Shown here: positions 1 to 64,000 of the stretch, one piece after another
Layout of the letters: every line of letters starts with the position of its first letter
How positions within the stretch are numbered: position 1 is the first letter of the stretch
Source: Acidobacteriaceae bacterium
GTDB taxonomy: Bacteria; Acidobacteriota; Terriglobia; Terriglobales; Acidobacteriaceae
Direction: 5' to 3'
Assembly: GCA_035944135.1 (NCBI GenBank)
Contig: DASZBM010000001.1
Location: 248,001 to 312,000 of the forward strand
DNA: 64,000 nt
The notes under the pieces: model-generated
The model's input: only the letters and a program-made list of their open reading frames with translations
Databases searched by the model: none
What the model was told of the DNA's origin: nothing
Translations under genes and position numbers: made by a program

Positions 1-2718
1 ATAGTTTGCGGGCTGGCGTACCTCATGGGTGCCAACGTATCCGATGTTTGCGACGAAGCCGGAGCCAAGGTCCTGCTCGACGAACAGGTTCCAACTCTCG
101 ATATACCCACGCCGGTAATTCGCTGGCAGTGTATTGGTAGATCCGCTCACAGGCAGCGAGACAATTCCGGCTGCAACATTGGGCAGAACCGGCGTTGGAA
201 TTCCCACCGAGAGAGGCAACGCCTGACCGGCATTGACGGCAATGGTATCGGTTCCGGAGCCTGAGAATGAGGGGGCCTGGTCCATCGGATAAGAGTCACG
301 CAGGAAGCGCATACTGTCCGGATCGGAAGTGATACCACCGCCTGTGCGGACCACCAATCGGTCGGTGACCCGGTAAGCGATACCAAGACGCGGCACGATC
401 TGTCCCCAGCCCACATTGACACCGGCGCTCTCAGGGTTTCCGTTCACACCGCCGATGATGACGTTTCCCGATTGTGGCAATGTTGGGTCAAGACGATAAA
501 TGCCCGAATGGTCTCTGTAGGCCACCGGATAGAACTCGTAACGAGCGCCGTAATTCAGCGTCAGCCTCGGCGTGATTTGCCACTGGTCCTGCGCATAGGC
601 CGCGAGTTCGGTCCAGCGCATTGAGTTCGGGTTGTAGAGTTGAACTGCCTTCTGGACCGAAGGGTTGCCGTTATAGTTCGGCAAACCGAGCAGGAAATCT
701 GCAAACGCAAGGTAGGAGTTTTGCAGACTCGTGCTGTTGGTCGTCATGCCGCCCTGGAAGTAGAAGCCGCCGCGCGGATTCACAATCGCGCCGCCGCCTG
801 TGGGCTGAAAGTGGTTCAGGTCAAAGTGATAGTACGTAAAACCGTACTTGGTGGAATGTTTGCCAAGATTCCAGCTCACGTTGATGTCCGCGGTGAACTG
901 GTTATCGCGGAACAGGAATGGATTCGCAGTCTGCGCGTTGCCGAGCGTCGATAACCCGGGAGCGCCGCTGCTGGTTTCTCCATAGAAAGCGAGAACCGGC
1001 TGACCCACATAATTGGGCCCGATTCCGTTGGTTCCGGGAATGCCGAGCGTATTCAGGCCGAAGTCGCCGTCCGCGATATCCAGCACTGACTGAGCGCCGG
1101 TCACTTGACGGGTATAACCGCCGTCCGCGTCGACCACCAGTCTCGATGTGATGACATGGCTGAAGTCAATTCCCACATTCTGCATGCGGCCTGCAGCGGC
1201 GCCGGGTTGGCCACCATCCAGAGGAGCGCCACCTGCACCGCCAAGCGGCTGAGGATCAAGAGCAGAGAAAGGTTGAATGCTGTAGTGACCAAACAGGCTG
1301 GTCCTGTCACTCGGGTTGTACGTCACCTTGGAATCCGACGCGTTGCGGTTGTAAGCAAACGTGCCAGAGGCCGGATAATCCTGAAATAGCTGATTGTTGA
1401 GTTGCGTCGGTGTCGGCGTACCCACTACTGACGAGATCGGCTGAAGCAAAGCTGCCATTTTGGCCGAACCCGGGAACTGACGTGATGCGGGGATGCAATT
1501 GCAGCCATACTCTGACATGAATGTCGGCCGCAGTCCCACATTGAGGTAGCCGTTGGTGCAGGTAGACGGAGTGCAAACAAGGCCTGGCGGCTGAGGATCA
1601 TACAGCGTGCCATTCGCTGAGCCGGCGAGACCCGCAACTTCTGAGAAATCACCACTCAGCATCTTGGTGTCCACAACCGTATCCAGGCCGGAAAGCAACT
1701 GCCGCCGCGTCGTCCGATCAAAGTCCTGGAAGAAGAACAGCTTGCTCTTTCCCGTCAGAATCTTCGGTATGTACACCGGTCCGCCGATGGAGAAACCAAA
1801 CTCGTTGTAGATGTTTTTGGGAATCCTGGGATAAGCCGCTTGCGTAATCGTGTAGCCGCGGGCATTTACATTGGAGAGCTGGTTGTACTCCCACGCGCTG
1901 CCGTGCAGGGCGTTCGTTCCGCTCTTCAGGATGACGTTGATGGACGCGCCGCCCGCCACGCCCTGCTCGGCATTGAAGGAGTTGGTAGTGAAGTTCACGG
2001 TTTCAATACCGTCAGCCGGGGGGATATACGCCACCAGATACGGCAACCATCCATAGTCGTTGATCGCCCCGTCGATGCGGGTGGTGTTGCCATTCGCCGA
2101 AATGCCATTCACGTTGGCCATAAAGGAGCGCGCAGGATTGCCGGCCGTGGAGTTGTTCTCCTGCACGTTTGTGGTTCCCGGGATCAGCGAGTAGAGCGAC
2201 TGAAAGTTACGTCCCTGCGAGGATGTGATCGGCAGTTGCGCAAGTTCGGTCTGCGAGATCTGGTGGTTCACCTCCGCCGTCTCCGTCTGCAGGATCGGCG
2301 CTGACGTGTCCACCGTCACCTCCGCATTCACGCTCGCCGGCTGCAGCGCGGCATTCACGCGCACAACGCTGTTCACCTCAACCGCGACGTTCTTTTGCGT
2401 GTATCCGCCGAAGCTCGCCATCGGAGCAATTGAAATCGTGTACGGCCCGGGCTCAAGGTTCGGCACCGTGTACTCGCCGTGCCCAGCCGTGGTCGTCTGG
2501 CGGGTTTCGCCGTTCGCCTGGTTCGTGACCGTGACCTTGGCGTTCGGAATGTCGGCGCCGGTCGGGTCCGTCACCTCTCCGGTGATTGTTCCGTAGAGCA
2601 CCTGTGCCCCGGCCCGATTCGCGCCCGCGCCCGCGAGCACTGCCAGGACCAGAACCGCCACTCCCCGGACGATCAACCCCACTCGCCCCTGCTTATTTCC
2701 CGTCTCGATGACGCGCAT
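1..2718 (-). CDS. TonB-dependent receptor, Oar-like, with carboxypeptidase-regulatory domain (3' end outside window)
   Basis: Outer-membrane receptor, probably for uptake of an oligosaccharide or other large ligand. The first 906 codons are present and the frame is still open at the left edge, so the C-terminal barrel is missing. The ATG at 2718 follows a GGAGG at about 2726-2730. A hydrophobic signal segment (residues about 12-38) leads into a carboxypeptidase-regulatory-like beta-sandwich (about 42-125; VLYGTITGEVTDPTGA, then GEYTVPNLEPGPYTISI). A plug-like domain follows (LAQLPITSSQGRNFQSL, then RIDGAINDYG), then alternating aromatic barrel strands. This order is that of the large receptors abundant in Acidobacteria. 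It lies downstream of the ROK regulator and GH115 gene on the same strand, suggesting but not proving a xylan-derived ligand. Confidence 0.9.
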   Translation of the reverse strand, partial: MRVIETGNKQGRVGLIVRGVAVLVLAVLAGAGANRAGAQVLYGTITGEVTDPTGADIPNAKVTVTNQANGETRQTTTAGHGEYTVPNLEPGPYTISIAPMASFGGYTQKNVAVEVNSVVRVNAALQPASVNAEVTVDTSAPILQTETAEVNHQISQTELAQLPITSSQGRNFQSLYSLIPGTTNVQENNSTAGNPARSFMANVNGISANGNTTRIDGAINDYGWLPYLVAYIPPADGIETVNFTTNSFNAEQGVAGGASINVILKSGTNALHGSAWEYNQLSNVNARGYTITQAAYPRIPKNIYNEFGFSIGGPVYIPKILTGKSKLFFFQDFDRTTRRQLLSGLDTVVDTKMLSGDFSEVAGLAGSANGTLYDPQPPGLVCTPSTCTNGYLNVGLRPTFMSEYGCNCIPASRQFPGSAKMAALLQPISSVVGTPTPTQLNNQLFQDYPASGTFAYNRNASDSKVTYNPSDRTSLFGHYSIQPFSALDPQPLGGAGGAPLDGGQPGAAAGRMQNVGIDFSHVITSRLVVDADGGYTRQVTGAQSVLDIADGDFGLNTLGIPGTNGIGPNYVGQPVLAFYGETSSGAPGLSTLGNAQTANPFLFRDNQFTADINVSWNLGKHSTKYGFTYYHFDLNHFQPTGGGAIVNPRGGFYFQGGMTTNSTSLQNSYLAFADFLLGLPNYNGNPSVQKAVQLYNPNSMRWTELAAYAQDQWQITPRLTLNYGARYEFYPVAYRDHSGIYRLDPTLPQSGNVIIGGVNGNPESAGVNVGWGQIVPRLGIAYRVTDRLVVRTGGGITSDPDSMRFLRDSYPMDQAPSFSGSGTDTIAVNAGQALPLSVGIPTPVLPNVAAGIVSLPVSGSTNTLPANYRRGYIESWNLFVEQDLGSGFVANIGYVGTHEVRQPANY

Positions 2719-3057
2719 ATTCGGTCCTCCATAAGAAGCAATACCTGCAGCTTATTCCGGTGCGCCGGACCGCACACAACCGGCTAATCCGCTCTTTTTT
2801 ATGCGTCCCGAACTTTAGGCTTCGCGGAGAGAGACTGTCAAGGATTTTTCGCGGCAGGTTCCCTCGGAAATACGCAATTTCTGCAATGTTTGCTTGAAAT
2901 TTTCACTATCCAGCCTCTCGCGACGCGAGCCGCCGCCCGCGCTCCCGCAAAGGGACCGGTATCCGCAGAATGCCGTGAAGGCAAATATTTGTGGAGGGTC
3001 GCAGTTATGTCGCGGCACGCAACGAGGACGCGCAGTGCACCTGGCTGACAGCCAGTT
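2719..3057. other. Intergenic region between TonB receptor and ROK regulator
   Basis: This 339-base gap should hold the promoter of the TonB receptor (minus strand), whose Shine-Dalgarno sequence is visible at its left end. A short inverted repeat (CTCGCG-A-CGCGAG) sits near 2918-2930. The stretch is more AT-rich than the flanking genes around 2800-2920. A 67-codon minus-strand frame crosses it but has no recognisable motif. I see no RNA gene. Confidence 0.5.
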
Positions 3058-4368
3058 TCACTCTGCGTGTGCTGCCGTACCCGCCGTCTCCGGGTCCGAC
3101 TGGCTGCGTCCCCGCGGCCGCGAGTGCATGTGCGTCCGGTGATAACCCGAATGCCGCTGCAGAACCAGTGCCGCCGCTCCCCTCAACCGCGCAAACTCGG
3201 GGTTCAGCGTCGTCATCACCCGCGGAGCCGGTCCCGCCAGCATCTGGCGCTTCAGCTCCTTCTCCACAATCGGTCCAAACCGCTGCCATGCCGACGTCAG
3301 CTCGCCCGTGAACAGAATCACCTCCGGCGACAACGCCGCCGTGATCGCGTGCAGACCGCGTCCCAGGTACTCCGCCTGCCGGCTCAGCGCCTGCACAGCA
3401 GCCGGGTCGTCGTCGACCGCCAGGTTCAGCAGCCGAGTTCCCGTCATGCCGCTGTCTTCCTTGCCCTTCGCTTCGTTGTAATACCGCACCGCCGCGCGCG
3501 TGGATGCAAACATCTCCCAGCATCCGGTCCGCCCGCAGCCGCACTTCAATCCCGTGGGGTCCAGGACCACGTGCCCAAATTCCCCCGCCAGGCCACCGTG
3601 CCCCGTAATCATCTGGCCGTTGCTCAGCACAGCCGTGCCAATACCTTCCGAGATCGCGACCAGCACGGCGTCGCTTACACCATCCAGCCGGCCGGACCAC
3701 ACCTCCGCAATCAGGCAGGCGTTGGCCTCGTTCTCCATCTCCACCTTCAGCCCCAGCGCCGACTCAATCAGGCCGCCGATCTCGTGCCCCGCCCAACGCA
3801 GGTTCGGAGCCAGCACCAACTGTTGTGTCACCGGATCCACTCGTCCCGGCATGCTCAGGCCCACGCCTTCGAATGTCTTCGTCGGATGCATCTCGCGCAT
3901 CCGCTCCAGCGCCGCAATCAGCTCCGGCATCGCGCGGTCTACATTCGACGGCAGCACAATCGCTTTCTGCGAAAGCAGGCGGCTGTTCATGTCCACCACC
4001 GCAATCGTCGCCTGCTCCGGCCGCACATCGACCGCCAGCATCACGATGTCTTCGTTCAGCGACAACAGAGTCGGCCGGCGGCCGCGCGGCAGCCGCTGCG
4101 TTCCGCCCTCCACCACCCATCCCTCTTCAATCAACTCCTCAACAATCGACGAAACCGTGCTCGGGTACAGGCCCGACGCCCTCGCCAGCTCTACGCGCGC
4201 CACCGGTTGCTTCGCGCGCACCAGCTCCAGGATCACGTCGCGGTTAATGTCGCGTGCCACCTCGCTCGACGCCAGCCTGACGTATGCCAGGTCTGCGCGT
4301 CGCAACGCGTGCGTGGTTCCGTGCGCCGCCGGCTGCCTTCCCCCGTTTGTCTCCGTGTTCTTCGCCAC
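3058..4368 (-). CDS. ROK family transcriptional regulator
   Basis: Sugar-responsive repressor of the NagC/XylR type, 436 aa. A winged helix-turn-helix lies at about residues 40-100 (ILELVRAKQPVARVELARAS, then STVSSIVEELIEEGWV). A ROK sugar-kinase-like domain follows, with the ROK zinc signature at about 258-287: GHGGLAGEFGH, then CGCGRTGCWE, giving the His and Cys zinc ligands. The start is 28 bases downstream of the GH115 stop on the same strand, so the two are probably co-transcribed, pointing to regulation by a glucuronoxylan-derived sugar. The C-terminal tail (about residues 405-436) is low-complexity and of unknown role. Some ROK proteins are kinases; the N-terminal DNA-binding domain argues for a regulator. 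Confidence 0.92.
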   Translation of the reverse strand: MAKNTETNGGRQPAAHGTTHALRRADLAYVRLASSEVARDINRDVILELVRAKQPVARVELARASGLYPSTVSSIVEELIEEGWVVEGGTQRLPRGRRPTLLSLNEDIVMLAVDVRPEQATIAVVDMNSRLLSQKAIVLPSNVDRAMPELIAALERMREMHPTKTFEGVGLSMPGRVDPVTQQLVLAPNLRWAGHEIGGLIESALGLKVEMENEANACLIAEVWSGRLDGVSDAVLVAISEGIGTAVLSNGQMITGHGGLAGEFGHVVLDPTGLKCGCGRTGCWEMFASTRAAVRYYNEAKGKEDSGMTGTRLLNLAVDDDPAAVQALSRQAEYLGRGLHAITAALSPEVILFTGELTSAWQRFGPIVEKELKRQMLAGPAPRVMTTLNPEFARLRGAAALVLQRHSGYHRTHMHSRPRGRSQSDPETAGTAAHAE

Positions 4369-4396
4369 GTCGTTGCTCCTTACCCAACTTTGTTCT

Positions 4397-7297
4397 TCAA
4401 CGCAATCCTGCAGCTACACCTGCATGAAAACTCTCCGGCGGACCCAGGTAGCTTGGCCGCAGCCGACCATAACTCAGCACAACTCTCTCGACGACCACGG
4501 CCGGATCAACCGCCCACACCTTCAGCGTGTGATACCCGGCCGTCGCAATCGTCAGCGGCACACTCACACGCCGCACACCATCGCTCACGGCTTCCGCCCA
4601 CTCCTTGTCCGTGTTGTTCCCCAGAGCATCCACCATCGTTCGCGGGCCATCATCAACCGATACCGCGAAACGCAACCCCCGCCCCGGAACAAAGTTCAGC
4701 GTCGGCGAAAGCATCATCTGCAGCTCGAATTTCCCGGCGTCATAAAGGTACATCCTGTAGTCCAACGATGTCCCGGAATTCGCTTCGCTCGCCGCCGTGA
4801 CCGGAAACACCGTCATCCCGGACTTCGTCTCGCCATACCCCGGCAACTCCACCCAATGCATTGTTCCGTTCGCTGCATCGTCAGCCGTCCGAGCCGTCGT
4901 GTCCGCCGCCTCCATCGCGACATACCCGTCGCTCTCGACAAATCCCTGTGCATTCTCCCGCGTGATCGGCAATCTCTTCGCACGCAGCGTGTACACCACC
5001 GGCCGCGCATCGCCGGAACTCACGGTCGCTGTTCCATCTGCCTCGTCGCCCGGAACCTTGCTCCAGTCCACGCTCACCACAACGCTCTGCTCCGCAGACT
5101 CCAGCATTCCCTCACTCTTCGACACCATCAGCCACGACGCACTCGTTTTCACCGCGAACGGCACCGGCGTCTTGCCGCGATCAAATAGCGTTAACGTGCG
5201 CGTCTGCTGATTCACTGAATCCACCGTTCCCAGCGAAAACTCAAACCGCCCGCCCACACGCGTAAACATCGCATCCTCAGCGCTCACGCCGAGCGATCCC
5301 TCCTGCGGAACCTGCACCCAGCTCACCGCCGGCATCACATTCACCGGTGGATCGTTCCAGCTCACGTAGCCAATATGTGTCTGGTCCATCATGTGGTCCC
5401 ACTTCCCATTCATCAGGCTGTGGTTGTACTCCTCGCTCAGCGTCGCGTCCTTCGCGAACATGCGCTGGACATCCGACGCCTCATCATTGGCCTTCGGATT
5501 TCCCAGCCGCGCGTCCAGCGCATTGCGCCCGGCAGTGATGTACATCTCCGTCAGATTGGCGCAAGCATCGACCGGATACTGGATCAGTTCGAAGTAGCTG
5601 GCCCGCTCGTTCTCCGGAAGCTCCGTCGCAAGCTTGTCCACGCGGCGCGCGAGCCCGTCCCACTCCTCATATACGCGATCCGCCTCGTGATAGTTCGCCA
5701 GACTGAACGTCGTCGGATCAATTAATTCCGGCTTCCGCCTGCCGTTGTAGCGCGTGTACTCCTCCATCTCGTTCGCAATCTCCCGCGCATGCTCCGGGCC
5801 GAACTCCCGCTTAGCCCAATCGAGCGTGAACTCGTCGAGATGGTCCCCGCCGTCGCGGGTATAGCCCCAGCGCTGCGGCGTCCTCGCATAGCTCAGGAGA
5901 AACTCCATCGGAAATTCCATCGGCTTGCCGTCGCCGACGTTCACCACCCACAACCGGTCCGCGCCATACTCCAGCGCCAGGTGCATTTGCTCCTGTGTCT
6001 TGGTGATAGGCACCGTGTTCAGCCACTTGTACGAGCGCGGCCCACCCACGTAGTCGAAGTGGTAATAAATCCCCGCGCCACCGCTGCGCTTGCGCTCCTC
6101 CGCCGTGGGCAGCCGCCGCAGATCGCCCCAGTTGTCATCGCTCCACAGCAGCGTCACATCGTCCGGCACGCGCATGCCTTTCTCGTAATACCCCTGGACC
6201 TCCTTGTACAGAGCCCACACCTGCGGCACCTTCGCCAAATCCGGATTGACCGTCTCCTTCAAAATCTGCCGCTGGTCCGCAACAATCTTCTCCAGCAATT
6301 GGGTGTTCGCACCGGCGGACATCGGCGTATCGTTTTCTCCGCGCATGCCGAGCGTCACAACCTCTTCATAGTTCTTGTCGCGCTCCATCCCCGCACGCCA
6401 GAAGTCATCAATCTCCTTCTGATTCGTCGTGTAATCCCACTTGCCGTGATCCCCGCGCGTCCACTCCTTCTCCGCGCGCATCATCGGCTCCTCATGCGAG
6501 GTCCCCATCACAATCCCGTACTCATCCGCCAGCTTCGGGTTCTCCGGATCGTCCATCGCAAATGCGTTGTTCCACATCGCCGGCCAAAGGAAGTTCGCCT
6601 TCAGCCGCAGCAGCAACTCAAACACCTTCGTGTAGAACTCATGATTCATCCCGCCGAACTTCTCCTTCGTCCACCCTGACAGGCACGGCGCCTCATCGTT
6701 GAAGAAGATTCCTCGATACTTCACCGCCGGCACCGGCTGCACCACTCGCCCCGGCATCACGTACAGCGCATCCTGATGCGGCACCCGAACATCCGCCCAC
6801 CAGTACCACGGCGACACCCCGATCTGCTCGCTCAGGTCATAGATCCCGTAGATCGTGCCGCGCTTGTCTGCACCCGCAATCACCAGCGCACGCCGCACAC
6901 CCGGCATCGGATGCTCGACGATCGTCGTCACCCCGGACTCCCACTTGCCCGCGACATCGCTCACATCCAGCTTCTTCGCCTTCACCAGCGCGTCAATCAG
7001 CGGACTCTTTCCAATCGTCCCGATGATCACGACATCCTCACCCTTCGCGGCCGCAACATCCTTGACCACCGCCGCTGCACGCCCCGTCACCCGCCCCACG
7101 TCCGCGCTTAGGTCGCCCACGGCCCGCACCACGCCCGGCCAGTCCTTATCGCTCACCAGCAGCGCCGCAGATCGCCCGTCGGCTTCCAGCACAAACCCTC
7201 CGCGCACCGGCGCCGTACTCACATATTTCGACTCACCCAGACCCCAGGCCCGCACCGATCCCATCACCAGCGCCACGACGATCAAAGCAACACGCAT
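4397..7297 (-). CDS. Glycoside hydrolase family 115 (xylan alpha-1,2-glucuronidase-like)
   Basis: Exported enzyme expected to remove (4-O-methyl)glucuronic acid side chains from xylan. About 966 aa. The ATG at 7297 is preferred over the in-frame ATG at 7315 because an AGGGTGG lies just before it and a clean signal peptide begins there (MRVALIVVALVMGSVRAWG). Family features in order: RGTIYGIYDLSEQIGVSPW, a core with KYRGIFFNDEAPCLSGW, LKANFLWPAMWNN, GIVMGTSHEEPM and LWSDDNWGDLRRLP, then a C-terminal beta-sandwich that GH115 enzymes carry. The length fits the family. The ROK regulator follows by 28 bases; the permease gene upstream is divergent. Confidence 0.93.
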   Translation of the reverse strand: MRVALIVVALVMGSVRAWGLGESKYVSTAPVRGGFVLEADGRSAALLVSDKDWPGVVRAVGDLSADVGRVTGRAAAVVKDVAAAKGEDVVIIGTIGKSPLIDALVKAKKLDVSDVAGKWESGVTTIVEHPMPGVRRALVIAGADKRGTIYGIYDLSEQIGVSPWYWWADVRVPHQDALYVMPGRVVQPVPAVKYRGIFFNDEAPCLSGWTKEKFGGMNHEFYTKVFELLLRLKANFLWPAMWNNAFAMDDPENPKLADEYGIVMGTSHEEPMMRAEKEWTRGDHGKWDYTTNQKEIDDFWRAGMERDKNYEEVVTLGMRGENDTPMSAGANTQLLEKIVADQRQILKETVNPDLAKVPQVWALYKEVQGYYEKGMRVPDDVTLLWSDDNWGDLRRLPTAEERKRSGGAGIYYHFDYVGGPRSYKWLNTVPITKTQEQMHLALEYGADRLWVVNVGDGKPMEFPMEFLLSYARTPQRWGYTRDGGDHLDEFTLDWAKREFGPEHAREIANEMEEYTRYNGRRKPELIDPTTFSLANYHEADRVYEEWDGLARRVDKLATELPENERASYFELIQYPVDACANLTEMYITAGRNALDARLGNPKANDEASDVQRMFAKDATLSEEYNHSLMNGKWDHMMDQTHIGYVSWNDPPVNVMPAVSWVQVPQEGSLGVSAEDAMFTRVGGRFEFSLGTVDSVNQQTRTLTLFDRGKTPVPFAVKTSASWLMVSKSEGMLESAEQSVVVSVDWSKVPGDEADGTATVSSGDARPVVYTLRAKRLPITRENAQGFVESDGYVAMEAADTTARTADDAANGTMHWVELPGYGETKSGMTVFPVTAASEANSGTSLDYRMYLYDAGKFELQMMLSPTLNFVPGRGLRFAVSVDDGPRTMVDALGNNTDKEWAEAVSDGVRRVSVPLTIATAGYHTLKVWAVDPAVVVERVVLSYGRLRPSYLGPPESFHAGVAAGLR

Positions 7298-7442
7298 TTC
7301 CACCCTGAAATCCATCCTCTATCGGTCGAGGCCACCTTACACCCGCTCGATACTTTGTGTCTCGAAGAAAATGCAGCGTCTGCTCAAATCTCCACGGCTC
7401 GCCGCTCGCCACCGAACGGAATCGCTCGCTCAACCGCAACGC

Positions 7443-8837
7443 ATGCTAACTTGCACATCAGTGCCGCCCGTCACCCACGCTCCGCAGGAGAACGCACCAA
7501 TCCGCCGCCGCAAGCCGCGTCCCACCGGCCTCCGTCTCCTTCCGCTCGTCGCGGCCATCTATTTCATGGTCTCGGGCGGCCCCTACGGCCTCGAAGACAT
7601 CATCGGCATGGCCGGCTTCGGCCGCGCTTTGCTTCTGCTCTGCCTGGTACCCATCCTCTGGAGCCTGCCCACCGCGCTCATGGTCGGCGAGCTCGCCTCC
7701 GCCATCCCCGACGAAGGCGGCTTCTACGTCTGGGCGCACCGCGCGCTCGGCCGCTTCTGGGGCTTCCAGGTCGCCTGGCTTTCGCTCGCCTCCAGCGTCT
7801 TTGACATGGCCATCTACCCCACCACGGTCTCGCTCTATCTGATGACCGTCTTCCCTGAGCTCAAGCACGGCCACTACGCGCTCTTTCTCAAACTCGCCAT
7901 CGTCCTCATCGCCACGCTCTGGAACCTCCGCGGTGCTGTCTCCGTCGGCCACGGCTCGGTGCGCATGATGGCGATCTCGCTGGCTCCCTTCGCCGTCATG
8001 CTGCTCATTGCACTCTGGCGCATCGCCCACGGCGGCCTTCACCTCGCCCCAACCGGCCGCACGCTGACCTACGATCTCGGCGGCGCGCTCTCCGTCACCA
8101 TGTGGAACTACATGGGATGGGACAACGCGTCCACCATCGCGCAGGAGGTCGAGAACCCGCAGCGCGACTACCCGCGCGCGATGCTCGTTTCGGCGCTCAC
8201 CATCATGTGCGTGTACACGCTTCCGCTGCTCGCGGTCTGGGCGGTCGGCATTCCCGCCGCGCGTTTTTCTACCGGCGCCTGGGCAGACGCCGCCGGGCTG
8301 TTAGGCGGATCCATCCTCGCGATCGCCGTCGTTCTCGCCGGCTCGCTCGACGGCCTCGGCACCTTCAACGCCCTCACGCTGACGCTCACGCGCCTTCCCT
8401 ACGCCATGGCCGAAGACCATCTCCTCCCACGCATCCTCACCCTCCGCACAAAGAAAGGCGTCCCCTGGGTCAGCGTACTCGCTTGCGGCACCTGCTGGGC
8501 GCTCGCGCTCTCGCTCACCTTCGAGCGCCTCATCTCCATCGACCTCGTCCTCTGGGGAGCCTCGCTCATCCTCGAGTTCCTCTCCCTCATCGTCCTACGC
8601 CGCACCGAGCCCGGCCTGAAACGCCCCTTCCGCATCCCCGGCAACCAGCTGGCGCTCATCCTCATCGGCTGCGGCCCCATGCTCCTGCTCACCTTCGCCC
8701 TCTTCAACGCCCGCACCGAAAAGCTCGCCGGCATGAACGCCCTGCTCCTCGCCACGATCATCGGCGCTGCCGGCCCGGTCGTCTACGCGCTCATGCGCCT
8801 TTCGTCCAAACAGAAAGGGATCAGCGGCAAGCGCTGA
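7443..8837 (+). CDS. APC-superfamily amino acid/polyamine permease
   Basis: Inner-membrane transporter, about 464 aa with some 12 hydrophobic segments. The segment SGGPYGLEDIIGMAGFG near the first helix, then LWSLPTALMVGELASAIPDEGGFYVW and MWNYMGWDNASTIAQEVENP, resembles the LAT/PUT-type polyamine-uptake permeases of the APC superfamily more than the classical amino acid permeases. The start is uncertain: ATG 7443 is chosen because the frame is open far upstream over the divergent GH115 gene; GTG at 7461 is an alternative. The substrate cannot be read from sequence. A short pyrimidine-rich repeat (family D) directly follows the stop. Confidence 0.85.
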   Translation: MLTCTSVPPVTHAPQENAPIRRRKPRPTGLRLLPLVAAIYFMVSGGPYGLEDIIGMAGFGRALLLLCLVPILWSLPTALMVGELASAIPDEGGFYVWAHRALGRFWGFQVAWLSLASSVFDMAIYPTTVSLYLMTVFPELKHGHYALFLKLAIVLIATLWNLRGAVSVGHGSVRMMAISLAPFAVMLLIALWRIAHGGLHLAPTGRTLTYDLGGALSVTMWNYMGWDNASTIAQEVENPQRDYPRAMLVSALTIMCVYTLPLLAVWAVGIPAARFSTGAWADAAGLLGGSILAIAVVLAGSLDGLGTFNALTLTLTRLPYAMAEDHLLPRILTLRTKKGVPWVSVLACGTCWALALSLTFERLISIDLVLWGASLILEFLSLIVLRRTEPGLKRPFRIPGNQLALILIGCGPMLLLTFALFNARTEKLAGMNALLLATIIGAAGPVVYALMRLSSKQKGISGKR

Positions 8838-8838
8838 T

Positions 8839-8870
8839 CCCTACTCTCTATCCTCTAATCTCTACCCTCT
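8839..8870. repeat. Pyrimidine-rich TCTAYCCTCT repeat (family D, copy 1)
   Basis: Tandem variants of a TCTA(T/C)CCTCT unit lie between two convergent genes. A similar block is at 44611-44649 before yggS. Confidence 0.6.
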
Positions 8871-8877
8871 GTCGCTT

Positions 8878-9450
8878 CTACTTCTTCCCCGCGCCCACGG
8901 CCTCGAGCACCTTCTTGTCCTTCTTTTCCTTGGCATCAATAAACGCCTGCTCCGCCTGGCCGATGATCTCCCTCGCCCTGGCCGCATCGCGCCACCCCTT
9001 CACCTCAACGCGCTTACCTTCCAGGTCCTTATAGATCGAGAAGAAGTGCGTCATTTCCTTCAGCACATGCGGGTACACATCCGAATAGTTCCAAACATCC
9101 TTGTACCTGGGATTCGCCTGTCCCACGCACAGGATCTTCTCATCGGCCACGCCCTGGTCGGTCATCTCCAGCACGCCAATCGGCCGCACCGTCAGCACGC
9201 ACCCTGGAAAGCTCGGCGTATCCACCAGCACCAAACAGTCCAGCGGGTCACCATCCGCCGCCAGCGTGCTCGGAATGAACCCGTAGTCGCCCGGATAATG
9301 CACCGGTGAGTACAAATTCCTGTCCAGCCGAAACACATGCAGCTGCTTGTCGTACTCGTACTTGTTGATTCCCTCCAGGGGAATCTCGATCACCGCATTC
9401 ACCAGCTCCGGCGACTTCGGCCCCACCGGCAGTTCCAAATAGTTCGGCAT
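8878..9450 (-). CDS. ppa: Inorganic pyrophosphatase
   Basis: Soluble family I pyrophosphatase (PPi to 2 Pi), cytoplasmic, pulling biosynthetic reactions forward. 190 aa, in the usual 175-190 range. The metal-binding signature DGDPLDC is at about residues 66-72, preceded by HYPGDYGFIPST. Other conserved segments are IEIPLEGINKYEYD near the N-terminus and HFFSIYKDLEGKRVEVKGW near residue 140. The C-terminal tail is lysine-rich. Convergent with the permease gene. Confidence 0.96.
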   Translation of the reverse strand: MPNYLELPVGPKSPELVNAVIEIPLEGINKYEYDKQLHVFRLDRNLYSPVHYPGDYGFIPSTLAADGDPLDCLVLVDTPSFPGCVLTVRPIGVLEMTDQGVADEKILCVGQANPRYKDVWNYSDVYPHVLKEMTHFFSIYKDLEGKRVEVKGWRDAARAREIIGQAEQAFIDAKEKKDKKVLEAVGAGKK

Positions 9451-9634
9451 AACCTGCGCTTCTCTCTCGCGAAACCTGCAACATTCGCATCAAAATTTTC
9501 GACTCTCTCGCCGCCCTGCCGGGCCCGTTCAGCAACACCCAAATCCGGCGAGAAGCCTTCTCCCAGTCTACCCGTCCGCGCATCGCCCTGTCTGCGCGTT
9601 ATTCGCGCACCGCGCCGGTGCTAGCCTCAATATC

Positions 9635-10843
9635 GTGAGCCCTAACACCACCTCCCGCTTCATCCGCGCCTGCCTTCGCCAGCCCGTCGACCGCACGCCC
9701 GTCTGGTTTCTCCGCCAGGCCGGCCGGTACATGCCCGAGTACATGGCGGTCCGCAAGCACCACTCGCTCCTCGAAATCTGCCGCACCCCCTCCATCGCCG
9801 CGGAAGTCACCATCACCGCCGCCGAACGCCTCGGCGTCGACGCCGCCATCATCTTCGCCGACCTCCTGCTCCCCCTCACCCCCATGGGCCTCGACTTCGA
9901 GTTCGTGAACGGCGAAGGCCCCGTCATCCACCAGCCCCTCCGCACACTCGACCAGATTCGCGCCCTCCGCACCGACCGCACGCAAGAGCTCAGCTACGTC
10001 GCCGAAGCCATTACCCGCGTCGCCACTCACTTCAACAACAAGCGCCCTGCTTCTTCCGATCCGGCCGAGTCGATGGACACCCTCGGCATCATCGGCTTCT
10101 GCGGCGCGCCCTTCACCCTCGCCAGCTACATGATCGAAGGCGGCAGTTCCCGGAACTACATCGAGACCAAAAAACTCATGTACGCCTGCGGGACGGCCAC
10201 AAATCCGGGTGCCCCACATCTCGATTCTGAGATGTGGGCTCGCGCTGGAGACGCGAGTTGGCCGCTCCTCATGGACAAGCTCCTCACCGTCCTCACCGAT
10301 TTCGCCGCCCAACAAGTCGCCGCCGGCGCCGACGTCATCCAGGTCTTCGACTCCTGGGCCGGCGCGCTCTCCGTCCCCGACTACCGCGCCTACGCGCTCG
10401 CCCCCACCACCGAGCTCATCCGCCGCATCCAGGCCCTCGGCGTCCCCGTCATCTACTTCGGCGTCGACACCGCCAGCCTCCTCCCCACCTTCCGCGAGCT
10501 CGGCGCCGACGTCATCGGTCTCGACTGGCGCATCCCGCTCGACGCCGGCTGGCGCGCCCTCGGCCTCCGCCCCGACGGCACCGCACCCACCGCCGTCCAG
10601 GGCAACCTCGACCCCATCACCCTCTTCGCCCCCGACGCCATCCTCGAAGCCCGCGTCCTCGAAATCCTCTCTCTCGCCGCCGGCCGCCCCGGCCACATCT
10701 TCAACCTCGGCCACGGCATCGTCCCCAACACCCCCGTCGACTCCGTCCTCCGCGTCGTCGACCTCATCAAGCGCCACGGCCAACAATCCGGGTGCCCCAC
10801 CCTCGACGCGCAAAGCGCAGCAGGGTGGGGTGTCGCGCGTTAA
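9635..10843 (+). CDS. hemE: Uroporphyrinogen decarboxylase, with repeat-derived insertions
   Basis: Converts uroporphyrinogen III to coproporphyrinogen III in heme synthesis. GTG start. Conserved features: PVWFLRQAGRYMPEY (residues about 22-36, substrate-binding arginines), IIFADLLLPLTPMG, GFCGAPFTLASYMIEGGSSRNY, VIQVFDSWAGALS, and the C-terminal FNLGHGIVPNTPV. At 402 aa it is about 45 longer than usual. The excess is two copies of palindromic repeat family A: one in frame at about residues 189-208, where homologues run directly from a KLMY-like to a LMDKL-like segment, and one forming the last 18 or so residues and the stop codon. Whether the enzyme tolerates the internal insertion is unknown, but the frame is intact throughout. 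Confidence 0.93.
   Translation: MSPNTTSRFIRACLRQPVDRTPVWFLRQAGRYMPEYMAVRKHHSLLEICRTPSIAAEVTITAAERLGVDAAIIFADLLLPLTPMGLDFEFVNGEGPVIHQPLRTLDQIRALRTDRTQELSYVAEAITRVATHFNNKRPASSDPAESMDTLGIIGFCGAPFTLASYMIEGGSSRNYIETKKLMYACGTATNPGAPHLDSEMWARAGDASWPLLMDKLLTVLTDFAAQQVAAGADVIQVFDSWAGALSVPDYRAYALAPTTELIRRIQALGVPVIYFGVDTASLLPTFRELGADVIGLDWRIPLDAGWRALGLRPDGTAPTAVQGNLDPITLFAPDAILEARVLEILSLAAGRPGHIFNLGHGIVPNTPVDSVLRVVDLIKRHGQQSGCPTLDAQSAAGWGVAR
10202..10257. repeat. Palindromic repeat family A, copy 1, inside hemE
   Basis: CCGGGTGCCCCA head at 10205, then a perfect 10-bp stem (CCCACATCTC / GAGATGTGGG, six-base loop), then a second stem CTCGCG / CGCGAG. The two-hairpin layout matches the other family A copies. 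It is in frame with hemE. Confidence 0.8.
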
Positions 10844-10853
10844 GACGCGCGAG
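10788..10853. repeat. Palindromic repeat family A, copy 2, containing the hemE stop codon
   Basis: Head CCGGGTGCCCCA, first stem CCCACCCT...AGGGTGGG, second stem TCGCGCGT-TAA-GACGCGCGA. The hemE stop TAA (10841-10843) lies in the loop of the second hairpin. No T-run follows, so it is not a typical intrinsic terminator. Confidence 0.82.
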
Positions 10854-10890
10854 TCGGCTCCCGCCCGACACGCGTGTTGTAATAGCTCCG

Positions 10891-11124
10891 ATGAAAAAGA
10901 ACATCTGGGAATTTGCGAGGAAAACGGACGGTAGTTACTCCATCTCTCATAACGGAGAGCTGCAATCCGATTCGATTCCCGAGAAGTGGTTCGCGGAACA
11001 AATTTGCGTACGCTACGGATTCTGCGGCAGGGAATATCAGGAAATACGCCAGCACTTAAATCAGTTCGACAAGTGCACAGTCGATTTGAGTTCGAGCAGC
11101 CCCACTCACTTGTCCATATTGTGA
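10891..11124 (+). CDS. Small hypothetical protein
   Basis: 77 aa, beginning MKKNIWEFARKTDGSY and containing CVRYGFCGREYQEI. ATG start; no strong Shine-Dalgarno sequence. It has no signal peptide or membrane segment. The region is clearly less GC-rich than hemE before it and its codon use is less C-biased. Three cysteines and a compact amphipathic pattern suggest a small folded protein. I do not recognise its function. It is boxed in by family A repeats on both sides (10788-10853 and 11156-11208). Confidence 0.6.
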   Translation: MKKNIWEFARKTDGSYSISHNGELQSDSIPEKWFAEQICVRYGFCGREYQEIRQHLNQFDKCTVDLSSSSPTHLSIL

Positions 11125-11155
11125 GCCACCAGCGACTGGGCCATCCGCGCCTAAG

Positions 11156-11208
11156 CCGGGTGCCCCATTCATGACGACAGTTTCACCGTCGTCATGAGTG
11201 GGGTTCCA
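11156..11208. repeat. Palindromic repeat family A, copy 3
   Basis: Head CCGGGTGCCCCA with a long stem CATGACGAC / GTCGTCATG and closing GTGGGG. It is intergenic, just past the end of the convergent cupin gene, and nearly the same as copy 5 at 12973-13013. Confidence 0.82.
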
Positions 11209-11216
11209 ACGCCCCC

Positions 11217-11588
11217 TCACACCCACACATCATTCTTCGCCGTCATCTCCCCACCCGCATCGCCCGTATTCACCACACCCTTCGGCTCAATCAGCATCAG
11301 CTTCACCTCAGCCGCCGCGAACGGCTTATGCTCCACGCCCTTCGGCACGACGAACATCTCGCCCGGCCCAATCGTCACCGCGCCATCCCCGCTATCAATT
11401 CGAAAATCAATCCGCAGCTCGCCCTCGACCACAAAGAACGTCTCGTCCGTCTCCGCATGGCTGTGCCAGACAAAATCCCCCTCCAGCTTCACCAGCTTGA
11501 ACTGATAGTCATTCATCTCCGCAATCACCCGCGGCGACCACTGCTCCTCAAACTTCCCAAACTTCTCCCATAGGTTGATCGCTCGCAT
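11217..11588 (-). CDS. Cupin domain protein
   Basis: Small single-domain cupin, 123 aa. Motif 1 is at about residues 42-58 ([17 protein letters not shown]: two His and a Glu as metal ligands) and motif 2 at about 76-87 ([12 protein letters not shown], final metal His). Such proteins bind a metal in a small beta-barrel and act as enzymes, isomerases or sensors; the substrate cannot be inferred here. It stands alone between hemE and the sigma factor, on the opposite strand. Confidence 0.88.
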
Positions 11589-11640
11589 CCGACCGGCTCC
11601 TCACCCACAGCATAGGCCCCAACGCACCCCCGGCTACATT

Positions 11641-11690
11641 GCCGTGGCGCCCCTTTGCGCTCCTTCGCGCCCTTTGCGTCAAAGCTTTCC
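11641..11690. repeat. Dispersed repeat family C, copy 1
   Basis: GCCGTGGCG...CGCGCCCTTTGCGTCAAAGCT..TCC, about 50 bases. It matches a block inside yggS at 44884-44934 over nearly its full length. It lies in the gap between the divergent cupin and sigma factor genes (11589-11778). Confidence 0.7.
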
Positions 11691-11778
11691 GCCTGCCCCT
11701 AAAATTCTCCCGAGCGCATTCCGGCCTCATTCGTCTGTCCTATAGAAACTAAGCGGAACTCCGGAAATCGAGCCCCAC

Positions 11779-12369
11779 GTGATCGAGGAACTCAGTTTGG
11801 TCTTGCCATACTCCCGGCCCGCCGAGACAGACACCTCGCTCGCCGCGCTCGTCGAGACTTATTCCACGCTCCTCTTCCGCGTCGCCCACTCCATCCTCCG
11901 CAACCCCACCGAGGCCGAAGACATCGTGCAGGACGCCTTCGTCCGCGTCATGGAACACCGCCGCGCGCTCCCCGAAATCCGCGACCTCCGCGTCTGGCTC
12001 GTGCGCATCACCTGGAACCTCGCGCTCGACCGCCGCCGCCGCATCCGCCCCGATCAGCTCGACGACACCTTCGCGCTCTCACTCATCGGTCGCAACACGC
12101 CCGCCGACATCGCCCTCGACGAATCCCGCGAACTCGCCTGCGTCTTCCACGAGATCGACCGACTCCCGCGCGCCGAGCGCCAGGTCCTCCTGCTCTCCGC
12201 CATCGACGAGCTCGACACCCGCGAGCTCGCCCAAGTCCTCAACAAATCCGAATCCGCTATCCGCGCCCTCATCTTCCGAGCCCGCACCCGCCTTCGCCAA
12301 CGGCTCCAGAAGAACGACGCCCGCCTCGAGAAGAATCAAGCCCGCCTCACGAAAGGAGGCCGCCCATGA
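11779..12369 (+). CDS. ECF-type RNA polymerase sigma factor
   Basis: Alternative sigma factor, 196 aa, GTG start. Region 2 is at about residues 25-95 (LLFRVAHSILRNPTEAEDIVQDAFVRV, then LRVWLVRITWNLALDRRRR). Region 4 is at about 130-180 (LPRAERQVLLLSAIDELDTRELAQVLNKSESAIRALIFRARTRL), with the helix-turn-helix of the -35 element reader. The stop overlaps the next start by ATGA (12366-12369), so it heads a three-gene operon with a membrane protein and a secretin-like exported protein. The pairing suggests an envelope-related regulon; its target is unknown. Confidence 0.93.
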   Translation: MIEELSLVLPYSRPAETDTSLAALVETYSTLLFRVAHSILRNPTEAEDIVQDAFVRVMEHRRALPEIRDLRVWLVRITWNLALDRRRRIRPDQLDDTFALSLIGRNTPADIALDESRELACVFHEIDRLPRAERQVLLLSAIDELDTRELAQVLNKSESAIRALIFRARTRLRQRLQKNDARLEKNQARLTKGGRP

Positions 12370-13259
12370 ACGCCAACTCGTCCCATGCCGCCTCTGACAC
12401 AATCGACAGCCGCATCGACCGCGCCCTCACCGGTCTGCGCGACGCCCAACCGCGCTCGGGCCTTAACAGCCGCATTCTCGCCGGGCTCGAGCACCGCTCC
12501 GCCGCGCACGCCACGAACCCGGGCGGCCCGTCCTTTCACGACTTCATCGTGAAAGGGTGGGGTATCGTTTGCGGTAGCAAACGAGAAAGCACGTTTCGCC
12601 CCACCCACGTCGCCCTCTGGGCCGCAACCTCCGCGGCCATCCTCGCCGTCGCCTCGCTGCTCGCGCTCCATCATTCCCACCCGAACAAATCTGCCGTCAT
12701 CCTGAGCGCAAATTCAAAGACCGTCATCCTGAGCGGAGCGCAACGCGCGCAGTCGAAGGCGGGGTTCCCAGCGAGCATTTTGTGCTCGATGGGGTGCAAG
12801 GACCCCGAGATCGCCAGCGTTACAACGAACACCAAACCCCTTTCCACCACGAACCTCGCGCAGACCGCCAGCACGTCTTCATCTCGACCTGGCCTTTCCA
12901 GCCGTCATCCTGAGCGAAGCGCAGCGGAGCGAAGGACCTCTGTATTTGGAAGCTGCCTAGACCACCACACCACCGGGTGCCCCATTCATGACGACGCAGT
13001 CGTCATGAGTGGGCCGACACAGGACCCCGACGCCCAGGCCCTCGCCGACCTCCACGCGCCCAGCCACCCCGCACCGCCACTCCCGCTCACTGCAGAGGAA
13101 AAGCTCTTCCTCCGCATGCTTCGCTACGGCAACGCCACGCAGCTCGCCGAGCTCAACCCCCTAGTCCGCGACAAAGAGGACGCCGACGAGACCGCCGCCT
13201 TCAAAGCCTTCTTCCCTGACCCTCCACCGCTCAAACAACCACTCGGAGACACCGAATGA
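12366..13259 (+). CDS. Putative membrane-anchored regulator after the ECF sigma factor, heavily invaded by repeats
   Basis: 297 aa, no recognised family. The N-terminus is short, polar and cytoplasm-like (SRIDRALTGLRDAQPRSGL). One membrane helix follows at about residues 79-101 (HVALWAATSAAILAVASLLA), and the C-terminus is a separate polar segment with LTAEEKLFLRMLRYGN. Position and topology suggest an anti-sigma partner, but no zinc (HxxxCxxC) motif is present. Residues about 51-73, 110-147, 180-192 and 203-216 are translations of dispersed repeats A and B, roughly a third of the protein. It overlaps the sigma gene and the secretin-like gene by 4 bases each. The frame is open, so it may still be expressed. 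Confidence 0.7.
   Translation: MNANSSHAASDTIDSRIDRALTGLRDAQPRSGLNSRILAGLEHRSAAHATNPGGPSFHDFIVKGWGIVCGSKRESTFRPTHVALWAATSAAILAVASLLALHHSHPNKSAVILSANSKTVILSGAQRAQSKAGFPASILCSMGCKDPEIASVTTNTKPLSTTNLAQTASTSSSRPGLSSRHPERSAAERRTSVFGSCLDHHTTGCPIHDDAVVMSGPTQDPDAQALADLHAPSHPAPPLPLTAEEKLFLRMLRYGNATQLAELNPLVRDKEDADETAAFKAFFPDPPPLKQPLGDTE
12518..12585. repeat. Palindromic repeat family A, copy 4, inside a coding region
   Basis: CCCGGGCGGCCC head, stem CCTTTCACGA / TCGTGAAAGG, GTGGGGT, then a second stem TCGTTTGC / GCAAACGA. It is the same two-hairpin plan as copies 2 and 6, with compensating differences in the second stem. Confidence 0.8.
12693..12804. repeat. GTCATCCTGAGCG repeats (family B, copies 1 and 2)
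   Basis: CCGTCATCCTGAGCG occurs at 12694 and again at 12721. The second copy continues with GGAGCGCAACGCGCGCAGTCG, a nested GAGCA...TGCTC hairpin, and GCAAGGACCCC. It lies in frame within 12366-13259. Confidence 0.72.
12902..12939. repeat. GTCATCCTGAGCGAAG repeat (family B, copy 3)
   Basis: CCGTCATCCTGAGCGAAGCGCAGCGGAGCGAAGGACCT, the most complete form of family B in the window, in frame within 12366-13259. Confidence 0.75.
12973..13013. repeat. Palindromic repeat family A, copy 5, inside a coding region
   Basis: CCGGGTGCCCCATTCATGACGAC, then GTCGTCATGAGTGGG. It is almost the same sequence as copy 3 at 11156, about 1.8 kb away, and in frame within 12366-13259. Confidence 0.82.
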
Positions 13260-14074
13260 ATCGCACTCTCAAACTGCTCGCAGTCGGCCTTATCGCCCTC
13301 ACCGTACCCGGCGCCGCGATCGCACAAAACAAACCCTCTGAAGCACAACCTGCTGAGCAAAAGCAGCCCGAAGCACGGCCGTCCCCGAGCGCCGTGCGCG
13401 ATGCGGAGGCTTACGAGGCCAACCGTGTTATCAAAACCTACTACCTCACCAACGTCACCCAACAGAACGATGCGAACGAGATTCTCATCGCCCTGCGCAA
13501 CGTGCTTTCACCCCGGGCCAAGATCTTTCTTGTCGCCTCGCAGAACGCGATCGTACTCGACGCTACCCCAGAAGATCAGGCAACCAGCCAGAAGGTCATC
13601 ACCGCTCTAGACCGCCCGCACAAGGCTTACCGCCTCACCTTCACCCTTGCCGAGTCTGACGCTGGCAAACGGATCGGCGTTCAGCATTTCGCCATGGTCG
13701 TCACCTCAGGACAGCGCACCGTCGTCAAGCAGGGCTCCAAAATTCCCGTCATCACCGGAACCTACAAAGCGGGCACCGAATCGCCTGAGACCCAGTTCCA
13801 GTACCTCGATATCGGCATGAATTTCGACGCGACGCTGGAAGACTCTCCCAGCGGCCTGCGCCTCAAGACCAAGGTAGAGCAGTCCGCCGTTGGTAGCCCA
13901 AGCGAGTACACCAACGGCTCCGGTCCCCTCGCGCAGGAACCCATCATCCACCAAACTTCCTTGGAAGGCTCTTCGATCATTAGCCTCGGCAAACCCCTCA
14001 CCCTCGGCTCCGTCGACGTCGCGGGCAGCACCCGCCACATCGACATCGAAGTCGTCGCCGAACCAATCTCCTGA
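13256..14074 (+). CDS. Exported secretin-like (STN/N0-type) protein
   Basis: 272 aa. Signal peptide at residues 1-23 (LLAVGLIALTVPGAAIAQ). Residues about 55-110 read as a small secretin-type domain: YYLTNVTQQNDANEILIALR, then IVLDATPEDQATSQKVITAL, the beta-alpha-beta fold seen in secretin N-domains. The C-terminal half (VVKQGSKIPVITGTYK, then QFQYLDIGMNFDATLE and LEGSSIISLGKPLTLGSVD) resembles a shortened secretin core region. It is too short to form an outer-membrane pore alone. Last gene of the sigma factor operon (ATGA overlap); a terminator follows. Function unknown. Confidence 0.75.
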   Translation: MNRTLKLLAVGLIALTVPGAAIAQNKPSEAQPAEQKQPEARPSPSAVRDAEAYEANRVIKTYYLTNVTQQNDANEILIALRNVLSPRAKIFLVASQNAIVLDATPEDQATSQKVITALDRPHKAYRLTFTLAESDAGKRIGVQHFAMVVTSGQRTVVKQGSKIPVITGTYKAGTESPETQFQYLDIGMNFDATLEDSPSGLRLKTKVEQSAVGSPSEYTNGSGPLAQEPIIHQTSLEGSSIISLGKPLTLGSVDVAGSTRHIDIEVVAEPIS

Positions 14075-14102
14075 CGACCCCACTTGACAACGCACCCCTT
14101 CA

Positions 14103-14129
14103 GAAAGCCCCCTGCCCATGGGGGCTTTC
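14103..14129 (+). terminator. Hairpin after the secretin-like gene
   Basis: Perfect 10-bp stem GAAAGCCCCC / GGGGGCTTTC with a 7-base loop, 29 bases past the stop at 14074. A second hairpin (CCTTCCC-AAAA-CGGGAAGG) overlaps its end. The trailing T-run is weak (CTTTCCCTT). Confidence 0.6.
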
Positions 14130-14144
14130 CCTTCCCAAAACGGG

Positions 14145-14210
14145 AAGGTCCACCCCTAAATTCTCTCGATTGAAGATTTTGCGCAAAAAACAGGGGGAGG
14201 GGGGTACCCA
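14145..14210. repeat. Dispersed repeat family F, copy 1
   Basis: AAGGTCCA..CTAAAT, GAAGA.TTTGCGCAAAAA, GGGAGGGGG, GGTACCC. It aligns over about 65 bases with 49235-49299. It lies between the terminator and hemH. Confidence 0.75.
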
Positions 14211-14231
14211 CCCCGTACCATAGAAAGACGC

Positions 14232-15197
14232 ATGAGCCGCACCGCCATCCTCCTCCTCGCGCACGGCACCCCCAACCGCCTCAGCGAGATGTCCGACTAC
14301 CTCCAGCATGTCACCGGCGGCCGCCCCATGCCCCCGCACATCATCTCCGAGCTCCAGCACCGCTACGCCGAGATCGGCCTCCGTGAAGACCCACTCCCCG
14401 CCGGCCCTCCCCTCACCCGCTGGACCCTCCGACAGGCCGAACTCCTCGAAAAACAGATCGGCTGCAAGGTCTACGTCGGCATGCGCAACTGGCACCCCTT
14501 CATCGCCGACACCGTCGCGCAGATGCGTTCCGACGGCGTCACCCACGCCCGCGTCCTCTGCCTCGCCCCCCAAAACTCACGCACCTCGACAGGTCTCTAT
14601 AAACGCGCCCTCGACGCAGCCGTCGCCGGCGCATTCACCTACGACTTCATCGCCGGCTGGGCCGACGAACCCCTCCTCGCCCAGGCCTTCGCCGAACGCC
14701 TGCAACCCGTCCTCGCCGAAGCCCACGCGCCCGTCCTCTTCACCGCGCACTCCGTCCCCTGCCGCACCATCCGCGCGACTACAGCGGAGGAAGCGGCGAA
14801 CGCCGGCCCGGTGCCCGCCGAAGGCATCCAGAGCTATGGCGCCGCGACCGAGGGTGACCCGTATCCAATCGAGTGCAAGCAGACCGCGGCGAGCGTTGCA
14901 AAGCTTGTTGGATTACAGGACCATGAGTGGTACTTCGCGTTTCAATCGCAAGGCGTGGCTGGAGCTCCGTGGATCGGGCCGACAGTAGAAGACACGCTGA
15001 AGGCGCTTGCGGAAGAAGGACACAAAGCCGTCGTGATTCAGCCGATCGGATTTCTGTGCGATCACGTCGAGATCCTCTACGACATCGACATCAACTTCCG
15101 CGAGGTTGCGAGCGCACTCGGCATGAAGCTGTATCGCCCTGAAAGCCTCAACGATTCGCAGACACTGATCCGCGCGCTGGCGCACGTGCTGGCATGA
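14232..15197 (+). CDS. hemH: Ferrochelatase
   Basis: Ferrochelatase/coproporphyrin ferrochelatase, 321 aa, inserts Fe(II) into the porphyrin. LLLAHGTPN at residues 7-15. The metal-inserting histidine is in FTAHSVP (His about 173). FQSQGVAGAPWIGPTVEDTL follows at about 239-258, then IGFLCDHVEILYDIDI with the catalytic Glu. It overlaps hemG by ATGA (15194-15197). A sharp composition switch occurs near codon 183: upstream codons end mostly in C on a C-rich strand, downstream ones do not. Both halves carry proper family motifs, so the gene looks intact. Confidence 0.95.
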   Translation: MSRTAILLLAHGTPNRLSEMSDYLQHVTGGRPMPPHIISELQHRYAEIGLREDPLPAGPPLTRWTLRQAELLEKQIGCKVYVGMRNWHPFIADTVAQMRSDGVTHARVLCLAPQNSRTSTGLYKRALDAAVAGAFTYDFIAGWADEPLLAQAFAERLQPVLAEAHAPVLFTAHSVPCRTIRATTAEEAANAGPVPAEGIQSYGAATEGDPYPIECKQTAASVAKLVGLQDHEWYFAFQSQGVAGAPWIGPTVEDTLKALAEEGHKAVVIQPIGFLCDHVEILYDIDINFREVASALGMKLYRPESLNDSQTLIRALAHVLA

Positions 15198-16582
15198 AGC
15201 GCATCGCCATCATCGGCGGAGGAATCAGCGGACTGACTGCCGCCTATGAGCTCGAACTCGCACGCAAGCGCGGCTCAGCGATCGACTGGCACCTGTACGA
15301 AGCAAGCGATCGTCTCGGCGGCATCATCGAAACCACGCGCATCACCACGCCCGAAGTCGAGTTTGGCGAATGGATCTTGGAAGGCGGACCCGACGGCTGG
15401 GTGAGCGAAAAACCCTGGGCCCGCGAACTTGCCATCGAACTTGGACTTGAATCGGACCTGATTTATTCGAACGACGCAACGCGAAAAACGTACATCCTGA
15501 TCGACGGCAAACTGCAGCCCATCCCTGACCGCATGCGCATGATGGTCCCTGAAGACCTCAGCGCTCTTGAAGCGTCACCACTGTTCTCCGAGTGCGCGAA
15601 GAAGGCTTATGCGGATGAGTTCACTCGCGCGGATGAGCTCAAAGCGTCTGCGCCGAATCACGATGAGTCTGTTGCAGACTTCGTTCGGCGTCACTTCGGC
15701 GAGGAGGTGCTGAGCACGCTCGCGGCACCGTTGCTCAGCGGAGTCTTCGGCGGCGATGTGCATAAGCTCTCTGTACGTGCCGTGATGCCGCAGTTCGTGG
15801 CGATGGACCGCGAGCACGGATCGCTGATCGCCGGATTGCATGCGCGCGCGCGTCAGCGTCTTCGTGCGCCGCAGCCGATCTTCACCAGTCTGCGCAGAGG
15901 GGTCGGATCACTGACTGAAACGCTCGTGACGCAGCTTTCTCGCGCGCGCATTCACCTGGAGTCGAAGGTCAGCGCGCTCGCGGATATTGAATTCGATGAG
16001 GTGATCCTTTCGACCTCGACGGATAGCACGCGCCGTCTGCTTGAATCGGTGAGCACTGAAGCTGCAGCGCTGCTGCCGAGTGATGCGAGTTCCGCTGTAC
16101 TCGCGGCGTTTGCATGGCCTGAGGAGGTTGCGCGCAGCTTCGCGATTCCGTCGGGATTCGGCTTTCTTGTGCCTGATGGATCGGCCGGCGAGGAGCAGCT
16201 TCTGGCGTGCACGTTCGTGGATCAGAAGTTTCCGCATCGGGCGCCGGAGGGAGCGCGTGTGATGCGGGCGTTCTTTGGAGGCAGGAGCGCGGAGGCTCTG
16301 GCATCACGGACAGATGAGGTGATTGCAGTTTGTGCGCTGGAGCAGTTGCGGGAGATTCTGGGACCGATTCCGGAGCCGGCGGTACAGGTGGTTCGGCGAT
16401 TGCCGCGAAGCCTGCCGCAGTATGAGGTTGGACATCTGGAGCGGATTGCAAAGCTGGAAGAGCTGGTTGCGCAGGTTCCAGGGCTACACCTGCTTGGGAA
16501 TAGCTATCGCGGCGTTGGGATTCCGGATTTGATTCGGGACGCTCGCGCTACAGCGCGGAAGATCGTCGCGGCGGTCGGCTAA
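15194..16582 (+). CDS. hemG: Oxygen-dependent protoporphyrinogen/coproporphyrinogen oxidase
   Basis: FAD enzyme (HemY/HemG type, PPOX/CPOX), 462 aa. FAD-binding Rossmann motif IAIIGGGISGLTAAYELE at residues about 4-21, followed by LYEASDRLGGIIETTR. Other family marks are LEGGPDGWVSEKPWA, the tail GVFGGDVHKLSVRAVMPQF, and the C-terminal FAD contact LLGNSYRGVGIPDLIRD. Translationally coupled to hemH. Whether it acts on proto- or coproporphyrinogen depends on which late heme route the organism uses; the window does not contain hemQ or hemN to decide. Confidence 0.93.
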   Translation: MKRIAIIGGGISGLTAAYELELARKRGSAIDWHLYEASDRLGGIIETTRITTPEVEFGEWILEGGPDGWVSEKPWARELAIELGLESDLIYSNDATRKTYILIDGKLQPIPDRMRMMVPEDLSALEASPLFSECAKKAYADEFTRADELKASAPNHDESVADFVRRHFGEEVLSTLAAPLLSGVFGGDVHKLSVRAVMPQFVAMDREHGSLIAGLHARARQRLRAPQPIFTSLRRGVGSLTETLVTQLSRARIHLESKVSALADIEFDEVILSTSTDSTRRLLESVSTEAAALLPSDASSAVLAAFAWPEEVARSFAIPSGFGFLVPDGSAGEEQLLACTFVDQKFPHRAPEGARVMRAFFGGRSAEALASRTDEVIAVCALEQLREILGPIPEPAVQVVRRLPRSLPQYEVGHLERIAKLEELVAQVPGLHLLGNSYRGVGIPDLIRDARATARKIVAAVG

Positions 16583-16585
16583 CCG

Positions 16586-17914
16586 CTAGGCGGCGATTGC
16601 GAGGCGTTCGCGTTCTTTGTGCTGGGCTGCGCGTTTGCGCTTCCACCAGTTGCCGATCATGATCTGGAACGGATGCTCGACCCATTTGCGCGCCGCCATT
16701 GCGACCAGAACGATGAACACGTAGCTGATCCATGGGTCGATCCACGCAACGTGCAGGCGCGAGGGCAGATTATGTTCATGGATGAGTTGGAACAGATTGA
16801 AGTGCAGCAGGTAGAGGCAGTACGTTGATGTGCCGATGGCGACAAGCGGACGCCACGAGAAGATTGTTGCCAGCGGGCTTGGGCCGGCAAGGCCGAGGAT
16901 GATCATGCCGAAGACCGGCGTGAGCAGGCCGCCGTGCACCAGGAGGTATGGCATCTGGTTGGCGAGGTGATAGCAGCAGAACCATGCGATCGCGAAGCCG
17001 ACGAGGCCGACGATCATGCGCCCGCGAACTGCAAGCTTCGCCTGCTGATGAATCCTCCCGATGGTGATGCCGCAGAGGAAGGTGCAGAGATATGGAAGCG
17101 GCGTGTACTTCAGAAACTCGATATAGACGCCGGTGCTATAGCGATCGGGCGCGTGAGCGAGGTGATCGGGGTTGGTCAGGAGATAGATGGCGTGCGGCAC
17201 CATGCCGAGCAGCCAGAAACCTAAGCCCATGGCGATGAGCTTGAACACATTCCTTGGCAGACGCACCTTCACGAGCCATGGGAAAAGCAGATAGAGCGCG
17301 ACCTCGCAGGAGAGCGTCCAGCTTACGGTGTTCCAGAAGGTGGCGAGGCGCGGGAAAAATCCCTGGATGAGCAGCGGAGTAGTGATGACACCGACGACGA
17401 ATTGCGAGTGGGAGCGCGAGTGCCACTCGACGGCGAGCATCGGAATGGAAACGAGCATCGTCAGCAGGTAAATCGGATAGAGACGGCTGGCGCGCGCTAC
17501 CCAGAAATCAATTGCGTTCACGCCGCCCGGCCGCTCTGCGTAGTTGTAATAAAGAATGAAGCCGGAGATGACGAAGAAGAAGCTGACGAAGACGTAGCCA
17601 ATGTTGATGATGGGGTAAAGCGTGAAGCGCGGATGCGCAGCCCAGGTGAGGCCGTTGGGCGTGAAGTGGAAGAGCATGATGGTAAGCGCCAGCAGCGAGC
17701 GAATGCCGGTGAGCGCCGGCAGCGCCGGCTTTCGCATGTAGGCCGGTGCGCCTGGCTTCACCTTCGGGTGCAGCGCGGTCACCGGCTGCAGTTTGCCCGC
17801 GGGCTCACCGGTGGAGGTCGGCGCTTTCTCTTCCAGCACATGCATCAAACGGCTTTCCAATCCCTCAGGGTTAGGACGCTTGTTCGAGCATCCGAGTCGC
17901 AGCGCGGAAGCCAT
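16586..17914 (-). CDS. Acyltransferase family 3 membrane protein (OafA/YrhL-like)
   Basis: Integral membrane O-acyltransferase, 442 aa, with about ten hydrophobic helices. The family core starts near residue 65: PALTGIRSLLALTIMLFHF (with the conserved His) and FVSFFFVISGFILYY, then WVARASRLYPIYLL. Such enzymes acetylate or acylate extracellular polysaccharides, lipids or antibiotics; the target is not readable. A shorter start at 17848 (MHVLEEKAP) would drop 22 poorly conserved residues and is also plausible. Convergent with hemG, with 3 bases between stops. Confidence 0.9.
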   Translation of the reverse strand: MASALRLGCSNKRPNPEGLESRLMHVLEEKAPTSTGEPAGKLQPVTALHPKVKPGAPAYMRKPALPALTGIRSLLALTIMLFHFTPNGLTWAAHPRFTLYPIINIGYVFVSFFFVISGFILYYNYAERPGGVNAIDFWVARASRLYPIYLLTMLVSIPMLAVEWHSRSHSQFVVGVITTPLLIQGFFPRLATFWNTVSWTLSCEVALYLLFPWLVKVRLPRNVFKLIAMGLGFWLLGMVPHAIYLLTNPDHLAHAPDRYSTGVYIEFLKYTPLPYLCTFLCGITIGRIHQQAKLAVRGRMIVGLVGFAIAWFCCYHLANQMPYLLVHGGLLTPVFGMIILGLAGPSPLATIFSWRPLVAIGTSTYCLYLLHFNLFQLIHEHNLPSRLHVAWIDPWISYVFIVLVAMAARKWVEHPFQIMIGNWWKRKRAAQHKERERLAIAA

Positions 17915-17972
17915 TTTTCACGGCGATTTCGCGCGGCATGTTGGGTTAAGACGGGCCCAGCGGACGACCAGA

Positions 17973-20383
<2,411 letters not shown>

Positions 20384-20395
20384 CTAACGGGCCCT

Positions 20396-20905
20396 GTGAA
20401 TTTGCTGGAGACGCTGAGCAATCGGTTGCTGGCTGTTGAGCGGCGGAGCTATCTTGCGTTGCGAAGGCTGGCGGACAGGCGTGCGGCTGCGCGGGCGCGA
20501 GGACTTGGCGAGAGTTCGAAACCGGAACATCTGCTGACCGGGGAACTCGGCGAGGACCTGGCGTTCTTTCACCTGCGGTCGCGGGGGTACACGATTGTGG
20601 CGCGGAGGTGGGTCGCGACGCGGGTGAAGGGCGATCTGGACCTGGTGGGATGGGATGGCCACACCCTGGTCGTGTTTGAGGTGAAGACCCGTACGGCGCG
20701 CGATCTGTTCCCGGCGGAGGTTGCGGTGAACGCCCCGAAGCAGAAGCAGTTGCGCAGAGTGACGGCGGCGTGGGTGGGTCAGCTTCCGGAGCGGCTTCGC
20801 GGGCGCGTCCCGGTAAGGTTCGACGTGGTCTCTGTGTACCTGGTGACCGATGAGCCGGAGTTCGAGCACATCAGGGACGCGTTTCCTTACCGGGAATCGT
20901 GGTAA
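20396..20905 (+). CDS. UPF0102 / YraN family nuclease-like protein
   Basis: 169 aa, GTG start. Residues about 47-110 hold the restriction-endonuclease-like core of UPF0102: LTGELGEDLAFFHLRSRGYTIVARRW, then the D-(E)xK pattern GDLDLVGWDGHTLVVFEVKTRT. An N-terminal extension of about 40 basic residues precedes it, longer than usual for this family (about 120 aa). Presumed Holliday-junction or DNA-end-processing role, not established. Divergent from pyrG. Confidence 0.88.
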   Translation: MNLLETLSNRLLAVERRSYLALRRLADRRAAARARGLGESSKPEHLLTGELGEDLAFFHLRSRGYTIVARRWVATRVKGDLDLVGWDGHTLVVFEVKTRTARDLFPAEVAVNAPKQKQLRRVTAAWVGQLPERLRGRVPVRFDVVSVYLVTDEPEFEHIRDAFPYRESW

Positions 20906-20981
20906 GGCGAACCACGGTGCGGACGGCGGTGTCTATAGTAGAGAGGTGATTTAAAGAGGCGACGAAGGAGCCGTCTGCACG

Positions 20982-21503
20982 ATGAGCCTGATGGATGCGC
21001 CCGAGTACGACGCGCGCGGTGAACGCCGCAAAGTCGACATTCTCATTGGAACAGGGGTCGCTGTTCTGTTGCTCGTGATCCTGACATTTGCCGGCTACAT
21101 CATGGGGCACGGGTGGCTGTTCACGAATCTTGGCGCCGAGCACCGGGTGAACAGCTTCTTCAACGCGCTCGAGTCGCAGGACTACGCGAAGGCATACGAC
21201 ATCTACGAGAACGGGCACCCGGATTCCGGCTATCCGCTGGCCCGCTTTACCCAGGACTGGACCACGTACTCGCCGGTGCACGCGCCGATCACGTCACATC
21301 ACGTCGACATCTCGAAGACAGATGGTACGGGCGCGTTTGGCACCGGCATCATTGTTGCGGTGCGCGTGAATCTGCAGGATGGGATTGTGCCTGCGGGTCC
21401 GGGTGAGCCGCCGAACACCAAACCGGGACACAAGGTCTTCATGTATGTGAGCCGGGCTGACGGCACGATGACCTGGCCTGCTCCGCACATCCTCGAGTAC
21501 TAA
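20982..21503 (+). CDS. Hypothetical single-pass membrane protein
   Basis: 173 aa. A short cytoplasmic head with basic residues (ARGERRKVD) leads to one membrane helix at about residues 21-44. An outside domain follows that begins HRVNSFFNALESQDYAKAYDIY, the pattern of DUF4878/NTF2-like folds in which a helix pair precedes a curved sheet. A GAAGGAG lies 11 bases before the ATG. No catalytic motif is apparent. Convergent with the MFS gene; the two coding regions overlap by 4 bases at their ends (21500-21503). Confidence 0.7.
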   Translation: MSLMDAPEYDARGERRKVDILIGTGVAVLLLVILTFAGYIMGHGWLFTNLGAEHRVNSFFNALESQDYAKAYDIYENGHPDSGYPLARFTQDWTTYSPVHAPITSHHVDISKTDGTGAFGTGIIVAVRVNLQDGIVPAGPGEPPNTKPGHKVFMYVSRADGTMTWPAPHILEY

Positions 21504-22750
21504 GCGCGCGGAGGCTCGGGCACAACAACAATTGAGGGGCCGCTCGGCACGGTGAGGCTGAGGATCGTCATCATGGAAGCGGCCGCAAGCGGAACGCACA
21601 GGCCGGCCGAGAGTGAGTGCACCCAGCCCGACATCGCTCCGGTGAGCAGCGGCAGTGCCGACGAGCCGCACCCTGCGAGAACAAATACGCCGCGCGTCTC
21701 GCGGTGCCGCAGAACAATCGCCAGCAGGAGCGGATAGATTGGGCCAGCTCCAAAGCCAACGAGAAAGGCCGCGAAGACGCTGATGGCGGGCCCCGGCCAG
21801 GCGACCAGAATCGTGAGGCCGGCGGCCGCGAAGCCTGCGCTGAGCGCCAGCACCGCGCGTTCGCTGATGCGGGTCAAGACGCGCAGCGAGTGCACGAGAC
21901 GGCTGCCAAGCAAGCCAGCCCAGAACGCAGTCGCCGCACCAATCGTAATCCTCGCTGTTTCGCCGAGCCGTTGTGCATACGCTGCGAGCCAACCTCCAGT
22001 CGAGCTCTCCACGCCAGTCGCGCAGAAAACCAGGATGAGTAAAGCAAACGGGACCTGTGCGAGCGGCCAGCGGTGGGATGGACCTGCAGCAGCGGCGCCT
22101 GTGGCTGCATCCGGTGCAGCAAGATTACGACGCTCGTGCGCGAGCCAGACCCAGAGTGCGAACACGGCGAAAAAGGCCGCGAGGCCGAGGAGAACATGCA
22201 GCGGTCGTGCACCAAAATTGCCAGTGCGCAGCGACTGGCCTCCGAGAGCGAGCCACGGACCGGCGCAGGCGCCGGCAGCCCAGAGGAGATTCAGCCGCAT
22301 CATCTCGATGCGACGTTCCGCGGGAAATTCGCGCGAGATAAGCAGGCTGGTTGAGGTCATCGCGATACCGAGGCCGAGGCCGTAGACGATTATGGCTGCA
22401 AAGCCCCAGCCGAGGTTGGCGAATCCGAGCCAGGCGGCTCCGATGGCCGTCAGCAGCGCGCCGCGTGCGATGGAGCGGTTCATTCGACCGCGGGAGACGA
22501 GCGCTCCTGCCGTGGTCGCGAGAAAAAAACAGAAGAGCAGCAGGCCGCCACGCGCGTCGCCGAGGCTCCAGCGCCGCAGCAACAACGGCAGCAGAGCTCC
22601 CGGCAGCGCCAGGCTTACTCCTGTTGCGGAGAACCCAAGATACAGACCAATCCTCAAACTGATCCTCGCAGCGCGCGGCAGGGTGATATTTCCTGTCATG
22701 CTACGTGTTTCAGAGGGATGACGGCGCTGGAGTGGCGTGCGGGCGCGCAT
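21500..22750 (-). CDS. Major facilitator superfamily transporter
   Basis: 416 aa with about 12 hydrophobic helices. The MFS pattern is present (GLYLGFSATGVSLALPGALLPLLL; GALVSRGRMNRSIARGALL resembling the loop 2-3 motif). The fold resembles sugar/drug exporters of the FucP/YfkF-like kind; substrate unknown. The first ATG is 6 bases past the Nudix stop; an internal start at 22699 (MTGNITLP) is possible. Probably co-transcribed with the Nudix and sirtuin genes upstream. Confidence 0.85.
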   Translation of the reverse strand: MRARTPLQRRHPSETRSMTGNITLPRAARISLRIGLYLGFSATGVSLALPGALLPLLLRRWSLGDARGGLLLFCFFLATTAGALVSRGRMNRSIARGALLTAIGAAWLGFANLGWGFAAIIVYGLGLGIAMTSTSLLISREFPAERRIEMMRLNLLWAAGACAGPWLALGGQSLRTGNFGARPLHVLLGLAAFFAVFALWVWLAHERRNLAAPDAATGAAAAGPSHRWPLAQVPFALLILVFCATGVESSTGGWLAAYAQRLGETARITIGAATAFWAGLLGSRLVHSLRVLTRISERAVLALSAGFAAAGLTILVAWPGPAISVFAAFLVGFGAGPIYPLLLAIVLRHRETRGVFVLAGCGSSALPLLTGAMSGWVHSLSAGLCVPLAAASMMTILSLTVPSGPSIVVVPEPPRA

Positions 22751-22756
22751 CGGGAG

Positions 22757-23239
22757 TTACGGTAGGTTCCCCAAGGCGTTGCTGCCGAGAGCCGCGCACA
22801 GGGATTTGAGGAAAGGACGCTGGGCCGCGAGGATCGCGCGGTGAGCGTCATCGATGGAGAACCATCCGCCGCGATCGACCTCGGGAACTTCAATCATGCG
22901 CTTGGAACGCGGCGGCCACTCGACCTCGCACGTGATGCTGCGCAGATCGTCCGGATTGCAGTCCCCCTCAAACGCCCACGCTTCGACAAGCTTTCCACTC
23001 AACTGACGAATCTTCCCGAGTGGAATGAACTCACCATTGGGAATGAAGCTCGTCTCTTCCTGAAACTCACGCTTGGCGGCATCCAGCGGCTGTTCGTCAT
23101 CGAAGAACTGCCCTTTGGGGATCGTCCAAGCGCCGTCGTCTTTCTTTTCCCAGAAGGGTCCGCCAGGATGGACGAGGAACACCTCGATGCTATGGTTGCG
23201 AATCCTGTACATCAGTAAACCCGCACTGCGTTTTGGCAT
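22757..23239 (-). CDS. Nudix hydrolase (COG4119-like)
   Basis: 160 aa. The Nudix box is at about residues 43-65: GQFFDDEQPLDAAKREFQEE, keeping the key REFQEE metal-binding glutamates but with Ser-Phe after EET in place of the usual Gly-hydrophobic pair. The N-terminus KRSAGLLMYRIRN and FLVHPGGPFWEKKDDGAWTIPKG match the COG4119 group. Substrate not defined for this group. It is 20 bases downstream of the sirtuin gene and 6 bases upstream of the MFS gene, implying one operon. Confidence 0.88.
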   Translation of the reverse strand: MPKRSAGLLMYRIRNHSIEVFLVHPGGPFWEKKDDGAWTIPKGQFFDDEQPLDAAKREFQEETSFIPNGEFIPLGKIRQLSGKLVEAWAFEGDCNPDDLRSITCEVEWPPRSKRMIEVPEVDRGGWFSIDDAHRAILAAQRPFLKSLCAALGSNALGNLP

Positions 23240-23259
23240 CTGCCGTAAAGCTCCCGAAT

Positions 23260-23955
23260 CTATAGCAGCCGGGGAACGAGCTCCGTGGCCGTTCCTAACA
23301 GAATCTCATCAAAGGCGTCCGCGTTCTGCGGCTCTTCCGGACCGATGTACATCGTCTTGATACCGCGCTGATTCGCGACGTGCACGAAACCAGCGGCCGG
23401 ATATACCGAGCCCGAAGTCCCGATGACGAGGAGAACGGTCGCGCGATCCAGCTCTCGATAGATCTGGTTCATATCGAGCGGCATCTCTCCGAACCACACA
23501 ATGTGCGGACGCACGGGCGCACTGCAGATCTTGCACTCCGGAAGCGCGTCGGAAGACTCATAGAAGTTCTTGTCAGAGAATGGCTGATCACAGCGGACGC
23601 AGCGGGATTCGAACAGCGTGCCGTGCATGTGATGAATGCGGCGTGAGCCACCGCGCTCGTGCAGGTCATCGACGTTCTGTGTGCAGAGGTAAAAACGGTC
23701 ACCCATCTGCTCTTCAAGGGCCGCGAGTGCGCGGTGAGCAGTGTTGGGCTCGGCGGCCATCGCATCGCGGCGGCGCATGGAGTAGAACCGCCAGACGAGC
23801 TCGCGATTCGCCTGCCAGGCTTCGGGCGTAGCGACCTCCTCAACCCGGTAGCCGTTCCACAATCCTCCCGACCCGCGGAAGGTGGCGAGGCCGCTCTCCG
23901 CGGAAATACCGGCGCCGGTTAGAACAAAGAGCCGGTCCTGCGGGCCGAAGCGCAT
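23260..23955 (-). CDS. cobB: NAD-dependent protein deacylase (Sir2 family, CobB-like)
   Basis: 231 aa. NAD-binding motif LTGAGISAESGLATFRGSGGLW at residues about 12-33. The catalytic region has TQNVDDLHERGG and the proton-acceptor His in HHMHGTLFESRC. Four zinc cysteines appear as CVRC and CKIC. The FYSMRRR segment places Tyr and Arg three apart, as in the class III sirtuins (SIRT5/CobB) that remove succinyl and other acidic acyl groups. Likely first gene of the sirtuin-Nudix-MFS operon. Confidence 0.93.
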   Translation of the reverse strand: MRFGPQDRLFVLTGAGISAESGLATFRGSGGLWNGYRVEEVATPEAWQANRELVWRFYSMRRRDAMAAEPNTAHRALAALEEQMGDRFYLCTQNVDDLHERGGSRRIHHMHGTLFESRCVRCDQPFSDKNFYESSDALPECKICSAPVRPHIVWFGEMPLDMNQIYRELDRATVLLVIGTSGSVYPAAGFVHVANQRGIKTMYIGPEEPQNADAFDEILLGTATELVPRLL

Positions 23956-24029
23956 ATGCGATTATGACTGCTCGATGCACAAAAGGTCATCGAGCGGTTG
24001 CATGGCTTTTCGTGGAATTGAAACAGCGG

Positions 24030-24620
24030 CTAGTGCTGATCTTCCAGGCTGGAGATCTGATCCTGATCGAGTTCGCTCCGAAGCTGGACCAGGTAATGCA
24101 GATTCGCCTTGCTGAGGTCGGCACGGGCCTGCTCGATGCGATCGATCTGGGTGAACAACGCCGCTTCGTCGAGCGTCTTGGCGTGCGTAAGCACCTCCAT
24201 GCGCTGCTCTTCCTTTTCAAGGCTCTCGAGCCGATTCAGCAGGACCGGACGGCTCTGCTCGAAGATCGCGTCCATGCGCCGCTGCTGATCGTCGCTCAGC
24301 TTCAATTGCTTGGCAAAATGCTTGTCATCCCACCAGCGCCCGGGCGGCCCAACCTGCAGCCCGGCATGCATCCTGACGTTGCCGTTACGACTCATCTCGG
24401 GAACGTTGCCGCCCCGCGGAAAATCGCGGCCCATACCATCGTGCATGCCACCGCCGCCGGACATTCCCCCGCCGGGAAAACCACCGCCGCCGGCGCCACC
24501 GCCATGATGCTGGGCAACGGCGACCTTCGGCATGGAGAAAATCACCAGAAGAGCGAGCGCCAGCGTCGCCTGCATCAGCAGACGCTTGGGACGCACGCGG
24601 ATCTGGTTGCGTGGCGGCAT
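24030..24620 (-). CDS. Spy/CpxP-like periplasmic protein
   Basis: 196 aa. A basic head and hydrophobic signal segment (about residues 16-36, ending VAVAQ) lead into a Gly/His/Met-rich linker (37-70: HHGGGAGGGGFPGGG and similar). The C-terminal half (about 95-196) is long amphipathic helices with LKLSDDQQRRMDAIFEQSRP, resembling the LTxxQ-type repeats of CpxP/Spy. Such proteins sense metals or chaperone proteins in the periplasm. It starts right after the anti-sigma stop (TAA-ATG adjacent) with a GAGGTG nine bases upstream, so it belongs to the sigma/anti-sigma operon. Confidence 0.78.
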   Translation of the reverse strand: MPPRNQIRVRPKRLLMQATLALALLVIFSMPKVAVAQHHGGGAGGGGFPGGGMSGGGGMHDGMGRDFPRGGNVPEMSRNGNVRMHAGLQVGPPGRWWDDKHFAKQLKLSDDQQRRMDAIFEQSRPVLLNRLESLEKEEQRMEVLTHAKTLDEAALFTQIDRIEQARADLSKANLHYLVQLRSELDQDQISSLEDQH

Positions 24621-25115
24621 TTAGTTCGACACCTCGCGGATCGAACGATGATGTGTCGCACGTGAAGAAGCATCCGCATCAGCGGCCAGAACCTGCGGTC
24701 CCTGCTCACTCAGCTCGTTGTCAATCGAACGCATCAGTTGATTGTCTTCGGCGAGTTCATCGGCTGACGGAGCGGAGACGGTATGGCTAGGTTGCAGCGC
24801 CGGCTCGACTGAATTGCGGACCTGCATGTGCGCGCCGAGCGCCACCCCGAAGATGAGAACAGCAGCCATCGTCGCTCCCCAGCCGGGAAGCGCATGCCAG
24901 TTGAGCGTCCAGACAGACGGAGTTTCGATGCGCGCAGCACGCTTCTCCGCCCAGCGCAGGCTTGCGAAGTTGAGATCGCCGACAGCGGCCGTCATACCGG
25001 CAAGCTCCTGCCGGCATGCGGCGCAGCTCTCGAGATGAACGCGAGCGCATTCGTCGCTCTTGTGTCCGGCCAGAAGGTCTGCGAACTGTTCATCGGTCAG
25101 ATGATTGAGGTTCAT
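24621..25115 (-). CDS. Zinc-binding anti-sigma factor
   Basis: 164 aa, start chosen at the ATG overlapping the sigma factor stop (ATGA, 25112-25115); the longer frame upstream is a shadow of the sigma gene. Residues about 1-50 carry a ZAS-type zinc finger, HLESCAACRQEL (HxxxCxxC), which clamps ECF sigma factors. A membrane helix lies at about residues 80-100 (GWGATMAAVLIFGVALGA). The outside part is acidic and ends near a Spy-like gene. Expected to hold the neighbouring sigma factor inactive at the inner membrane. Confidence 0.87.
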   Translation of the reverse strand: MNLNHLTDEQFADLLAGHKSDECARVHLESCAACRQELAGMTAAVGDLNFASLRWAEKRAARIETPSVWTLNWHALPGWGATMAAVLIFGVALGAHMQVRNSVEPALQPSHTVSAPSADELAEDNQLMRSIDNELSEQGPQVLAADADASSRATHHRSIREVSN

Positions 25116-25693
25116 CGCCTTCCTCCCATTCGTGCGCGCACGGTGCGCACAGCGCGATGCAGGTGGGTCTTTACGGTGTTGATCGGCATTCCCATCGTCT
25201 CCGCAATATCGCTGAGGTCCAGCTCCTCCTGGAAGCGGAGGACGAAGGCGGTGCGCTGATTCAAGGAGAGCGTCTGCAGGATCTCCGCAACCTCGCGGGC
25301 CCGCTCGCGTGCGAGGAGCTGCTCCTCCGGCGAGCTGGCTGCGCTGGGCAGCATGCCGGCAACCTCGGTCACGTCCGTCGCCGTTTTGCGCACCTGCTTC
25401 CAGAAGCGGAACTTCTGCGTGCGCTGATAGTCGCGGACAAGGTTCAGCGCGATGGAGTGCAGCCACGTCTGCACGCTGCAGTCGCCACGGAAGTTGTGGC
25501 GGTTTGTCCACGCCTTAACGAAGCAGTCCTGCACAATTGAGGCAGCAAGGTCCTCGTCCCCAAGTGAGAACGTAACGAACCGCAGCAGCCGCGCGCGGTG
25601 CGTTTGAACCAACTCTTCGATATCGTCCAGCTCAGTGAGCGCACGCTCACGGCTGGGAAGGCGGAGAACATCCGTCGCCATAGCCATTTGCAT
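25112..25693 (-). CDS. ECF-type RNA polymerase sigma factor
   Basis: 193 aa. Region 2: LLRFVTFSLGDEDLAASIVQDCFVKAW, then VQTWLHSIALNLVRDYQRTQK. Region 4: LSLNQRTAFVLRFQEELDLSDIAETMGMPINTVKTHLHRAVRTVRARM. The next gene is its zinc anti-sigma factor and the third a Spy-like periplasmic protein, a layout seen for envelope-stress or metal-stress regulons. Confidence 0.93.
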   Translation of the reverse strand: MQMAMATDVLRLPSRERALTELDDIEELVQTHRARLLRFVTFSLGDEDLAASIVQDCFVKAWTNRHNFRGDCSVQTWLHSIALNLVRDYQRTQKFRFWKQVRKTATDVTEVAGMLPSAASSPEEQLLARERAREVAEILQTLSLNQRTAFVLRFQEELDLSDIAETMGMPINTVKTHLHRAVRTVRARMGGRR

Positions 25694-25767
25694 GCAAGGG
25701 TAGACGGAAATTCGGCAATTTGCGAGTACACACGGCGTACTGCGTCGCGCAGCGATACATCACACAG

Positions 25768-27636
25768 CTAGATTGTCTGCCACCGCACAGACCAAGGCCC
25801 CAACCCGCCAGAATCCTGCTGCGTTCCCTCCAACCAAAGCACGTCTTCGCTGGGCTGGAGAGATTTGGTTTCCGATGGCGCTGAACAGAGATTGGCGGCA
25901 AGATTCAGGCGTCCGCCGCTTCCAAGGGCCCATTCGCACTCGAACTGACCTACGCCCCTGACCTCATACGTTCCGCAGCGCTGGGTGAAGCGATCGAGCA
26001 GCGGCAAAATCCGTTCGCGCCGGACGGCGAGCACCCGGCGATACCAGTCAACCTGAGCAGCGTGCAGCGGCTCATCGAGATCGCCCCACTGCAGCTTCGC
26101 CGAGAGAAACGTGGATTCGGCCTGCGGGTCGGGGGCGCGGCTCAAGGTCTCAGCATCGACATGGCTTGTGCGCATCATCTGCTCGGCACGGCCCTGCCGG
26201 ACAGCCTTGGCGAGTTCGCCCCCGTAATCCGAAAAGTACGGAAACGGCGTGGATGCAGCCCATTCCTCACCCATAAACAGCATGGGAATCTGCGGCAGCA
26301 GGAGTAACACTGCGGCGATCGCGCGCACCGCGTCCGGGCTTGCAAGCTGCTCCACGCGTTCGCCGAAGACACGGTTCCCAATCAGGTCATGAGTCTGGAT
26401 GAAGCTCACGAACGCAGTCGGCGGGACTGAGGCCCCGTCCTCCACCGAGCAGGAGAGGTCGCCGGCAAAGAAGCCTTCCGCCAGAGCCCGCGCCAGCTCT
26501 CCCGTCGCGTGGAGTTGGCCATCGTCCGTAGCATCGCATTCGGTATTCATCGCCAGGCCAAGGATGTGGTCCACAGCGTGATTCCACTGCGCGCTGTACG
26601 GCGCTTGGCCCTTTGGGTCCCGCTTCAACAATTGCGCGATGGTCTGCTCGTTCTCGAGGATGAGGTGCGTATCGCGCCGGCCCGCGGTTGCGTGGACGCG
26701 CTCCGAGATCTCGTTCAGGATGTGGTGAGGGCTGTTGTCGATCAGCGCGTGCGAGGCGTCGATCCTTAGGCCGTCCACATGGAATTCGCCCGTCCAGTGA
26801 AGCGCATTCTCCACGATGAACTCGCGGACCTCACCGCATCCAGGTCCATCGAAGTTCAAACCTGGTCCCCAGGCAGTCTTGTGTTCCTTGCTGAAGATCT
26901 CCGGAAAATACCGCGGGATGTAGTTCCCCTCCGAACCGAAGTGGTTGTAGACCACATCGAGGATGACCATAATTCCACGCGCATGCGCTGCGTCAATGAA
27001 CGCCTTGAGATCATCGGGACGGCCGTAGGTCGCATCCGGAGCGTAGATCTGAACGCCGTCATAACCCCAGCTGCGCTGGCCTGCGAAGGCACACAGGCAC
27101 ATCAGCTGAACGCCGGTGATGCCAAGATCGCGCAGGAAATCGAGTTTCGCCGCGGCTGCACGAAAGGTACCCTCAGGCGTGAAGGTGCCGATATGCAACT
27201 CGTAGAGAACGGCCTCGCTCCAGGGACGACCGTGCCAATCTTCGTCATGCCAGCAATAAGCCTTCGGATCGACGAGCTCACTCGGGCCGTGCACGCCTAA
27301 AGGTGCGTATCGAGACGCAGGATCCGGCACGCGAAAGCCATCGGGCAGCACAAAGCGATATTGAGTGCCGGGACCGGCTTCGTCGACGGCAAGCTCGTGC
27401 CAGCCGTTGCCGCAATTTCGCATGGCTAAAGGGCCGCGTGGATTCTGTGCGTGTTCATCGAGCGCCAAACCAACCGACGACGCAGCGGGCGCGAACAGTC
27501 GAAAGATCGCGCCGCCTTCGTCGCGCAGCTCCGGACCGAACTGCGGCGCCGCGGAGATTCGCTTCGCAGAAGGCCCCTGGTTTGGATTGGATCTCGGCTG
27601 CTGGACGGCAGCGACTTCGGCGGAGAAATCGTGCAT
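25768..27636 (-). CDS. treZ: Malto-oligosyltrehalose trehalohydrolase
   Basis: Releases trehalose from maltooligosyltrehalose, cytoplasmic, GH13. 622 aa. An N-terminal beta domain (about 30-120) is followed by LYELHIGTFTPEGTF, then the GH13 regions: ILDVVYNHFG, nucleophile Asp in HVDGLRIDASHAL, general acid Glu in LILENEQ, and FIQTHDLIGNR. The segment VQLMCLCAFAGQRSWGYDGV is a slight departure from the common LMPVAQFPG form. No treY or treX lies in this window, so the partner enzyme that makes its substrate must be elsewhere. Confidence 0.9.
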   Translation of the reverse strand: MHDFSAEVAAVQQPRSNPNQGPSAKRISAAPQFGPELRDEGGAIFRLFAPAASSVGLALDEHAQNPRGPLAMRNCGNGWHELAVDEAGPGTQYRFVLPDGFRVPDPASRYAPLGVHGPSELVDPKAYCWHDEDWHGRPWSEAVLYELHIGTFTPEGTFRAAAAKLDFLRDLGITGVQLMCLCAFAGQRSWGYDGVQIYAPDATYGRPDDLKAFIDAAHARGIMVILDVVYNHFGSEGNYIPRYFPEIFSKEHKTAWGPGLNFDGPGCGEVREFIVENALHWTGEFHVDGLRIDASHALIDNSPHHILNEISERVHATAGRRDTHLILENEQTIAQLLKRDPKGQAPYSAQWNHAVDHILGLAMNTECDATDDGQLHATGELARALAEGFFAGDLSCSVEDGASVPPTAFVSFIQTHDLIGNRVFGERVEQLASPDAVRAIAAVLLLLPQIPMLFMGEEWAASTPFPYFSDYGGELAKAVRQGRAEQMMRTSHVDAETLSRAPDPQAESTFLSAKLQWGDLDEPLHAAQVDWYRRVLAVRRERILPLLDRFTQRCGTYEVRGVGQFECEWALGSGGRLNLAANLCSAPSETKSLQPSEDVLWLEGTQQDSGGLGPWSVRWQTI

Positions 27637-27726
27637 CTCGTTTGCTCACTCTTACGGCCGAGACGTGCTGCGAGCGACCAAAGATGCCGACAAGGCAGTT
27701 CGAACCCGAGGCCTGAAAATGTTCCG

Positions 27727-27897
27727 CTAATTCGGGTCGCGACGGCGTGTCGACGCCACCGCTCCCATCACGCCCGCTCCCAGCAACACGACCGCCATGG
27801 CGATAATCCAGTGCTCTGGCACGTGTGCAAGGTGCGCAACGTAGGCCACACCGGCAATCAAAATAATCGTTCCAACGAGATACAAAGCGAAGGACAT
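27727..27897 (-). CDS. Small two-helix membrane protein
   Basis: 56 aa, mostly hydrophobic: one helix at about residues 3-22 (LYLVGTIILIAGVAYVA), a second at about 30-47, and a basic tail (STRRRDPN). A strong GGAGGAG is 5 bases before the ATG, the main reason to call it. No family recognised. It lies alone between treZ and the 27955-28887 membrane gene. Confidence 0.7.
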   Translation of the reverse strand: MSFALYLVGTIILIAGVAYVAHLAHVPEHWIIAMAVVLLGAGVMGAVASTRRRDPN

Positions 27898-27902
27898 TCG
27901 TT

Positions 27903-27909
27903 CTCCTCC
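27903..27909 (-). promoter_or_regulatory. Shine-Dalgarno of the 56-aa membrane protein gene
   Basis: GGAGGAG on the minus strand with a 5-base spacer to the ATG at 27897; it supports a gene too short to call by length alone. Confidence 0.7.
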
Positions 27910-27954
27910 AGCGCGTCTGCGCAGTCGTAGTGGCCCACCCTCTACGATGCAGTT

Positions 27955-28887
27955 TCAGCGGCTTAGGTCAGTATCCAGAAGCGGATTGTGCAGTCGCAAG
28001 AGCGAATCGTAGGCCGCCGCCCGGACCACATGGAAATAATCCGAGCCAACCAGGTAGAGCACACCCACTCCGATCCACCAGCACGTGAGGAACGTCTGCG
28101 ACTCCACATTCTCAAACGGCAGCGGGCAAGACGAAAAGACCAGCGCCAGTACGATGAGAGCCACCTTTACGATGCCCATCACAAGATTGATCTCGATGAG
28201 CTTCGACCGCAGCGCACCAAGGCGCATCGCCGCGCGAAGACTTGCGAGCGCACCTAGGCCGCGGGACATCGCGAGGATCGGCGCGATCCGCAGTATCCAG
28301 CTCGTTGTGGCCCACAGCAGAAACACGAGTAGTGTCACGGCGACAGCCATCGCAAAACCCGGAACATACGACGGCTCCAGGTTGCGCTCCATCGGACTCC
28401 AGACGCAACTGCGCGCGATATGAATCAGCAATGCGAGCCATAGAAGCAGCAGCGCCGCAAATGAATAGGCGCGCAGCAACATGAGCGGGATCATGCTTCC
28501 GGGGCGTCGAGCAAGCGATTTATCCCACCGGCGCAGCACCGCTCCACGACCAAAGCTGCGAAACACCGACCACCCGGCAATTGCGACGAGCAGCGGCCAT
28601 AGATACGTCTGCACATCGATCGTTCCACGCGCGACGAGGTGACCGCGCAGCAAGATCGGCTCTATGTCACGGACCTTCAGCGTCCACATCAGGATGATGT
28701 CGCGGGCAAAGAGCCAGATGCAGCCAATCGCCAGCAGACCAAAGCTCCACCGCCAGGCAATCTCCAGCGCTGTAAGCGAAGGCCGCTTCCAAACGGCGAA
28801 CATGACTCCGACGAACGATTGCGTGCCGCGCACCGGTGCAGCCCTGCGGCTCACCTCCGCCGCAGTCCGAACTACCTGTTGGCTCAC
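27955..28887 (-). CDS. Hypothetical multi-pass membrane protein
   Basis: 310 aa with about six hydrophobic helices (residues about 46-65, 93-113, 135-160, 178-200, 237-252, 268-288). No known motif. GTG start overlapping the leuS stop (GTGA), so it is translated after leuS. Probably a conserved acidobacterial protein, but no function can be given. Confidence 0.75.
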   Translation of the reverse strand: MSQQVVRTAAEVSRRAAPVRGTQSFVGVMFAVWKRPSLTALEIAWRWSFGLLAIGCIWLFARDIILMWTLKVRDIEPILLRGHLVARGTIDVQTYLWPLLVAIAGWSVFRSFGRGAVLRRWDKSLARRPGSMIPLMLLRAYSFAALLLLWLALLIHIARSCVWSPMERNLEPSYVPGFAMAVAVTLLVFLLWATTSWILRIAPILAMSRGLGALASLRAAMRLGALRSKLIEINLVMGIVKVALIVLALVFSSCPLPFENVESQTFLTCWWIGVGVLYLVGSDYFHVVRAAAYDSLLRLHNPLLDTDLSR

Positions 28888-31457
28888 TTCACCACCAGAT
28901 TGACGAGCTTGCCCTTGACGACGATGATCTTCACGATTGTCTTTCCGGCAACGCGTGCGGCGACCTTCTCATCTGCGAGAGCAGCGGCCTTGATCGCCTC
29001 CTCGTCCGCGCCTGCCGACAGCTTCACCACGCTCACGAGCTTGCCGTTCACCTGAACAGGTACCTCGATCTCGCTCTCGCGCGCTAGCTCTGCGTCCGCG
29101 CTGGGCCACGGCTGGCGCAGCAACGTCTCGCGCTCGCCAATCTCCTGCCAGAGTTCCCCCGCGACGAACGGAGCAAACGGAGCCAGCAACAACACGAGAG
29201 TGCGGATAACCTCAGCAATCGTTGCCGGGGAGATCTCGCCCGAATCCATCTTCGCCTCGGCTGCCATCATCTCGTTCACAAGGATCATGATCGCGGCGAT
29301 GCACGTATTGAAGTGCCACCGGCCGCTGAAGTCCTCGGTGATCTTTGCAATCGTCTGGTGCAGCGTGCGCAGCAGTGCCGCGCCTGCAGGTGTCTGCGCG
29401 GCGAACGCTTTCGCAGCGATCTCATCCCCATGTGCACCACGCTCTACGCTCCGCACTGCGGGAGCGAACTTGGTCACAAGGCGATACACGCGCGCGAGGA
29501 AGCGGCTAACTCCGGCGACGCCTTCCTCCTGCCACTCGAGATCGCGGTCTGGCGGCGCGGCAAACAGCGCGTACATGCGCGTCGCGTCGGCGCCGTAGCG
29601 CGCAATCATGTCATCGGGCGAGACGACATTGCCCTTTGACTTCGACATCTTTGCGCCGTCTTTAATCACCATGCCCTGCGTGAAGAGTCGTGTTGCAGGC
29701 TCATCGTTCTTGATCATGCCCAGATCGCGCATGACCTTCGTCCAGAAGCGCGAGTAGATCAGATGCAGAATCGCGTGCTCAACACCGCCGATGTACTGGT
29801 CGATCGGGAACCAATAGTTCGCCTTCGCCGAATCGAACGGCGCGCGCGAGTTCTTCGCATCGGTGTACCGGTAGAAGTACCAGCTCGAGTCGACGAACGT
29901 GTCCATCGTATCGGTCTCGCGCCGCGCCGGTCCGCCGCACTTCGGGCACGTCGTGTTCACGAACTCCGGCACCTTCGCGAGCGGGCTCCCGCCCTCCTGC
30001 GTGATCGCGATGTTTTCCGGCAGCAGCACCGGAAGCGCGCTCTCCGGCACCGGCACAACGCCGTCTTTCTCGCAGTAGACCATCGGGATCGGCGTGCCCC
30101 AATAGCGCTGCCGACTCACGCCCCAATCCTTCAGGCGGAAGGTCGTCGTGCGCTTGCCGAAGCTGTGCTCTTCGGCGAAGCGGCCCATCTTGTCCTGTGC
30201 TTCGAGGCAGGACTCACCAGTCCATTCGCCAGAGTTCACGACGACAGCATCATCTTCCGCAACGTAAGGCAGCGCCAGATCACCCGAATCATCCCCCGCC
30301 CCCCCTGAAGTTGCCGGAGCAACCACTCGCTTGATCGGCAATCCGTACTTCGTCGCGAATTCGTAGTCGCGTTCATCGTGCGCAGGCACGCTCATGATCG
30401 CGCCCGTCCCGTAGTCTGCCAGGATATAATTCGCCACCCAGATCGGCAGCGCCTCGCCGTTGAATGGATTCACCGCGAACTCGCCGGTCGCCACACCATG
30501 TTTTTCGATGTTGCCGATGTCGCCCGTCTCCCTCGCAACTTTCTGCTCCGCGATCATCGTCTCGACCGCCTTCGCGAGCTGCGCATTCTCCGCCGCCCAC
30601 GCCTTCACCAGCGCGTGCTCCGGCGCAAGCTGGATCGAAGTCGCGCCAAAGATCGTATCGATCCGCGTGGTGAAGACGGTTATCTTGTCCGACGCGCCCT
30701 GCACACCGAAGTCGACGTTCGCGCCCTCGCTGCGGCCGATCCAGTTGCGCTGCATCGTGCGCACCTTGTCCGGCCAGCCAGGCAGCTTGTTCAACCCGTC
30801 CAGCAGCTCGTCCGCATAGTTGGTGATGCGGAAAAACCACTGCTCCAGTTCGCGCTGCTCGACCAGAGTGTCCTCATGCCGCCAGCAGTAGCCGCCCACA
30901 ACCTGCTCATTCGCCAGAACCGTCGCGCACTTGGGGCACCAGTTCACCTTGCTGGATTTGCGGTACGCCAGTCCGCGCTCGTACATCTTCAGGAAGAACC
31001 ACTGGTTCCAGCGGTAGTAATCCGGAAGGCACGTCGTGACTTCGGTCGCCCAGTCATAGCTGAAGCCCATGCGGCGCATCTGCTGGCGCATGGCCGCGAT
31101 GTTGCTCAGCGTCCACTCGCGCGGCGGTGTTTTGTTGCTGATCGCAGCGTTCTCCGCCGGCAATCCAAACGCGTCCCACCCCATCGGGTGCAGCACGTTG
31201 TAACCGCGCATCCACATGTAGCGCGCCAGCGCGTCTCCGATGGAGTAGTTCCGCACATGGCCCATGTGCAGCTTGCCGCTGGGATACGGCAGCATCTCCA
31301 GGCAGTAGAACTTCGGCTTGCCAGCCGCGTGGTCCTCCGCACGATACAGCTCGGCATCGGCATCCCACCGCGCCTGCCACTTCGTCTCTATCTCCGCTGG
31401 GTTATACCGTGTGCTGTCGCGCTCCTCCACGACAGATCCTTCTTTCTTGTCAGCCAT
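28884..31457 (-). CDS. leuS: Leucyl-tRNA synthetase
   Basis: Class I aminoacyl-tRNA synthetase, about 857 aa from the ATG at 31457. The longer frame to 31505 would overlap the upstream gene by 44 bases and adds an unlikely leader. HIGH motif in YPSGKLHMGHVRNYSIGDAL, KMSKS loop MSKSKGNVV near residue 640, zinc-type cysteines CPKC in the insert (TCPKCGGPARRETDTMDTFVDSSWYF), and a CP1 editing domain between them. A short acidic/glycine insertion (GGAGDDSGDL) lies in the editing domain. Sits 4 bases after a secreted-protein gene and overlaps the membrane gene downstream. Confidence 0.97.
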   Translation of the reverse strand: MADKKEGSVVEERDSTRYNPAEIETKWQARWDADAELYRAEDHAAGKPKFYCLEMLPYPSGKLHMGHVRNYSIGDALARYMWMRGYNVLHPMGWDAFGLPAENAAISNKTPPREWTLSNIAAMRQQMRRMGFSYDWATEVTTCLPDYYRWNQWFFLKMYERGLAYRKSSKVNWCPKCATVLANEQVVGGYCWRHEDTLVEQRELEQWFFRITNYADELLDGLNKLPGWPDKVRTMQRNWIGRSEGANVDFGVQGASDKITVFTTRIDTIFGATSIQLAPEHALVKAWAAENAQLAKAVETMIAEQKVARETGDIGNIEKHGVATGEFAVNPFNGEALPIWVANYILADYGTGAIMSVPAHDERDYEFATKYGLPIKRVVAPATSGGAGDDSGDLALPYVAEDDAVVVNSGEWTGESCLEAQDKMGRFAEEHSFGKRTTTFRLKDWGVSRQRYWGTPIPMVYCEKDGVVPVPESALPVLLPENIAITQEGGSPLAKVPEFVNTTCPKCGGPARRETDTMDTFVDSSWYFYRYTDAKNSRAPFDSAKANYWFPIDQYIGGVEHAILHLIYSRFWTKVMRDLGMIKNDEPATRLFTQGMVIKDGAKMSKSKGNVVSPDDMIARYGADATRMYALFAAPPDRDLEWQEEGVAGVSRFLARVYRLVTKFAPAVRSVERGAHGDEIAAKAFAAQTPAGAALLRTLHQTIAKITEDFSGRWHFNTCIAAIMILVNEMMAAEAKMDSGEISPATIAEVIRTLVLLLAPFAPFVAGELWQEIGERETLLRQPWPSADAELARESEIEVPVQVNGKLVSVVKLSAGADEEAIKAAALADEKVAARVAGKTIVKIIVVKGKLVNLVVK

Positions 31458-31461
31458 CCTC

Positions 31462-32262
31462 TCATTGTAAAGAAGTGGTCTCAGCGGCAGGCTTGGCCGG
31501 CTCACGCGTCAGATCGAACACCTGATAGTCCGCCGGCGGCTGAAACACCGAAGCATCCGGCTCGCCCACATGCAGCTCCGTCACCTCATCGACCATGTGT
31601 CCCGTGCGCGGATCGTCCATTACATTCTTCAACTGAATGCCTAAAGTCGGTGCCATCCAATTCTCTCCAGAGGTTTGAAGCGGCGCGTCGTTGCCCATCT
31701 CGCCCGCCGGAATCGCGTTCGTCCACCGGTTTCCCACCGCGCACTCACCCAGGATCGTTGACTTCCCAAGCGACTCGTTCTTGTTCTCCATCCGCGACTG
31801 CCGCTGCGCCTTGTACTCCGCCTGCATCGCCTCGTTGAACGCCTTATCCACCGGCCGCTGCTCGAACCGTCCGCCCATCATCGGCTGCAGCATCCCGTTG
31901 ATCGCCGCCACCCGCGCGATCGGATGAAGTTGAATCATCCGGTGCGCTACCGGATCAACAATGTTCGAGAACTGCAGCTGCATCTGTCCATCGCGCTCAA
32001 CGTAGTTGTCCGTCCTCGTCCTGCCCGCGGAATCATGCCACTCGTGCACCTCCATTCGCGTCGTGATCTGCGTCCCGTTGGCCAGCGTCTGCACCTGCGT
32101 GTGCTGCCGCACCAGGCTGTACGCCGCCGGACCGGTCCTTTGCCCCACGGGACACGCCATCGCCGCCGGAGTCACAGGACACGCCGGCGGTGCATTCGAC
32201 TGCCCGGATGCGCTTGCCACCGTGACCAAACTCACCACCACCGATAGAACCAGACGCCGCAT
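31462..32262 (-). CDS. Secreted protein, paralogue of 48289-49071
   Basis: 266 aa from the ATG at 32262, chosen because GAGGTGG precedes it and a clean signal peptide begins there (MRRLVLSVVVSLVTVASASGQ). The middle holds YSLVRQHTQVQTLANGTQITTR, then DSAGRTRTD and VDPVAHRMI; the end has MDDPRTGHMVDEVTELHVGEPDASVFQPPADYQV. All three blocks recur in 48289-49071. No catalytic motif is visible; it could be a periplasmic binding or structural protein. It precedes leuS. Confidence 0.78.
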   Translation of the reverse strand: MRRLVLSVVVSLVTVASASGQSNAPPACPVTPAAMACPVGQRTGPAAYSLVRQHTQVQTLANGTQITTRMEVHEWHDSAGRTRTDNYVERDGQMQLQFSNIVDPVAHRMIQLHPIARVAAINGMLQPMMGGRFEQRPVDKAFNEAMQAEYKAQRQSRMENKNESLGKSTILGECAVGNRWTNAIPAGEMGNDAPLQTSGENWMAPTLGIQLKNVMDDPRTGHMVDEVTELHVGEPDASVFQPPADYQVFDLTREPAKPAAETTSLQ

Positions 32263-32307
32263 ACGCCACCTCGCACCAGCCATCAGCCACGCCACGATAC
32301 CACAGAC

Positions 32308-32340
32308 ACAAAACGGCCCGGAGTCGTTCCCTCCGGGCCG
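32308..32340 (-). terminator. Intrinsic terminator of the S53 protease gene
   Basis: Perfect 10-bp stem CGGCCCGGAG / CTCCGGGCCG with a 7-base loop; on the minus strand it is followed by TTTTGTGTCT. Confidence 0.82.
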
Positions 32341-32356
32341 CTGAGCTATTACGCGT

Positions 32357-34645
32357 TTAGTGGATCGTGAGGCTCACGGTTGTCGTCGCCGAAGTGCCGC
32401 CGCCAGACGCCTTCACAGTAACGGTCCGTGTCGTTCTCGACGCATTCCGCGAAACCGTGATCTTCATCGTTGTGCTTCCGGCGCCTGACAACGAGCTCGG
32501 CGAGAAGCTCACCGTCTGTCCGCTGCCCTGGCCCGAAGCCGAGAACGTCACCGCTCCCGTCGTCGTGCCCGCCAGCGTAATCGTCACGCTACCCGAGGAG
32601 CCGCGCGAAATCGTCAGCGAGTTCGGCGAGGCCGAGATCGTGAAGCTCGACTGCTGCGTTCCGCTCACCGTCAGCGTCACCGTCGTCGAGTGCGACAGGC
32701 TTCCGCTCGTTCCCGTAATCGTGATCGAGTACGTGCCCGCCGCGGTACCGGACGCAACCGTGAACGTCGCCGTCGAGCTGCCTGAGCCGTTCACCGGATT
32801 CGTTCCGAAGCCAACCGTCACGCCGCTCGGCAGGTTCGACGCCGACAGCGTTACCGCCGATGTGAACCCATTCACCGCACCGATCGAGATCGACGATGAT
32901 CCGTTGCTGCCCGGCGCCACCGTTAGCGAACCGGGGTTCGCCGCGATGGTGAAGTCCGGGTTCTGCTGCTGCTGCGATCCCGACAGAGCACTCACCAGCG
33001 CCGGCGTCGGGCTGCCCCATCCGGTCACCAGGTCATAACCGGTCACCGCCGAGTAGCTGCCCGAGGTGCCGCTCGTCACGTCGTGGAAGTTCGCGCTGTA
33101 GTACGAGGGAGAGGTCGCATTCTGCTGGTAGATCGTTGGGTTCAGGAAGCCAACCGGCGACTCCGAGTTTGCCGCAAGCTGCTGGTTCACGAGAGCGATA
33201 TAACCCGCCCACATCGGAGCAGCAAAGCTCGTTCCGCCGTACTCGTTTGCGAGGCAGCTTGTCTGGTCTGCGCAGGTGTAGAAGGTGAAGTTCGCATTCG
33301 CCGAAACATCCGGGCCGTTACGCAGCGTCGTCGATCCGTGATTGCTCGAGTTGATCACGCCCGAATACTGCTGCCACGACGGAATCGCGATATTGTCCGG
33401 CGAGATGCCGCCGCCCGAATCCGACCATGCCGTCTCCGACTGCCACGGTCCTCCCGCGCTCGACGTCGTAAGGTCCGTTCCGCCGACCGAGATGACGTAC
33501 GCATTATCCGCGGGCCACGCCGCGCTCTTGCCCGTCGCCTTCCAGGTGGAGTTGTCGCCCGAGGCCGCGAAGAAGCTCTGTCCCTGCGAGGCCATCTTCT
33601 CGAAATACGGGTTCAGCGTGCTCGGATCAGCCGGCGTCCATCCCCACGAGCAGCCGATCGTCGTCGGGAGTGGGCTGTGCGTCGTCATCGAGCTGAGGAT
33701 CGCCGTATCGCTCGAGCCGACATACATCGTCATGCTCGCCAGGCCGGGCGCCATGCCCAGCGCCTGCGTCATGTCCAGCGTCTGCTCGGTGTCGTCGCAC
33801 GAAGGATACGTGCAGCTTGTGCTCGTGCCATCCGTCGACAACACCGTAACGTTGTTCGGGTAGGCTTGCCCCACGTTCTTGTAATACGTCTGCAGATCGG
33901 CGAGGTCGGTTCCGTAGTACTCCAGAAGACCAAGATTCTGCCCGGAGCCCGTCAGGCTTCCGCTGCCATAGTAGGCCGCGCGCATATCGCTGCCCAGGAA
34001 CGAGGCCGAGGGTCCGCTGCCTGTGGTGGCATTCGAAACCACCTTGCTGGCATCAATTCCGTGCGCCGCCGCGTATGCCGCCTTCGTCTCCAGCAGCGGG
34101 TGCGGAATGGAGTAATTGTCCAGCCCGGTAACGTGCCACAGGTTAATGGACAGATCCGTCGTCGGCTCCTGGTCTGCCGAGAAGAAGTTGCGGTTCTCCG
34201 TCGGGTGCTTGTACGTCTGCATGTGAACGTGGAAGGCCGATTCCACATTCGCCACCGAGCCGCTCACCTGCACGTCCATTCCGTCGCGGCTTCCGCCAGT
34301 CACCGTGAATCCGTGCATCTTCGCGAACTGCACGACCGCGTCATAGTCAGCCTGCGAGGGCCCGAACTGCGCGGTGAACTGCTGCGGTGTGAGGAAGTGA
34401 TGATAGTTCGCGCTGGCGGGGTTATAGACGTCGGCTACAAACTGGTCGAGTGCGGCCTGGTTACGCACCGGAAGAACGAGATCCAAACTCATGGTCTGGT
34501 TTTGGGGAAGGCTTCCGTTGGCCTGGACCTGCCCATTACGAACAACGTCACGCACATGGTGCGTCATGAACGACTGAGCCTGCGCCATGACTGTCATGGC
34601 CCCCAGCGCCGCCGTGACTAACAAACTGCGACCGAATTTTTGCAC
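32357..34645 (-). CDS. S53 pro-kumamolisin/sedolisin protease with C-terminal Ig-like domains
   Basis: Secreted acid-active serine-carboxyl protease, about 762 aa from a GTG start. Signal peptide (MQKFGRSLLVTAALGAMTVMAQA), a pro-kumamolisin activation domain (about 30-175, with YHHFLTPQQFTAQFGPS), then the catalytic domain. The triad is visible as EQTLD (Glu about 287, Asp about 291), oxyanion Asp in AASGDN (about 364) and Ser in GGTSFAAPMW (about 473). The calcium site GYDLVTGWGSP follows. Two repeated Ig-like domains (about 565-760) end the protein and may bind substrate or the cell surface. Confidence 0.93.
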   Translation of the reverse strand: MQKFGRSLLVTAALGAMTVMAQAQSFMTHHVRDVVRNGQVQANGSLPQNQTMSLDLVLPVRNQAALDQFVADVYNPASANYHHFLTPQQFTAQFGPSQADYDAVVQFAKMHGFTVTGGSRDGMDVQVSGSVANVESAFHVHMQTYKHPTENRNFFSADQEPTTDLSINLWHVTGLDNYSIPHPLLETKAAYAAAHGIDASKVVSNATTGSGPSASFLGSDMRAAYYGSGSLTGSGQNLGLLEYYGTDLADLQTYYKNVGQAYPNNVTVLSTDGTSTSCTYPSCDDTEQTLDMTQALGMAPGLASMTMYVGSSDTAILSSMTTHSPLPTTIGCSWGWTPADPSTLNPYFEKMASQGQSFFAASGDNSTWKATGKSAAWPADNAYVISVGGTDLTTSSAGGPWQSETAWSDSGGGISPDNIAIPSWQQYSGVINSSNHGSTTLRNGPDVSANANFTFYTCADQTSCLANEYGGTSFAAPMWAGYIALVNQQLAANSESPVGFLNPTIYQQNATSPSYYSANFHDVTSGTSGSYSAVTGYDLVTGWGSPTPALVSALSGSQQQQNPDFTIAANPGSLTVAPGSNGSSSISIGAVNGFTSAVTLSASNLPSGVTVGFGTNPVNGSGSSTATFTVASGTAAGTYSITITGTSGSLSHSTTVTLTVSGTQQSSFTISASPNSLTISRGSSGSVTITLAGTTTGAVTFSASGQGSGQTVSFSPSSLSGAGSTTMKITVSRNASRTTRTVTVKASGGGTSATTTVSLTIH

Positions 34646-34652
34646 AGAGGTA

Positions 34653-34658
34653 CTCCTT
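34653..34658 (-). promoter_or_regulatory. Shine-Dalgarno fixing the GTG start of the S53 protease
   Basis: AAGGAG on the minus strand, 7 bases before GTG at 34645. The upstream ATG at 34711 has no such site, and the signal peptide begins at the GTG. Confidence 0.75.
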
Positions 34659-34841
34659 TGGTGAAAGCCCGCAAATGTTGCTCTGAATCGGAAATCTCGG
34701 GTCATTTTCATTGCGCGTTATAGCGCTGTCAAACTACAAAGAACCCCCGGAATCAGGTCTGATAGAAGCGCTTTCCTTGTATCACTTCCATCTGTGTCAG
34801 CCACATGACGAAAGGCCCTATCGGCCCACGAACTTCCGTCT

Positions 34842-36305
34842 TCAACGGCCCTCAGCCGCCTGCCCGGCTCCCTTCGGAGCCGGTTCTCCCGTCCTGAACT
34901 CCGTCCACGGGCCGGCCTTCATGTCGTGCAAAATCGGCTGCTGCCACGCGAACTCAGGATGCGCCGCAAGGAATGGCGCAACGACGAAGTCCGCTCCGCA
35001 CGGATGCCCAGCGCGCACGATCATGCTCATCTGTTCAGCCATCGTGGCATCGGTCACTTCGCCGGTCACGGCTCCGCTAGGAGAGTAAGGAGGATTCCCC
35101 CACACGGGCTCACCTTCTGCGCTCGTCTCCTCATGACCGCAGAGACTGCGCTTGCCCGGATCTTCTTTTTTCTCGAAGCTGTCCCAGTGATCGCTCAGGT
35201 ACGCCTCTGCAAGCGCTGTATCCAGCCGCCCAGTGTGCTTCTTCACAAACGCTTCACCCGTCACGCGCCGCGCGTTCATGCTGCTCGACATATTCTTCGG
35301 ATTGAACCCCGGCGTGTCATCGCGAATCACCAGCGGATCCACCGTAAAGTTCGCCGAAACGAAATACCCATCCGTCTTCTTCGTTAGCGGCGTGTGATGC
35401 AGACCCAGCTCCAGATACGCAATCTCGTTCGTCTTGCGGTCGCCGATCATCCACGAGTTCGCATATCCGCCATTGTTGCCCTTGCGCATGATCGCGGCAT
35501 ACTCATCGATTGATGTCGCGTACTGCATCGCCTTCCTCGACCGCACAAACTCGGGTATTCCCTGCTCGTCGAATCCCGCCGCCATCGGCAGCGTCGTCTC
35601 CGTAATCATCAGGCCGGCGGAGTTCACGCCAAAGTCGTCCTGGCTGGTGATCACACCCGGCGTCCCATCCATCAGCATGCGCAGCCCATGTTCAGGCTGG
35701 ATGTCGAACACCATCACCCACCGCTCGCCCTCCGCATAGCTCGTCCAGTTGCTGTGCGCCATCACGATCTTCCCGTCCTTAGTCGCGCTTCCTGTCGCGA
35801 TAAACGCTGAGCAACGTCCCTGCGCCTTGGCCTTCTCCGGATTGGCCTTTTTCTCGCGCGCATTCACCATTGGCAGGTAGTACTGCGTCAGCTCCAGATC
35901 GGCGTTCAGCGCGACCACATCCCACAGGTCCGCCGTCGATCCATGCGCCTTCAATCCGTCCGCAATGCCGTGCAGCTCCGCCTGGTACTCCAGCTCGATA
36001 TGTGGCCAGAGCACGTTCTTCGCCGCCTCCCGGAAGAAGCTCCAGTCGCGGTGATAGTCGTTGGTCGCTTCCAGCTTGTAGACGCTCAGGTTGTCGTCGA
36101 TCTCATCCTTCAGCAGATATCCGTGCTGAAAGCCAATCTCATGCGGCGAGCCCGCGAGATGCACATACGTCCACCCGCCCTGCTCGAAGGTGTACGCATC
36201 CTTCAACTCACCCGGCGTCTTGCCACTTTGCGTCCATGCTGCCTGCGATCCACTGACTGCTCCACAAACCGCCAGCACCGCGACACCCAGTCGACCAAAC
36301 CGCAT
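34842..36305 (-). CDS. C45-like N-terminal-nucleophile hydrolase / phospholipase B-like protein
   Basis: 487 aa from ATG 36305; a GTG one codon earlier is possible. Signal peptide at residues 1-24. The domain reads as the acyl-transferase/phospholipase B-like NTN fold: GSPHEIGFQHGYLLKDEI (family block), then Cys in GRCSAFIATGSATKDGKIVMAHSNW, the probable autocatalytic nucleophile, and NSAGLMITETTL. C-terminal MNARRVTGEAFVKKH. Likely an exported amidohydrolase; substrate unknown. Confidence 0.8.
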   Translation of the reverse strand: MRFGRLGVAVLAVCGAVSGSQAAWTQSGKTPGELKDAYTFEQGGWTYVHLAGSPHEIGFQHGYLLKDEIDDNLSVYKLEATNDYHRDWSFFREAAKNVLWPHIELEYQAELHGIADGLKAHGSTADLWDVVALNADLELTQYYLPMVNAREKKANPEKAKAQGRCSAFIATGSATKDGKIVMAHSNWTSYAEGERWVMVFDIQPEHGLRMLMDGTPGVITSQDDFGVNSAGLMITETTLPMAAGFDEQGIPEFVRSRKAMQYATSIDEYAAIMRKGNNGGYANSWMIGDRKTNEIAYLELGLHHTPLTKKTDGYFVSANFTVDPLVIRDDTPGFNPKNMSSSMNARRVTGEAFVKKHTGRLDTALAEAYLSDHWDSFEKKEDPGKRSLCGHEETSAEGEPVWGNPPYSPSGAVTGEVTDATMAEQMSMIVRAGHPCGADFVVAPFLAAHPEFAWQQPILHDMKAGPWTEFRTGEPAPKGAGQAAEGR

Positions 36306-36408
36306 CACTCACCCCATGAGAATGAAATTCGAAGAAGCACAGCAGTCCCGAAGTGTAGCCGCAGTCTATACCGTGATCCCGATTGCACGCGCGCGGAATC
36401 ACGCCTCA

Positions 36409-36443
36409 AAAAAAGGGACTCCCGGAGCATCGCCCCGGGAGTC
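36409..36443 (-). terminator. Intrinsic terminator after the ScyD-like gene
   Basis: Perfect 9-bp stem GACTCCCGG / CCGGGAGTC with a 9-base loop; on the minus strand it is followed by TTTTTTTGAGG. It ends the gene at 36467-37594. Confidence 0.88.
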
Positions 36444-36466
36444 GCGTTCTTCCTTCCTTGCAGCTT

Positions 36467-37594
36467 CTACGGAACCGTCGCAACGACAATCTGCCCCGCA
36501 CCCGCGCCCGCCGCGCCCCAGTTCGAGATGTACAGCTTGCCGTTCGGCCCGAACGTCATCCCCGTCGGCACCGACAACCCCGTCACCACATCCGTCAGTG
36601 ATCCGTCAGGATTGATCTTGGTCACCTTTCCGTAACCTGGCTGCGGATACTGCGATGGTGTGTCCGGTGCCATCTGCAAAACATAGAGCATTCCGTTCGG
36701 CCCGAGGGCCAGCCCGGTGATCGTCGCGAACCCCGCCTTTGCCGCATTGACGTAGTACGGCCCCGGAACGTTCAAGCCAGGTACTCCAGTCCCGGTACCC
36801 GATGGGAAGTTGGAGACCGTCAGCACCTGCGACGTGTGCGGTTCAATCGGAAACAGATTAAGGTTGCCGACCAGGTAGCTTCCGTTTTTGTACACCACCG
36901 AGGTCGGCACGATGTGACCCTGCGAAGCCGAGAAATCGATCTCTCGCGTGATGTTCCCGCTGAACGTATCGAGCCGCAGCAACTGACCCGAATTAGGTTC
37001 GATCAAGTGCAGCGCGTTATTCACGCTGGTCATGGAATACAGTGATCCGTCCGGCTCGAAGTCACCGGCATTCGGATACTGGACCGGATTCGCGTGCATG
37101 AACGCGCTCACGTCACCCACGTAGCGCCAGGTGCCGTTGGAGGTATTCACCGACACCACGCCGCTCGGGTACGTGTCATTGCCATGCGAGCAGCCCCCAC
37201 CCGCGATCAATGCATACAGCGTCCCATTCATGAATTGGAGATCGGCGACACCCATCAGATCGCCCATCGCATCCGCGGCCGAAGGCAGCCCGCTCGCCAC
37301 AATCGTCTGGTTCCAGTTCTTGTCGAACTTCGAAATCCTTGCCGTCATGCCGCCCTTGTACGGTCCTACGGGCGGCACCACCTGGGGGCAGTCGGTCGTC
37401 GAGTTCGTCCCTCCGGTTCCCGCCTCGGCCACATATAGGTCGCCATCCGGTCCAAAGTGCAGCCCCCGCGGCCCGTTTAGCCCCCTTGCAACTACGACTG
37501 CATTAGCGGATAGTTGTGCTGGAAGCGCCTGCGGCGCTAGGCTTACTGCCATTCCGAAAACAGGCAGCAGGACGTATTTCATCGGGCTGAGCAT
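36467..37594 (-). CDS. ScyD/ScyE-like secreted beta-propeller protein
   Basis: 375 aa with a signal peptide (YVLLPVFGMAVSLAPQALPAQ). GAGGAG lies 7 bases before the ATG at 37594. The chain is repeated propeller blades: GLNGPRGLHFGPDGDLYVAE, DLMGVADLQFMNGTLYAL, ATITGLALGPNGMLYVLQ, GLSVPTGMTFGPNGKLYISNWG. This is the ScyD/ScyE pattern (a family named from scytonemin genes, but widespread with unknown role). A strong terminator follows. Confidence 0.87.
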   Translation of the reverse strand: MLSPMKYVLLPVFGMAVSLAPQALPAQLSANAVVVARGLNGPRGLHFGPDGDLYVAEAGTGGTNSTTDCPQVVPPVGPYKGGMTARISKFDKNWNQTIVASGLPSAADAMGDLMGVADLQFMNGTLYALIAGGGCSHGNDTYPSGVVSVNTSNGTWRYVGDVSAFMHANPVQYPNAGDFEPDGSLYSMTSVNNALHLIEPNSGQLLRLDTFSGNITREIDFSASQGHIVPTSVVYKNGSYLVGNLNLFPIEPHTSQVLTVSNFPSGTGTGVPGLNVPGPYYVNAAKAGFATITGLALGPNGMLYVLQMAPDTPSQYPQPGYGKVTKINPDGSLTDVVTGLSVPTGMTFGPNGKLYISNWGAAGAGAGQIVVATVP

Positions 37595-37741
37595 AAGAGA
37601 ACTCCTCGCTGCATGAAGCAGCGTTCATTTGCGCTGAACCGCACTACATTGCTCCGGCTTTCTCCACATAGCAACCTCGGGCTCGTAAGTTACGTCGGCC
37701 ACCTTGCAGATTCATCAGCTTGGAGGCGCATCGCGAACCCG

Positions 37742-38281
37742 ATGCCAACACTCTTCCCAACTTCCTCTCCCCGCCGCGCGCCTGTCTCGAGCACCGTTCC
37801 ATTCCCACCGCTCCCCAACGACAGCCCTGTAATGGCTCAGCTCGACCGCATCGTTTGCTCCCGCACCTTCAGCCGAGCGCGTCGCAGTCAGCAGTTTCTC
37901 CGCTACATCCTCCTCCACGCCGAATCTCACCCCGGCGAGCCGCTTAAGGAGTACAGCATCGCCCTCGACGTCTTCGATCGCGACTCCTCCTACGATCCGG
38001 CCGTCAACAATACCGTCCGCGTAGAAGCTGGCCGCCTCCGCACCCGTCTGCTCGAGTACTACGCCGGCGAAGGCCAGGACGACCCACTCGTCTTCGAAGT
38101 CCCCAAAGGCTCCTACCGCGTCCGCATCCACCACCGCGACCCGATCGCTACTCCGCCCGAGGTTTCCCCGTCACGGGTGGAGCCTCCCTCCTTTTCACCG
38201 CCGCGGCCGTTCACGAAACCCTGGGCAGTTCCACTCGCGTTCCTCATCGGCGCCTTCGTCGGCTACCGCGCATCGCACTGA
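37742..38281 (+). CDS. Stand-alone regulatory-type domain with C-terminal membrane helix
   Basis: 179 aa from ATG 37742; the frame is open upstream to 37613, but that would overlap the divergent gene's leader. Residues about 30-125 (AQLDRIVCSRTFSRARRSQQFLRYIL, then LKEYSIALDVFDRDSSYDPAVNNTVRVEAGRLRTRLLEYY) match the N-terminal domain common in large acidobacterial TolB/TPR or cyclase-like sensor proteins. Here it is alone, ending in a hydrophobic segment (KPWAVPLAFLIGAFVGYRA). Possibly a truncated or specialised form. Confidence 0.62.
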   Translation: MPTLFPTSSPRRAPVSSTVPFPPLPNDSPVMAQLDRIVCSRTFSRARRSQQFLRYILLHAESHPGEPLKEYSIALDVFDRDSSYDPAVNNTVRVEAGRLRTRLLEYYAGEGQDDPLVFEVPKGSYRVRIHHRDPIATPPEVSPSRVEPPSFSPPRPFTKPWAVPLAFLIGAFVGYRASH

Positions 38282-38381
38282 ACCGTTACCATCGCAGCTT
38301 CCTCACACATCTTTGCCATTCTTTGCGTCTAAGCTCCGTGGTCTACTTCGCATCGAAGGAACAACAGGCCAACCCTCCCTT

Positions 38382-39719
38382 ATGCACCCCTCCTCGAAGA
38401 ATCTCCTCTCCCTCGCAGCAGCTTTCGCGCTGTCCGCCTCCTGCCTTGCCGCGCTTGCTCAGAACAACAGCAACTCCGGCACGATCCGCGTCCTCAACAG
38501 CACGACTCACCAGGCGGTGCTCGACCCCGTCGTTACTGTGAACGGCAAAGTCCTCACCGCCTCAAATGGCGCTTACACTCTTCCCGCCGGCACGCAGAGC
38601 GTCATGGCCCGCGCTCCCGGCTATCGCGCCGTCACGGTCTCCGCCGCTGACATCCAGAACCACCACGACGCCATCGAGCTCCATCCCTTCACCGTTCACG
38701 CGCTCTATCTCTCCGAGTACGGCATCGCCTCGTCTGTCCTTCGCAACTCCGCGTTCGACATCATCAAGCGTGGCGGCGCCAACGCCCTCGTCGTCAACAT
38801 CAAGAGCGACCACGGCCAGCTCGTCTATCCCAGCGCCATCCCGCTCGCAAAACAGATCGGCGCGCGCAACGTCACCACCATCCACTCGCTGTCCGATCTC
38901 GTCAACACTGCGCACGCGCAAAACATCTACATCATCGCCCGCATCGTCACGTTCAAGGACATGCCGCTCGCCACTTCAAAGCCTGAAGACGCCGTCCACC
39001 TCGCAGACGGTTCGCTCTTCCATGACCGCGAAGGACTCCATTGGACCGACCCCTTCAAGCCCGAGGTCCGCGCCTACAACATCGCCATTGCCGTCGAAGC
39101 CGCCAAGGCCGGCTTTGACGAAGTCCAGTTCGACTACGTCCGCTTCCCCGACTCCACCAGCAAGCTCATCGTCAGCGGTCCCACCGACGAAGACCACCGC
39201 ATCGAGGCCATTTCCAGCTTCCTCGGCGATGCCCACGCCGCCCTCGTTCCCTACAACGTCTTCCTCTCGGCAGACATCTTCGGCTACACCTTCTGGAACA
39301 CCAACGACACCGGCATCGGCCAGCAGCTCAATCATCTCGTCGATAAGACCGACTACCTCTGCCCGATGCTCTACCCCTCCGGCTTCGCGCACGGCATTCC
39401 CGGCCACGCCAAGCCCGTCGACAACATCGACGACATCCATAGCACCGTCAAGCTCACGCTCGACCGCGGCATCCAGCGCACCGACGTGAACCCGCTCAAG
39501 CTCCGGCCCTGGCTGCAGGCCTTCCGCGATTACGCCTTCGGTGGCGTGGTCTTCGGGCCCGACCAGGTCGCCACCCAGATCTCCGCCGCCAACGCCGACC
39601 ACACCGACGGCTGGTCGCTCTGGAATCCGCGCAACGTCTACAGCGGCATCGGTCTCATCCGCGACGCGAACGCAAGCAAAGACGCCGCACTCCCCGTCGC
39701 CGAACACGCGTCAAAGTAA
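38382..39719 (+). CDS. DUF4015 putative glycoside hydrolase, secreted
   Basis: 445 aa from ATG 38382 with signal peptide (LLSLAAAFALSASCLAALAQ). A carboxypeptidase-regulatory-like beta domain (about 30-105; STTHQAVLDPVVTVNGKV) precedes a TIM-barrel domain of the DUF4015 type: LYLSEYGIASSVLRNSAFD, NALVVNIKSDHGQLVYPS, FDEVQFDYVRFPD (a likely acidic active-site strand), and DYLCPMLYPSGFAHGIPG. Acts outside the cytoplasm; substrate unknown. Confidence 0.85.
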   Translation: MHPSSKNLLSLAAAFALSASCLAALAQNNSNSGTIRVLNSTTHQAVLDPVVTVNGKVLTASNGAYTLPAGTQSVMARAPGYRAVTVSAADIQNHHDAIELHPFTVHALYLSEYGIASSVLRNSAFDIIKRGGANALVVNIKSDHGQLVYPSAIPLAKQIGARNVTTIHSLSDLVNTAHAQNIYIIARIVTFKDMPLATSKPEDAVHLADGSLFHDREGLHWTDPFKPEVRAYNIAIAVEAAKAGFDEVQFDYVRFPDSTSKLIVSGPTDEDHRIEAISSFLGDAHAALVPYNVFLSADIFGYTFWNTNDTGIGQQLNHLVDKTDYLCPMLYPSGFAHGIPGHAKPVDNIDDIHSTVKLTLDRGIQRTDVNPLKLRPWLQAFRDYAFGGVVFGPDQVATQISAANADHTDGWSLWNPRNVYSGIGLIRDANASKDAALPVAEHASK

Positions 39720-39737
39720 CGCATCCACCAGGCTCCG

Positions 39738-41522
39738 TTAGCGCGCCGTTGCTGCACCGCTGGCATCGGCGAGGCTCGCATTCTGCGGCATCTGTGTCTT
39801 GATCCACCGCTCCACGCGCTCCTGCAGCAGGTCCAGCGGCATCGCTCCGCCGTTCAGAATCTCATCGTGAAATGCCTTGATGTCGAACTGCGTTCCCAAC
39901 TGCGCCTTCGCTTCGCTGCGCAGCTTCAGAATCGTCAGCTGGCCCATCTTATAAGCCAGCGCCTGCCCCGGCCACGCGATGTACCGGTCCGTCTCGGTCT
40001 GCGCCAGCGCATCGTTCACATCATTCGCGTGCATGTAGTCGATCACCTGTTGACGCGTCCATCCCTGATCATGAATCCCCGTGTCGACCACCAGCCGCAC
40101 CGCGCGAAACAGCTCCGAGTTCAGTCGCCCGTAATCCGACACCGGATCCTGGTAAAACCCGACCTCCTTGCCCAACTGCTCCGCATACAGCGCCCATCCC
40201 TCCGTGTACGCCGAGTACCCTCCACGCAACCGGAACTTCGGCAGCCCCTTCAGTTGCTGAGCCACGCTGATCTGCATGTGATGTCCGGGCACACCCTCGT
40301 GATACGCCACTGCCTCGTCCAGCACTAGTGTCCGGCTCGTCGGATCAGCCACCGCCACAACAACGCGTCCCGCGCGCTTGCCGTCCGGCGTCCCGGCAAC
40401 ATAGTGCGTCGACTCCGCCTTCGCAAACCCCGGAATCGGCTCGACCGTCACCAGCGACTTCGGCAGCAGCCCGAACAGCTCCGGCAGCTTCGGCTCCATC
40501 TGGTGGATGTACTTCGCAAAATCATCCACAATCTGCTGCTCGCTCGTCGGCCTCCACTTCGGGTCGCTGTTGATTGCCACCCGCCAACTCGCCAGGTCCT
40601 TATAGCCCTGCTTCTGCGCGAGATCCGTCATCTCCGCCGTAATCCGCTTCACCTCATCCAGTCCGAGCTGATGAACCTCCGCCGGCGTGATTTCTACCGT
40701 CGTCATCATCTTCACGGCCTCGGCGTAGCGCCTCTTTCCGTCCGGCAGGCTCTCAATCGAAAGCTGGTCACGTCCCTTCGGCGCATAGTCGTCGCGCAGA
40801 AACGCTGCAAACTTTCGATAAGCCGGCAGCACATCCACATTCGCCGCCTTCGTCATCTCTGCCGTGAGCCTTTGCTTGTCCGCGTCAGAGAAGCTGGCCG
40901 GAAACTTCTTCAGTGGCAGAAGAAACGGATCCGCCGCCACGATCCCATCACACTGCGCCGGCAGCAGCGAGAGAACCAGCTTCGGCGGCATCAGGCCATC
41001 CTTCTCGCCCTGCCGCAAAACCTCCGTCGTCTGCTCCAGCGCCTGCGGAATCTGGTGCAGCCTCGCAATGTAGTCCTCATAGTGCTGCACCGAATCCAGT
41101 GGCACGCTCAGCGGCAGGTCTGCCAGCGACGTTTGAATTCCGTTCTGCTGGTTGATCGGCATCTCATAGTTCTTCAGGCTGTAGTTCACGTCGGCCTGCT
41201 TCAGTTGCCGGTCCATCAGCTCATGGCTCAGCAGATCCTGCTCGCTCATCCCGTCGGTCGAAATCGTCTCCAGCCGCGCCAGGAACACATCCTGCTCCGC
41301 ATGCTCGTCCGCAATCGCCTTCAGCGAGTGCTGCGACAGCAGGTTGTTGTACCGGTAATCACCCAGCGAAGTCGCCCGCTCCGGCGAGGTCTTCAGCCCC
41401 CACTGGTAGTACTCCTCAAACAACCCATTCTGCTGCGCCACACGATCCGCCACCGGAGCAGCCTGTCCCAGAACAACCGGGCACACCAGTGCCAGGCAGC
41501 AACCGAACAAGAGATTTCGCAT
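39738..41522 (-). CDS. DUF885 family secreted putative peptidase
   Basis: 594 aa from ATG 41522 (a longer frame starts at TTG 41573 but the signal peptide MRNLLFGCCLALVCPVVLGQ begins here). Key motif HEGVPGHHMQ near residue 410, with an HExxxxH-like zinc site, and YTEGWALYAEQLGKEVGFY downstream, both diagnostic. C-terminal WPGQALAYKMGQLTILKLR and FHDEILNGGAMPLDLLQERV. Metal-dependent peptidase-like; substrate unknown. A decayed second member lies at 58162-58676. Confidence 0.9.
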   Translation of the reverse strand: MRNLLFGCCLALVCPVVLGQAAPVADRVAQQNGLFEEYYQWGLKTSPERATSLGDYRYNNLLSQHSLKAIADEHAEQDVFLARLETISTDGMSEQDLLSHELMDRQLKQADVNYSLKNYEMPINQQNGIQTSLADLPLSVPLDSVQHYEDYIARLHQIPQALEQTTEVLRQGEKDGLMPPKLVLSLLPAQCDGIVAADPFLLPLKKFPASFSDADKQRLTAEMTKAANVDVLPAYRKFAAFLRDDYAPKGRDQLSIESLPDGKRRYAEAVKMMTTVEITPAEVHQLGLDEVKRITAEMTDLAQKQGYKDLASWRVAINSDPKWRPTSEQQIVDDFAKYIHQMEPKLPELFGLLPKSLVTVEPIPGFAKAESTHYVAGTPDGKRAGRVVVAVADPTSRTLVLDEAVAYHEGVPGHHMQISVAQQLKGLPKFRLRGGYSAYTEGWALYAEQLGKEVGFYQDPVSDYGRLNSELFRAVRLVVDTGIHDQGWTRQQVIDYMHANDVNDALAQTETDRYIAWPGQALAYKMGQLTILKLRSEAKAQLGTQFDIKAFHDEILNGGAMPLDLLQERVERWIKTQMPQNASLADASGAATAR

Positions 41523-41606
41523 ACGCGAAAGCCTAGCAGCCCGTCCCTCTGCCCACCCAGAAAATTTCGTCAATTACCCCGAGCGCTGTCTTGCAAACCC
41601 CTGAAA

Positions 41607-43349
<1,743 letters not shown>

Positions 43350-43369
43350 GCGCACCTCGCACCCAAAGC

Positions 43370-43395
43370 AAAAGGCCCGCCGAAGCGGGCCTTTT
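43370..43395. terminator. Bidirectional terminator between GT2 and beta-barrel genes
   Basis: Perfect stem AAAAGGCCCGC / GCGGGCCTTTT with loop CGAA. T-rich on both strands, between two convergent genes. Confidence 0.9.
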
Positions 43396-43412
43396 CACTC
43401 ACTGCAAACCGA

Positions 43413-44420
43413 CTAGAACCGCAGTCCGAACTTCACCGGAATATACGGCGTCCGCTGGCTGTTCTCTGGGAACAGGTTATTTCCAGTGTAGGTCGACTCA
43501 TTCGCCGTCGTCAGACCCGGCTTGTACTGGTTCAGCATGTACGCATACCGAACTTCGGCGAAGAACCGCTCATTCGCAAACCGCGAAATCTTGTACGTCA
43601 ACCCAAACCCCGCGTCGAACCCGGCAGCATTCGACGTGTAGTGATCGATGTTCGCATTCGCGTAATACCCTTCGCAGAACCCGTAGATCGGATCGCAGTA
43701 TTCCTGCTGCTCAGGCAGCGTGAAGTTCGACACCTTGTGGTAGTAACCAACGCCACCGGTGACATACGCTCCCCAGCCTTCGCCCGCCTTCAGATTCACG
43801 ATCGGCTGCAGCGAAATCGACCACACGTGAACATTCCCGCCGAATCCATTCGTATTCGTCGGATCGCCGTAAAGCGCCGCGTAGTTGTCGACCGTCGCAC
43901 CCGTCATGCCGAAGTGGTCGTAGTCAAACTCCAGGTTCACGCCGACCATCTTGTTGAACATCCGGCCACCGCCGCCGCCAAATCCGTAGCCCGTGGTCGC
44001 ATAGTTGAACTGCGTGCCAACCGGCATCCCGAACCCGCCGCCAACATAAAAGTCCCACTTCGGTGAGCCATCTGCGTTCGTATTGCCGCCCCGATACTTC
44101 GGCCGCCCATACCGCTGCCGGCCGCCGCCGTACTGCATCGCATCCAGGAAATGAAACGCCGGCACCGTGTTCGACGCCAACTGCGTCGATGCGCCGTCGA
44201 TACCGCTCGTCTCCGCGCTGCTGCTCGAGTACAGCTCGTCGCCGGCATCCGCCGGCGCCGGCTGAAAGATCGGCTCCTGCGCTGAAACACTCTGGACTGA
44301 AGATGTTCCGCTCGTCGGCGCCGTTTGCGCGTGCAGCAAAAAGCCTCCGGTCGTCATCAGTGCCACCGTGGCCAATGCTCGGCCGCTAAACGAGATCCAT
44401 CGAAACTGCGTCGTCAACAT
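43413..44420 (-). CDS. Outer-membrane beta-barrel protein
   Basis: 335 aa with signal segment (residues about 14-32, ending FLLHAQ) and GAGAGG before the ATG. A low-complexity linker (33-110) precedes alternating strands rich in Gly, Tyr and Phe (WDFYVGGGFGMPVGTQFNY; GWGAYVTGGVGYYHKV; RFFAEVRYAYMLNQY). It ends in KFGLRF, a typical C-terminal aromatic signal for BAM. Closest in style to OmpA/OprF-like small barrels; ligand unknown. Confidence 0.85.
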   Translation of the reverse strand: MLTTQFRWISFSGRALATVALMTTGGFLLHAQTAPTSGTSSVQSVSAQEPIFQPAPADAGDELYSSSSAETSGIDGASTQLASNTVPAFHFLDAMQYGGGRQRYGRPKYRGGNTNADGSPKWDFYVGGGFGMPVGTQFNYATTGYGFGGGGGRMFNKMVGVNLEFDYDHFGMTGATVDNYAALYGDPTNTNGFGGNVHVWSISLQPIVNLKAGEGWGAYVTGGVGYYHKVSNFTLPEQQEYCDPIYGFCEGYYANANIDHYTSNAAGFDAGFGLTYKISRFANERFFAEVRYAYMLNQYKPGLTTANESTYTGNNLFPENSQRTPYIPVKFGLRF

Positions 44421-44610
44421 ACCTCTCTACTCCTTCGACTTGGGGGAACCATCCTCTTTCAACACGGTATCAGTACACATGTTGTGAGGTGTCCCCCGAC
44501 AACTTCCTATTTACATCGTAGGACGGGAAAACAAGCGTGCTGGATGCAGTCTTCCGAATTTCCGTTCAGCCCCAGGCGAAGTTCCGTGCGCCAGCCGACT
44601 CTCAGCCGCA

Positions 44611-44649
44611 TCTACCCTCTACCCTCTATCGCCCATCCTCTACCCTCTA
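44611..44649. repeat. Pyrimidine-rich TCTAYCCTCT repeat (family D, copy 2)
   Basis: TCTACCCTCTACCCTCTATCGCCCATCCTCTACCCTCTAA ends 3 bases before the yggS ATG, so it occupies the place of its ribosome binding site. Confidence 0.65.
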
Positions 44650-44652
44650 AGA

Positions 44653-45438
44653 ATGTCCATCCCCGCCAACCTCGAGCGCATCCACAACGAGATCGCCGAC
44701 GCCTGCGCCCGCGCCCACCGCGATCCCTCAACCGTCGCCCTCATGGCCGTCAGCAAAATGCACCCCGCCGACGCCATCCTCGAAGCCCACGCCGCCGGCC
44801 AGCGCCTCTTCGGCGAAAACCGCGTCCAGGAGTGGCAATCCAAACTCCCCACGTTGTCATCCGCTTCCCAATTCCGCACATCCGCCGTGGCGAACCTTGG
44901 CGCACCCTCCGCGCCCTTTGCGTCAGAGCTCTCCTCAATCCAACCGATCGGCCTCGAAGTGCACCTCATCGGCCCGCTCCAGAACAACAAAACCAACAAA
45001 GCCGCCGAAATCTTCCATGCCGTCGACACCATCGACTCCTTCAAGACCGCCGAGCGCCTCAACCGCGCCGCGGCCACCCTCCACAAAACCCTCCCCGTCC
45101 TCATCGAGGTCAAACTCTCCCCGGAAGAGACCAAGCACGGTCTCGCCCCCGAAGAACTCCCCACCCTCCTCGACCAACTCGCGCCGCTTAACAATCTCCA
45201 CGTCCGCGGTCTCATGACCGTCCCACCCTGGTGCACCCCGGAGGACGCCGAAACCGCCCGCCCCTACTTTCAGCACCTCCGCCGCCTCCGCGACCAGATC
45301 CAGCCCACCCATCCCACCCTCACCGAGCTCTCCATGGGCATGACCAACGACTTCCGCATCGCCATCGAAGAAGGCTCAACCACCGTCCGCATCGGCACCG
45401 CCATCTTCGGCAAGCGCACCCTCCCGGCATCGATATAA
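44653..45438 (+). CDS. yggS: PLP homeostasis protein (YggS/PLPBP), with repeat insertion
   Basis: Pyridoxal-phosphate-binding homeostasis protein, alanine-racemase-like barrel. PLP lysine in LMAVSKMHP (Lys about 35). LFGENRVQEWQSKL follows, then HLIGPLQNNKTNKA, IEVKLSPEETKHGL, HVRGLMTVPPW and ELSMGMTNDFRIAIEEGSTTVRIGTAIFG. At 261 aa it is some 30 longer than usual. The excess lies between EWQSKL and EVHLIGPL, where dispersed repeat family C is inserted in frame (residues about 78-94). Confidence 0.93.
   Translation: MSIPANLERIHNEIADACARAHRDPSTVALMAVSKMHPADAILEAHAAGQRLFGENRVQEWQSKLPTLSSASQFRTSAVANLGAPSAPFASELSSIQPIGLEVHLIGPLQNNKTNKAAEIFHAVDTIDSFKTAERLNRAAATLHKTLPVLIEVKLSPEETKHGLAPEELPTLLDQLAPLNNLHVRGLMTVPPWCTPEDAETARPYFQHLRRLRDQIQPTHPTLTELSMGMTNDFRIAIEEGSTTVRIGTAIFGKRTLPASI
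44884..44934. repeat. Dispersed repeat family C, copy 2, inside yggS
   Basis: GCCGTGGCGAACCTTGGCGC, then CCTCCGCGCCCTTTGCGTCAGAGCTCTCC, matching 11641-11690 throughout. It is in frame. Confidence 0.72.
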
Positions 45439-45508
45439 TCGCCGCAGTCCCACTGGTACCACAGAACGTAGCGCAGAAGCTGAAGAGTTCTATCTCTGCA
45501 TCGGCCCT

Positions 45509-45922
45509 ATGACTGATCCCCAATCCCGCTGGGTCCATCGCGTCGCCAGGCGCGTCTTCGATCTCGACCGCCGCGCCGCGGAATCCGACCTGCGCCGCCT
45601 TCGCCGCGACGTCATGCATCAGTACAGTTTTCTCTTCAAGGAACACGGCGGCCGCATCATGCCGCAACTCTCCCAGGGAGTGCCCAACCTAGATTGGGCC
45701 ACCCTCGTCGTCGAAGTCAACCGCATCTATCTGCGCGCCTCCGACGACGGCGGACGCACCGAGTGGCACGTCTCCCTCAACCACATTCTCGGCCCGTGGT
45801 ATCGCCTCGACCAAATCCTCAAAAAAATCTCCCGCTCCACCAACCAGCCCTGCAACTCCGACCACGACGCGCTCCGCTACCATCTCCCCGAGATCGAGCG
45901 AGTCTTGCGAACAGGCGCCTGA
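45509..45922 (+). CDS. Hypothetical protein between yggS and yggU
   Basis: 137 aa, basic, with no signal peptide or membrane helix. N-terminal helices are rich in Arg (RVARRVFDLDRRAAESDLRRLRRD); a later segment (WATLVVEVNRIYLRASDDGG, then EWHVSLNHILGPWYRLDQILKKI) looks like a small mixed fold. Unknown family. Same strand as yggS, 70 bases downstream. Confidence 0.6.
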   Translation: MTDPQSRWVHRVARRVFDLDRRAAESDLRRLRRDVMHQYSFLFKEHGGRIMPQLSQGVPNLDWATLVVEVNRIYLRASDDGGRTEWHVSLNHILGPWYRLDQILKKISRSTNQPCNSDHDALRYHLPEIERVLRTGA

Positions 45923-45941
45923 CTCTCGCCCGACAACAAAT

Positions 45942-46002
45942 CCGGGTGGCCCATCCTTTCGCGAAGCGAAAGGGTGGGGTATCGCGCGTTAAGACGCGCG
46001 AG
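45942..46002. repeat. Palindromic repeat family A, copy 6
   Basis: CCGGGTGGCCCATCCTTTCGC, GCGAAAGGGTGGGGT, then the second stem TCGCGCGTTAAGACGCGCGA, identical to that in copy 2. Intergenic, before yggU. Confidence 0.85.
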
Positions 46003-46038
46003 AAAAGCGCTGTACGATGTCCATCGGCTACACGCGAA

Positions 46039-46329
46039 ATGATCCGCCCCATACCCAACGGCTGCACCCTCAACGTCCGCGTCCACCCCGGCGCCAAACA
46101 AAACGCCATCACTGGCACGCACGCCGATGCCCTCAAGATCTCACTGACCACCCCGCCCAGGGACGGTCGCGCCAACGCCGCGCTCATTGCCTTCCTCGCC
46201 GAGCGCCTCAACATCCCGCGCGCGAGCATCGAGCTGATCTCCGGCCATACCAGCCGCACCAAAACTCTCCGCCTCACCGGCATCACCGCCGCCGAAGCCG
46301 AGTCACGCCTGCTCAGCGAATTGGCCTAG
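46039..46329 (+). CDS. DUF167 / YggU family protein
   Basis: 96 aa, start at ATG 46039. Reads as the whole UPF0235 domain: LNVRVHPGAKQNAITGTHAD, then LKISLTTPPRDGRANAALIAFLAERL and IELISGHTSRTKTLRL. Function unknown for this family; in E. coli yggU lies in the same cluster as yggS, and here too the two are close. Confidence 0.88.
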   Translation: MIRPIPNGCTLNVRVHPGAKQNAITGTHADALKISLTTPPRDGRANAALIAFLAERLNIPRASIELISGHTSRTKTLRLTGITAAEAESRLLSELA

Positions 46330-46358
46330 AAAACAGGCATCCTCTTAAGCTCTAGGTA

Positions 46359-46434
46359 CCCCGACGCTTTAGCGTCGGGTCTCTTCGCGGCTGCAATAGA
46401 AAAGGGGCTGGTAGCTCAGGGCTTTAGCCCTGGG
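46359..46434. repeat. GCTTTAGC palindromic repeats (family E, copies 1-2)
   Basis: CCCGACGCTTTAGCGTCGGG at about 46360-46379 and CAGGGCTTTAGCCCTG at about 46417-46432, each followed by GGTCTC or GTCTC(T/C). They fill much of the gap between yggU and the 67-aa gene. Confidence 0.75.
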
Positions 46435-46521
46435 TCTCCTGGGGTATGCCTTATGACGATGCGGAAGAGAACCTTCCGATTCGTCGCGTGCTTCCGCACT
46501 TACGACTAACCACCTGCCTCT

Positions 46522-46725
46522 TCACCGCTTCCACACCACCGCAATCCCCGCCAGCACCGCCGCCAACCCACCGCCAAACAACCCCGCCATCCACGACACC
46601 AGCCGCACCTCGGCAAACGGCGCACCGGGCTTCGCCAGCTCATGCACCATCACCACATGCGACGCCGCATACCCAACGACGGCGAAAACCGCCAGCACCA
46701 CCGCTGCTCGCCACACCACGCCCAT
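46522..46725 (-). CDS. Small two-helix membrane protein
   Basis: 67 aa; helices at about residues 5-25 (WRAAVVLAVFAVVGYAASH) and 44-64 (WMAGLFGGGLAAVLAGIAVVW). AGAAGG is 4 bases before the ATG. No family recognised. It lies downstream of the GH28 gene on the opposite side of the family E repeats. Confidence 0.6.
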   Translation of the reverse strand: MGVVWRAAVVLAVFAVVGYAASHVVMVHELAKPGAPFAEVRLVSWMAGLFGGGLAAVLAGIAVVWKR

Positions 46726-46777
46726 GCTGCCTTCTCGATCCGCGGCTTATGCCCCGACTAACCACTAGCTACTTGCC

Positions 46778-48046
46778 TTACTTGCCCGTCACCTTCGCGC
46801 TCGGAGCCACCTCGATCGCCTGCCCCTCCGCCGCCTTCACCGTCACGTGATCGAACGTCACATTCGCATACGCAATCCGCATCCCGGTCTGCGCCTCGAG
46901 ATCGACATTCTTCAGCACAATATCCTTCACCGGAGCCTCCGGCAGCCCCACAATCACTCCCGCCATCTTGGACCCCGTCGCCTTCACGTCCTCAATCACA
47001 ATGTTGTGAAACATGGGCGTCAGCCTCGTCACCGGAGCCGCCGCAACATCACCTTCCGGGAACACCTTGGGGTAGTACTCGCTCACCAGAATCGCCGTCT
47101 TCACATCCACCATGTCGATGTCCTTGAAGCTGATGTTCGACACATCCGCTCCACGGTCACGGTTCGCCTTGATTCGAATCCCCTGGTCCGTTCCCTTGAA
47201 GTGAATCCGCTCGGCGTGAATATTCTGCGCGCCGCCCGCAATCTCGCTCCCAATCGACAGCCCGTGCCCGTTTTCAAACGTGCAGTCCGTAATCAGGATG
47301 TTCTTCGAAGGCGCATCCGGTCCCGGCGAATTGATCGCGCCCGATTTGATCGCAATATTGTCATCGCCCACACTCGAAAACACATGATCGATCACAATAT
47401 TCGAGCTCGAAAACGGATCGATCGCATCCGTATTGGGCGACTTCGGCGCCAGAATCCTGATGTTCCGAAACGTCAGGTCATCCGCGTAGTACGGCACAAT
47501 CTGCCAGAACCCGGAGTTCTGCACCGTGATGTCTTCCATGTGCACGTGCTTCGAGTGGTCGAACACAATCCCCATCGGCCGCGGATGATCGTTGCCCAGC
47601 ACCCCGGAATCCTTCACGCCGCGCACATACTCCCACCAGATGTGCCCGTTGCCATCAATCGTTCCGCCGCCCGTTATCGTCACATTCTCCGCGTTCGGTG
47701 CGCTCACAAACGCCTGCACTGTTGGCTTCCGCGCAAACGTCGCCTTTGGGAAGTCCTCGCGGTCCGGCGACCCCAGCAGCGTCGCGCCCTTCTCCACATC
47801 CAGCGTGATGTTCGACTTCAGCACGATCGGCCCGCTCACAAACGTGCCTCCGCTCAGCTTCACCGTTCCGCCGCCATCCGCGCACGCATCGATCGCCTTC
47901 TGGATCGCCGCCGTATTCTTCGTCGTGCCGTCTCCCTTCGCTCCATACGCACGCACATCGCACACCTTCGCGCTATGGGGAGTTTGGGCCGCCGCCACTC
48001 CCGCCAAGCCCACGCCCACCGCACACACCGCAGCCAAAAACCGCAT
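46778..48046 (-). CDS. Glycoside hydrolase family 28 (polygalacturonase-like)
   Basis: Secreted pectinase hydrolysing galacturonan, 422 aa. Signal peptide (residues 1-20, ending GVAAAQ). Pectate-lyase-like beta-helix with the four GH28 motifs: NTDAID (Asn205-Asp207), GDDNIAIKSG (catalytic Asp228, Asp229), GHGLSIGSE (His261) and RIKANRDRG (Arg291, Lys293). All catalytic residues are kept. Confidence 0.95.
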   Translation of the reverse strand: MRFLAAVCAVGVGLAGVAAAQTPHSAKVCDVRAYGAKGDGTTKNTAAIQKAIDACADGGGTVKLSGGTFVSGPIVLKSNITLDVEKGATLLGSPDREDFPKATFARKPTVQAFVSAPNAENVTITGGGTIDGNGHIWWEYVRGVKDSGVLGNDHPRPMGIVFDHSKHVHMEDITVQNSGFWQIVPYYADDLTFRNIRILAPKSPNTDAIDPFSSSNIVIDHVFSSVGDDNIAIKSGAINSPGPDAPSKNILITDCTFENGHGLSIGSEIAGGAQNIHAERIHFKGTDQGIRIKANRDRGADVSNISFKDIDMVDVKTAILVSEYYPKVFPEGDVAAAPVTRLTPMFHNIVIEDVKATGSKMAGVIVGLPEAPVKDIVLKNVDLEAQTGMRIAYANVTFDHVTVKAAEGQAIEVAPSAKVTGK

Positions 48047-48143
48047 TGCTCGCCTCCAAAAAACCTGTCTGACAGCCCCAGAAAGAATACACGACCAGCG
48101 AACGGGCTGGTTCTATGGCGATTCGGAAGGGCACGGCTCGTAG

Positions 48144-48251
48144 CCTTGGGCTTTAGCCCAAGGTCTCCATGCTGCAACCGAATCGCTCTCTGAAGGGGCA
48201 CGGCTTAAGCCGTGCCATAAAGTTCACAAAAGAAAATGGGCTTTAGCCCCT
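48144..48251. repeat. Palindromic repeats of family E, copies 3-5
   Basis: CCTTGGGCTTTAGCCCAAGG (48144-48163), GGCACGGCTTAAGCCGTGCC (48197-48216) and TGGGCTTTAGCCC (48237-48249). They lie between GH28 and the secreted-protein gene. The first two are perfect 20-base palindromes. Confidence 0.78.
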
Positions 48252-48288
48252 GAGGTTCGCCGTCGGCTCTCTCGCGGTCGCACGAAAG

Positions 48289-49071
48289 CTACTGGCCTCT
48301 GGTGGTCACCTTGTAATCCGCCGGGATCTGAAACAGAGCCGGATCAGGCTCATTGCGGTCCAGCTGCGTTACTTCCATCGTGAGCTTTCCCATCCGCGGA
48401 TCGTCCGTTATGCTCCGCATCCTGATCTTTAGGTCCGGCGACGTCCAGGTGTCTTCCACCACATGGATGTCGCGGTCATTGCCTTCGCGCCCTGCCGAAA
48501 TGATCAACGTGTGCCGCCTGCCCGTCGCATAAACACCCGCGATCCTCTCTCCTTGCAAATCCTCATAGCCGGACGGCAGCGCCGGATGCTCTTTGCGATA
48601 CTCCTCCGCCTTGGCCCGAAACTCCGCCGCTCGCGCCTCCTGCTCCGGAGTCGGCGGCTTCGGCTGCGGGTAATGCGTCACAATCGCCGTCTTTCCATTC
48701 AGGAACATTGTCGCGATCGTGCCGGACACCGGATCCATTACCGACACATTCTGCACCACAAACTGCCCGTCCTTGACGGTTCCGAACTCCGTGCGCGTGC
48801 GGCCCTCGGAATCCCGCATCCGATGCTGTTCCCGATGCGTTCTCATGGTCGTTCCATCCGAAAGCGTCCGAACCTGAGTCGTCTGCTCCACCAGCGAATA
48901 CGGCTGCCCCTTAGCCCCGAGAAGCGGGCCGCCACCAACGACGCCCCCAATCATCCCGATGGGCGGCGGCGGAGGTGCCTCGAGCGTCATGGTCAACGTG
49001 GACTGTGCCGCACCGGACACGCACACCAGCGCCATAACCACCACGGACACAATAATTTCGCGCCATCTCAT
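48289..49071 (-). CDS. Secreted protein, paralogue of 31462-32262
   Basis: 260 aa from the ATG at 49071, chosen for GGAGGA 7 bases upstream; the frame is open further but has no such site. Signal peptide WREIIVSVVVMALVCVSGAAQ. Shares three blocks with 31462-32262: YSLVEQTTQVRTLSDGTTMRTHREQH, DSEGRTRTEFG, and DDPRMGKLTMEVTQL, then FQIPADYKV. The middle has a polar insert (about residues 140-165). Function unknown. Confidence 0.78.
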   Translation of the reverse strand: MRWREIIVSVVVMALVCVSGAAQSTLTMTLEAPPPPPIGMIGGVVGGGPLLGAKGQPYSLVEQTTQVRTLSDGTTMRTHREQHRMRDSEGRTRTEFGTVKDGQFVVQNVSVMDPVSGTIATMFLNGKTAIVTHYPQPKPPTPEQEARAAEFRAKAEEYRKEHPALPSGYEDLQGERIAGVYATGRRHTLIISAGREGNDRDIHVVEDTWTSPDLKIRMRSITDDPRMGKLTMEVTQLDRNEPDPALFQIPADYKVTTRGQ

Positions 49072-49078
49072 CGAAGCT

Positions 49079-49084
49079 TCCTCC
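49079..49084 (-). promoter_or_regulatory. Shine-Dalgarno fixing the start of the secreted protein at 49071
   Basis: GGAGGA on the minus strand with a 7-base spacer to ATG 49071. Confidence 0.75.
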
Positions 49085-49234
49085 CGCGCGGCCAATTCTC
49101 CACGACGCCAACCGTCGCAGCAAGAGAATTCCTCTTCGCCGACTCCGTCCGACTCTGAGCAATTTGCCCGACTTGACAAAGTACCCACTCAGAAGACCCC
49201 ATGTACGAAATCCCCAGTGCACCCGCACCACCTC

Positions 49235-49299
49235 AAGGTCCAAGGCTAAATCTCTATTTCGAAGACTTTGCGCAAAAAGTACGGGAGGGGGTACCCTCC
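49235..49299. repeat. Dispersed repeat family F, copy 2
   Basis: AAGGTCCAAGGCTAAATCTC, GAAGACTTTGCGCAAAAAGT, GGGAGGGGGTACC. Matches 14145-14210. It reaches the stop codon of the CocE-like gene. Confidence 0.75.
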
Positions 49300-51260
49300 T
49301 ACGGAACCACCGGCAAGCTGACGTAGCTCGCCTCTCCCGGCTCGTGCCAGATCCGCTGCGTCGCCTTCTGGTAGTCACCCGGCTTCGCGTCAAAGATGTT
49401 CGGCACGAACTTCTGGGGATTCCGGTCGTACAGCGGGAACGCCGTCGACTGCACCTGGACCATCAGCCGATGTCCCGGGAGAATCGTCCGCTCCACCAGT
49501 GGCAGCGCGAACTTGTACTCCAGCGGCTCGTTCGCCTTGATCGCCTCCGGACGCTCGAAGCTGGTCCGGTATCGTCCACGGAAGATGTCAATCCCGATCG
49601 GCAGCTCATACCCGCTCATATTCGGCGCCGTCCCGAGCACACCCGGAAACACGCCTCCCGCATCGCCCGCCGCGACCTTCGTGTCCGGATACACATCGAT
49701 CAGCTTCACCACCCAGTCCGAGTCCGTCCCGCTCGTCGACGCCATCAGGTGCACAATCGGCTCACCCGACAGCTTCATCGGCTTCGTGAGCGGCTCGGAC
49801 TCATACGTCAGCACATCCGGCCGGCCATCCACGAACCGCTGGTCCGTCACCAGCCACGTCCGCCACCCCGTGCCATCCGAGTTCCCCACCGGCCGCGGCC
49901 GGTACGGCACCGGCTTCGCCGGATCCGAGACGTATTCGTCAAAGCGCGAGTCGCTCTTCTTCGGCTCCTCAAAAGACAAGCCGCCACCTGCCGACAAGTA
50001 CAACGGCTGAGCCTTCACCTCGCAGCCCTGCTCGCAGCTCACCGGAAACTTCTCGAGCCTGTCCCACTTATCGAGACCCGCGTCGTACATCAGGACTGGA
50101 GGCGTATCGGCTTTGGGAGATCCCGGCTTCAGATACTGGTTGAAGAACGGCACCAGCACATCGCGCCGCCAGTACTCCGAGGTATCCGATGCCCACTCGA
50201 ACGGCCCCAGTCCCCGCCCCTGCCGGTTGATCTGGCTATGGAACCACGGCCCCATCACCAGGTAGTTCATCGTGTTGGTCGTGTCCTTCGGCTCCCACGC
50301 GCGATATGCATGGTTGCCGCCGTACATATCTTCCTGGTCCCACTCCCCCTGCTCCCACATCGTCGGCACCGTCAGCGGCGTTTTCGCGATCAGCTTGTCC
50401 AGCGCCTGCGACTGCCAGAAACCGTCATACGCCGGATGCTCTTCGACCGTGTGCCAATACGGCAACTGATCGAGGCCCGCCGCCCGTGCGTAATCACCCG
50501 CCGATCCCGCCTCCAGGAAGTTCGAATAGTCGTCCCAATGCGGACGGTCGATGGGATGGCCCAGCCCTCGCTTCGTCGTCTGCTCGGTAAAGTAATCGAA
50601 ATTCGTCTGCCGCCACGCGCCATAGTGGAACCAGTCATCACCCATCCATCCGTCCACCATTGGGCTCTCAGGCGCCGCCACCTTCAGCGCAGGATGCGGA
50701 TGCAGCAGCGCCATCACGACCGTGAAGCCCTCATAGCTTGATCCGATCATGCCCACGCGGCCGTTTGATTCCGGCACGTTCTTCACCAGCCAGTCGATCG
50801 TGTCGTACGCGTCCGTCGTATCATCCGCGCCACTCGGGTTGTAATCGGAGTTCACCGGCGGCGGGGTCATCAGGTACACACCCTCCGACCCATACTTCCC
50901 ACGCACATCCTGGTATACGCGGATGTAGCCGTTCTTCACGAAATCTTCATCGCTTAGCGGAAGAAGGTCGATCATCTTCGTCGCGCCCTTGGTCCGCTCG
51001 GCGCGGGCCGCCGCGTTATATGGCGTCCGCGTCAGCACGATCGGCGCGTCATGCGCACCCTTCGGAATGACTATGACCGTGTAGAGCTTGACGCCGTCGT
51101 GCATCGGCACCATCTCGACGCGCTTGATGTAATCCGTCTGCTGCTCCGGAGCCGTGTACCCCGGATTCAAATCGTCCTTCGGCATCTGCTGCTGCGCGAA
51201 GATGGACGAGGTCATGGCCAGCACGGCGCTGGCCAGAGTACAGCGGCAGATTGTCTTCAT
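49299..51260 (-). CDS. CocE/NonD hydrolase, alpha-amino-acid-ester-hydrolase-like
   Basis: 653 aa from ATG 51260 (GAAGG 5 bases upstream) with a signal peptide. Alpha/beta-hydrolase with the nucleophile Ser in GSSYEG (about residue 175) and VYQDVRGKYGSEG before it. DGWMGDDWFHYGAWRQ and the His of GPWFHSQ follow. A C-terminal jelly-roll domain (about 440-650) ends with RTILPGHRLMVQVQ. This layout is that of alpha-amino acid ester hydrolases and cocaine esterase-like enzymes (X-Pro peptidase S15 clan). Substrate not known. Confidence 0.9.
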   Translation of the reverse strand: MKTICRCTLASAVLAMTSSIFAQQQMPKDDLNPGYTAPEQQTDYIKRVEMVPMHDGVKLYTVIVIPKGAHDAPIVLTRTPYNAAARAERTKGATKMIDLLPLSDEDFVKNGYIRVYQDVRGKYGSEGVYLMTPPPVNSDYNPSGADDTTDAYDTIDWLVKNVPESNGRVGMIGSSYEGFTVVMALLHPHPALKVAAPESPMVDGWMGDDWFHYGAWRQTNFDYFTEQTTKRGLGHPIDRPHWDDYSNFLEAGSAGDYARAAGLDQLPYWHTVEEHPAYDGFWQSQALDKLIAKTPLTVPTMWEQGEWDQEDMYGGNHAYRAWEPKDTTNTMNYLVMGPWFHSQINRQGRGLGPFEWASDTSEYWRRDVLVPFFNQYLKPGSPKADTPPVLMYDAGLDKWDRLEKFPVSCEQGCEVKAQPLYLSAGGGLSFEEPKKSDSRFDEYVSDPAKPVPYRPRPVGNSDGTGWRTWLVTDQRFVDGRPDVLTYESEPLTKPMKLSGEPIVHLMASTSGTDSDWVVKLIDVYPDTKVAAGDAGGVFPGVLGTAPNMSGYELPIGIDIFRGRYRTSFERPEAIKANEPLEYKFALPLVERTILPGHRLMVQVQSTAFPLYDRNPQKFVPNIFDAKPGDYQKATQRIWHEPGEASYVSLPVVP

Positions 51261-51443
51261 CGTGACCTTCAATGTCTTGTCGAATCAGCGGCTCAGCCGC
51301 TTTTGCCCAGACTATCATCCGCGCCGCAAAGGGCCGACGAGCCGCTCCTGAACCGGCTGCAATTCTCAAGCACCAGCGAGATTGCATATACTTATCGTGT
51401 TCGGGCCTCATCCACGATTCCGTGGAGCGGCACTGGAGAGAAT

Positions 51444-52361
51444 ATGAGTCTGACTGCACCTCAGGACGAGGTACGTCCTGCCGCTGCGGCGAAGGTCACG
51501 CCGCAAAGTCTGCTGGCGCAGAAACAAGGCGCCGCTGCTATCACTGCACTCACAGCTTACGATTACCCAACTGCCCGCCTCGCAGATGAAGCAGGCATCG
51601 ACGTCGTGCTCGTCGGCGACTCGCTGGGCATGGCCGTGCTTGGCTACGAACACACCCTGAGCGTGACCCTCGAGGACATGTTGCACCACGCGCGTGCGGT
51701 GCGGCGGGGAACGCAGCGAGCCTTGCTGGTCGTCGATATGCCGTACGGCAGCTATCACGTCTCGCCCGAAGAGACGATGCGCAATGCGCTGCGGCTGGTG
51801 AAGGAAGGCGGAGCTGAAGCTGTCAAAGTTGAGGGCGGCGCGGCGCGCGTCGATGTCGTCCGTGCCCTCACGATGGCAGAGATACCAGTGGTTGCGCACA
51901 TTGGGCTGACGCCGCAATCGCTTCATCGCATGGGCGGCTATCGTGTGCAGGGCAGAGACGAAGAGACTGCAGCACAACTGCGCGACGACGCGCTCGCCCT
52001 GGAAGAGGCTGGAGCCATCGCGCTGGTGCTCGAAGGCATTCCGAGGGAACTGGCGCTGGATATCACCTCGCTCCTGAGCATTCCGACGATCGGTATCGGC
52101 GCGGGGCCAGATTGCGACGGACAGATTCTCGTGTTTCACGACGTCTTTTCGCTGTCGTTTCGCAAGCCCCCAAAGTTCGTGCGAACGTTTGGCGACGCGG
52201 CATCGCTCATCCGCAATGGTTTGAGCGCATTTCGTGAAGCGGTAGAAGCGCGAGAGTTTCCGAATAACCAGGAGAGCTACCATTTTTCTCAGCGCCTTTC
52301 GCTCACGCGACAGGACGCCGACACCGTTGACAGCGTGGAGCACACCGCGTGCGTATCCTAA
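51444..52361 (+). CDS. panB: Ketopantoate hydroxymethyltransferase
   Basis: First step of pantothenate synthesis. 305 aa from ATG 51444 (GGAGAG upstream; the frame continues upstream over the divergent gene). Family blocks: ITALTAYDYPTARLADEAGID, VVLVGDSLGMAVLGYEHTL, VVDMPYGSYHVSPEETMRNA, VKVEGGA, VVAHIGLTPQSLHRMGGYRVQGR, and IPTIGIGAGPDCDGQILVFHD. It overlaps panC by 13 bases. Confidence 0.96.
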   Translation: MSLTAPQDEVRPAAAAKVTPQSLLAQKQGAAAITALTAYDYPTARLADEAGIDVVLVGDSLGMAVLGYEHTLSVTLEDMLHHARAVRRGTQRALLVVDMPYGSYHVSPEETMRNALRLVKEGGAEAVKVEGGAARVDVVRALTMAEIPVVAHIGLTPQSLHRMGGYRVQGRDEETAAQLRDDALALEEAGAIALVLEGIPRELALDITSLLSIPTIGIGAGPDCDGQILVFHDVFSLSFRKPPKFVRTFGDAASLIRNGLSAFREAVEAREFPNNQESYHFSQRLSLTRQDADTVDSVEHTACVS

Positions 52362-53215
52362 CCACTGTCAGCGCGATGCGTGACGCGATGAAAACGGCAC
52401 AACGCGGCTCTCCGGGAAAGATCGTTGGGCTGGTACCAACGATGGGAGCTCTGCACGAAGGGCACTTGTCGCTGGTGCGCGAGGCGCGCGCAAGTTGCGA
52501 TTGCGTGGTCGCCACCATCTTTGTGAACCCGCTGCAGTTTGGCCCGCGCGAAGACTTTGGAAAGTATCCGCGGACTTTGGAGCAGGACTGCGAAATGCTT
52601 TCGGCGGAAGGCGTCGACGTGGTCTTTGCACCGTCAGTGGAAGAGATGTATCCCGCGGGTGCAGCGACGGTCGTGGATGTGCCGGAGATCGGCAGCAGGC
52701 TTGATGGTGCGTCGCGGCCCGGACATTTTCGCGGTGTTGCCACTGTCGTGACGAAGCTGTTTCACATTGTGCAGCCGCACCGTGCATTTTTCGGGCAGAA
52801 AGACGCCGCGCAAGTTGCCGTGCTTCGGCCCATGGTGCGTGATTTGAACTTCGATCTCGAGCTAATCACCTGCCCGATCATTCGGGAAGCAGATGGACTT
52901 GCGATGAGCTCGCGGAACCGATATCTCAGCACAAGCGAGCGCTCGCAGGCACTTGCGCTCTACGAGGCGCTCACCGAAGTGGAGAACAGGTACGGGCGCG
53001 GAGACCGGAATGTGACGGGGCTGCGCAACGTGCTGCGGGCGAGGCTGGAGAGTGCTGCGGGAGTGCGCGTCGATTATGCGGAGATCGTCGACCAGCATAC
53101 GCTGGAGCCGATCAGCGATTTCAGCGCTGGCGCTCTGGTCGCCGTGGCGGCCTGGGTGGGAAAGACACGGCTGATCGACAACATCCTGCTGCCCAGCGAG
53201 GAGACTGCGCGATGA
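52349..53215 (+). CDS. panC: Pantothenate synthetase
   Basis: Joins pantoate and beta-alanine using ATP. 288 aa, GTG start inside the panB end. HIGH-like motif VPTMGALHEGHLSLVREAR (residues about 29-47), FVNPLQFGPREDFGKYPRTL, FGQKDAAQVAVLRPMVRDL, and MSSRNRYLS. Overlaps coaBC by ATGA. Middle gene of a pantothenate-to-CoA operon. Confidence 0.97.
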   Translation: MRILTTVSAMRDAMKTAQRGSPGKIVGLVPTMGALHEGHLSLVREARASCDCVVATIFVNPLQFGPREDFGKYPRTLEQDCEMLSAEGVDVVFAPSVEEMYPAGAATVVDVPEIGSRLDGASRPGHFRGVATVVTKLFHIVQPHRAFFGQKDAAQVAVLRPMVRDLNFDLELITCPIIREADGLAMSSRNRYLSTSERSQALALYEALTEVENRYGRGDRNVTGLRNVLRARLESAAGVRVDYAEIVDQHTLEPISDFSAGALVAVAAWVGKTRLIDNILLPSEETAR

Positions 53216-54480
53216 AGATTCTCCTCGGTGTGTGCGGCGGGATTGCGGCATATAAATCCGCCGAGCTGGTACGCGAGCTTCAGCGCGGCGGTGCTGAGGT
53301 GCAGGTTGTGATGACGGCGAATGCCGAACGATTTATCACTCCGCTGACGCTTGCCGGCTTGAGCGGAAGCCAGGTGCTCACATCGCTGTGGGAGCCGTCT
53401 GCGAGTGAGACGACAACCAATGAGCCGCAACGGTTTGAGATGGAACACATTCGTCTGGCTCAGGAAGCGGACGCTATTCTCATCGCGCCGGCGACCGCGA
53501 CCCTCCTGGCGAAACTTGCGCATGGGATTGCGGACGATTTGCTGACAACGATCTGCCTGGCGTCGCAGTCTCCTCTGCTGATTGCTCCCGCGATGAACGT
53601 GAACATGTGGCAACATCCGGCTACGAAGGGCAACATTGCGACACTGCGCGCACGCGGCGCCGTTGTGATCGAGCCCGCGCATGGAGCGCTGGCCTGTGGC
53701 ATGGTGGGCGAAGGCAGGCTCGCTTCCGTCGAGCAAATTGTCGAATCCGTTTTGCGCGTCACGCGGCGTGCACGCGACCTCACGGGTGAGACGGTGCTGA
53801 TTACTGCCGGCGGTACCCGCGAACCGATCGATCCTGTGCGATTCCTTGGCAATCGGTCGAGCGGCAAGATGGGGGTTGCGATTGCGGAAGCCGCAGTTGC
53901 GCGGGGCGCGGAGGTCATCTTGATTTCCGCAGCAAGGCCACTCGCCGAACTGCCCTGCCGGCAAATTGATGTAACGACGGCAGAGGAGATGCTGAACGCG
54001 GTGTTGGAAGAGCTGCCGCGCGCGTCGATGGTATTCATGGCCGCGGCCGTGGCCGACTATCGTGTCGCTGAACCGGCCATCTACAAGCGGAAGAAGGCCG
54101 CGACGCTCACGCTGGAGCTCGTGCAGAATGAGGACATTCTGATGCACGTTGTGCGTGAACGCAGACACGGAACTCTGGTCGTCGGGTTCGCTGCGGAAAC
54201 ACATAATCTGCTGGAGGAAGCGCGCCGCAAACTGCGAAGCAAGGGCGCCGATGCGATCGTGGCAAATGATGTGTCGCGGACGGATGCCGGCTTTGAAGGC
54301 GATGACAACGAGGGCTTCCTGCTCACGCGGGAACGCCAAATCCCGCTTCCGCTTTCAACGAAGCGCGCGATGGCCGATCTTCTTTTTGACGAACTTATTC
54401 CGTTTGCTGAGCGGCTCCGTTGTGAGTCAGACGCGGTTGTCGCGATGGAAGTCAACGGAGCGATTTACTCGAACGGATAG
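53212..54480 (+). CDS. coaBC: Bifunctional phosphopantothenoylcysteine synthetase/decarboxylase
   Basis: 422 aa. CoaC domain (1-190): flavoprotein ILLGVCGGIAAYKSAELVRELQ, then catalytic region APAMNVNMWQHPAT. CoaB domain (about 195-420): VLITAGGTREPIDPVRFLGNRSSGKMG, AAVADYRV, IYKRKKA, VVGFAAET. Converts 4'-phosphopantothenate and cysteine to 4'-phosphopantetheine. Last of panB-panC-coaBC, all overlapping. Confidence 0.96.
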   Translation: MKILLGVCGGIAAYKSAELVRELQRGGAEVQVVMTANAERFITPLTLAGLSGSQVLTSLWEPSASETTTNEPQRFEMEHIRLAQEADAILIAPATATLLAKLAHGIADDLLTTICLASQSPLLIAPAMNVNMWQHPATKGNIATLRARGAVVIEPAHGALACGMVGEGRLASVEQIVESVLRVTRRARDLTGETVLITAGGTREPIDPVRFLGNRSSGKMGVAIAEAAVARGAEVILISAARPLAELPCRQIDVTTAEEMLNAVLEELPRASMVFMAAAVADYRVAEPAIYKRKKAATLTLELVQNEDILMHVVRERRHGTLVVGFAAETHNLLEEARRKLRSKGADAIVANDVSRTDAGFEGDDNEGFLLTRERQIPLPLSTKRAMADLLFDELIPFAERLRCESDAVVAMEVNGAIYSNG

Positions 54481-54486
54481 CTGCAG

Positions 54487-55347
54487 TCAGCCCGCGCTGA
54501 GCGCTCGCAGGGCCATCACATTGCGCATCTCGTCCCCGGGCTCATCGACAGGCGTTTCTGCGATGAATGCCGCGTGCTCGAAGCGCTTGTCACAAAGCAG
54601 GCGCCGGAACGCGGCCGACCCGATTGTGCCCTCACCGATATGTTCGTGGCGATCGAGCTTCGACCCCGCCGGCGCCTTCGCGTCATTGCAGTGCCATACG
54701 CGCACGGCGTCGGTGCCAACGGTCTGTTCGATCAACTTCGTGGTCTCAGCCCAGCCTTCGGTGGTCAGGATGTCGTATCCCTTCACATGCAGATGGCACG
54801 TGTCGAGACACACCGCGACGGGGGCGCATGCGCGCAGGCGCTCGACTAATTCCGCCACCTGCTCCAGCGTTCCGCCGAGCGAAAACTCCGCACCCGCGGT
54901 GTTCTCAATCAGTACCTTGAAGTTGTGGTCATGCCAGGGCAAACCGTCAGTGGCGCGCTCGATGCCCTGCACCGCCAGACGCAAACCTTCTTCGCGCGTG
55001 AGCCCGTTCCACGAACCTGGGTGAAGGACGAGGTACTCCGCGCCCCATGCCAATGCGCGCTCCACTTCGCCGCGAAATGCGTTCACCGAGTTCGCGCGCA
55101 CGCTCTCCACCTGGCTGCACAAGTTGATCAGGTAGCTCGCATGAAAGACCATGGGGTTCACGTCGTGTTTCGCACGAGCCTCGCGCATCTTCTTCGCGTC
55201 TTCCGGTTTTACGGGTGAGGTCCGCCATGTTCGCGGGCTGGAGCTGAAGATCTGAAATGTATTTGCGCCCGCATCCACCGCACGCTGCACGGCAGTCCAG
55301 CATCCGCCCGCCGTGCCCACATGCACACCAATCCTCTTCTTCGCCAT
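54487..55347 (-). CDS. nfo: Deoxyribonuclease IV (AP endonuclease)
   Basis: Cuts DNA at abasic sites in base excision repair, three-zinc TIM-barrel. 286 aa. Starts KKRIGVHVGTAGGCWTAVQRAVDAGANTFQIFSSSPRTW. Zinc ligands appear in VFHASYLINLCS, LHPGSWNGL, LIENTAGAE, CLDTCHLHVKGYD, VWHCNDAKAPAGSKLDRHEHIGEGTIG and FIAETPVD. Convergent with coaBC (6 bases apart). Confidence 0.95.
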   Translation of the reverse strand: MAKKRIGVHVGTAGGCWTAVQRAVDAGANTFQIFSSSPRTWRTSPVKPEDAKKMREARAKHDVNPMVFHASYLINLCSQVESVRANSVNAFRGEVERALAWGAEYLVLHPGSWNGLTREEGLRLAVQGIERATDGLPWHDHNFKVLIENTAGAEFSLGGTLEQVAELVERLRACAPVAVCLDTCHLHVKGYDILTTEGWAETTKLIEQTVGTDAVRVWHCNDAKAPAGSKLDRHEHIGEGTIGSAAFRRLLCDKRFEHAAFIAETPVDEPGDEMRNVMALRALSAG

Positions 55348-55439
55348 CTCCTCAGCCTATCGCAAACGAAACAGCGACATTGCTGATGGCTGCACTGTCT
55401 CGTTGCGGATGGCAGAGACTGCGACCTTATTATTGAGTT

Positions 55440-56864
55440 GTGGCCCTTCCCCGCTGCCGGACTGCATCACTGAACCGCTCTCTCGCGCAATCGCGGGTTC
55501 CTCTATTCTCTTTGCTCGTAGTCGCTCCGGCTCTGCTGGTGATGGCCATTTTGTTCCTCGAGCGAACCGCGCTTCCAATCATCGATGATTACCATGCGGT
55601 ATTGGCGTTCGTCTCCGAGCTGCATAGCCGGCGAGGGCTCGCGCGAGTCTTAGCGGTGATCTCGTTTCAACACAACGACTATAAGTTGATCTTCGAGCAC
55701 GCCATTATCGCACTGCAGTATGGCTTGAGCGGGCACGTAAATCTGGGTGTTCTGGCCGCGCTCGGGAATCTCTTCCTACTACCGATCGGGTTGTTCTACT
55801 TCCCACAATTCCTTCCCGAGCTTTCGCTGGAGCGTCGGTTACTGCTTTTCCTGCCGATCTCGCTTCTTCTCTATCAGCTCACTTATGCAGAATTATTAGA
55901 TTGGACGATGTCCGTCCTCCAAAACGTCGCGGTGGTGCCATTCTCTCTTGCGTGCTTGTACTTTCTGACTCGCAATAGGTCCCGGAGTAGCTTCGCATGG
56001 GCGTGCGTCTTTGGGCTGCTGGCCTGTCTTACCTCGGTCAACGGATTTCTGGTTGCGCTGGTCGGTGGTGTCATCTTGATCACACGACGGTGGCTTCCCG
56101 CTTTGTTGATGTGGGGACTTACCTTCGCAGTGGGCGCCGTTGGTTACTTGTACCACTACACCACGCTCCCACACGCGCGGCCGTCGCTTCTCTCCGCACT
56201 GCTCTTTATCCCGACATTTGTCGGCTCGGCCTTCGAGACGATGCACAGAAGGCCGATTCCCTTCGCTGCCTTCTTCATTGGGGTCTTTCTTCTGGCCGTC
56301 GCTATCCACGCGGTGCGCAATAGTTACTACAAGCGGCGCCCGTTTGTGATGGCCGTTGTGACATGGGTCGTACTGACCGCAGTCATGGTGGCGTTCGGAC
56401 GTGCAGCGATGGGAGTAAACCAAAGCCTCTCTTCCCGCTACAAAATCTACTGCGCGCTCATGCTCGCCTTTGCGTATCAGTATGGAGCGGAGTCGTGCCT
56501 CGAGCGACAGCTTCTTAGCGAGCCGGCACGACGGAGGCTATTCGCCATAATCCTGGTGGTATGCACCTGCTTCGCTCTTGCGGCAGACGCGGAGGGCTTT
56601 ATCTTCCTGAAGAAGCGGCGCATGCTCGAGTATCAAGGAGTGGCCTGGTACTTGCAGTCGCCGATGAGGCACTCGCCTGATTTCCCGTCCCCTGATCCTC
56701 CCAGCTCCGCCTTCGACAGAACTTCGGAGGGCGTATTTGCCCGCACACAATTGACTTCGTCGCTCGCGGACGGTGACTACCATCTGCCGTCCAAGGAAGT
56801 CGCCAAAGCCTGTGCGATCTTCAGCTGCCATTCGGCCGCTCCCGGCGAGAACAACCGCCACTAA
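55440..56864 (+). CDS. Hypothetical polytopic membrane protein (glucosyltransferase-like topology)
   Basis: 474 aa, GTG start. About ten hydrophobic helices spread over residues 20-390, with a 55-residue polar C-terminal tail. An acidic pair right after the first helix (PIIDDYHAVLAF) resembles the aspartates of GT-C membrane glycosyltransferases, but the similarity is weak. Codon use is less C-biased and the region less GC-rich than most neighbours, which may point to a foreign origin. Confidence 0.65.
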   Translation: MALPRCRTASLNRSLAQSRVPLFSLLVVAPALLVMAILFLERTALPIIDDYHAVLAFVSELHSRRGLARVLAVISFQHNDYKLIFEHAIIALQYGLSGHVNLGVLAALGNLFLLPIGLFYFPQFLPELSLERRLLLFLPISLLLYQLTYAELLDWTMSVLQNVAVVPFSLACLYFLTRNRSRSSFAWACVFGLLACLTSVNGFLVALVGGVILITRRWLPALLMWGLTFAVGAVGYLYHYTTLPHARPSLLSALLFIPTFVGSAFETMHRRPIPFAAFFIGVFLLAVAIHAVRNSYYKRRPFVMAVVTWVVLTAVMVAFGRAAMGVNQSLSSRYKIYCALMLAFAYQYGAESCLERQLLSEPARRRLFAIILVVCTCFALAADAEGFIFLKKRRMLEYQGVAWYLQSPMRHSPDFPSPDPPSSAFDRTSEGVFARTQLTSSLADGDYHLPSKEVAKACAIFSCHSAAPGENNRH

Positions 56865-56877
56865 CCTCCGCCACAAA

Positions 56878-56917
56878 CAGAACGGCCGCCCCAGGACCGG
56901 GCGGCCGTTCTGTTTTC
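56878..56917. terminator. Bidirectional terminator between two convergent genes
   Basis: Stem CAGAACGGCCGCC / GGCGGCCGTTCTG followed by TTTT on the plus strand; 14 bases after the stop at 56864. Confidence 0.88.
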
Positions 56918-56929
56918 CTCGGATTCTTT

Positions 56930-58114
56930 CTAATAGACGTCGCGCTGATACCGCTTCTGCTTCTTCATGTTGGCGAGATACTCCGCGGCGTGTTCGAGAG
57001 TCCTATTTGAGCCCTTCGCGATCACGTCCAGCAGCGCGTTCTCAACGTCCTTGGCCATGCGGCTCGCATCGCCGCAGACGTAGAAGTAGGCTCCGCGTTC
57101 AAGCCAGTCGTACAGGTCCGCGACGTTCTCCTGCATGCGATCCTGCACGTAGACCTTCTTCCCCGTGTCGCGGCTGAATGCAGTGTGCAGCTTCGTCAGC
57201 ACACCCTCGCGCTGCATCTGAGCAAACTGTTCCTCGTACAGGTAGTCAGAAACCCGACGCTGCTCGCCGAAGAACAACCACATCGGGCCCTTTTCGCCGA
57301 GCGCCTGACGATGTTCGAGAAATGCGCGGAAGGGCGCGATGCCGGTGCCCGGTCCGACCATGATCACCGGAGCATCCGGGTCCTGAGGCAGACGGAAGGC
57401 ATTGTTCTCGTGCAGGAAGATAGGTATCGTCGCACCGACGGGAGCGCGCTCACCGAGATGGCCGGAGCAGACTCCCTGCCGCTCGGCCCCGTGCGCGTTG
57501 TAGCGCACCACGCGCACAGTCGTGTGCACCTCATTCGGATGCGCGAGTTGCGACGACGCAATCGAGTACATGCGCGGCGTCAGCCTCTGCAGAATGTTGA
57601 ACAGTTCCTGCGGCTGCTTGATCGCACTGGGAAAGTCTCTCACCAGGTCCACGAACTCGCGGCCCCACGTGTACTCCTCCGCCTTCGCCTTGTTCTCGGT
57701 GCCGAGCAGCTTCTTCAGGCCCTCGGGCACATTCTCGCCGTAGAGCTTTGCGTACTGATTCACGCTTCCGCGTGCGAGCTTGCCAATGCCCAGCCGGGTC
57801 GTGAGCGCCTCGTGCAGAGAAATTTCAACCTTGTAATGATCGAGCACGCGCTCCGTGCCGTTGAAGCTGAGCGCATCGAGCACCTCGGCTACCTGGCTCT
57901 CGCGGTTCGTCGGAATAATACCGACCGCATCGCCAGGCGTGTACGACATGCCTTCTTCGAGCTCGAGCTCGATGTGGATGGTCTCTTTTTCGCTCTCAGG
58001 CCCGGTCAGGCGCCGGTTGGTAATGACGCGTGAAATGTACGGCTGATTGCGGGTGTACTTGGTGGCGTGCGGCTTGGCCGGGGCTTCAGGTTCTGCGATC
58101 GTCGTCTCGGTCAT
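56930..58114 (-). CDS. CysJ-type NADPH reductase lacking a flavodoxin domain
   Basis: 394 aa. FAD-binding domain of the sulfite reductase/P450 reductase class: YTPGDAVGIIPTN, TPRMYSIASSQ (RxYS), then GVCSGHL. NADPH domain: MVGPGTGIAPFRAFLEHRQ, WLFFGEQRRVSDYLYEEQF, FYVCGDASRMAKDVE, and the C-terminus RYQRDVY as in E. coli CysJ. The N-terminal FMN (flavodoxin) domain of CysJ is absent, so it must use a separate electron acceptor. No sulfite reductase hemoprotein is nearby; its partner is unknown. Confidence 0.9.
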   Translation of the reverse strand: MTETTIAEPEAPAKPHATKYTRNQPYISRVITNRRLTGPESEKETIHIELELEEGMSYTPGDAVGIIPTNRESQVAEVLDALSFNGTERVLDHYKVEISLHEALTTRLGIGKLARGSVNQYAKLYGENVPEGLKKLLGTENKAKAEEYTWGREFVDLVRDFPSAIKQPQELFNILQRLTPRMYSIASSQLAHPNEVHTTVRVVRYNAHGAERQGVCSGHLGERAPVGATIPIFLHENNAFRLPQDPDAPVIMVGPGTGIAPFRAFLEHRQALGEKGPMWLFFGEQRRVSDYLYEEQFAQMQREGVLTKLHTAFSRDTGKKVYVQDRMQENVADLYDWLERGAYFYVCGDASRMAKDVENALLDVIAKGSNRTLEHAAEYLANMKKQKRYQRDVY

Positions 58115-58161
58115 CTTCCTTTTATTGTACGAAATTTTGCGCGAAAATCGCGCGGATTTCG

Positions 58162-58676
58162 CTATTTCGTCGCATGCAAACGTTGCATCATCAGCGGCTC
58201 CAGCACCGGTATCGGCAGAGGACCTTCGTCCAGCGCTTCGTCGTTGAAATGCTTCAAATCAAAGGCCGTTCCGGCTGCTTGCTGATAGCGGTTGCGGAAC
58301 TCAATCCACTGGTGATAGCCCACGTAACGTAATGAGCTGGTCCGCGGTGAGCTTCGCGCGCCGCAGTTTACCCTCTGCCTCCGCGTGTGTCTGAAACGCT
58401 TTGTTCTCCATTAGCGCAAGCGCCTCCATCGTCGCTCATGTCCATATCCAGTGAGACGCCATTGTGTTGGTGATATCCCGCCTCTGTCGAGCTGACCGGA
58501 TGTAACGCCAGTTCGTCCAGCAACAACCGATTCTCGCGATGCAGCCGAGTGTCGTGCGGATCGGTACTGCATACGAAACCGGGTTTCGTGCCGGGCTGCG
58601 CAACGCTCGTAGCAAATCCGGCGGCGATACACGCTTTCGCCAGAGCTGGGAGCATAATCACAGTCGAAGATCTCAT
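58162..58676 (-). pseudogene. Decayed DUF885 peptidase gene
   Basis: Minus-strand start ATG 58676 leads a signal-like segment and LLLDELALHPVSSTEAGYHQHNGV, the N-terminal DUF885 pattern. A large central part, including the HEGVPGHH active site, is missing. After a frame change ALALMENKAFQTHAEAEGKL is readable, then after another change GYHQWIEFRNRY, FDLKHFNDEAL and PLPIPVLEPLMMQRLHATK to a stop at 58162. Intact DUF885 proteins are about 600 aa; here about 170 codons in three frames remain. Confidence 0.78.
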
Positions 58677-58761
58677 GCGCGCCAGCTTAGCAGCCGCCGC
58701 ATCCAATCGAAAACGTACGGACGCAACTGAAGTGTTCAGCGCCAGTCTCCAATCAGAGAAG

Positions 58762-60375
58762 ATGGACCAGCCATCAAATCCGGTGCGGTGGATCTTCGCG
58801 TCGGAGCAGGGACCGCGCACAATCATGCTCGCGCGCTGGCTCTGGTTGCGCGCTCTCGCTGCAATTTACTTCTCCGCGTTCTTCGCGCTGATGTTCCAGG
58901 TCAAAGGGCTGATCGGCGAGCATGGGATTCTGCCGGCGGGCGAGACGCTCGCGGCCATCGCCGAGACGAACCATGTATCGCGCTTCTGGCTCGCTCCCTC
59001 GCTCTTTTGGATCTCTTCGAGCACGCACTTCATCGTGTTCGTGATGTGGATCGGCCTGGTCGCCTCCATCGCAGCGTTCTTGAACTTGTGGCCTCGCGCG
59101 AGCCTGCTCGTCTGCTTTGTCTGTTTCCTGGCTTTCGTCAGCGCGGCTGCAGACTTCTCTGGATATCAATCGGACGGCATGCTGCTGGAGGCCGGCTTTA
59201 TCTCGCTCTTCTTCGCGCCGCCCGGCCTGCGTCCGCGGCTCGGCGTCGACCATCCGCCCATTCGCCTCGGCCTCTGGTTGCTGCAATGGGAGTGGTTCAG
59301 GATCTATTTCGAGTCGGGCCTGGTGAAATGGCTGAGCGGCGATCCGCAGTGGCGGCACCTCACCGCAATGGACGAGTATTACCAGAACAGCCCGCTGCCC
59401 AGTTGGGTGGGTTGGTACGTGCAGCACCTGCCGCACTGGTTTCAGAAGGCGACCGCCGGCGGCACGCTCATCCTGGAGTTTTTCGTCGTTCTGCTTTTTT
59501 TCTTTCCGCGCAAGTGGCCTGGCGGCAGAGCTGTTCGTGTGGTGCTCTTTGCCATCGTCACGCTGTGGGAGATCCCGGTCATCCTTACCGGCAACTACGC
59601 ATTTCTCAACTACATCGTCCTCTGCCTCGGCATCCTGCTGCTCGACGACCGCACGCTGGCAAGCTGGGCGACCGCACACTACCGCAACAGACTCGTACTG
59701 CCACCGCCCCAGGAGAATGCGCCGATACCTGAGCCCGAACACGGCGCCGTCCGCGCCTTCCACTCGCTCAAGCTGACCATCAGCACACTCCTGCTCGCAC
59801 TCATCGCCTATAACACGAGCTTCGAGCTGCTCAACATCGTCATGCCTGCTCCGCCACTTCCATCAACGCCAGTGGCGCTGCTCGAACCTTTTCGCATCGC
59901 GAATCAATACGGCCTGTTCGCCGTGATGACCAGCGGCCGCTACGAGATTGAGTTCCAGGGCTCCAACGATGGCCAGAACTGGACGGCGTATCCCTTCCGC
60001 TACAAGCCGCAGGTGCTCAACGAGCGACCACGCATCTACGCACCCTACCAGCCGCGCTTCGACTGGAACCTCTGGTTCGCCTCTCTGGGCGACTGGCAAC
60101 AGAACGAGATCGTTCCTCTCACCGAGGAGCGTCTGCTCGACAACGATGCCGACGTGCTGGACCTGTTCCGAGGCAATCCGTTCGCGCAGTCGCCGCCGAA
60201 ATACGTGCGCGCCGTGCTGTGGCAGTACTGGTTCACCACGATGGCGGAGAAGGAGGCGACGGGCAACTGGTGGAAGCGGAATCTGCTCGGCCTGTACGCT
60301 CCAGTGCTTATAAAAGCCCAGAACGGCCACTATGCCGTGGTACAGGAGCCTGAGCCGCTTCCGTCCCACACGTGA
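58762..60375 (+). CDS. Lipase maturation factor family protein
   Basis: 537 aa from ATG 58762 (AGAGAAG upstream; the longer frame runs back through the pseudogene). About six to eight membrane helices, then a C-terminal soluble domain. Family blocks: QWEWFRIYFESGLVKWLSGDPQWRHLTAMDEYYQNSPLPSWVGWY, VILTGNYAFLNYI, YEIEFQGSNDGQNWTAYPFRYKPQ, and PRFDWNLWFASLG. In animals LMF1 folds lipases in the ER; the bacterial role is unknown but may be folding or export related. Confidence 0.9.
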   Translation: MDQPSNPVRWIFASEQGPRTIMLARWLWLRALAAIYFSAFFALMFQVKGLIGEHGILPAGETLAAIAETNHVSRFWLAPSLFWISSSTHFIVFVMWIGLVASIAAFLNLWPRASLLVCFVCFLAFVSAAADFSGYQSDGMLLEAGFISLFFAPPGLRPRLGVDHPPIRLGLWLLQWEWFRIYFESGLVKWLSGDPQWRHLTAMDEYYQNSPLPSWVGWYVQHLPHWFQKATAGGTLILEFFVVLLFFFPRKWPGGRAVRVVLFAIVTLWEIPVILTGNYAFLNYIVLCLGILLLDDRTLASWATAHYRNRLVLPPPQENAPIPEPEHGAVRAFHSLKLTISTLLLALIAYNTSFELLNIVMPAPPLPSTPVALLEPFRIANQYGLFAVMTSGRYEIEFQGSNDGQNWTAYPFRYKPQVLNERPRIYAPYQPRFDWNLWFASLGDWQQNEIVPLTEERLLDNDADVLDLFRGNPFAQSPPKYVRAVLWQYWFTTMAEKEATGNWWKRNLLGLYAPVLIKAQNGHYAVVQEPEPLPSHT

Positions 60376-60396
60376 CTCCCACGATAGACTGACGAT

Positions 60397-61968
60397 GTGG
60401 ATACGCACGGCTCGTCAACCATCGTCATTCTTGACTTCGGATCTCAGTACACACAACTCATCGCGCGCCGGATTCGCGAGCTCGACGTCTTCTCTGTGGT
60501 GCTTCCATGCACCGCGCCGCTGGAGCGTGTGCTCGAGTTGAAACCCAAGGGCATCATTCTCTCCGGCGGACCGTCGAGCGTCTACGACGACACTGCGCCG
60601 AAGGCTGATCCGAAGGTGCTCGAAACCGGCCTGCCGACGCTCGGTATCTGCTACGGATTGCAGTTCATGACACACCATCTCGGGGGCCGCGTCGCTCCTG
60701 CAGCTGCGCGCGAGTACGGACACGCCGAGGTCGAGCTCATTGCCGAAACCCCACTGTTTCAGGGCCTCCCGAAGGATCTCGAGGTCTGGATGTCGCATGG
60801 CGATCACGCCGAGGCCATGGCGCCTGGCTTCCACATCGTCGCGAAAACATCGAATGCCGTCGCCGCCGTCGCGAATGAAGCCCGCAAGATGTGGGGTGTG
60901 CAGTTCCACCCCGAGGTTGCGCACACGCGCCAGGGCATCGAGCTGTTGCGGAATTTTGTAGTCGATATCTGCGGCGCAAAGCAGGACTGGACGCCGGCGC
61001 ATTTCATCGAGACGACGGTGGCGAGCATTCGCGCGCAGGTCGGCGACACGGGACACGCGATCTGCGGTTTGAGCGGCGGCGTAGATTCGAGCGTCGCGGC
61101 TGTACTGGTAGCGAAGGCCATCGGCGATCGACTGACCTGCATTTTCGTCAACAACGGCGTCCTTCGCAAAGACGAGTTCGAGCAGGTGCAGCGCACAATG
61201 CGCGAGCAGCTCGGGCTCAATGTGGTCGCGGTGGATTCGAGCGAGCGCTTCCTCTCGAAGCTCGCCGGCGTCACCGACCCCGAGAAGAAGCGCAAGATCA
61301 TCGGCAACGAGTTCATCGCAGTCTTCGATGATGAGGCGCGAAAGATCTTCGAGGCTGAGAAATCCGCCGGCGAGGAGATTGCGTGGCTCGTGCAGGGCAC
61401 GCTCTACCCGGACGTGATTGAATCCGCGAGTGTTCATGGGCCTTCGCACGTCATCAAGAGCCACCACAACGTCGGCGGCCTTCCCGCGGACATGAAGCTC
61501 AAGCTCATTGAACCACTGCGCGATCTCTTCAAAGACGAAGTTCGGCGCATCGGCAAAGACCTCGACATGCCGGCAGAGATCCTGGAACGCCAGCCGTTTC
61601 CTGGCCCCGGCCTCGCGGTTCGAATCCTCGGCGAGGTCACGCCGGAGCGCGTTGCGCTGCTGCAGGAAGCCGACGCGATCTGCAGCGAGGAGATCAAGCG
61701 TGCGGGTCTCACGACGAAGCTGTGGCAGGCTTTCGCTGTGCTGTTGCCGGTGAAGTCCGTTGGTGTGATGGGCGACCAGCGCACGTATGCATCAACGTGT
61801 GTTATCCGTGCGGTTGAAAGCGAAGACGGCATGACGGCCGACTGGGCTGCGTTGCCCTACGAAGTGCTGCGAACCATCTCCAGCCGCATCGTCAGCGAAG
61901 TGCACGGCATCAACCGAGTCGTATACGACATCACATCGAAGCCGCCCGGAACGATCGAGTGGGAGTAG
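60397..61968 (+). CDS. guaA: GMP synthase (glutamine-hydrolysing)
   Basis: XMP + ATP + glutamine to GMP. 523 aa, GTG start (an ATG two bases earlier is out of frame). Amidotransferase domain (about 8-200): [29 protein letters not shown], nucleophile GICYGLQ, QFHPEV. ATP-pyrophosphatase P-loop: [15 protein letters not shown]-terminal dimer domain ends [18 protein letters not shown], as expected. Convergent with mqnC. Confidence 0.98.
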
Positions 61969-61974
61969 TAAGAA

Positions 61975-63021
61975 CTAATTGAGGAACATAGTCCGGTAGA
62001 GCGTATCCCGCTGCACAGGCTTGAAACCTGCGTCGCGGATGATCCGCCGCAGTTCCTCTTCGGTCGTGCAGTTCGAGGTGCCCGCGGCCCTCACCACGTT
62101 CTCTTCGAGCATCACCGACCCGACATCATTGCCACCGAAGCGCAGCCCCATCTGCAGCACCTTCAGGCCCTGCGTGACCCAGCTCGCCTGCACGTTCTCA
62201 ATGTTGTCGAGATACATGCGCGAGATCGCCAGCGTCTTCAGATACTCTACCGACGTCGCCTCGTCCCATCCGCGGCCGCCGAGCGCTGTGTTGTTCGGTT
62301 GAAAGCTCCACGGGATAAACGCTGTGAACCCGCCGGTCTCTTCCTGCAGATGGCGAACAACCTCGAAGTGGTTCACGCGCTGGTCCATCGTCTCGCCGAC
62401 ACCGAACATCATGGTCGCCGTCGTGCGCATGCCCAGCTCGTGTGCCGTGCGATGCACGCTCACCCAGTCCTCGGTCCGGCACTTCAGGCGTGCGATGCGA
62501 TGCCGCACCTCGTCGTCCAGAATCTCCGCACCGCCGCCGGGAATTGAATCTAAACCCGCATCGCGCAGCCGCGAGATGGTCGTGCGCAGATCAAGCTCCG
62601 AGTACTCTGCGATTGCCAGCACCTCGCTCGCGCTCAAGCAGTGCAGCCAGATCTTCGGGAAACGCTGCTTGATGCCCGTAAACAGCCGCTCAAACCAGTC
62701 GATCTTCAGGTCAGGATGGATACCGCCCTGCATCAGCACCCCGGTGCCGCCCATCTCCAGCGTCTCGCGAATCTTGTCGTAGATCGTGTCGAAGTCGAGG
62801 ATGTAGCCCTCGGCGGCGAGCTTGCCCTTGAGCGGCCGGTAAAACGCGCAGAAGGTGCAGTACTCCGTGCAGAAGTTCGTATAGTTGATGTTGCGGTCGA
62901 TGATGTAGCTGACGACGCCGTCCGGATGCAGCTTGCGCCGTACCGCATCGGCTTCCATGCCGATGCCGATCAAGTCGTCCGAGGCGAAGCAATCTAGCGC
63001 CTGCTGGCGAGTAATGCCCAT
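61975..63021 (-). CDS. mqnC: Cyclic dehypoxanthinyl futalosine synthase
   Basis: Radical SAM enzyme of the futalosine menaquinone pathway. 348 aa. Cluster motif CTEYCTFC at about residues 52-59 (CxxxCxxC), preceded by YIIDRNINYTN. GGTGVLMQGGIHPD, RDAGLDSIPGGGAEIL, TATMMFGVGETMDQRV and FIPWSFQPNNTAL distinguish it from CofG/CofH. It implies menaquinone made from chorismate via futalosine. Confidence 0.94.
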   Translation of the reverse strand: MGITRQQALDCFASDDLIGIGMEADAVRRKLHPDGVVSYIIDRNINYTNFCTEYCTFCAFYRPLKGKLAAEGYILDFDTIYDKIRETLEMGGTGVLMQGGIHPDLKIDWFERLFTGIKQRFPKIWLHCLSASEVLAIAEYSELDLRTTISRLRDAGLDSIPGGGAEILDDEVRHRIARLKCRTEDWVSVHRTAHELGMRTTATMMFGVGETMDQRVNHFEVVRHLQEETGGFTAFIPWSFQPNNTALGGRGWDEATSVEYLKTLAISRMYLDNIENVQASWVTQGLKVLQMGLRFGGNDVGSVMLEENVVRAAGTSNCTTEEELRRIIRDAGFKPVQRDTLYRTMFLN

Positions 63022-63227
63022 ATTCTTAGTTTACGCCTTGGAGAGCCGGCCTTTCGAGTGATGAAGTCAAACGCGCTTCATGCCCCATCGCACCCTTGCT
63101 GCCTACAAAAGTTGCAGCGAATGATTCTTGCCTGCGGGTCGCGCGCTTCATACACTCTCGAACGATCTGCCAACTGTGCCGACCGGTGGGCATCGGGCCT
63201 CGATTCGTTCAATTCAAAGGAGCTTGA

Positions 63228-63679
63228 ATGCGCAGATTTCGTTCGATTATTGCAGCCGCTTTGATCCTGCTGAGCTGTCATGTGGCCTTGGCAGGAGCGC
63301 CACTCAAAGGCATTGATGTGAAGCTGGGGAAGAACCCGGGGGGAGGATGCGCCGCTCGCACTACCGACGCCAACGGCCAAGCGGACTTCGGACTCTGGCC
63401 CAAGGGAGACTACACCCTGGAGTTCGCTAAAGCAGCCGCCGGGGAAGCCAGTTACAAAGACCCAGAGGATATGACCACCCGCTACCGGCCTGGGAACAAC
63501 AAGACAACGGCGGCAGATCCCGGGCCAAAACCGCGAAACTGCACGTCGTGATTCTCGGATCGACCTCGGGCCGCATCGAGCGGGAAATCGACCTGGTACC
63601 CTCCACCGCTCGCGTCGCGCCCGTTAGCATCTCGTTGAGTGGCAAGGAAGAGCTGAAGGTGGTTATTACGGCGCAGTAA
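63228..63679 (+). pseudogene. Small exported protein gene, probably frameshifted
   Basis: The ATG at 63228 opens a signal peptide ([17 protein letters not shown]), then [15 protein letters not shown] and [20 protein letters not shown], a small beta-rich domain. The first frame stops at 63551 with a poor-looking tail. A second frame, overlapping near 63505-63540, continues sensibly: [20 protein letters not shown], then VSISLSGKEELKVVITAQ to a stop at 63677-63679. One frame change near the GATCCCGGGCC stretch would join them. Either a real pseudogene or a sequencing error; if read as it stands, a 107-aa protein is made. Confidence 0.6.
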
Positions 63680-63688
63680 CCCGGCTGC

Positions 63689-64000
63689 CTACGCCGTAAC
63701 CAGCGAACCTAGCTTTTCGCCCTGCACAACGCGCACAATGTTTCCCATCTCGCGCATCGAGAAGATGATCATCGGCAGGTTGTTGTCCTTGCACAGCGAC
63801 ACCGCAGTCGTGTCCATCACGCGCAGACCCAGCTTGATGATCTCCATGTAGGTAATGGTTTCGAACTTTGTCGCGTCGGCGACCTTCTTGGGGTCTGCGG
63901 TGTAGATGCCTTCGACGCTGGTCGCCTTCAGCAGCACGTCCGCGCCAATTTCCATCGCACGCAGCGCCGCGGCGGTGTCCGTCGAGAAGTACGGATTGCC
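63689..64000 (-). CDS. pyrH: UMP kinase (5' end outside window)
   Basis: Phosphorylates UMP to UDP, hexameric amino-acid-kinase fold. Only the last 103 codons are in view and the frame is open at the right edge. [73 protein letters not shown] and [16 protein letters not shown] are the standard C-terminal PyrH blocks. Internal ATG 63955 is not the true start. Confidence 0.95.

Follow-up and report, generated by a model that had tools for sequence, protein, structure and literature searches.

We found, in a sigma-factor operon of an Acidobacteriaceae bacterium, a gene in which short palindromic elements cover 340 of the 891 coding nucleotides (38%) and touch 116 of the 297 codons. The explanation that we hold to be very probable is that REP-like elements, those of family A most likely moved by a RAYT transposase, inserted repeatedly, and that the copies seen today are the in-frame survivors in permissive linkers, which left a protein that is 38% repeat-derived. 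The gene lies in the window (the whole stretch of DNA that was analysed, 64,000 nucleotides), and we call it the middle gene after its place in the operon:

11779-12369, plus strand: ECF sigma factor gene, 196 aa (ORF; Pfam Sigma70_r2, E 4.2e-16, and Sigma70_r4_2, E 9.9e-13)
12366-13259, plus strand: middle gene, the subject of the main finding, coding for an orphan protein of 297 aa with one hydrophobic segment (ORF; orthologues)
13256-14074, plus strand: secretin-like gene, 272 aa (ORF; weak Secretin_N and Secretin matches under the cutoff; orthologues)

Both junctions of the middle gene have the sequence ATGA, in which its start overlaps the stop of the sigma gene and its stop overlaps the start of the secretin-like gene. 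An in-frame start candidate is placed likewise, over the sigma stop, in 22 of the 23 syntenic orthologues. Given the overlaps at both junctions and their counterparts in the orthologues, translation of the operon genes is probably coupled. Neither of the ORFs flanking the middle gene, sigma or secretin-like, is interrupted, and the ECF sigma factor is 51-66% identical to 19 orthologues. Searches with the middle-gene protein up to E 1 gave no family in Pfam or NCBIfam, and no relative under E 0.5 was found among solved structures; ten members of the orthologue set gave only scattered weak matches to Pfam (best E 0.0069). One feature of anti-sigma factors, a known domain, is absent at the same threshold (Pfam and NCBIfam, up to E 1). 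Another is present: the gene adjoins an ECF sigma gene and is coupled to it by the ATGA overlap, in an order kept in 23 of the 31 other loci. There is a hydrophobic stretch in the alignment, and a low-confidence structure model has a helix at residues 80-103. This model, made from three sequences, is poor (pTM 0.18), with pLDDT mostly below 50 at residues 43-84 and 101-220 and from about 56 to 81 in the tail blocks. The low values give a faint hint that the linkers may be disordered, faint because the other two input sequences lack most of the residues concerned.

Three families of elements recur in the 4.43-Mb genome. Family A consists of AATCCGGGTGCCCCA, a hairpin, TGGG(G) and, in the long forms, a second hairpin. 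Family B starts with GTCATCCTGAGCG, continues with a copy-specific stretch that is palindromic in many copies, and has one of two endings: AGTCGAAGGACCCCGA and a tail in type I, or GAAGGACCTCTGTATT in type II. Family C is the palindrome GGGGTCCCCGGCGAGC...GCTCGCTGGGGTG. The A core is found at 71 places with at most 2 mismatches (control, 1), some of which lack a hairpin and are probably chance matches; the B core is found at 39 places with at most 1 mismatch (control, 0). Scanning covered the stretches round pattern matches, so that decayed copies elsewhere were missed, and gave 65 non-redundant HMM matches to A and 107 clusters of A, B and C elements. The 32 copies of B type I (L087-L146) have fixed flanks and stem sequences that differ between copies; 12 of the copies have a stem of a length reached by at most 5% of shuffles, and 20 do not. 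A known RNA family was sought for the elements and rejected, as no Rfam match reached the gathering score within the window. Two of the A copies in the window lie between genes or far from the operon:

11148-11209, plus strand: A element between hemE and the sigma gene, outside the operon (HMM E 3e-14)
45935-46008, plus strand: A element in another part of the window (HMM E 5.4e-13)

To delimit the elements of the middle gene we masked the gene itself and built profile HMMs on the other copies in the genome (56 A, 32 B type I, 10 B type II and 7 C). The E-values within this gene are stated for a 1-kb search.

12507-12585, plus strand: family A no. 1, long form with two hairpins, aa 48-74, in the linker from the head to the hydrophobic segment (E 6.6e-11)
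12694-12710, plus strand: partial family B head, in a double-head arrangement (E 7e-4 with the B1 model and 7e-5 with B2)
12721-12759, plus strand: family B type I, first part (E 3.1e-9, model positions 1-48)
12760-12797, plus strand: family C palindrome nested in B type I (match 12760-12801, E 1e-6)
12798-12856, plus strand: family B type I, second part (E 9e-10, model positions 45-103)
12902-12949, plus strand: family B type II, aa 179-195 (E 2.3e-12)
12963-13022, plus strand: family A no. 2, one hairpin, aa 200-219 (E 5.2e-11; arms 12981-12995 and 12999-13013)

The match to B type I ends at model position 48, C comes next, and B resumes at position 45, which makes C an element inside an element. 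Double B heads resembling the arrangement at 12694-12710 also occur at L087, L095, L100 and L111. The inverted arms in the gene are 87-93% complementary, and the best match of A no. 1 among the compared A copies is one beside an intact RAYT gene (91% over 68 nt). All elements lie in two linkers: the one from head to helix holds A no. 1, and the one from helix to tail holds the remainder. Only 14 nt separate B type II from A no. 2, and B-A neighbour pairs like this one are present elsewhere in the genome, so the separate insertion events may be as few as three. At 107 clusters per 4.43 Mb, about 0.02 clusters would be expected by chance in 894 bases; this expectation rests on a lower-bound rate, because the scan was limited to pattern-match stretches, and elements also tend to cluster. 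Read by eye, B type II is in a different frame from the first B, and A no. 2 in a different frame from A no. 1. This excludes one fixed peptide per element, which a selected module would need.

The initial annotation, made from the sequence of the window, had described much of this arrangement. Its placing of the gene between an ECF sigma factor and a secretin-like protein agrees with the Pfam sigma domains and with the weak, under-cutoff Secretin and Secretin_N matches, and its two family A elements were recovered by the HMMs with the E-values given above. It had counted three family B elements, two of which stand; the third is the partial head, and the nested C had been missed. Its claim that the insertions keep the frame is supported by the conserved tail, which is in frame behind the inserts, and by the ATGA overlaps at both ends. 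The repeat-derived share, put at about one third, was roughly right if slightly low, and the length without repeats, put at some 200 aa, comes down to about 181 aa once the touched codons are removed.

We compared the gene with its orthologues in 32 loci, including its own. Sigma factor and middle gene were both identified in 24; the other eight (L010, L014-L017, L047, L048 and L051), where a search for the sigma motif gave nothing, were omitted from the counts. Two of the latter, L048 and L051 (genomes G100 and G121), have hemE directly before the secretin-like gene and no sigma gene by motif. In the alignment of the 24 proteins, head (IDxxLxxLR...R) and tail (PLTxQE...FxxFF) are conserved, a single hydrophobic segment lies between them, and the linkers are poorly conserved. 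Head and tail are in frame and conserved in the 23 syntenic orthologues, which belong to the same bacterial family. The orthologues are 196-301 aa long (median 243, with lengths as called; the starts of L039 and L042 were probably called too far downstream), and five of the 23 have at least 287 aa. One of these five (G108) has an element and the other four (296-301 aa) have no recognisable one, three of them (G114, G116 and G117) in genomes with at most one exact A or B core. Length alone therefore proves no insertion, and long linkers also arise without A or B elements.

The same HMMs detected elements in 5 of the 23 orthologous middle genes, in the linkers beside the membrane helix, and none in the other 18:

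G031: B element (HMM E 2.8e-9)
G122: A element (HMM E 1.6e-8)
G108: B type II element (HMM E 6.7e-8)
G112: B type II element (HMM E 8.8e-6)
G034: weak B element (HMM E 0.0033), with an exact B core at that place (C6:232737-232753)

Three further element sites, in the loci of G102, G109 and G123, are all outside the middle gene. The middle gene thus holds 5 of the 8 sites in 21% of the orthologous-locus sequence, a modest enrichment compared with the remainder of these loci (p 0.012; 0.037 if G034 is left out). Pairs from the same genus differ in both insert and element load: in one pair the insert is present in G031 (151 exact B cores) and absent from G095 (6), and in the other it is present in G034 (119) and absent from G098 (17). 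Insert-bearing genomes are richer in B cores (Mann-Whitney p 0.03, 6 vs 18, genomes taken as independent). The two B-richest genomes, G102 (345 cores) and G103 (237), have no element in the middle gene. A scan with the sigma alignment, of which the best 80 loci were listed, gave 75 remote loci from many phyla and 5 that are closely related to the operon and have the labels Acidobacteria, Terriglobus and Granulicella. Among these listed close relatives, L147 duplicates G052, L148 has a middle gene without element, L150 has one with an element, and no middle gene was found in L149 and L151. The insert of L150 is B-like (E 2.6e-4) and lies in the same linker as that of G034, from which it differs at 11 of 60 bases; over the whole gene, 241 of 624 bases differ.

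These comparisons bear on the remaining claims of the initial annotation. It had proposed that syntenic orthologues be compared by length as a check on insertion, which fails on the four long element-free proteins, and it had named conserved sequence across the repeat-like parts as evidence against its reading, which is not seen in the alignment with the 23 orthologues. Tolerance of insertions by the linkers is borne out by the position of the elements between conserved blocks and by the elements that other species have of their own; the linkers may also be flexible, as it suggested, to judge by their poor conservation and the low-confidence model. As for the repeats being a possible source of new protein sequence, this is seen at the level of the gene only.

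Elements also lie in frame in unrelated genes of this genome. The hosts are HemE, LysRS, RecR, ClpB, a vitamin B12-dependent ribonucleotide reductase and the YoaA helicase, and each of the six proteins scores over its curated NCBIfam cutoff. Three other hosts, a glycosyltransferase-like, an arabinofuranosidase-like and a sulfatase-modifying-factor/BNR protein, are less certain.

9635-10843 of the window, plus strand: hemE with two A elements (internal and C-terminal copies by HMM)
L098:1978-2054: element in RecR
L135:2064-2145: element in ClpB (antisense A)
L142:15219-15268: element in the ribonucleotide reductase
L143:1991-2059: element in YoaA

The internal A element of hemE is in frame, with its core at 10202 and an HMM match restricted to 10196-10217 (E 7e-4), and the second (10780-10858, E 1.4e-9) supplies the C-terminus of HemE. 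The internal element gives HemE an extra segment of about 20 aa, which is missing from the HemE of L048 and L051. When ORFs running through elements were tested by codon usage, 8 of the 106 clusters of A, B and C passed and 98 did not, which undercounts the genic copies since the test missed both hemE and the middle gene. In LysRS, the loop between the RYVDLI and KRA motifs contains an A or B element in 5 of the 10 readable genomes of the genus (G000, G103, G122, G107 and G100; loci L229:2583-2696, L230:2058-2150, L231:2114-2191, L233:2156-2246 and L249:2022-2074). The loop of G120 is a 36-residue version only, and those of G112, G121, G101 and G125 are long and have no element match. Thirteen further LysRS-bearing genomes, five of which have element matches somewhere in the locus, were left out as the site was unreadable by pattern.

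Family A is associated with a transposase. The genome has two Y1-type transposase genes. The intact one, a RAYT gene at L104:2249-2716 (NF047646, 104.8 bits vs a cutoff of 80), has A copies on both sides. The second, also a RAYT gene (L256, G000:C10:482545-482925), has an in-frame TGA and no A or B within 400 nt. We examined 30 RAYT loci of the genus, from a longer list of matches, and found A within 400 nt in 10 of them (about 0.5 expected), on both sides in 8; B was found within this distance in none of the 30, and 20 had neither. Among genomes with at least 3 exact A cores, 15 have a RAYT over the cutoff and 3 do not; the numbers are 2 and 8 for the other genomes (Fisher p 0.003, genomes taken as independent). 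G106, a 74% complete genome in which no RAYT turned up, is rich in A, and so are G107 and G108, whose RAYT matches are all under the cutoff; G121 and G116 have a RAYT over the cutoff and at most one exact A core. Family A thus shares with REPs and REPtrons the short palindrome, the many dispersed copies and the RAYT gene flanked by the repeat, and flanking of a RAYT gene is the feature that family B lacks. This association at the loci, together with the published REPtrons, makes mobilisation of family A by RAYT most likely. We found no mover of families B and C.

These observations suggest the following scenario. The middle gene would code for a poorly conserved membrane protein of the sigma-factor operon, whose two linkers, from head to helix and from helix to tail, would accept nearly any sequence that is free of stops and keeps the frame. 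REP-like palindromic mobile elements would insert across the genome, with RAYT acting in trans on the hairpins of family A, and most insertions in genes would be lost. The survivors would be in-frame insertions in loose linkers or loops, kept where they cost nothing. Repeated insertion, including that of one element into another, would then have made 38% of the protein repeat-derived. The elements, their families, the intact frame, the recurrence among orthologues and the association of A with RAYT are observations; the mode of transposition, the translation of these segments and the neutrality of the linkers are what we infer.

It is quite unlikely, in our opinion, that the repeat-coded segments have been put to use, i.e., that the linkers of the middle gene (and the LysRS loop) gained a function and selection keeps them. 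The same loops are indeed occupied in several species, but one place is filled by different families in different frames, each of A and B occurs in two reading frames within this gene, and 18 of the 23 orthologues do without an element. The likeness of the G034 and L150 inserts (11/60 against 241/624 for the whole gene), which retention by selection would explain, could also be two insertions of one family. One frame is used, by eye, in 9 of the 11 readable sense-strand genic copies of A, yet that frame, frame 1, is open more often than the other two in any case (stop-free in 45 of 64 copies, against 39 for frame 3 and 34 for frame 2).

These open frames also bear on another view, that the gene proper is shorter or defunct: the length of the ORF would be an accident of G+C-rich DNA, and the inserts would have put an end to the gene's function. 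Chance-open frames are frequent in the DNA of the window, that of the middle gene is open for 500 codons from stop to stop, and A is free of stops in 34-45 of 64 copies depending on the sense frame. We nevertheless regard this as very unlikely, for both conserved ends share one frame across five element stretches, the stop and start overlaps are preserved on either side, and neither the sigma nor the secretin-like ORF is broken. It is extremely unlikely that the elements are RNA-level regulators, hairpins that tune the downstream gene and are only incidentally in coding sequence. A and B are palindromic, and the long stems of 12 of the 32 B type I copies, with varied sequences between fixed flanks, are what such hairpins might look like (the other 20 are not long by this measure). 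Against this, the window has no Rfam match at gathering score, 18 of the 23 orthologous genes have no element, and unrelated genes are hit at unrelated positions.

Beyond insertion and in-frame survival in permissive linkers, which we prefer, one may imagine that in these acidobacteria mobile palindromes continually furnish protein segments, that the same permissive loops (the middle-gene linkers and the LysRS loop) are reseeded by different families, and that some of these segments are useful by now. This wider proposal is speculative and, taken as a whole, unlikely. Since element load varies widely, from 0 to 345 exact B cores across 28 related genomes, a comparison of strains can now address the long-standing question of whether genes merely tolerate mobile DNA or draw useful protein sequence from it.

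The Rickettsia palindromic elements (RPE) were reportedly described by Ogata et al. in 2000 and 2002. Excerpts of PMC10969869 present them as palindromic repeats lying in frame in unrelated genes whose products are apparently still made. Our elements resemble the RPE so described, being in-frame palindromes in unrelated, intact genes, here those of HemE, LysRS, RecR, ClpB, ribonucleotide reductase and YoaA. They come from another phylum and, by description, belong to other repeat families; unlike RPE as these excerpts portray them, they have accumulated in one gene from several families, with nesting, and family A goes with a RAYT transposase. Excerpts of PMC3733652 report GTAG/CGTC REPs inside ORFs of several bacteria, with some genes struck repeatedly, clusters coding for 43-82 aa, and recB of two Xanthomonas bearing REPs at roughly one site. 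They already propose linkers and loops as harmless REP sites, and describe acidobacterial tyrosine transposases with terminal inverted repeats (TIR/TIRYT elements). The likeness lies in REPs inside ORFs and in repeated strikes on one gene; the 116 codons touched in a single 297-codon gene are more than in those clusters, and these excerpts name neither families A, B and C nor the middle gene. According to the part of PMC6006769 at hand, REPtrons, or TnpA-REP systems, consist of a Y1 HuH transposase gene with repeats on both sides, and some tnpA-REP genes hold in-frame REPs. Family A, on both sides of a Y1 RAYT gene, resembles this arrangement, from which family B, associated with RAYT in 0 of 30 loci, departs. 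Among the open-licence papers listed by searches for such elements in Acidobacteria, no title or abstract opening described A, B or C, and the hotspots did not turn up in our literature searches either. Granulicella aggregans is listed in a table of a survey of REP sequences (PMC12306157, seen as an excerpt) and, given this table and the acidobacterial transposases of PMC3733652, part of the finding may already be on record in another form.

In-frame insertion of palindromic elements is thus a known kind of event, and our results extend insertion of the REP/RPE type to an acidobacterial family. The case is strong: repeats make up 38% of one protein, elements are nested, genomes of one genus differ in whether they have the insert, and elements fill one loop of an essential enzyme in several species. 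What they add to the known systems is the families themselves, the extent of insertion in one gene and the hotspots across species.
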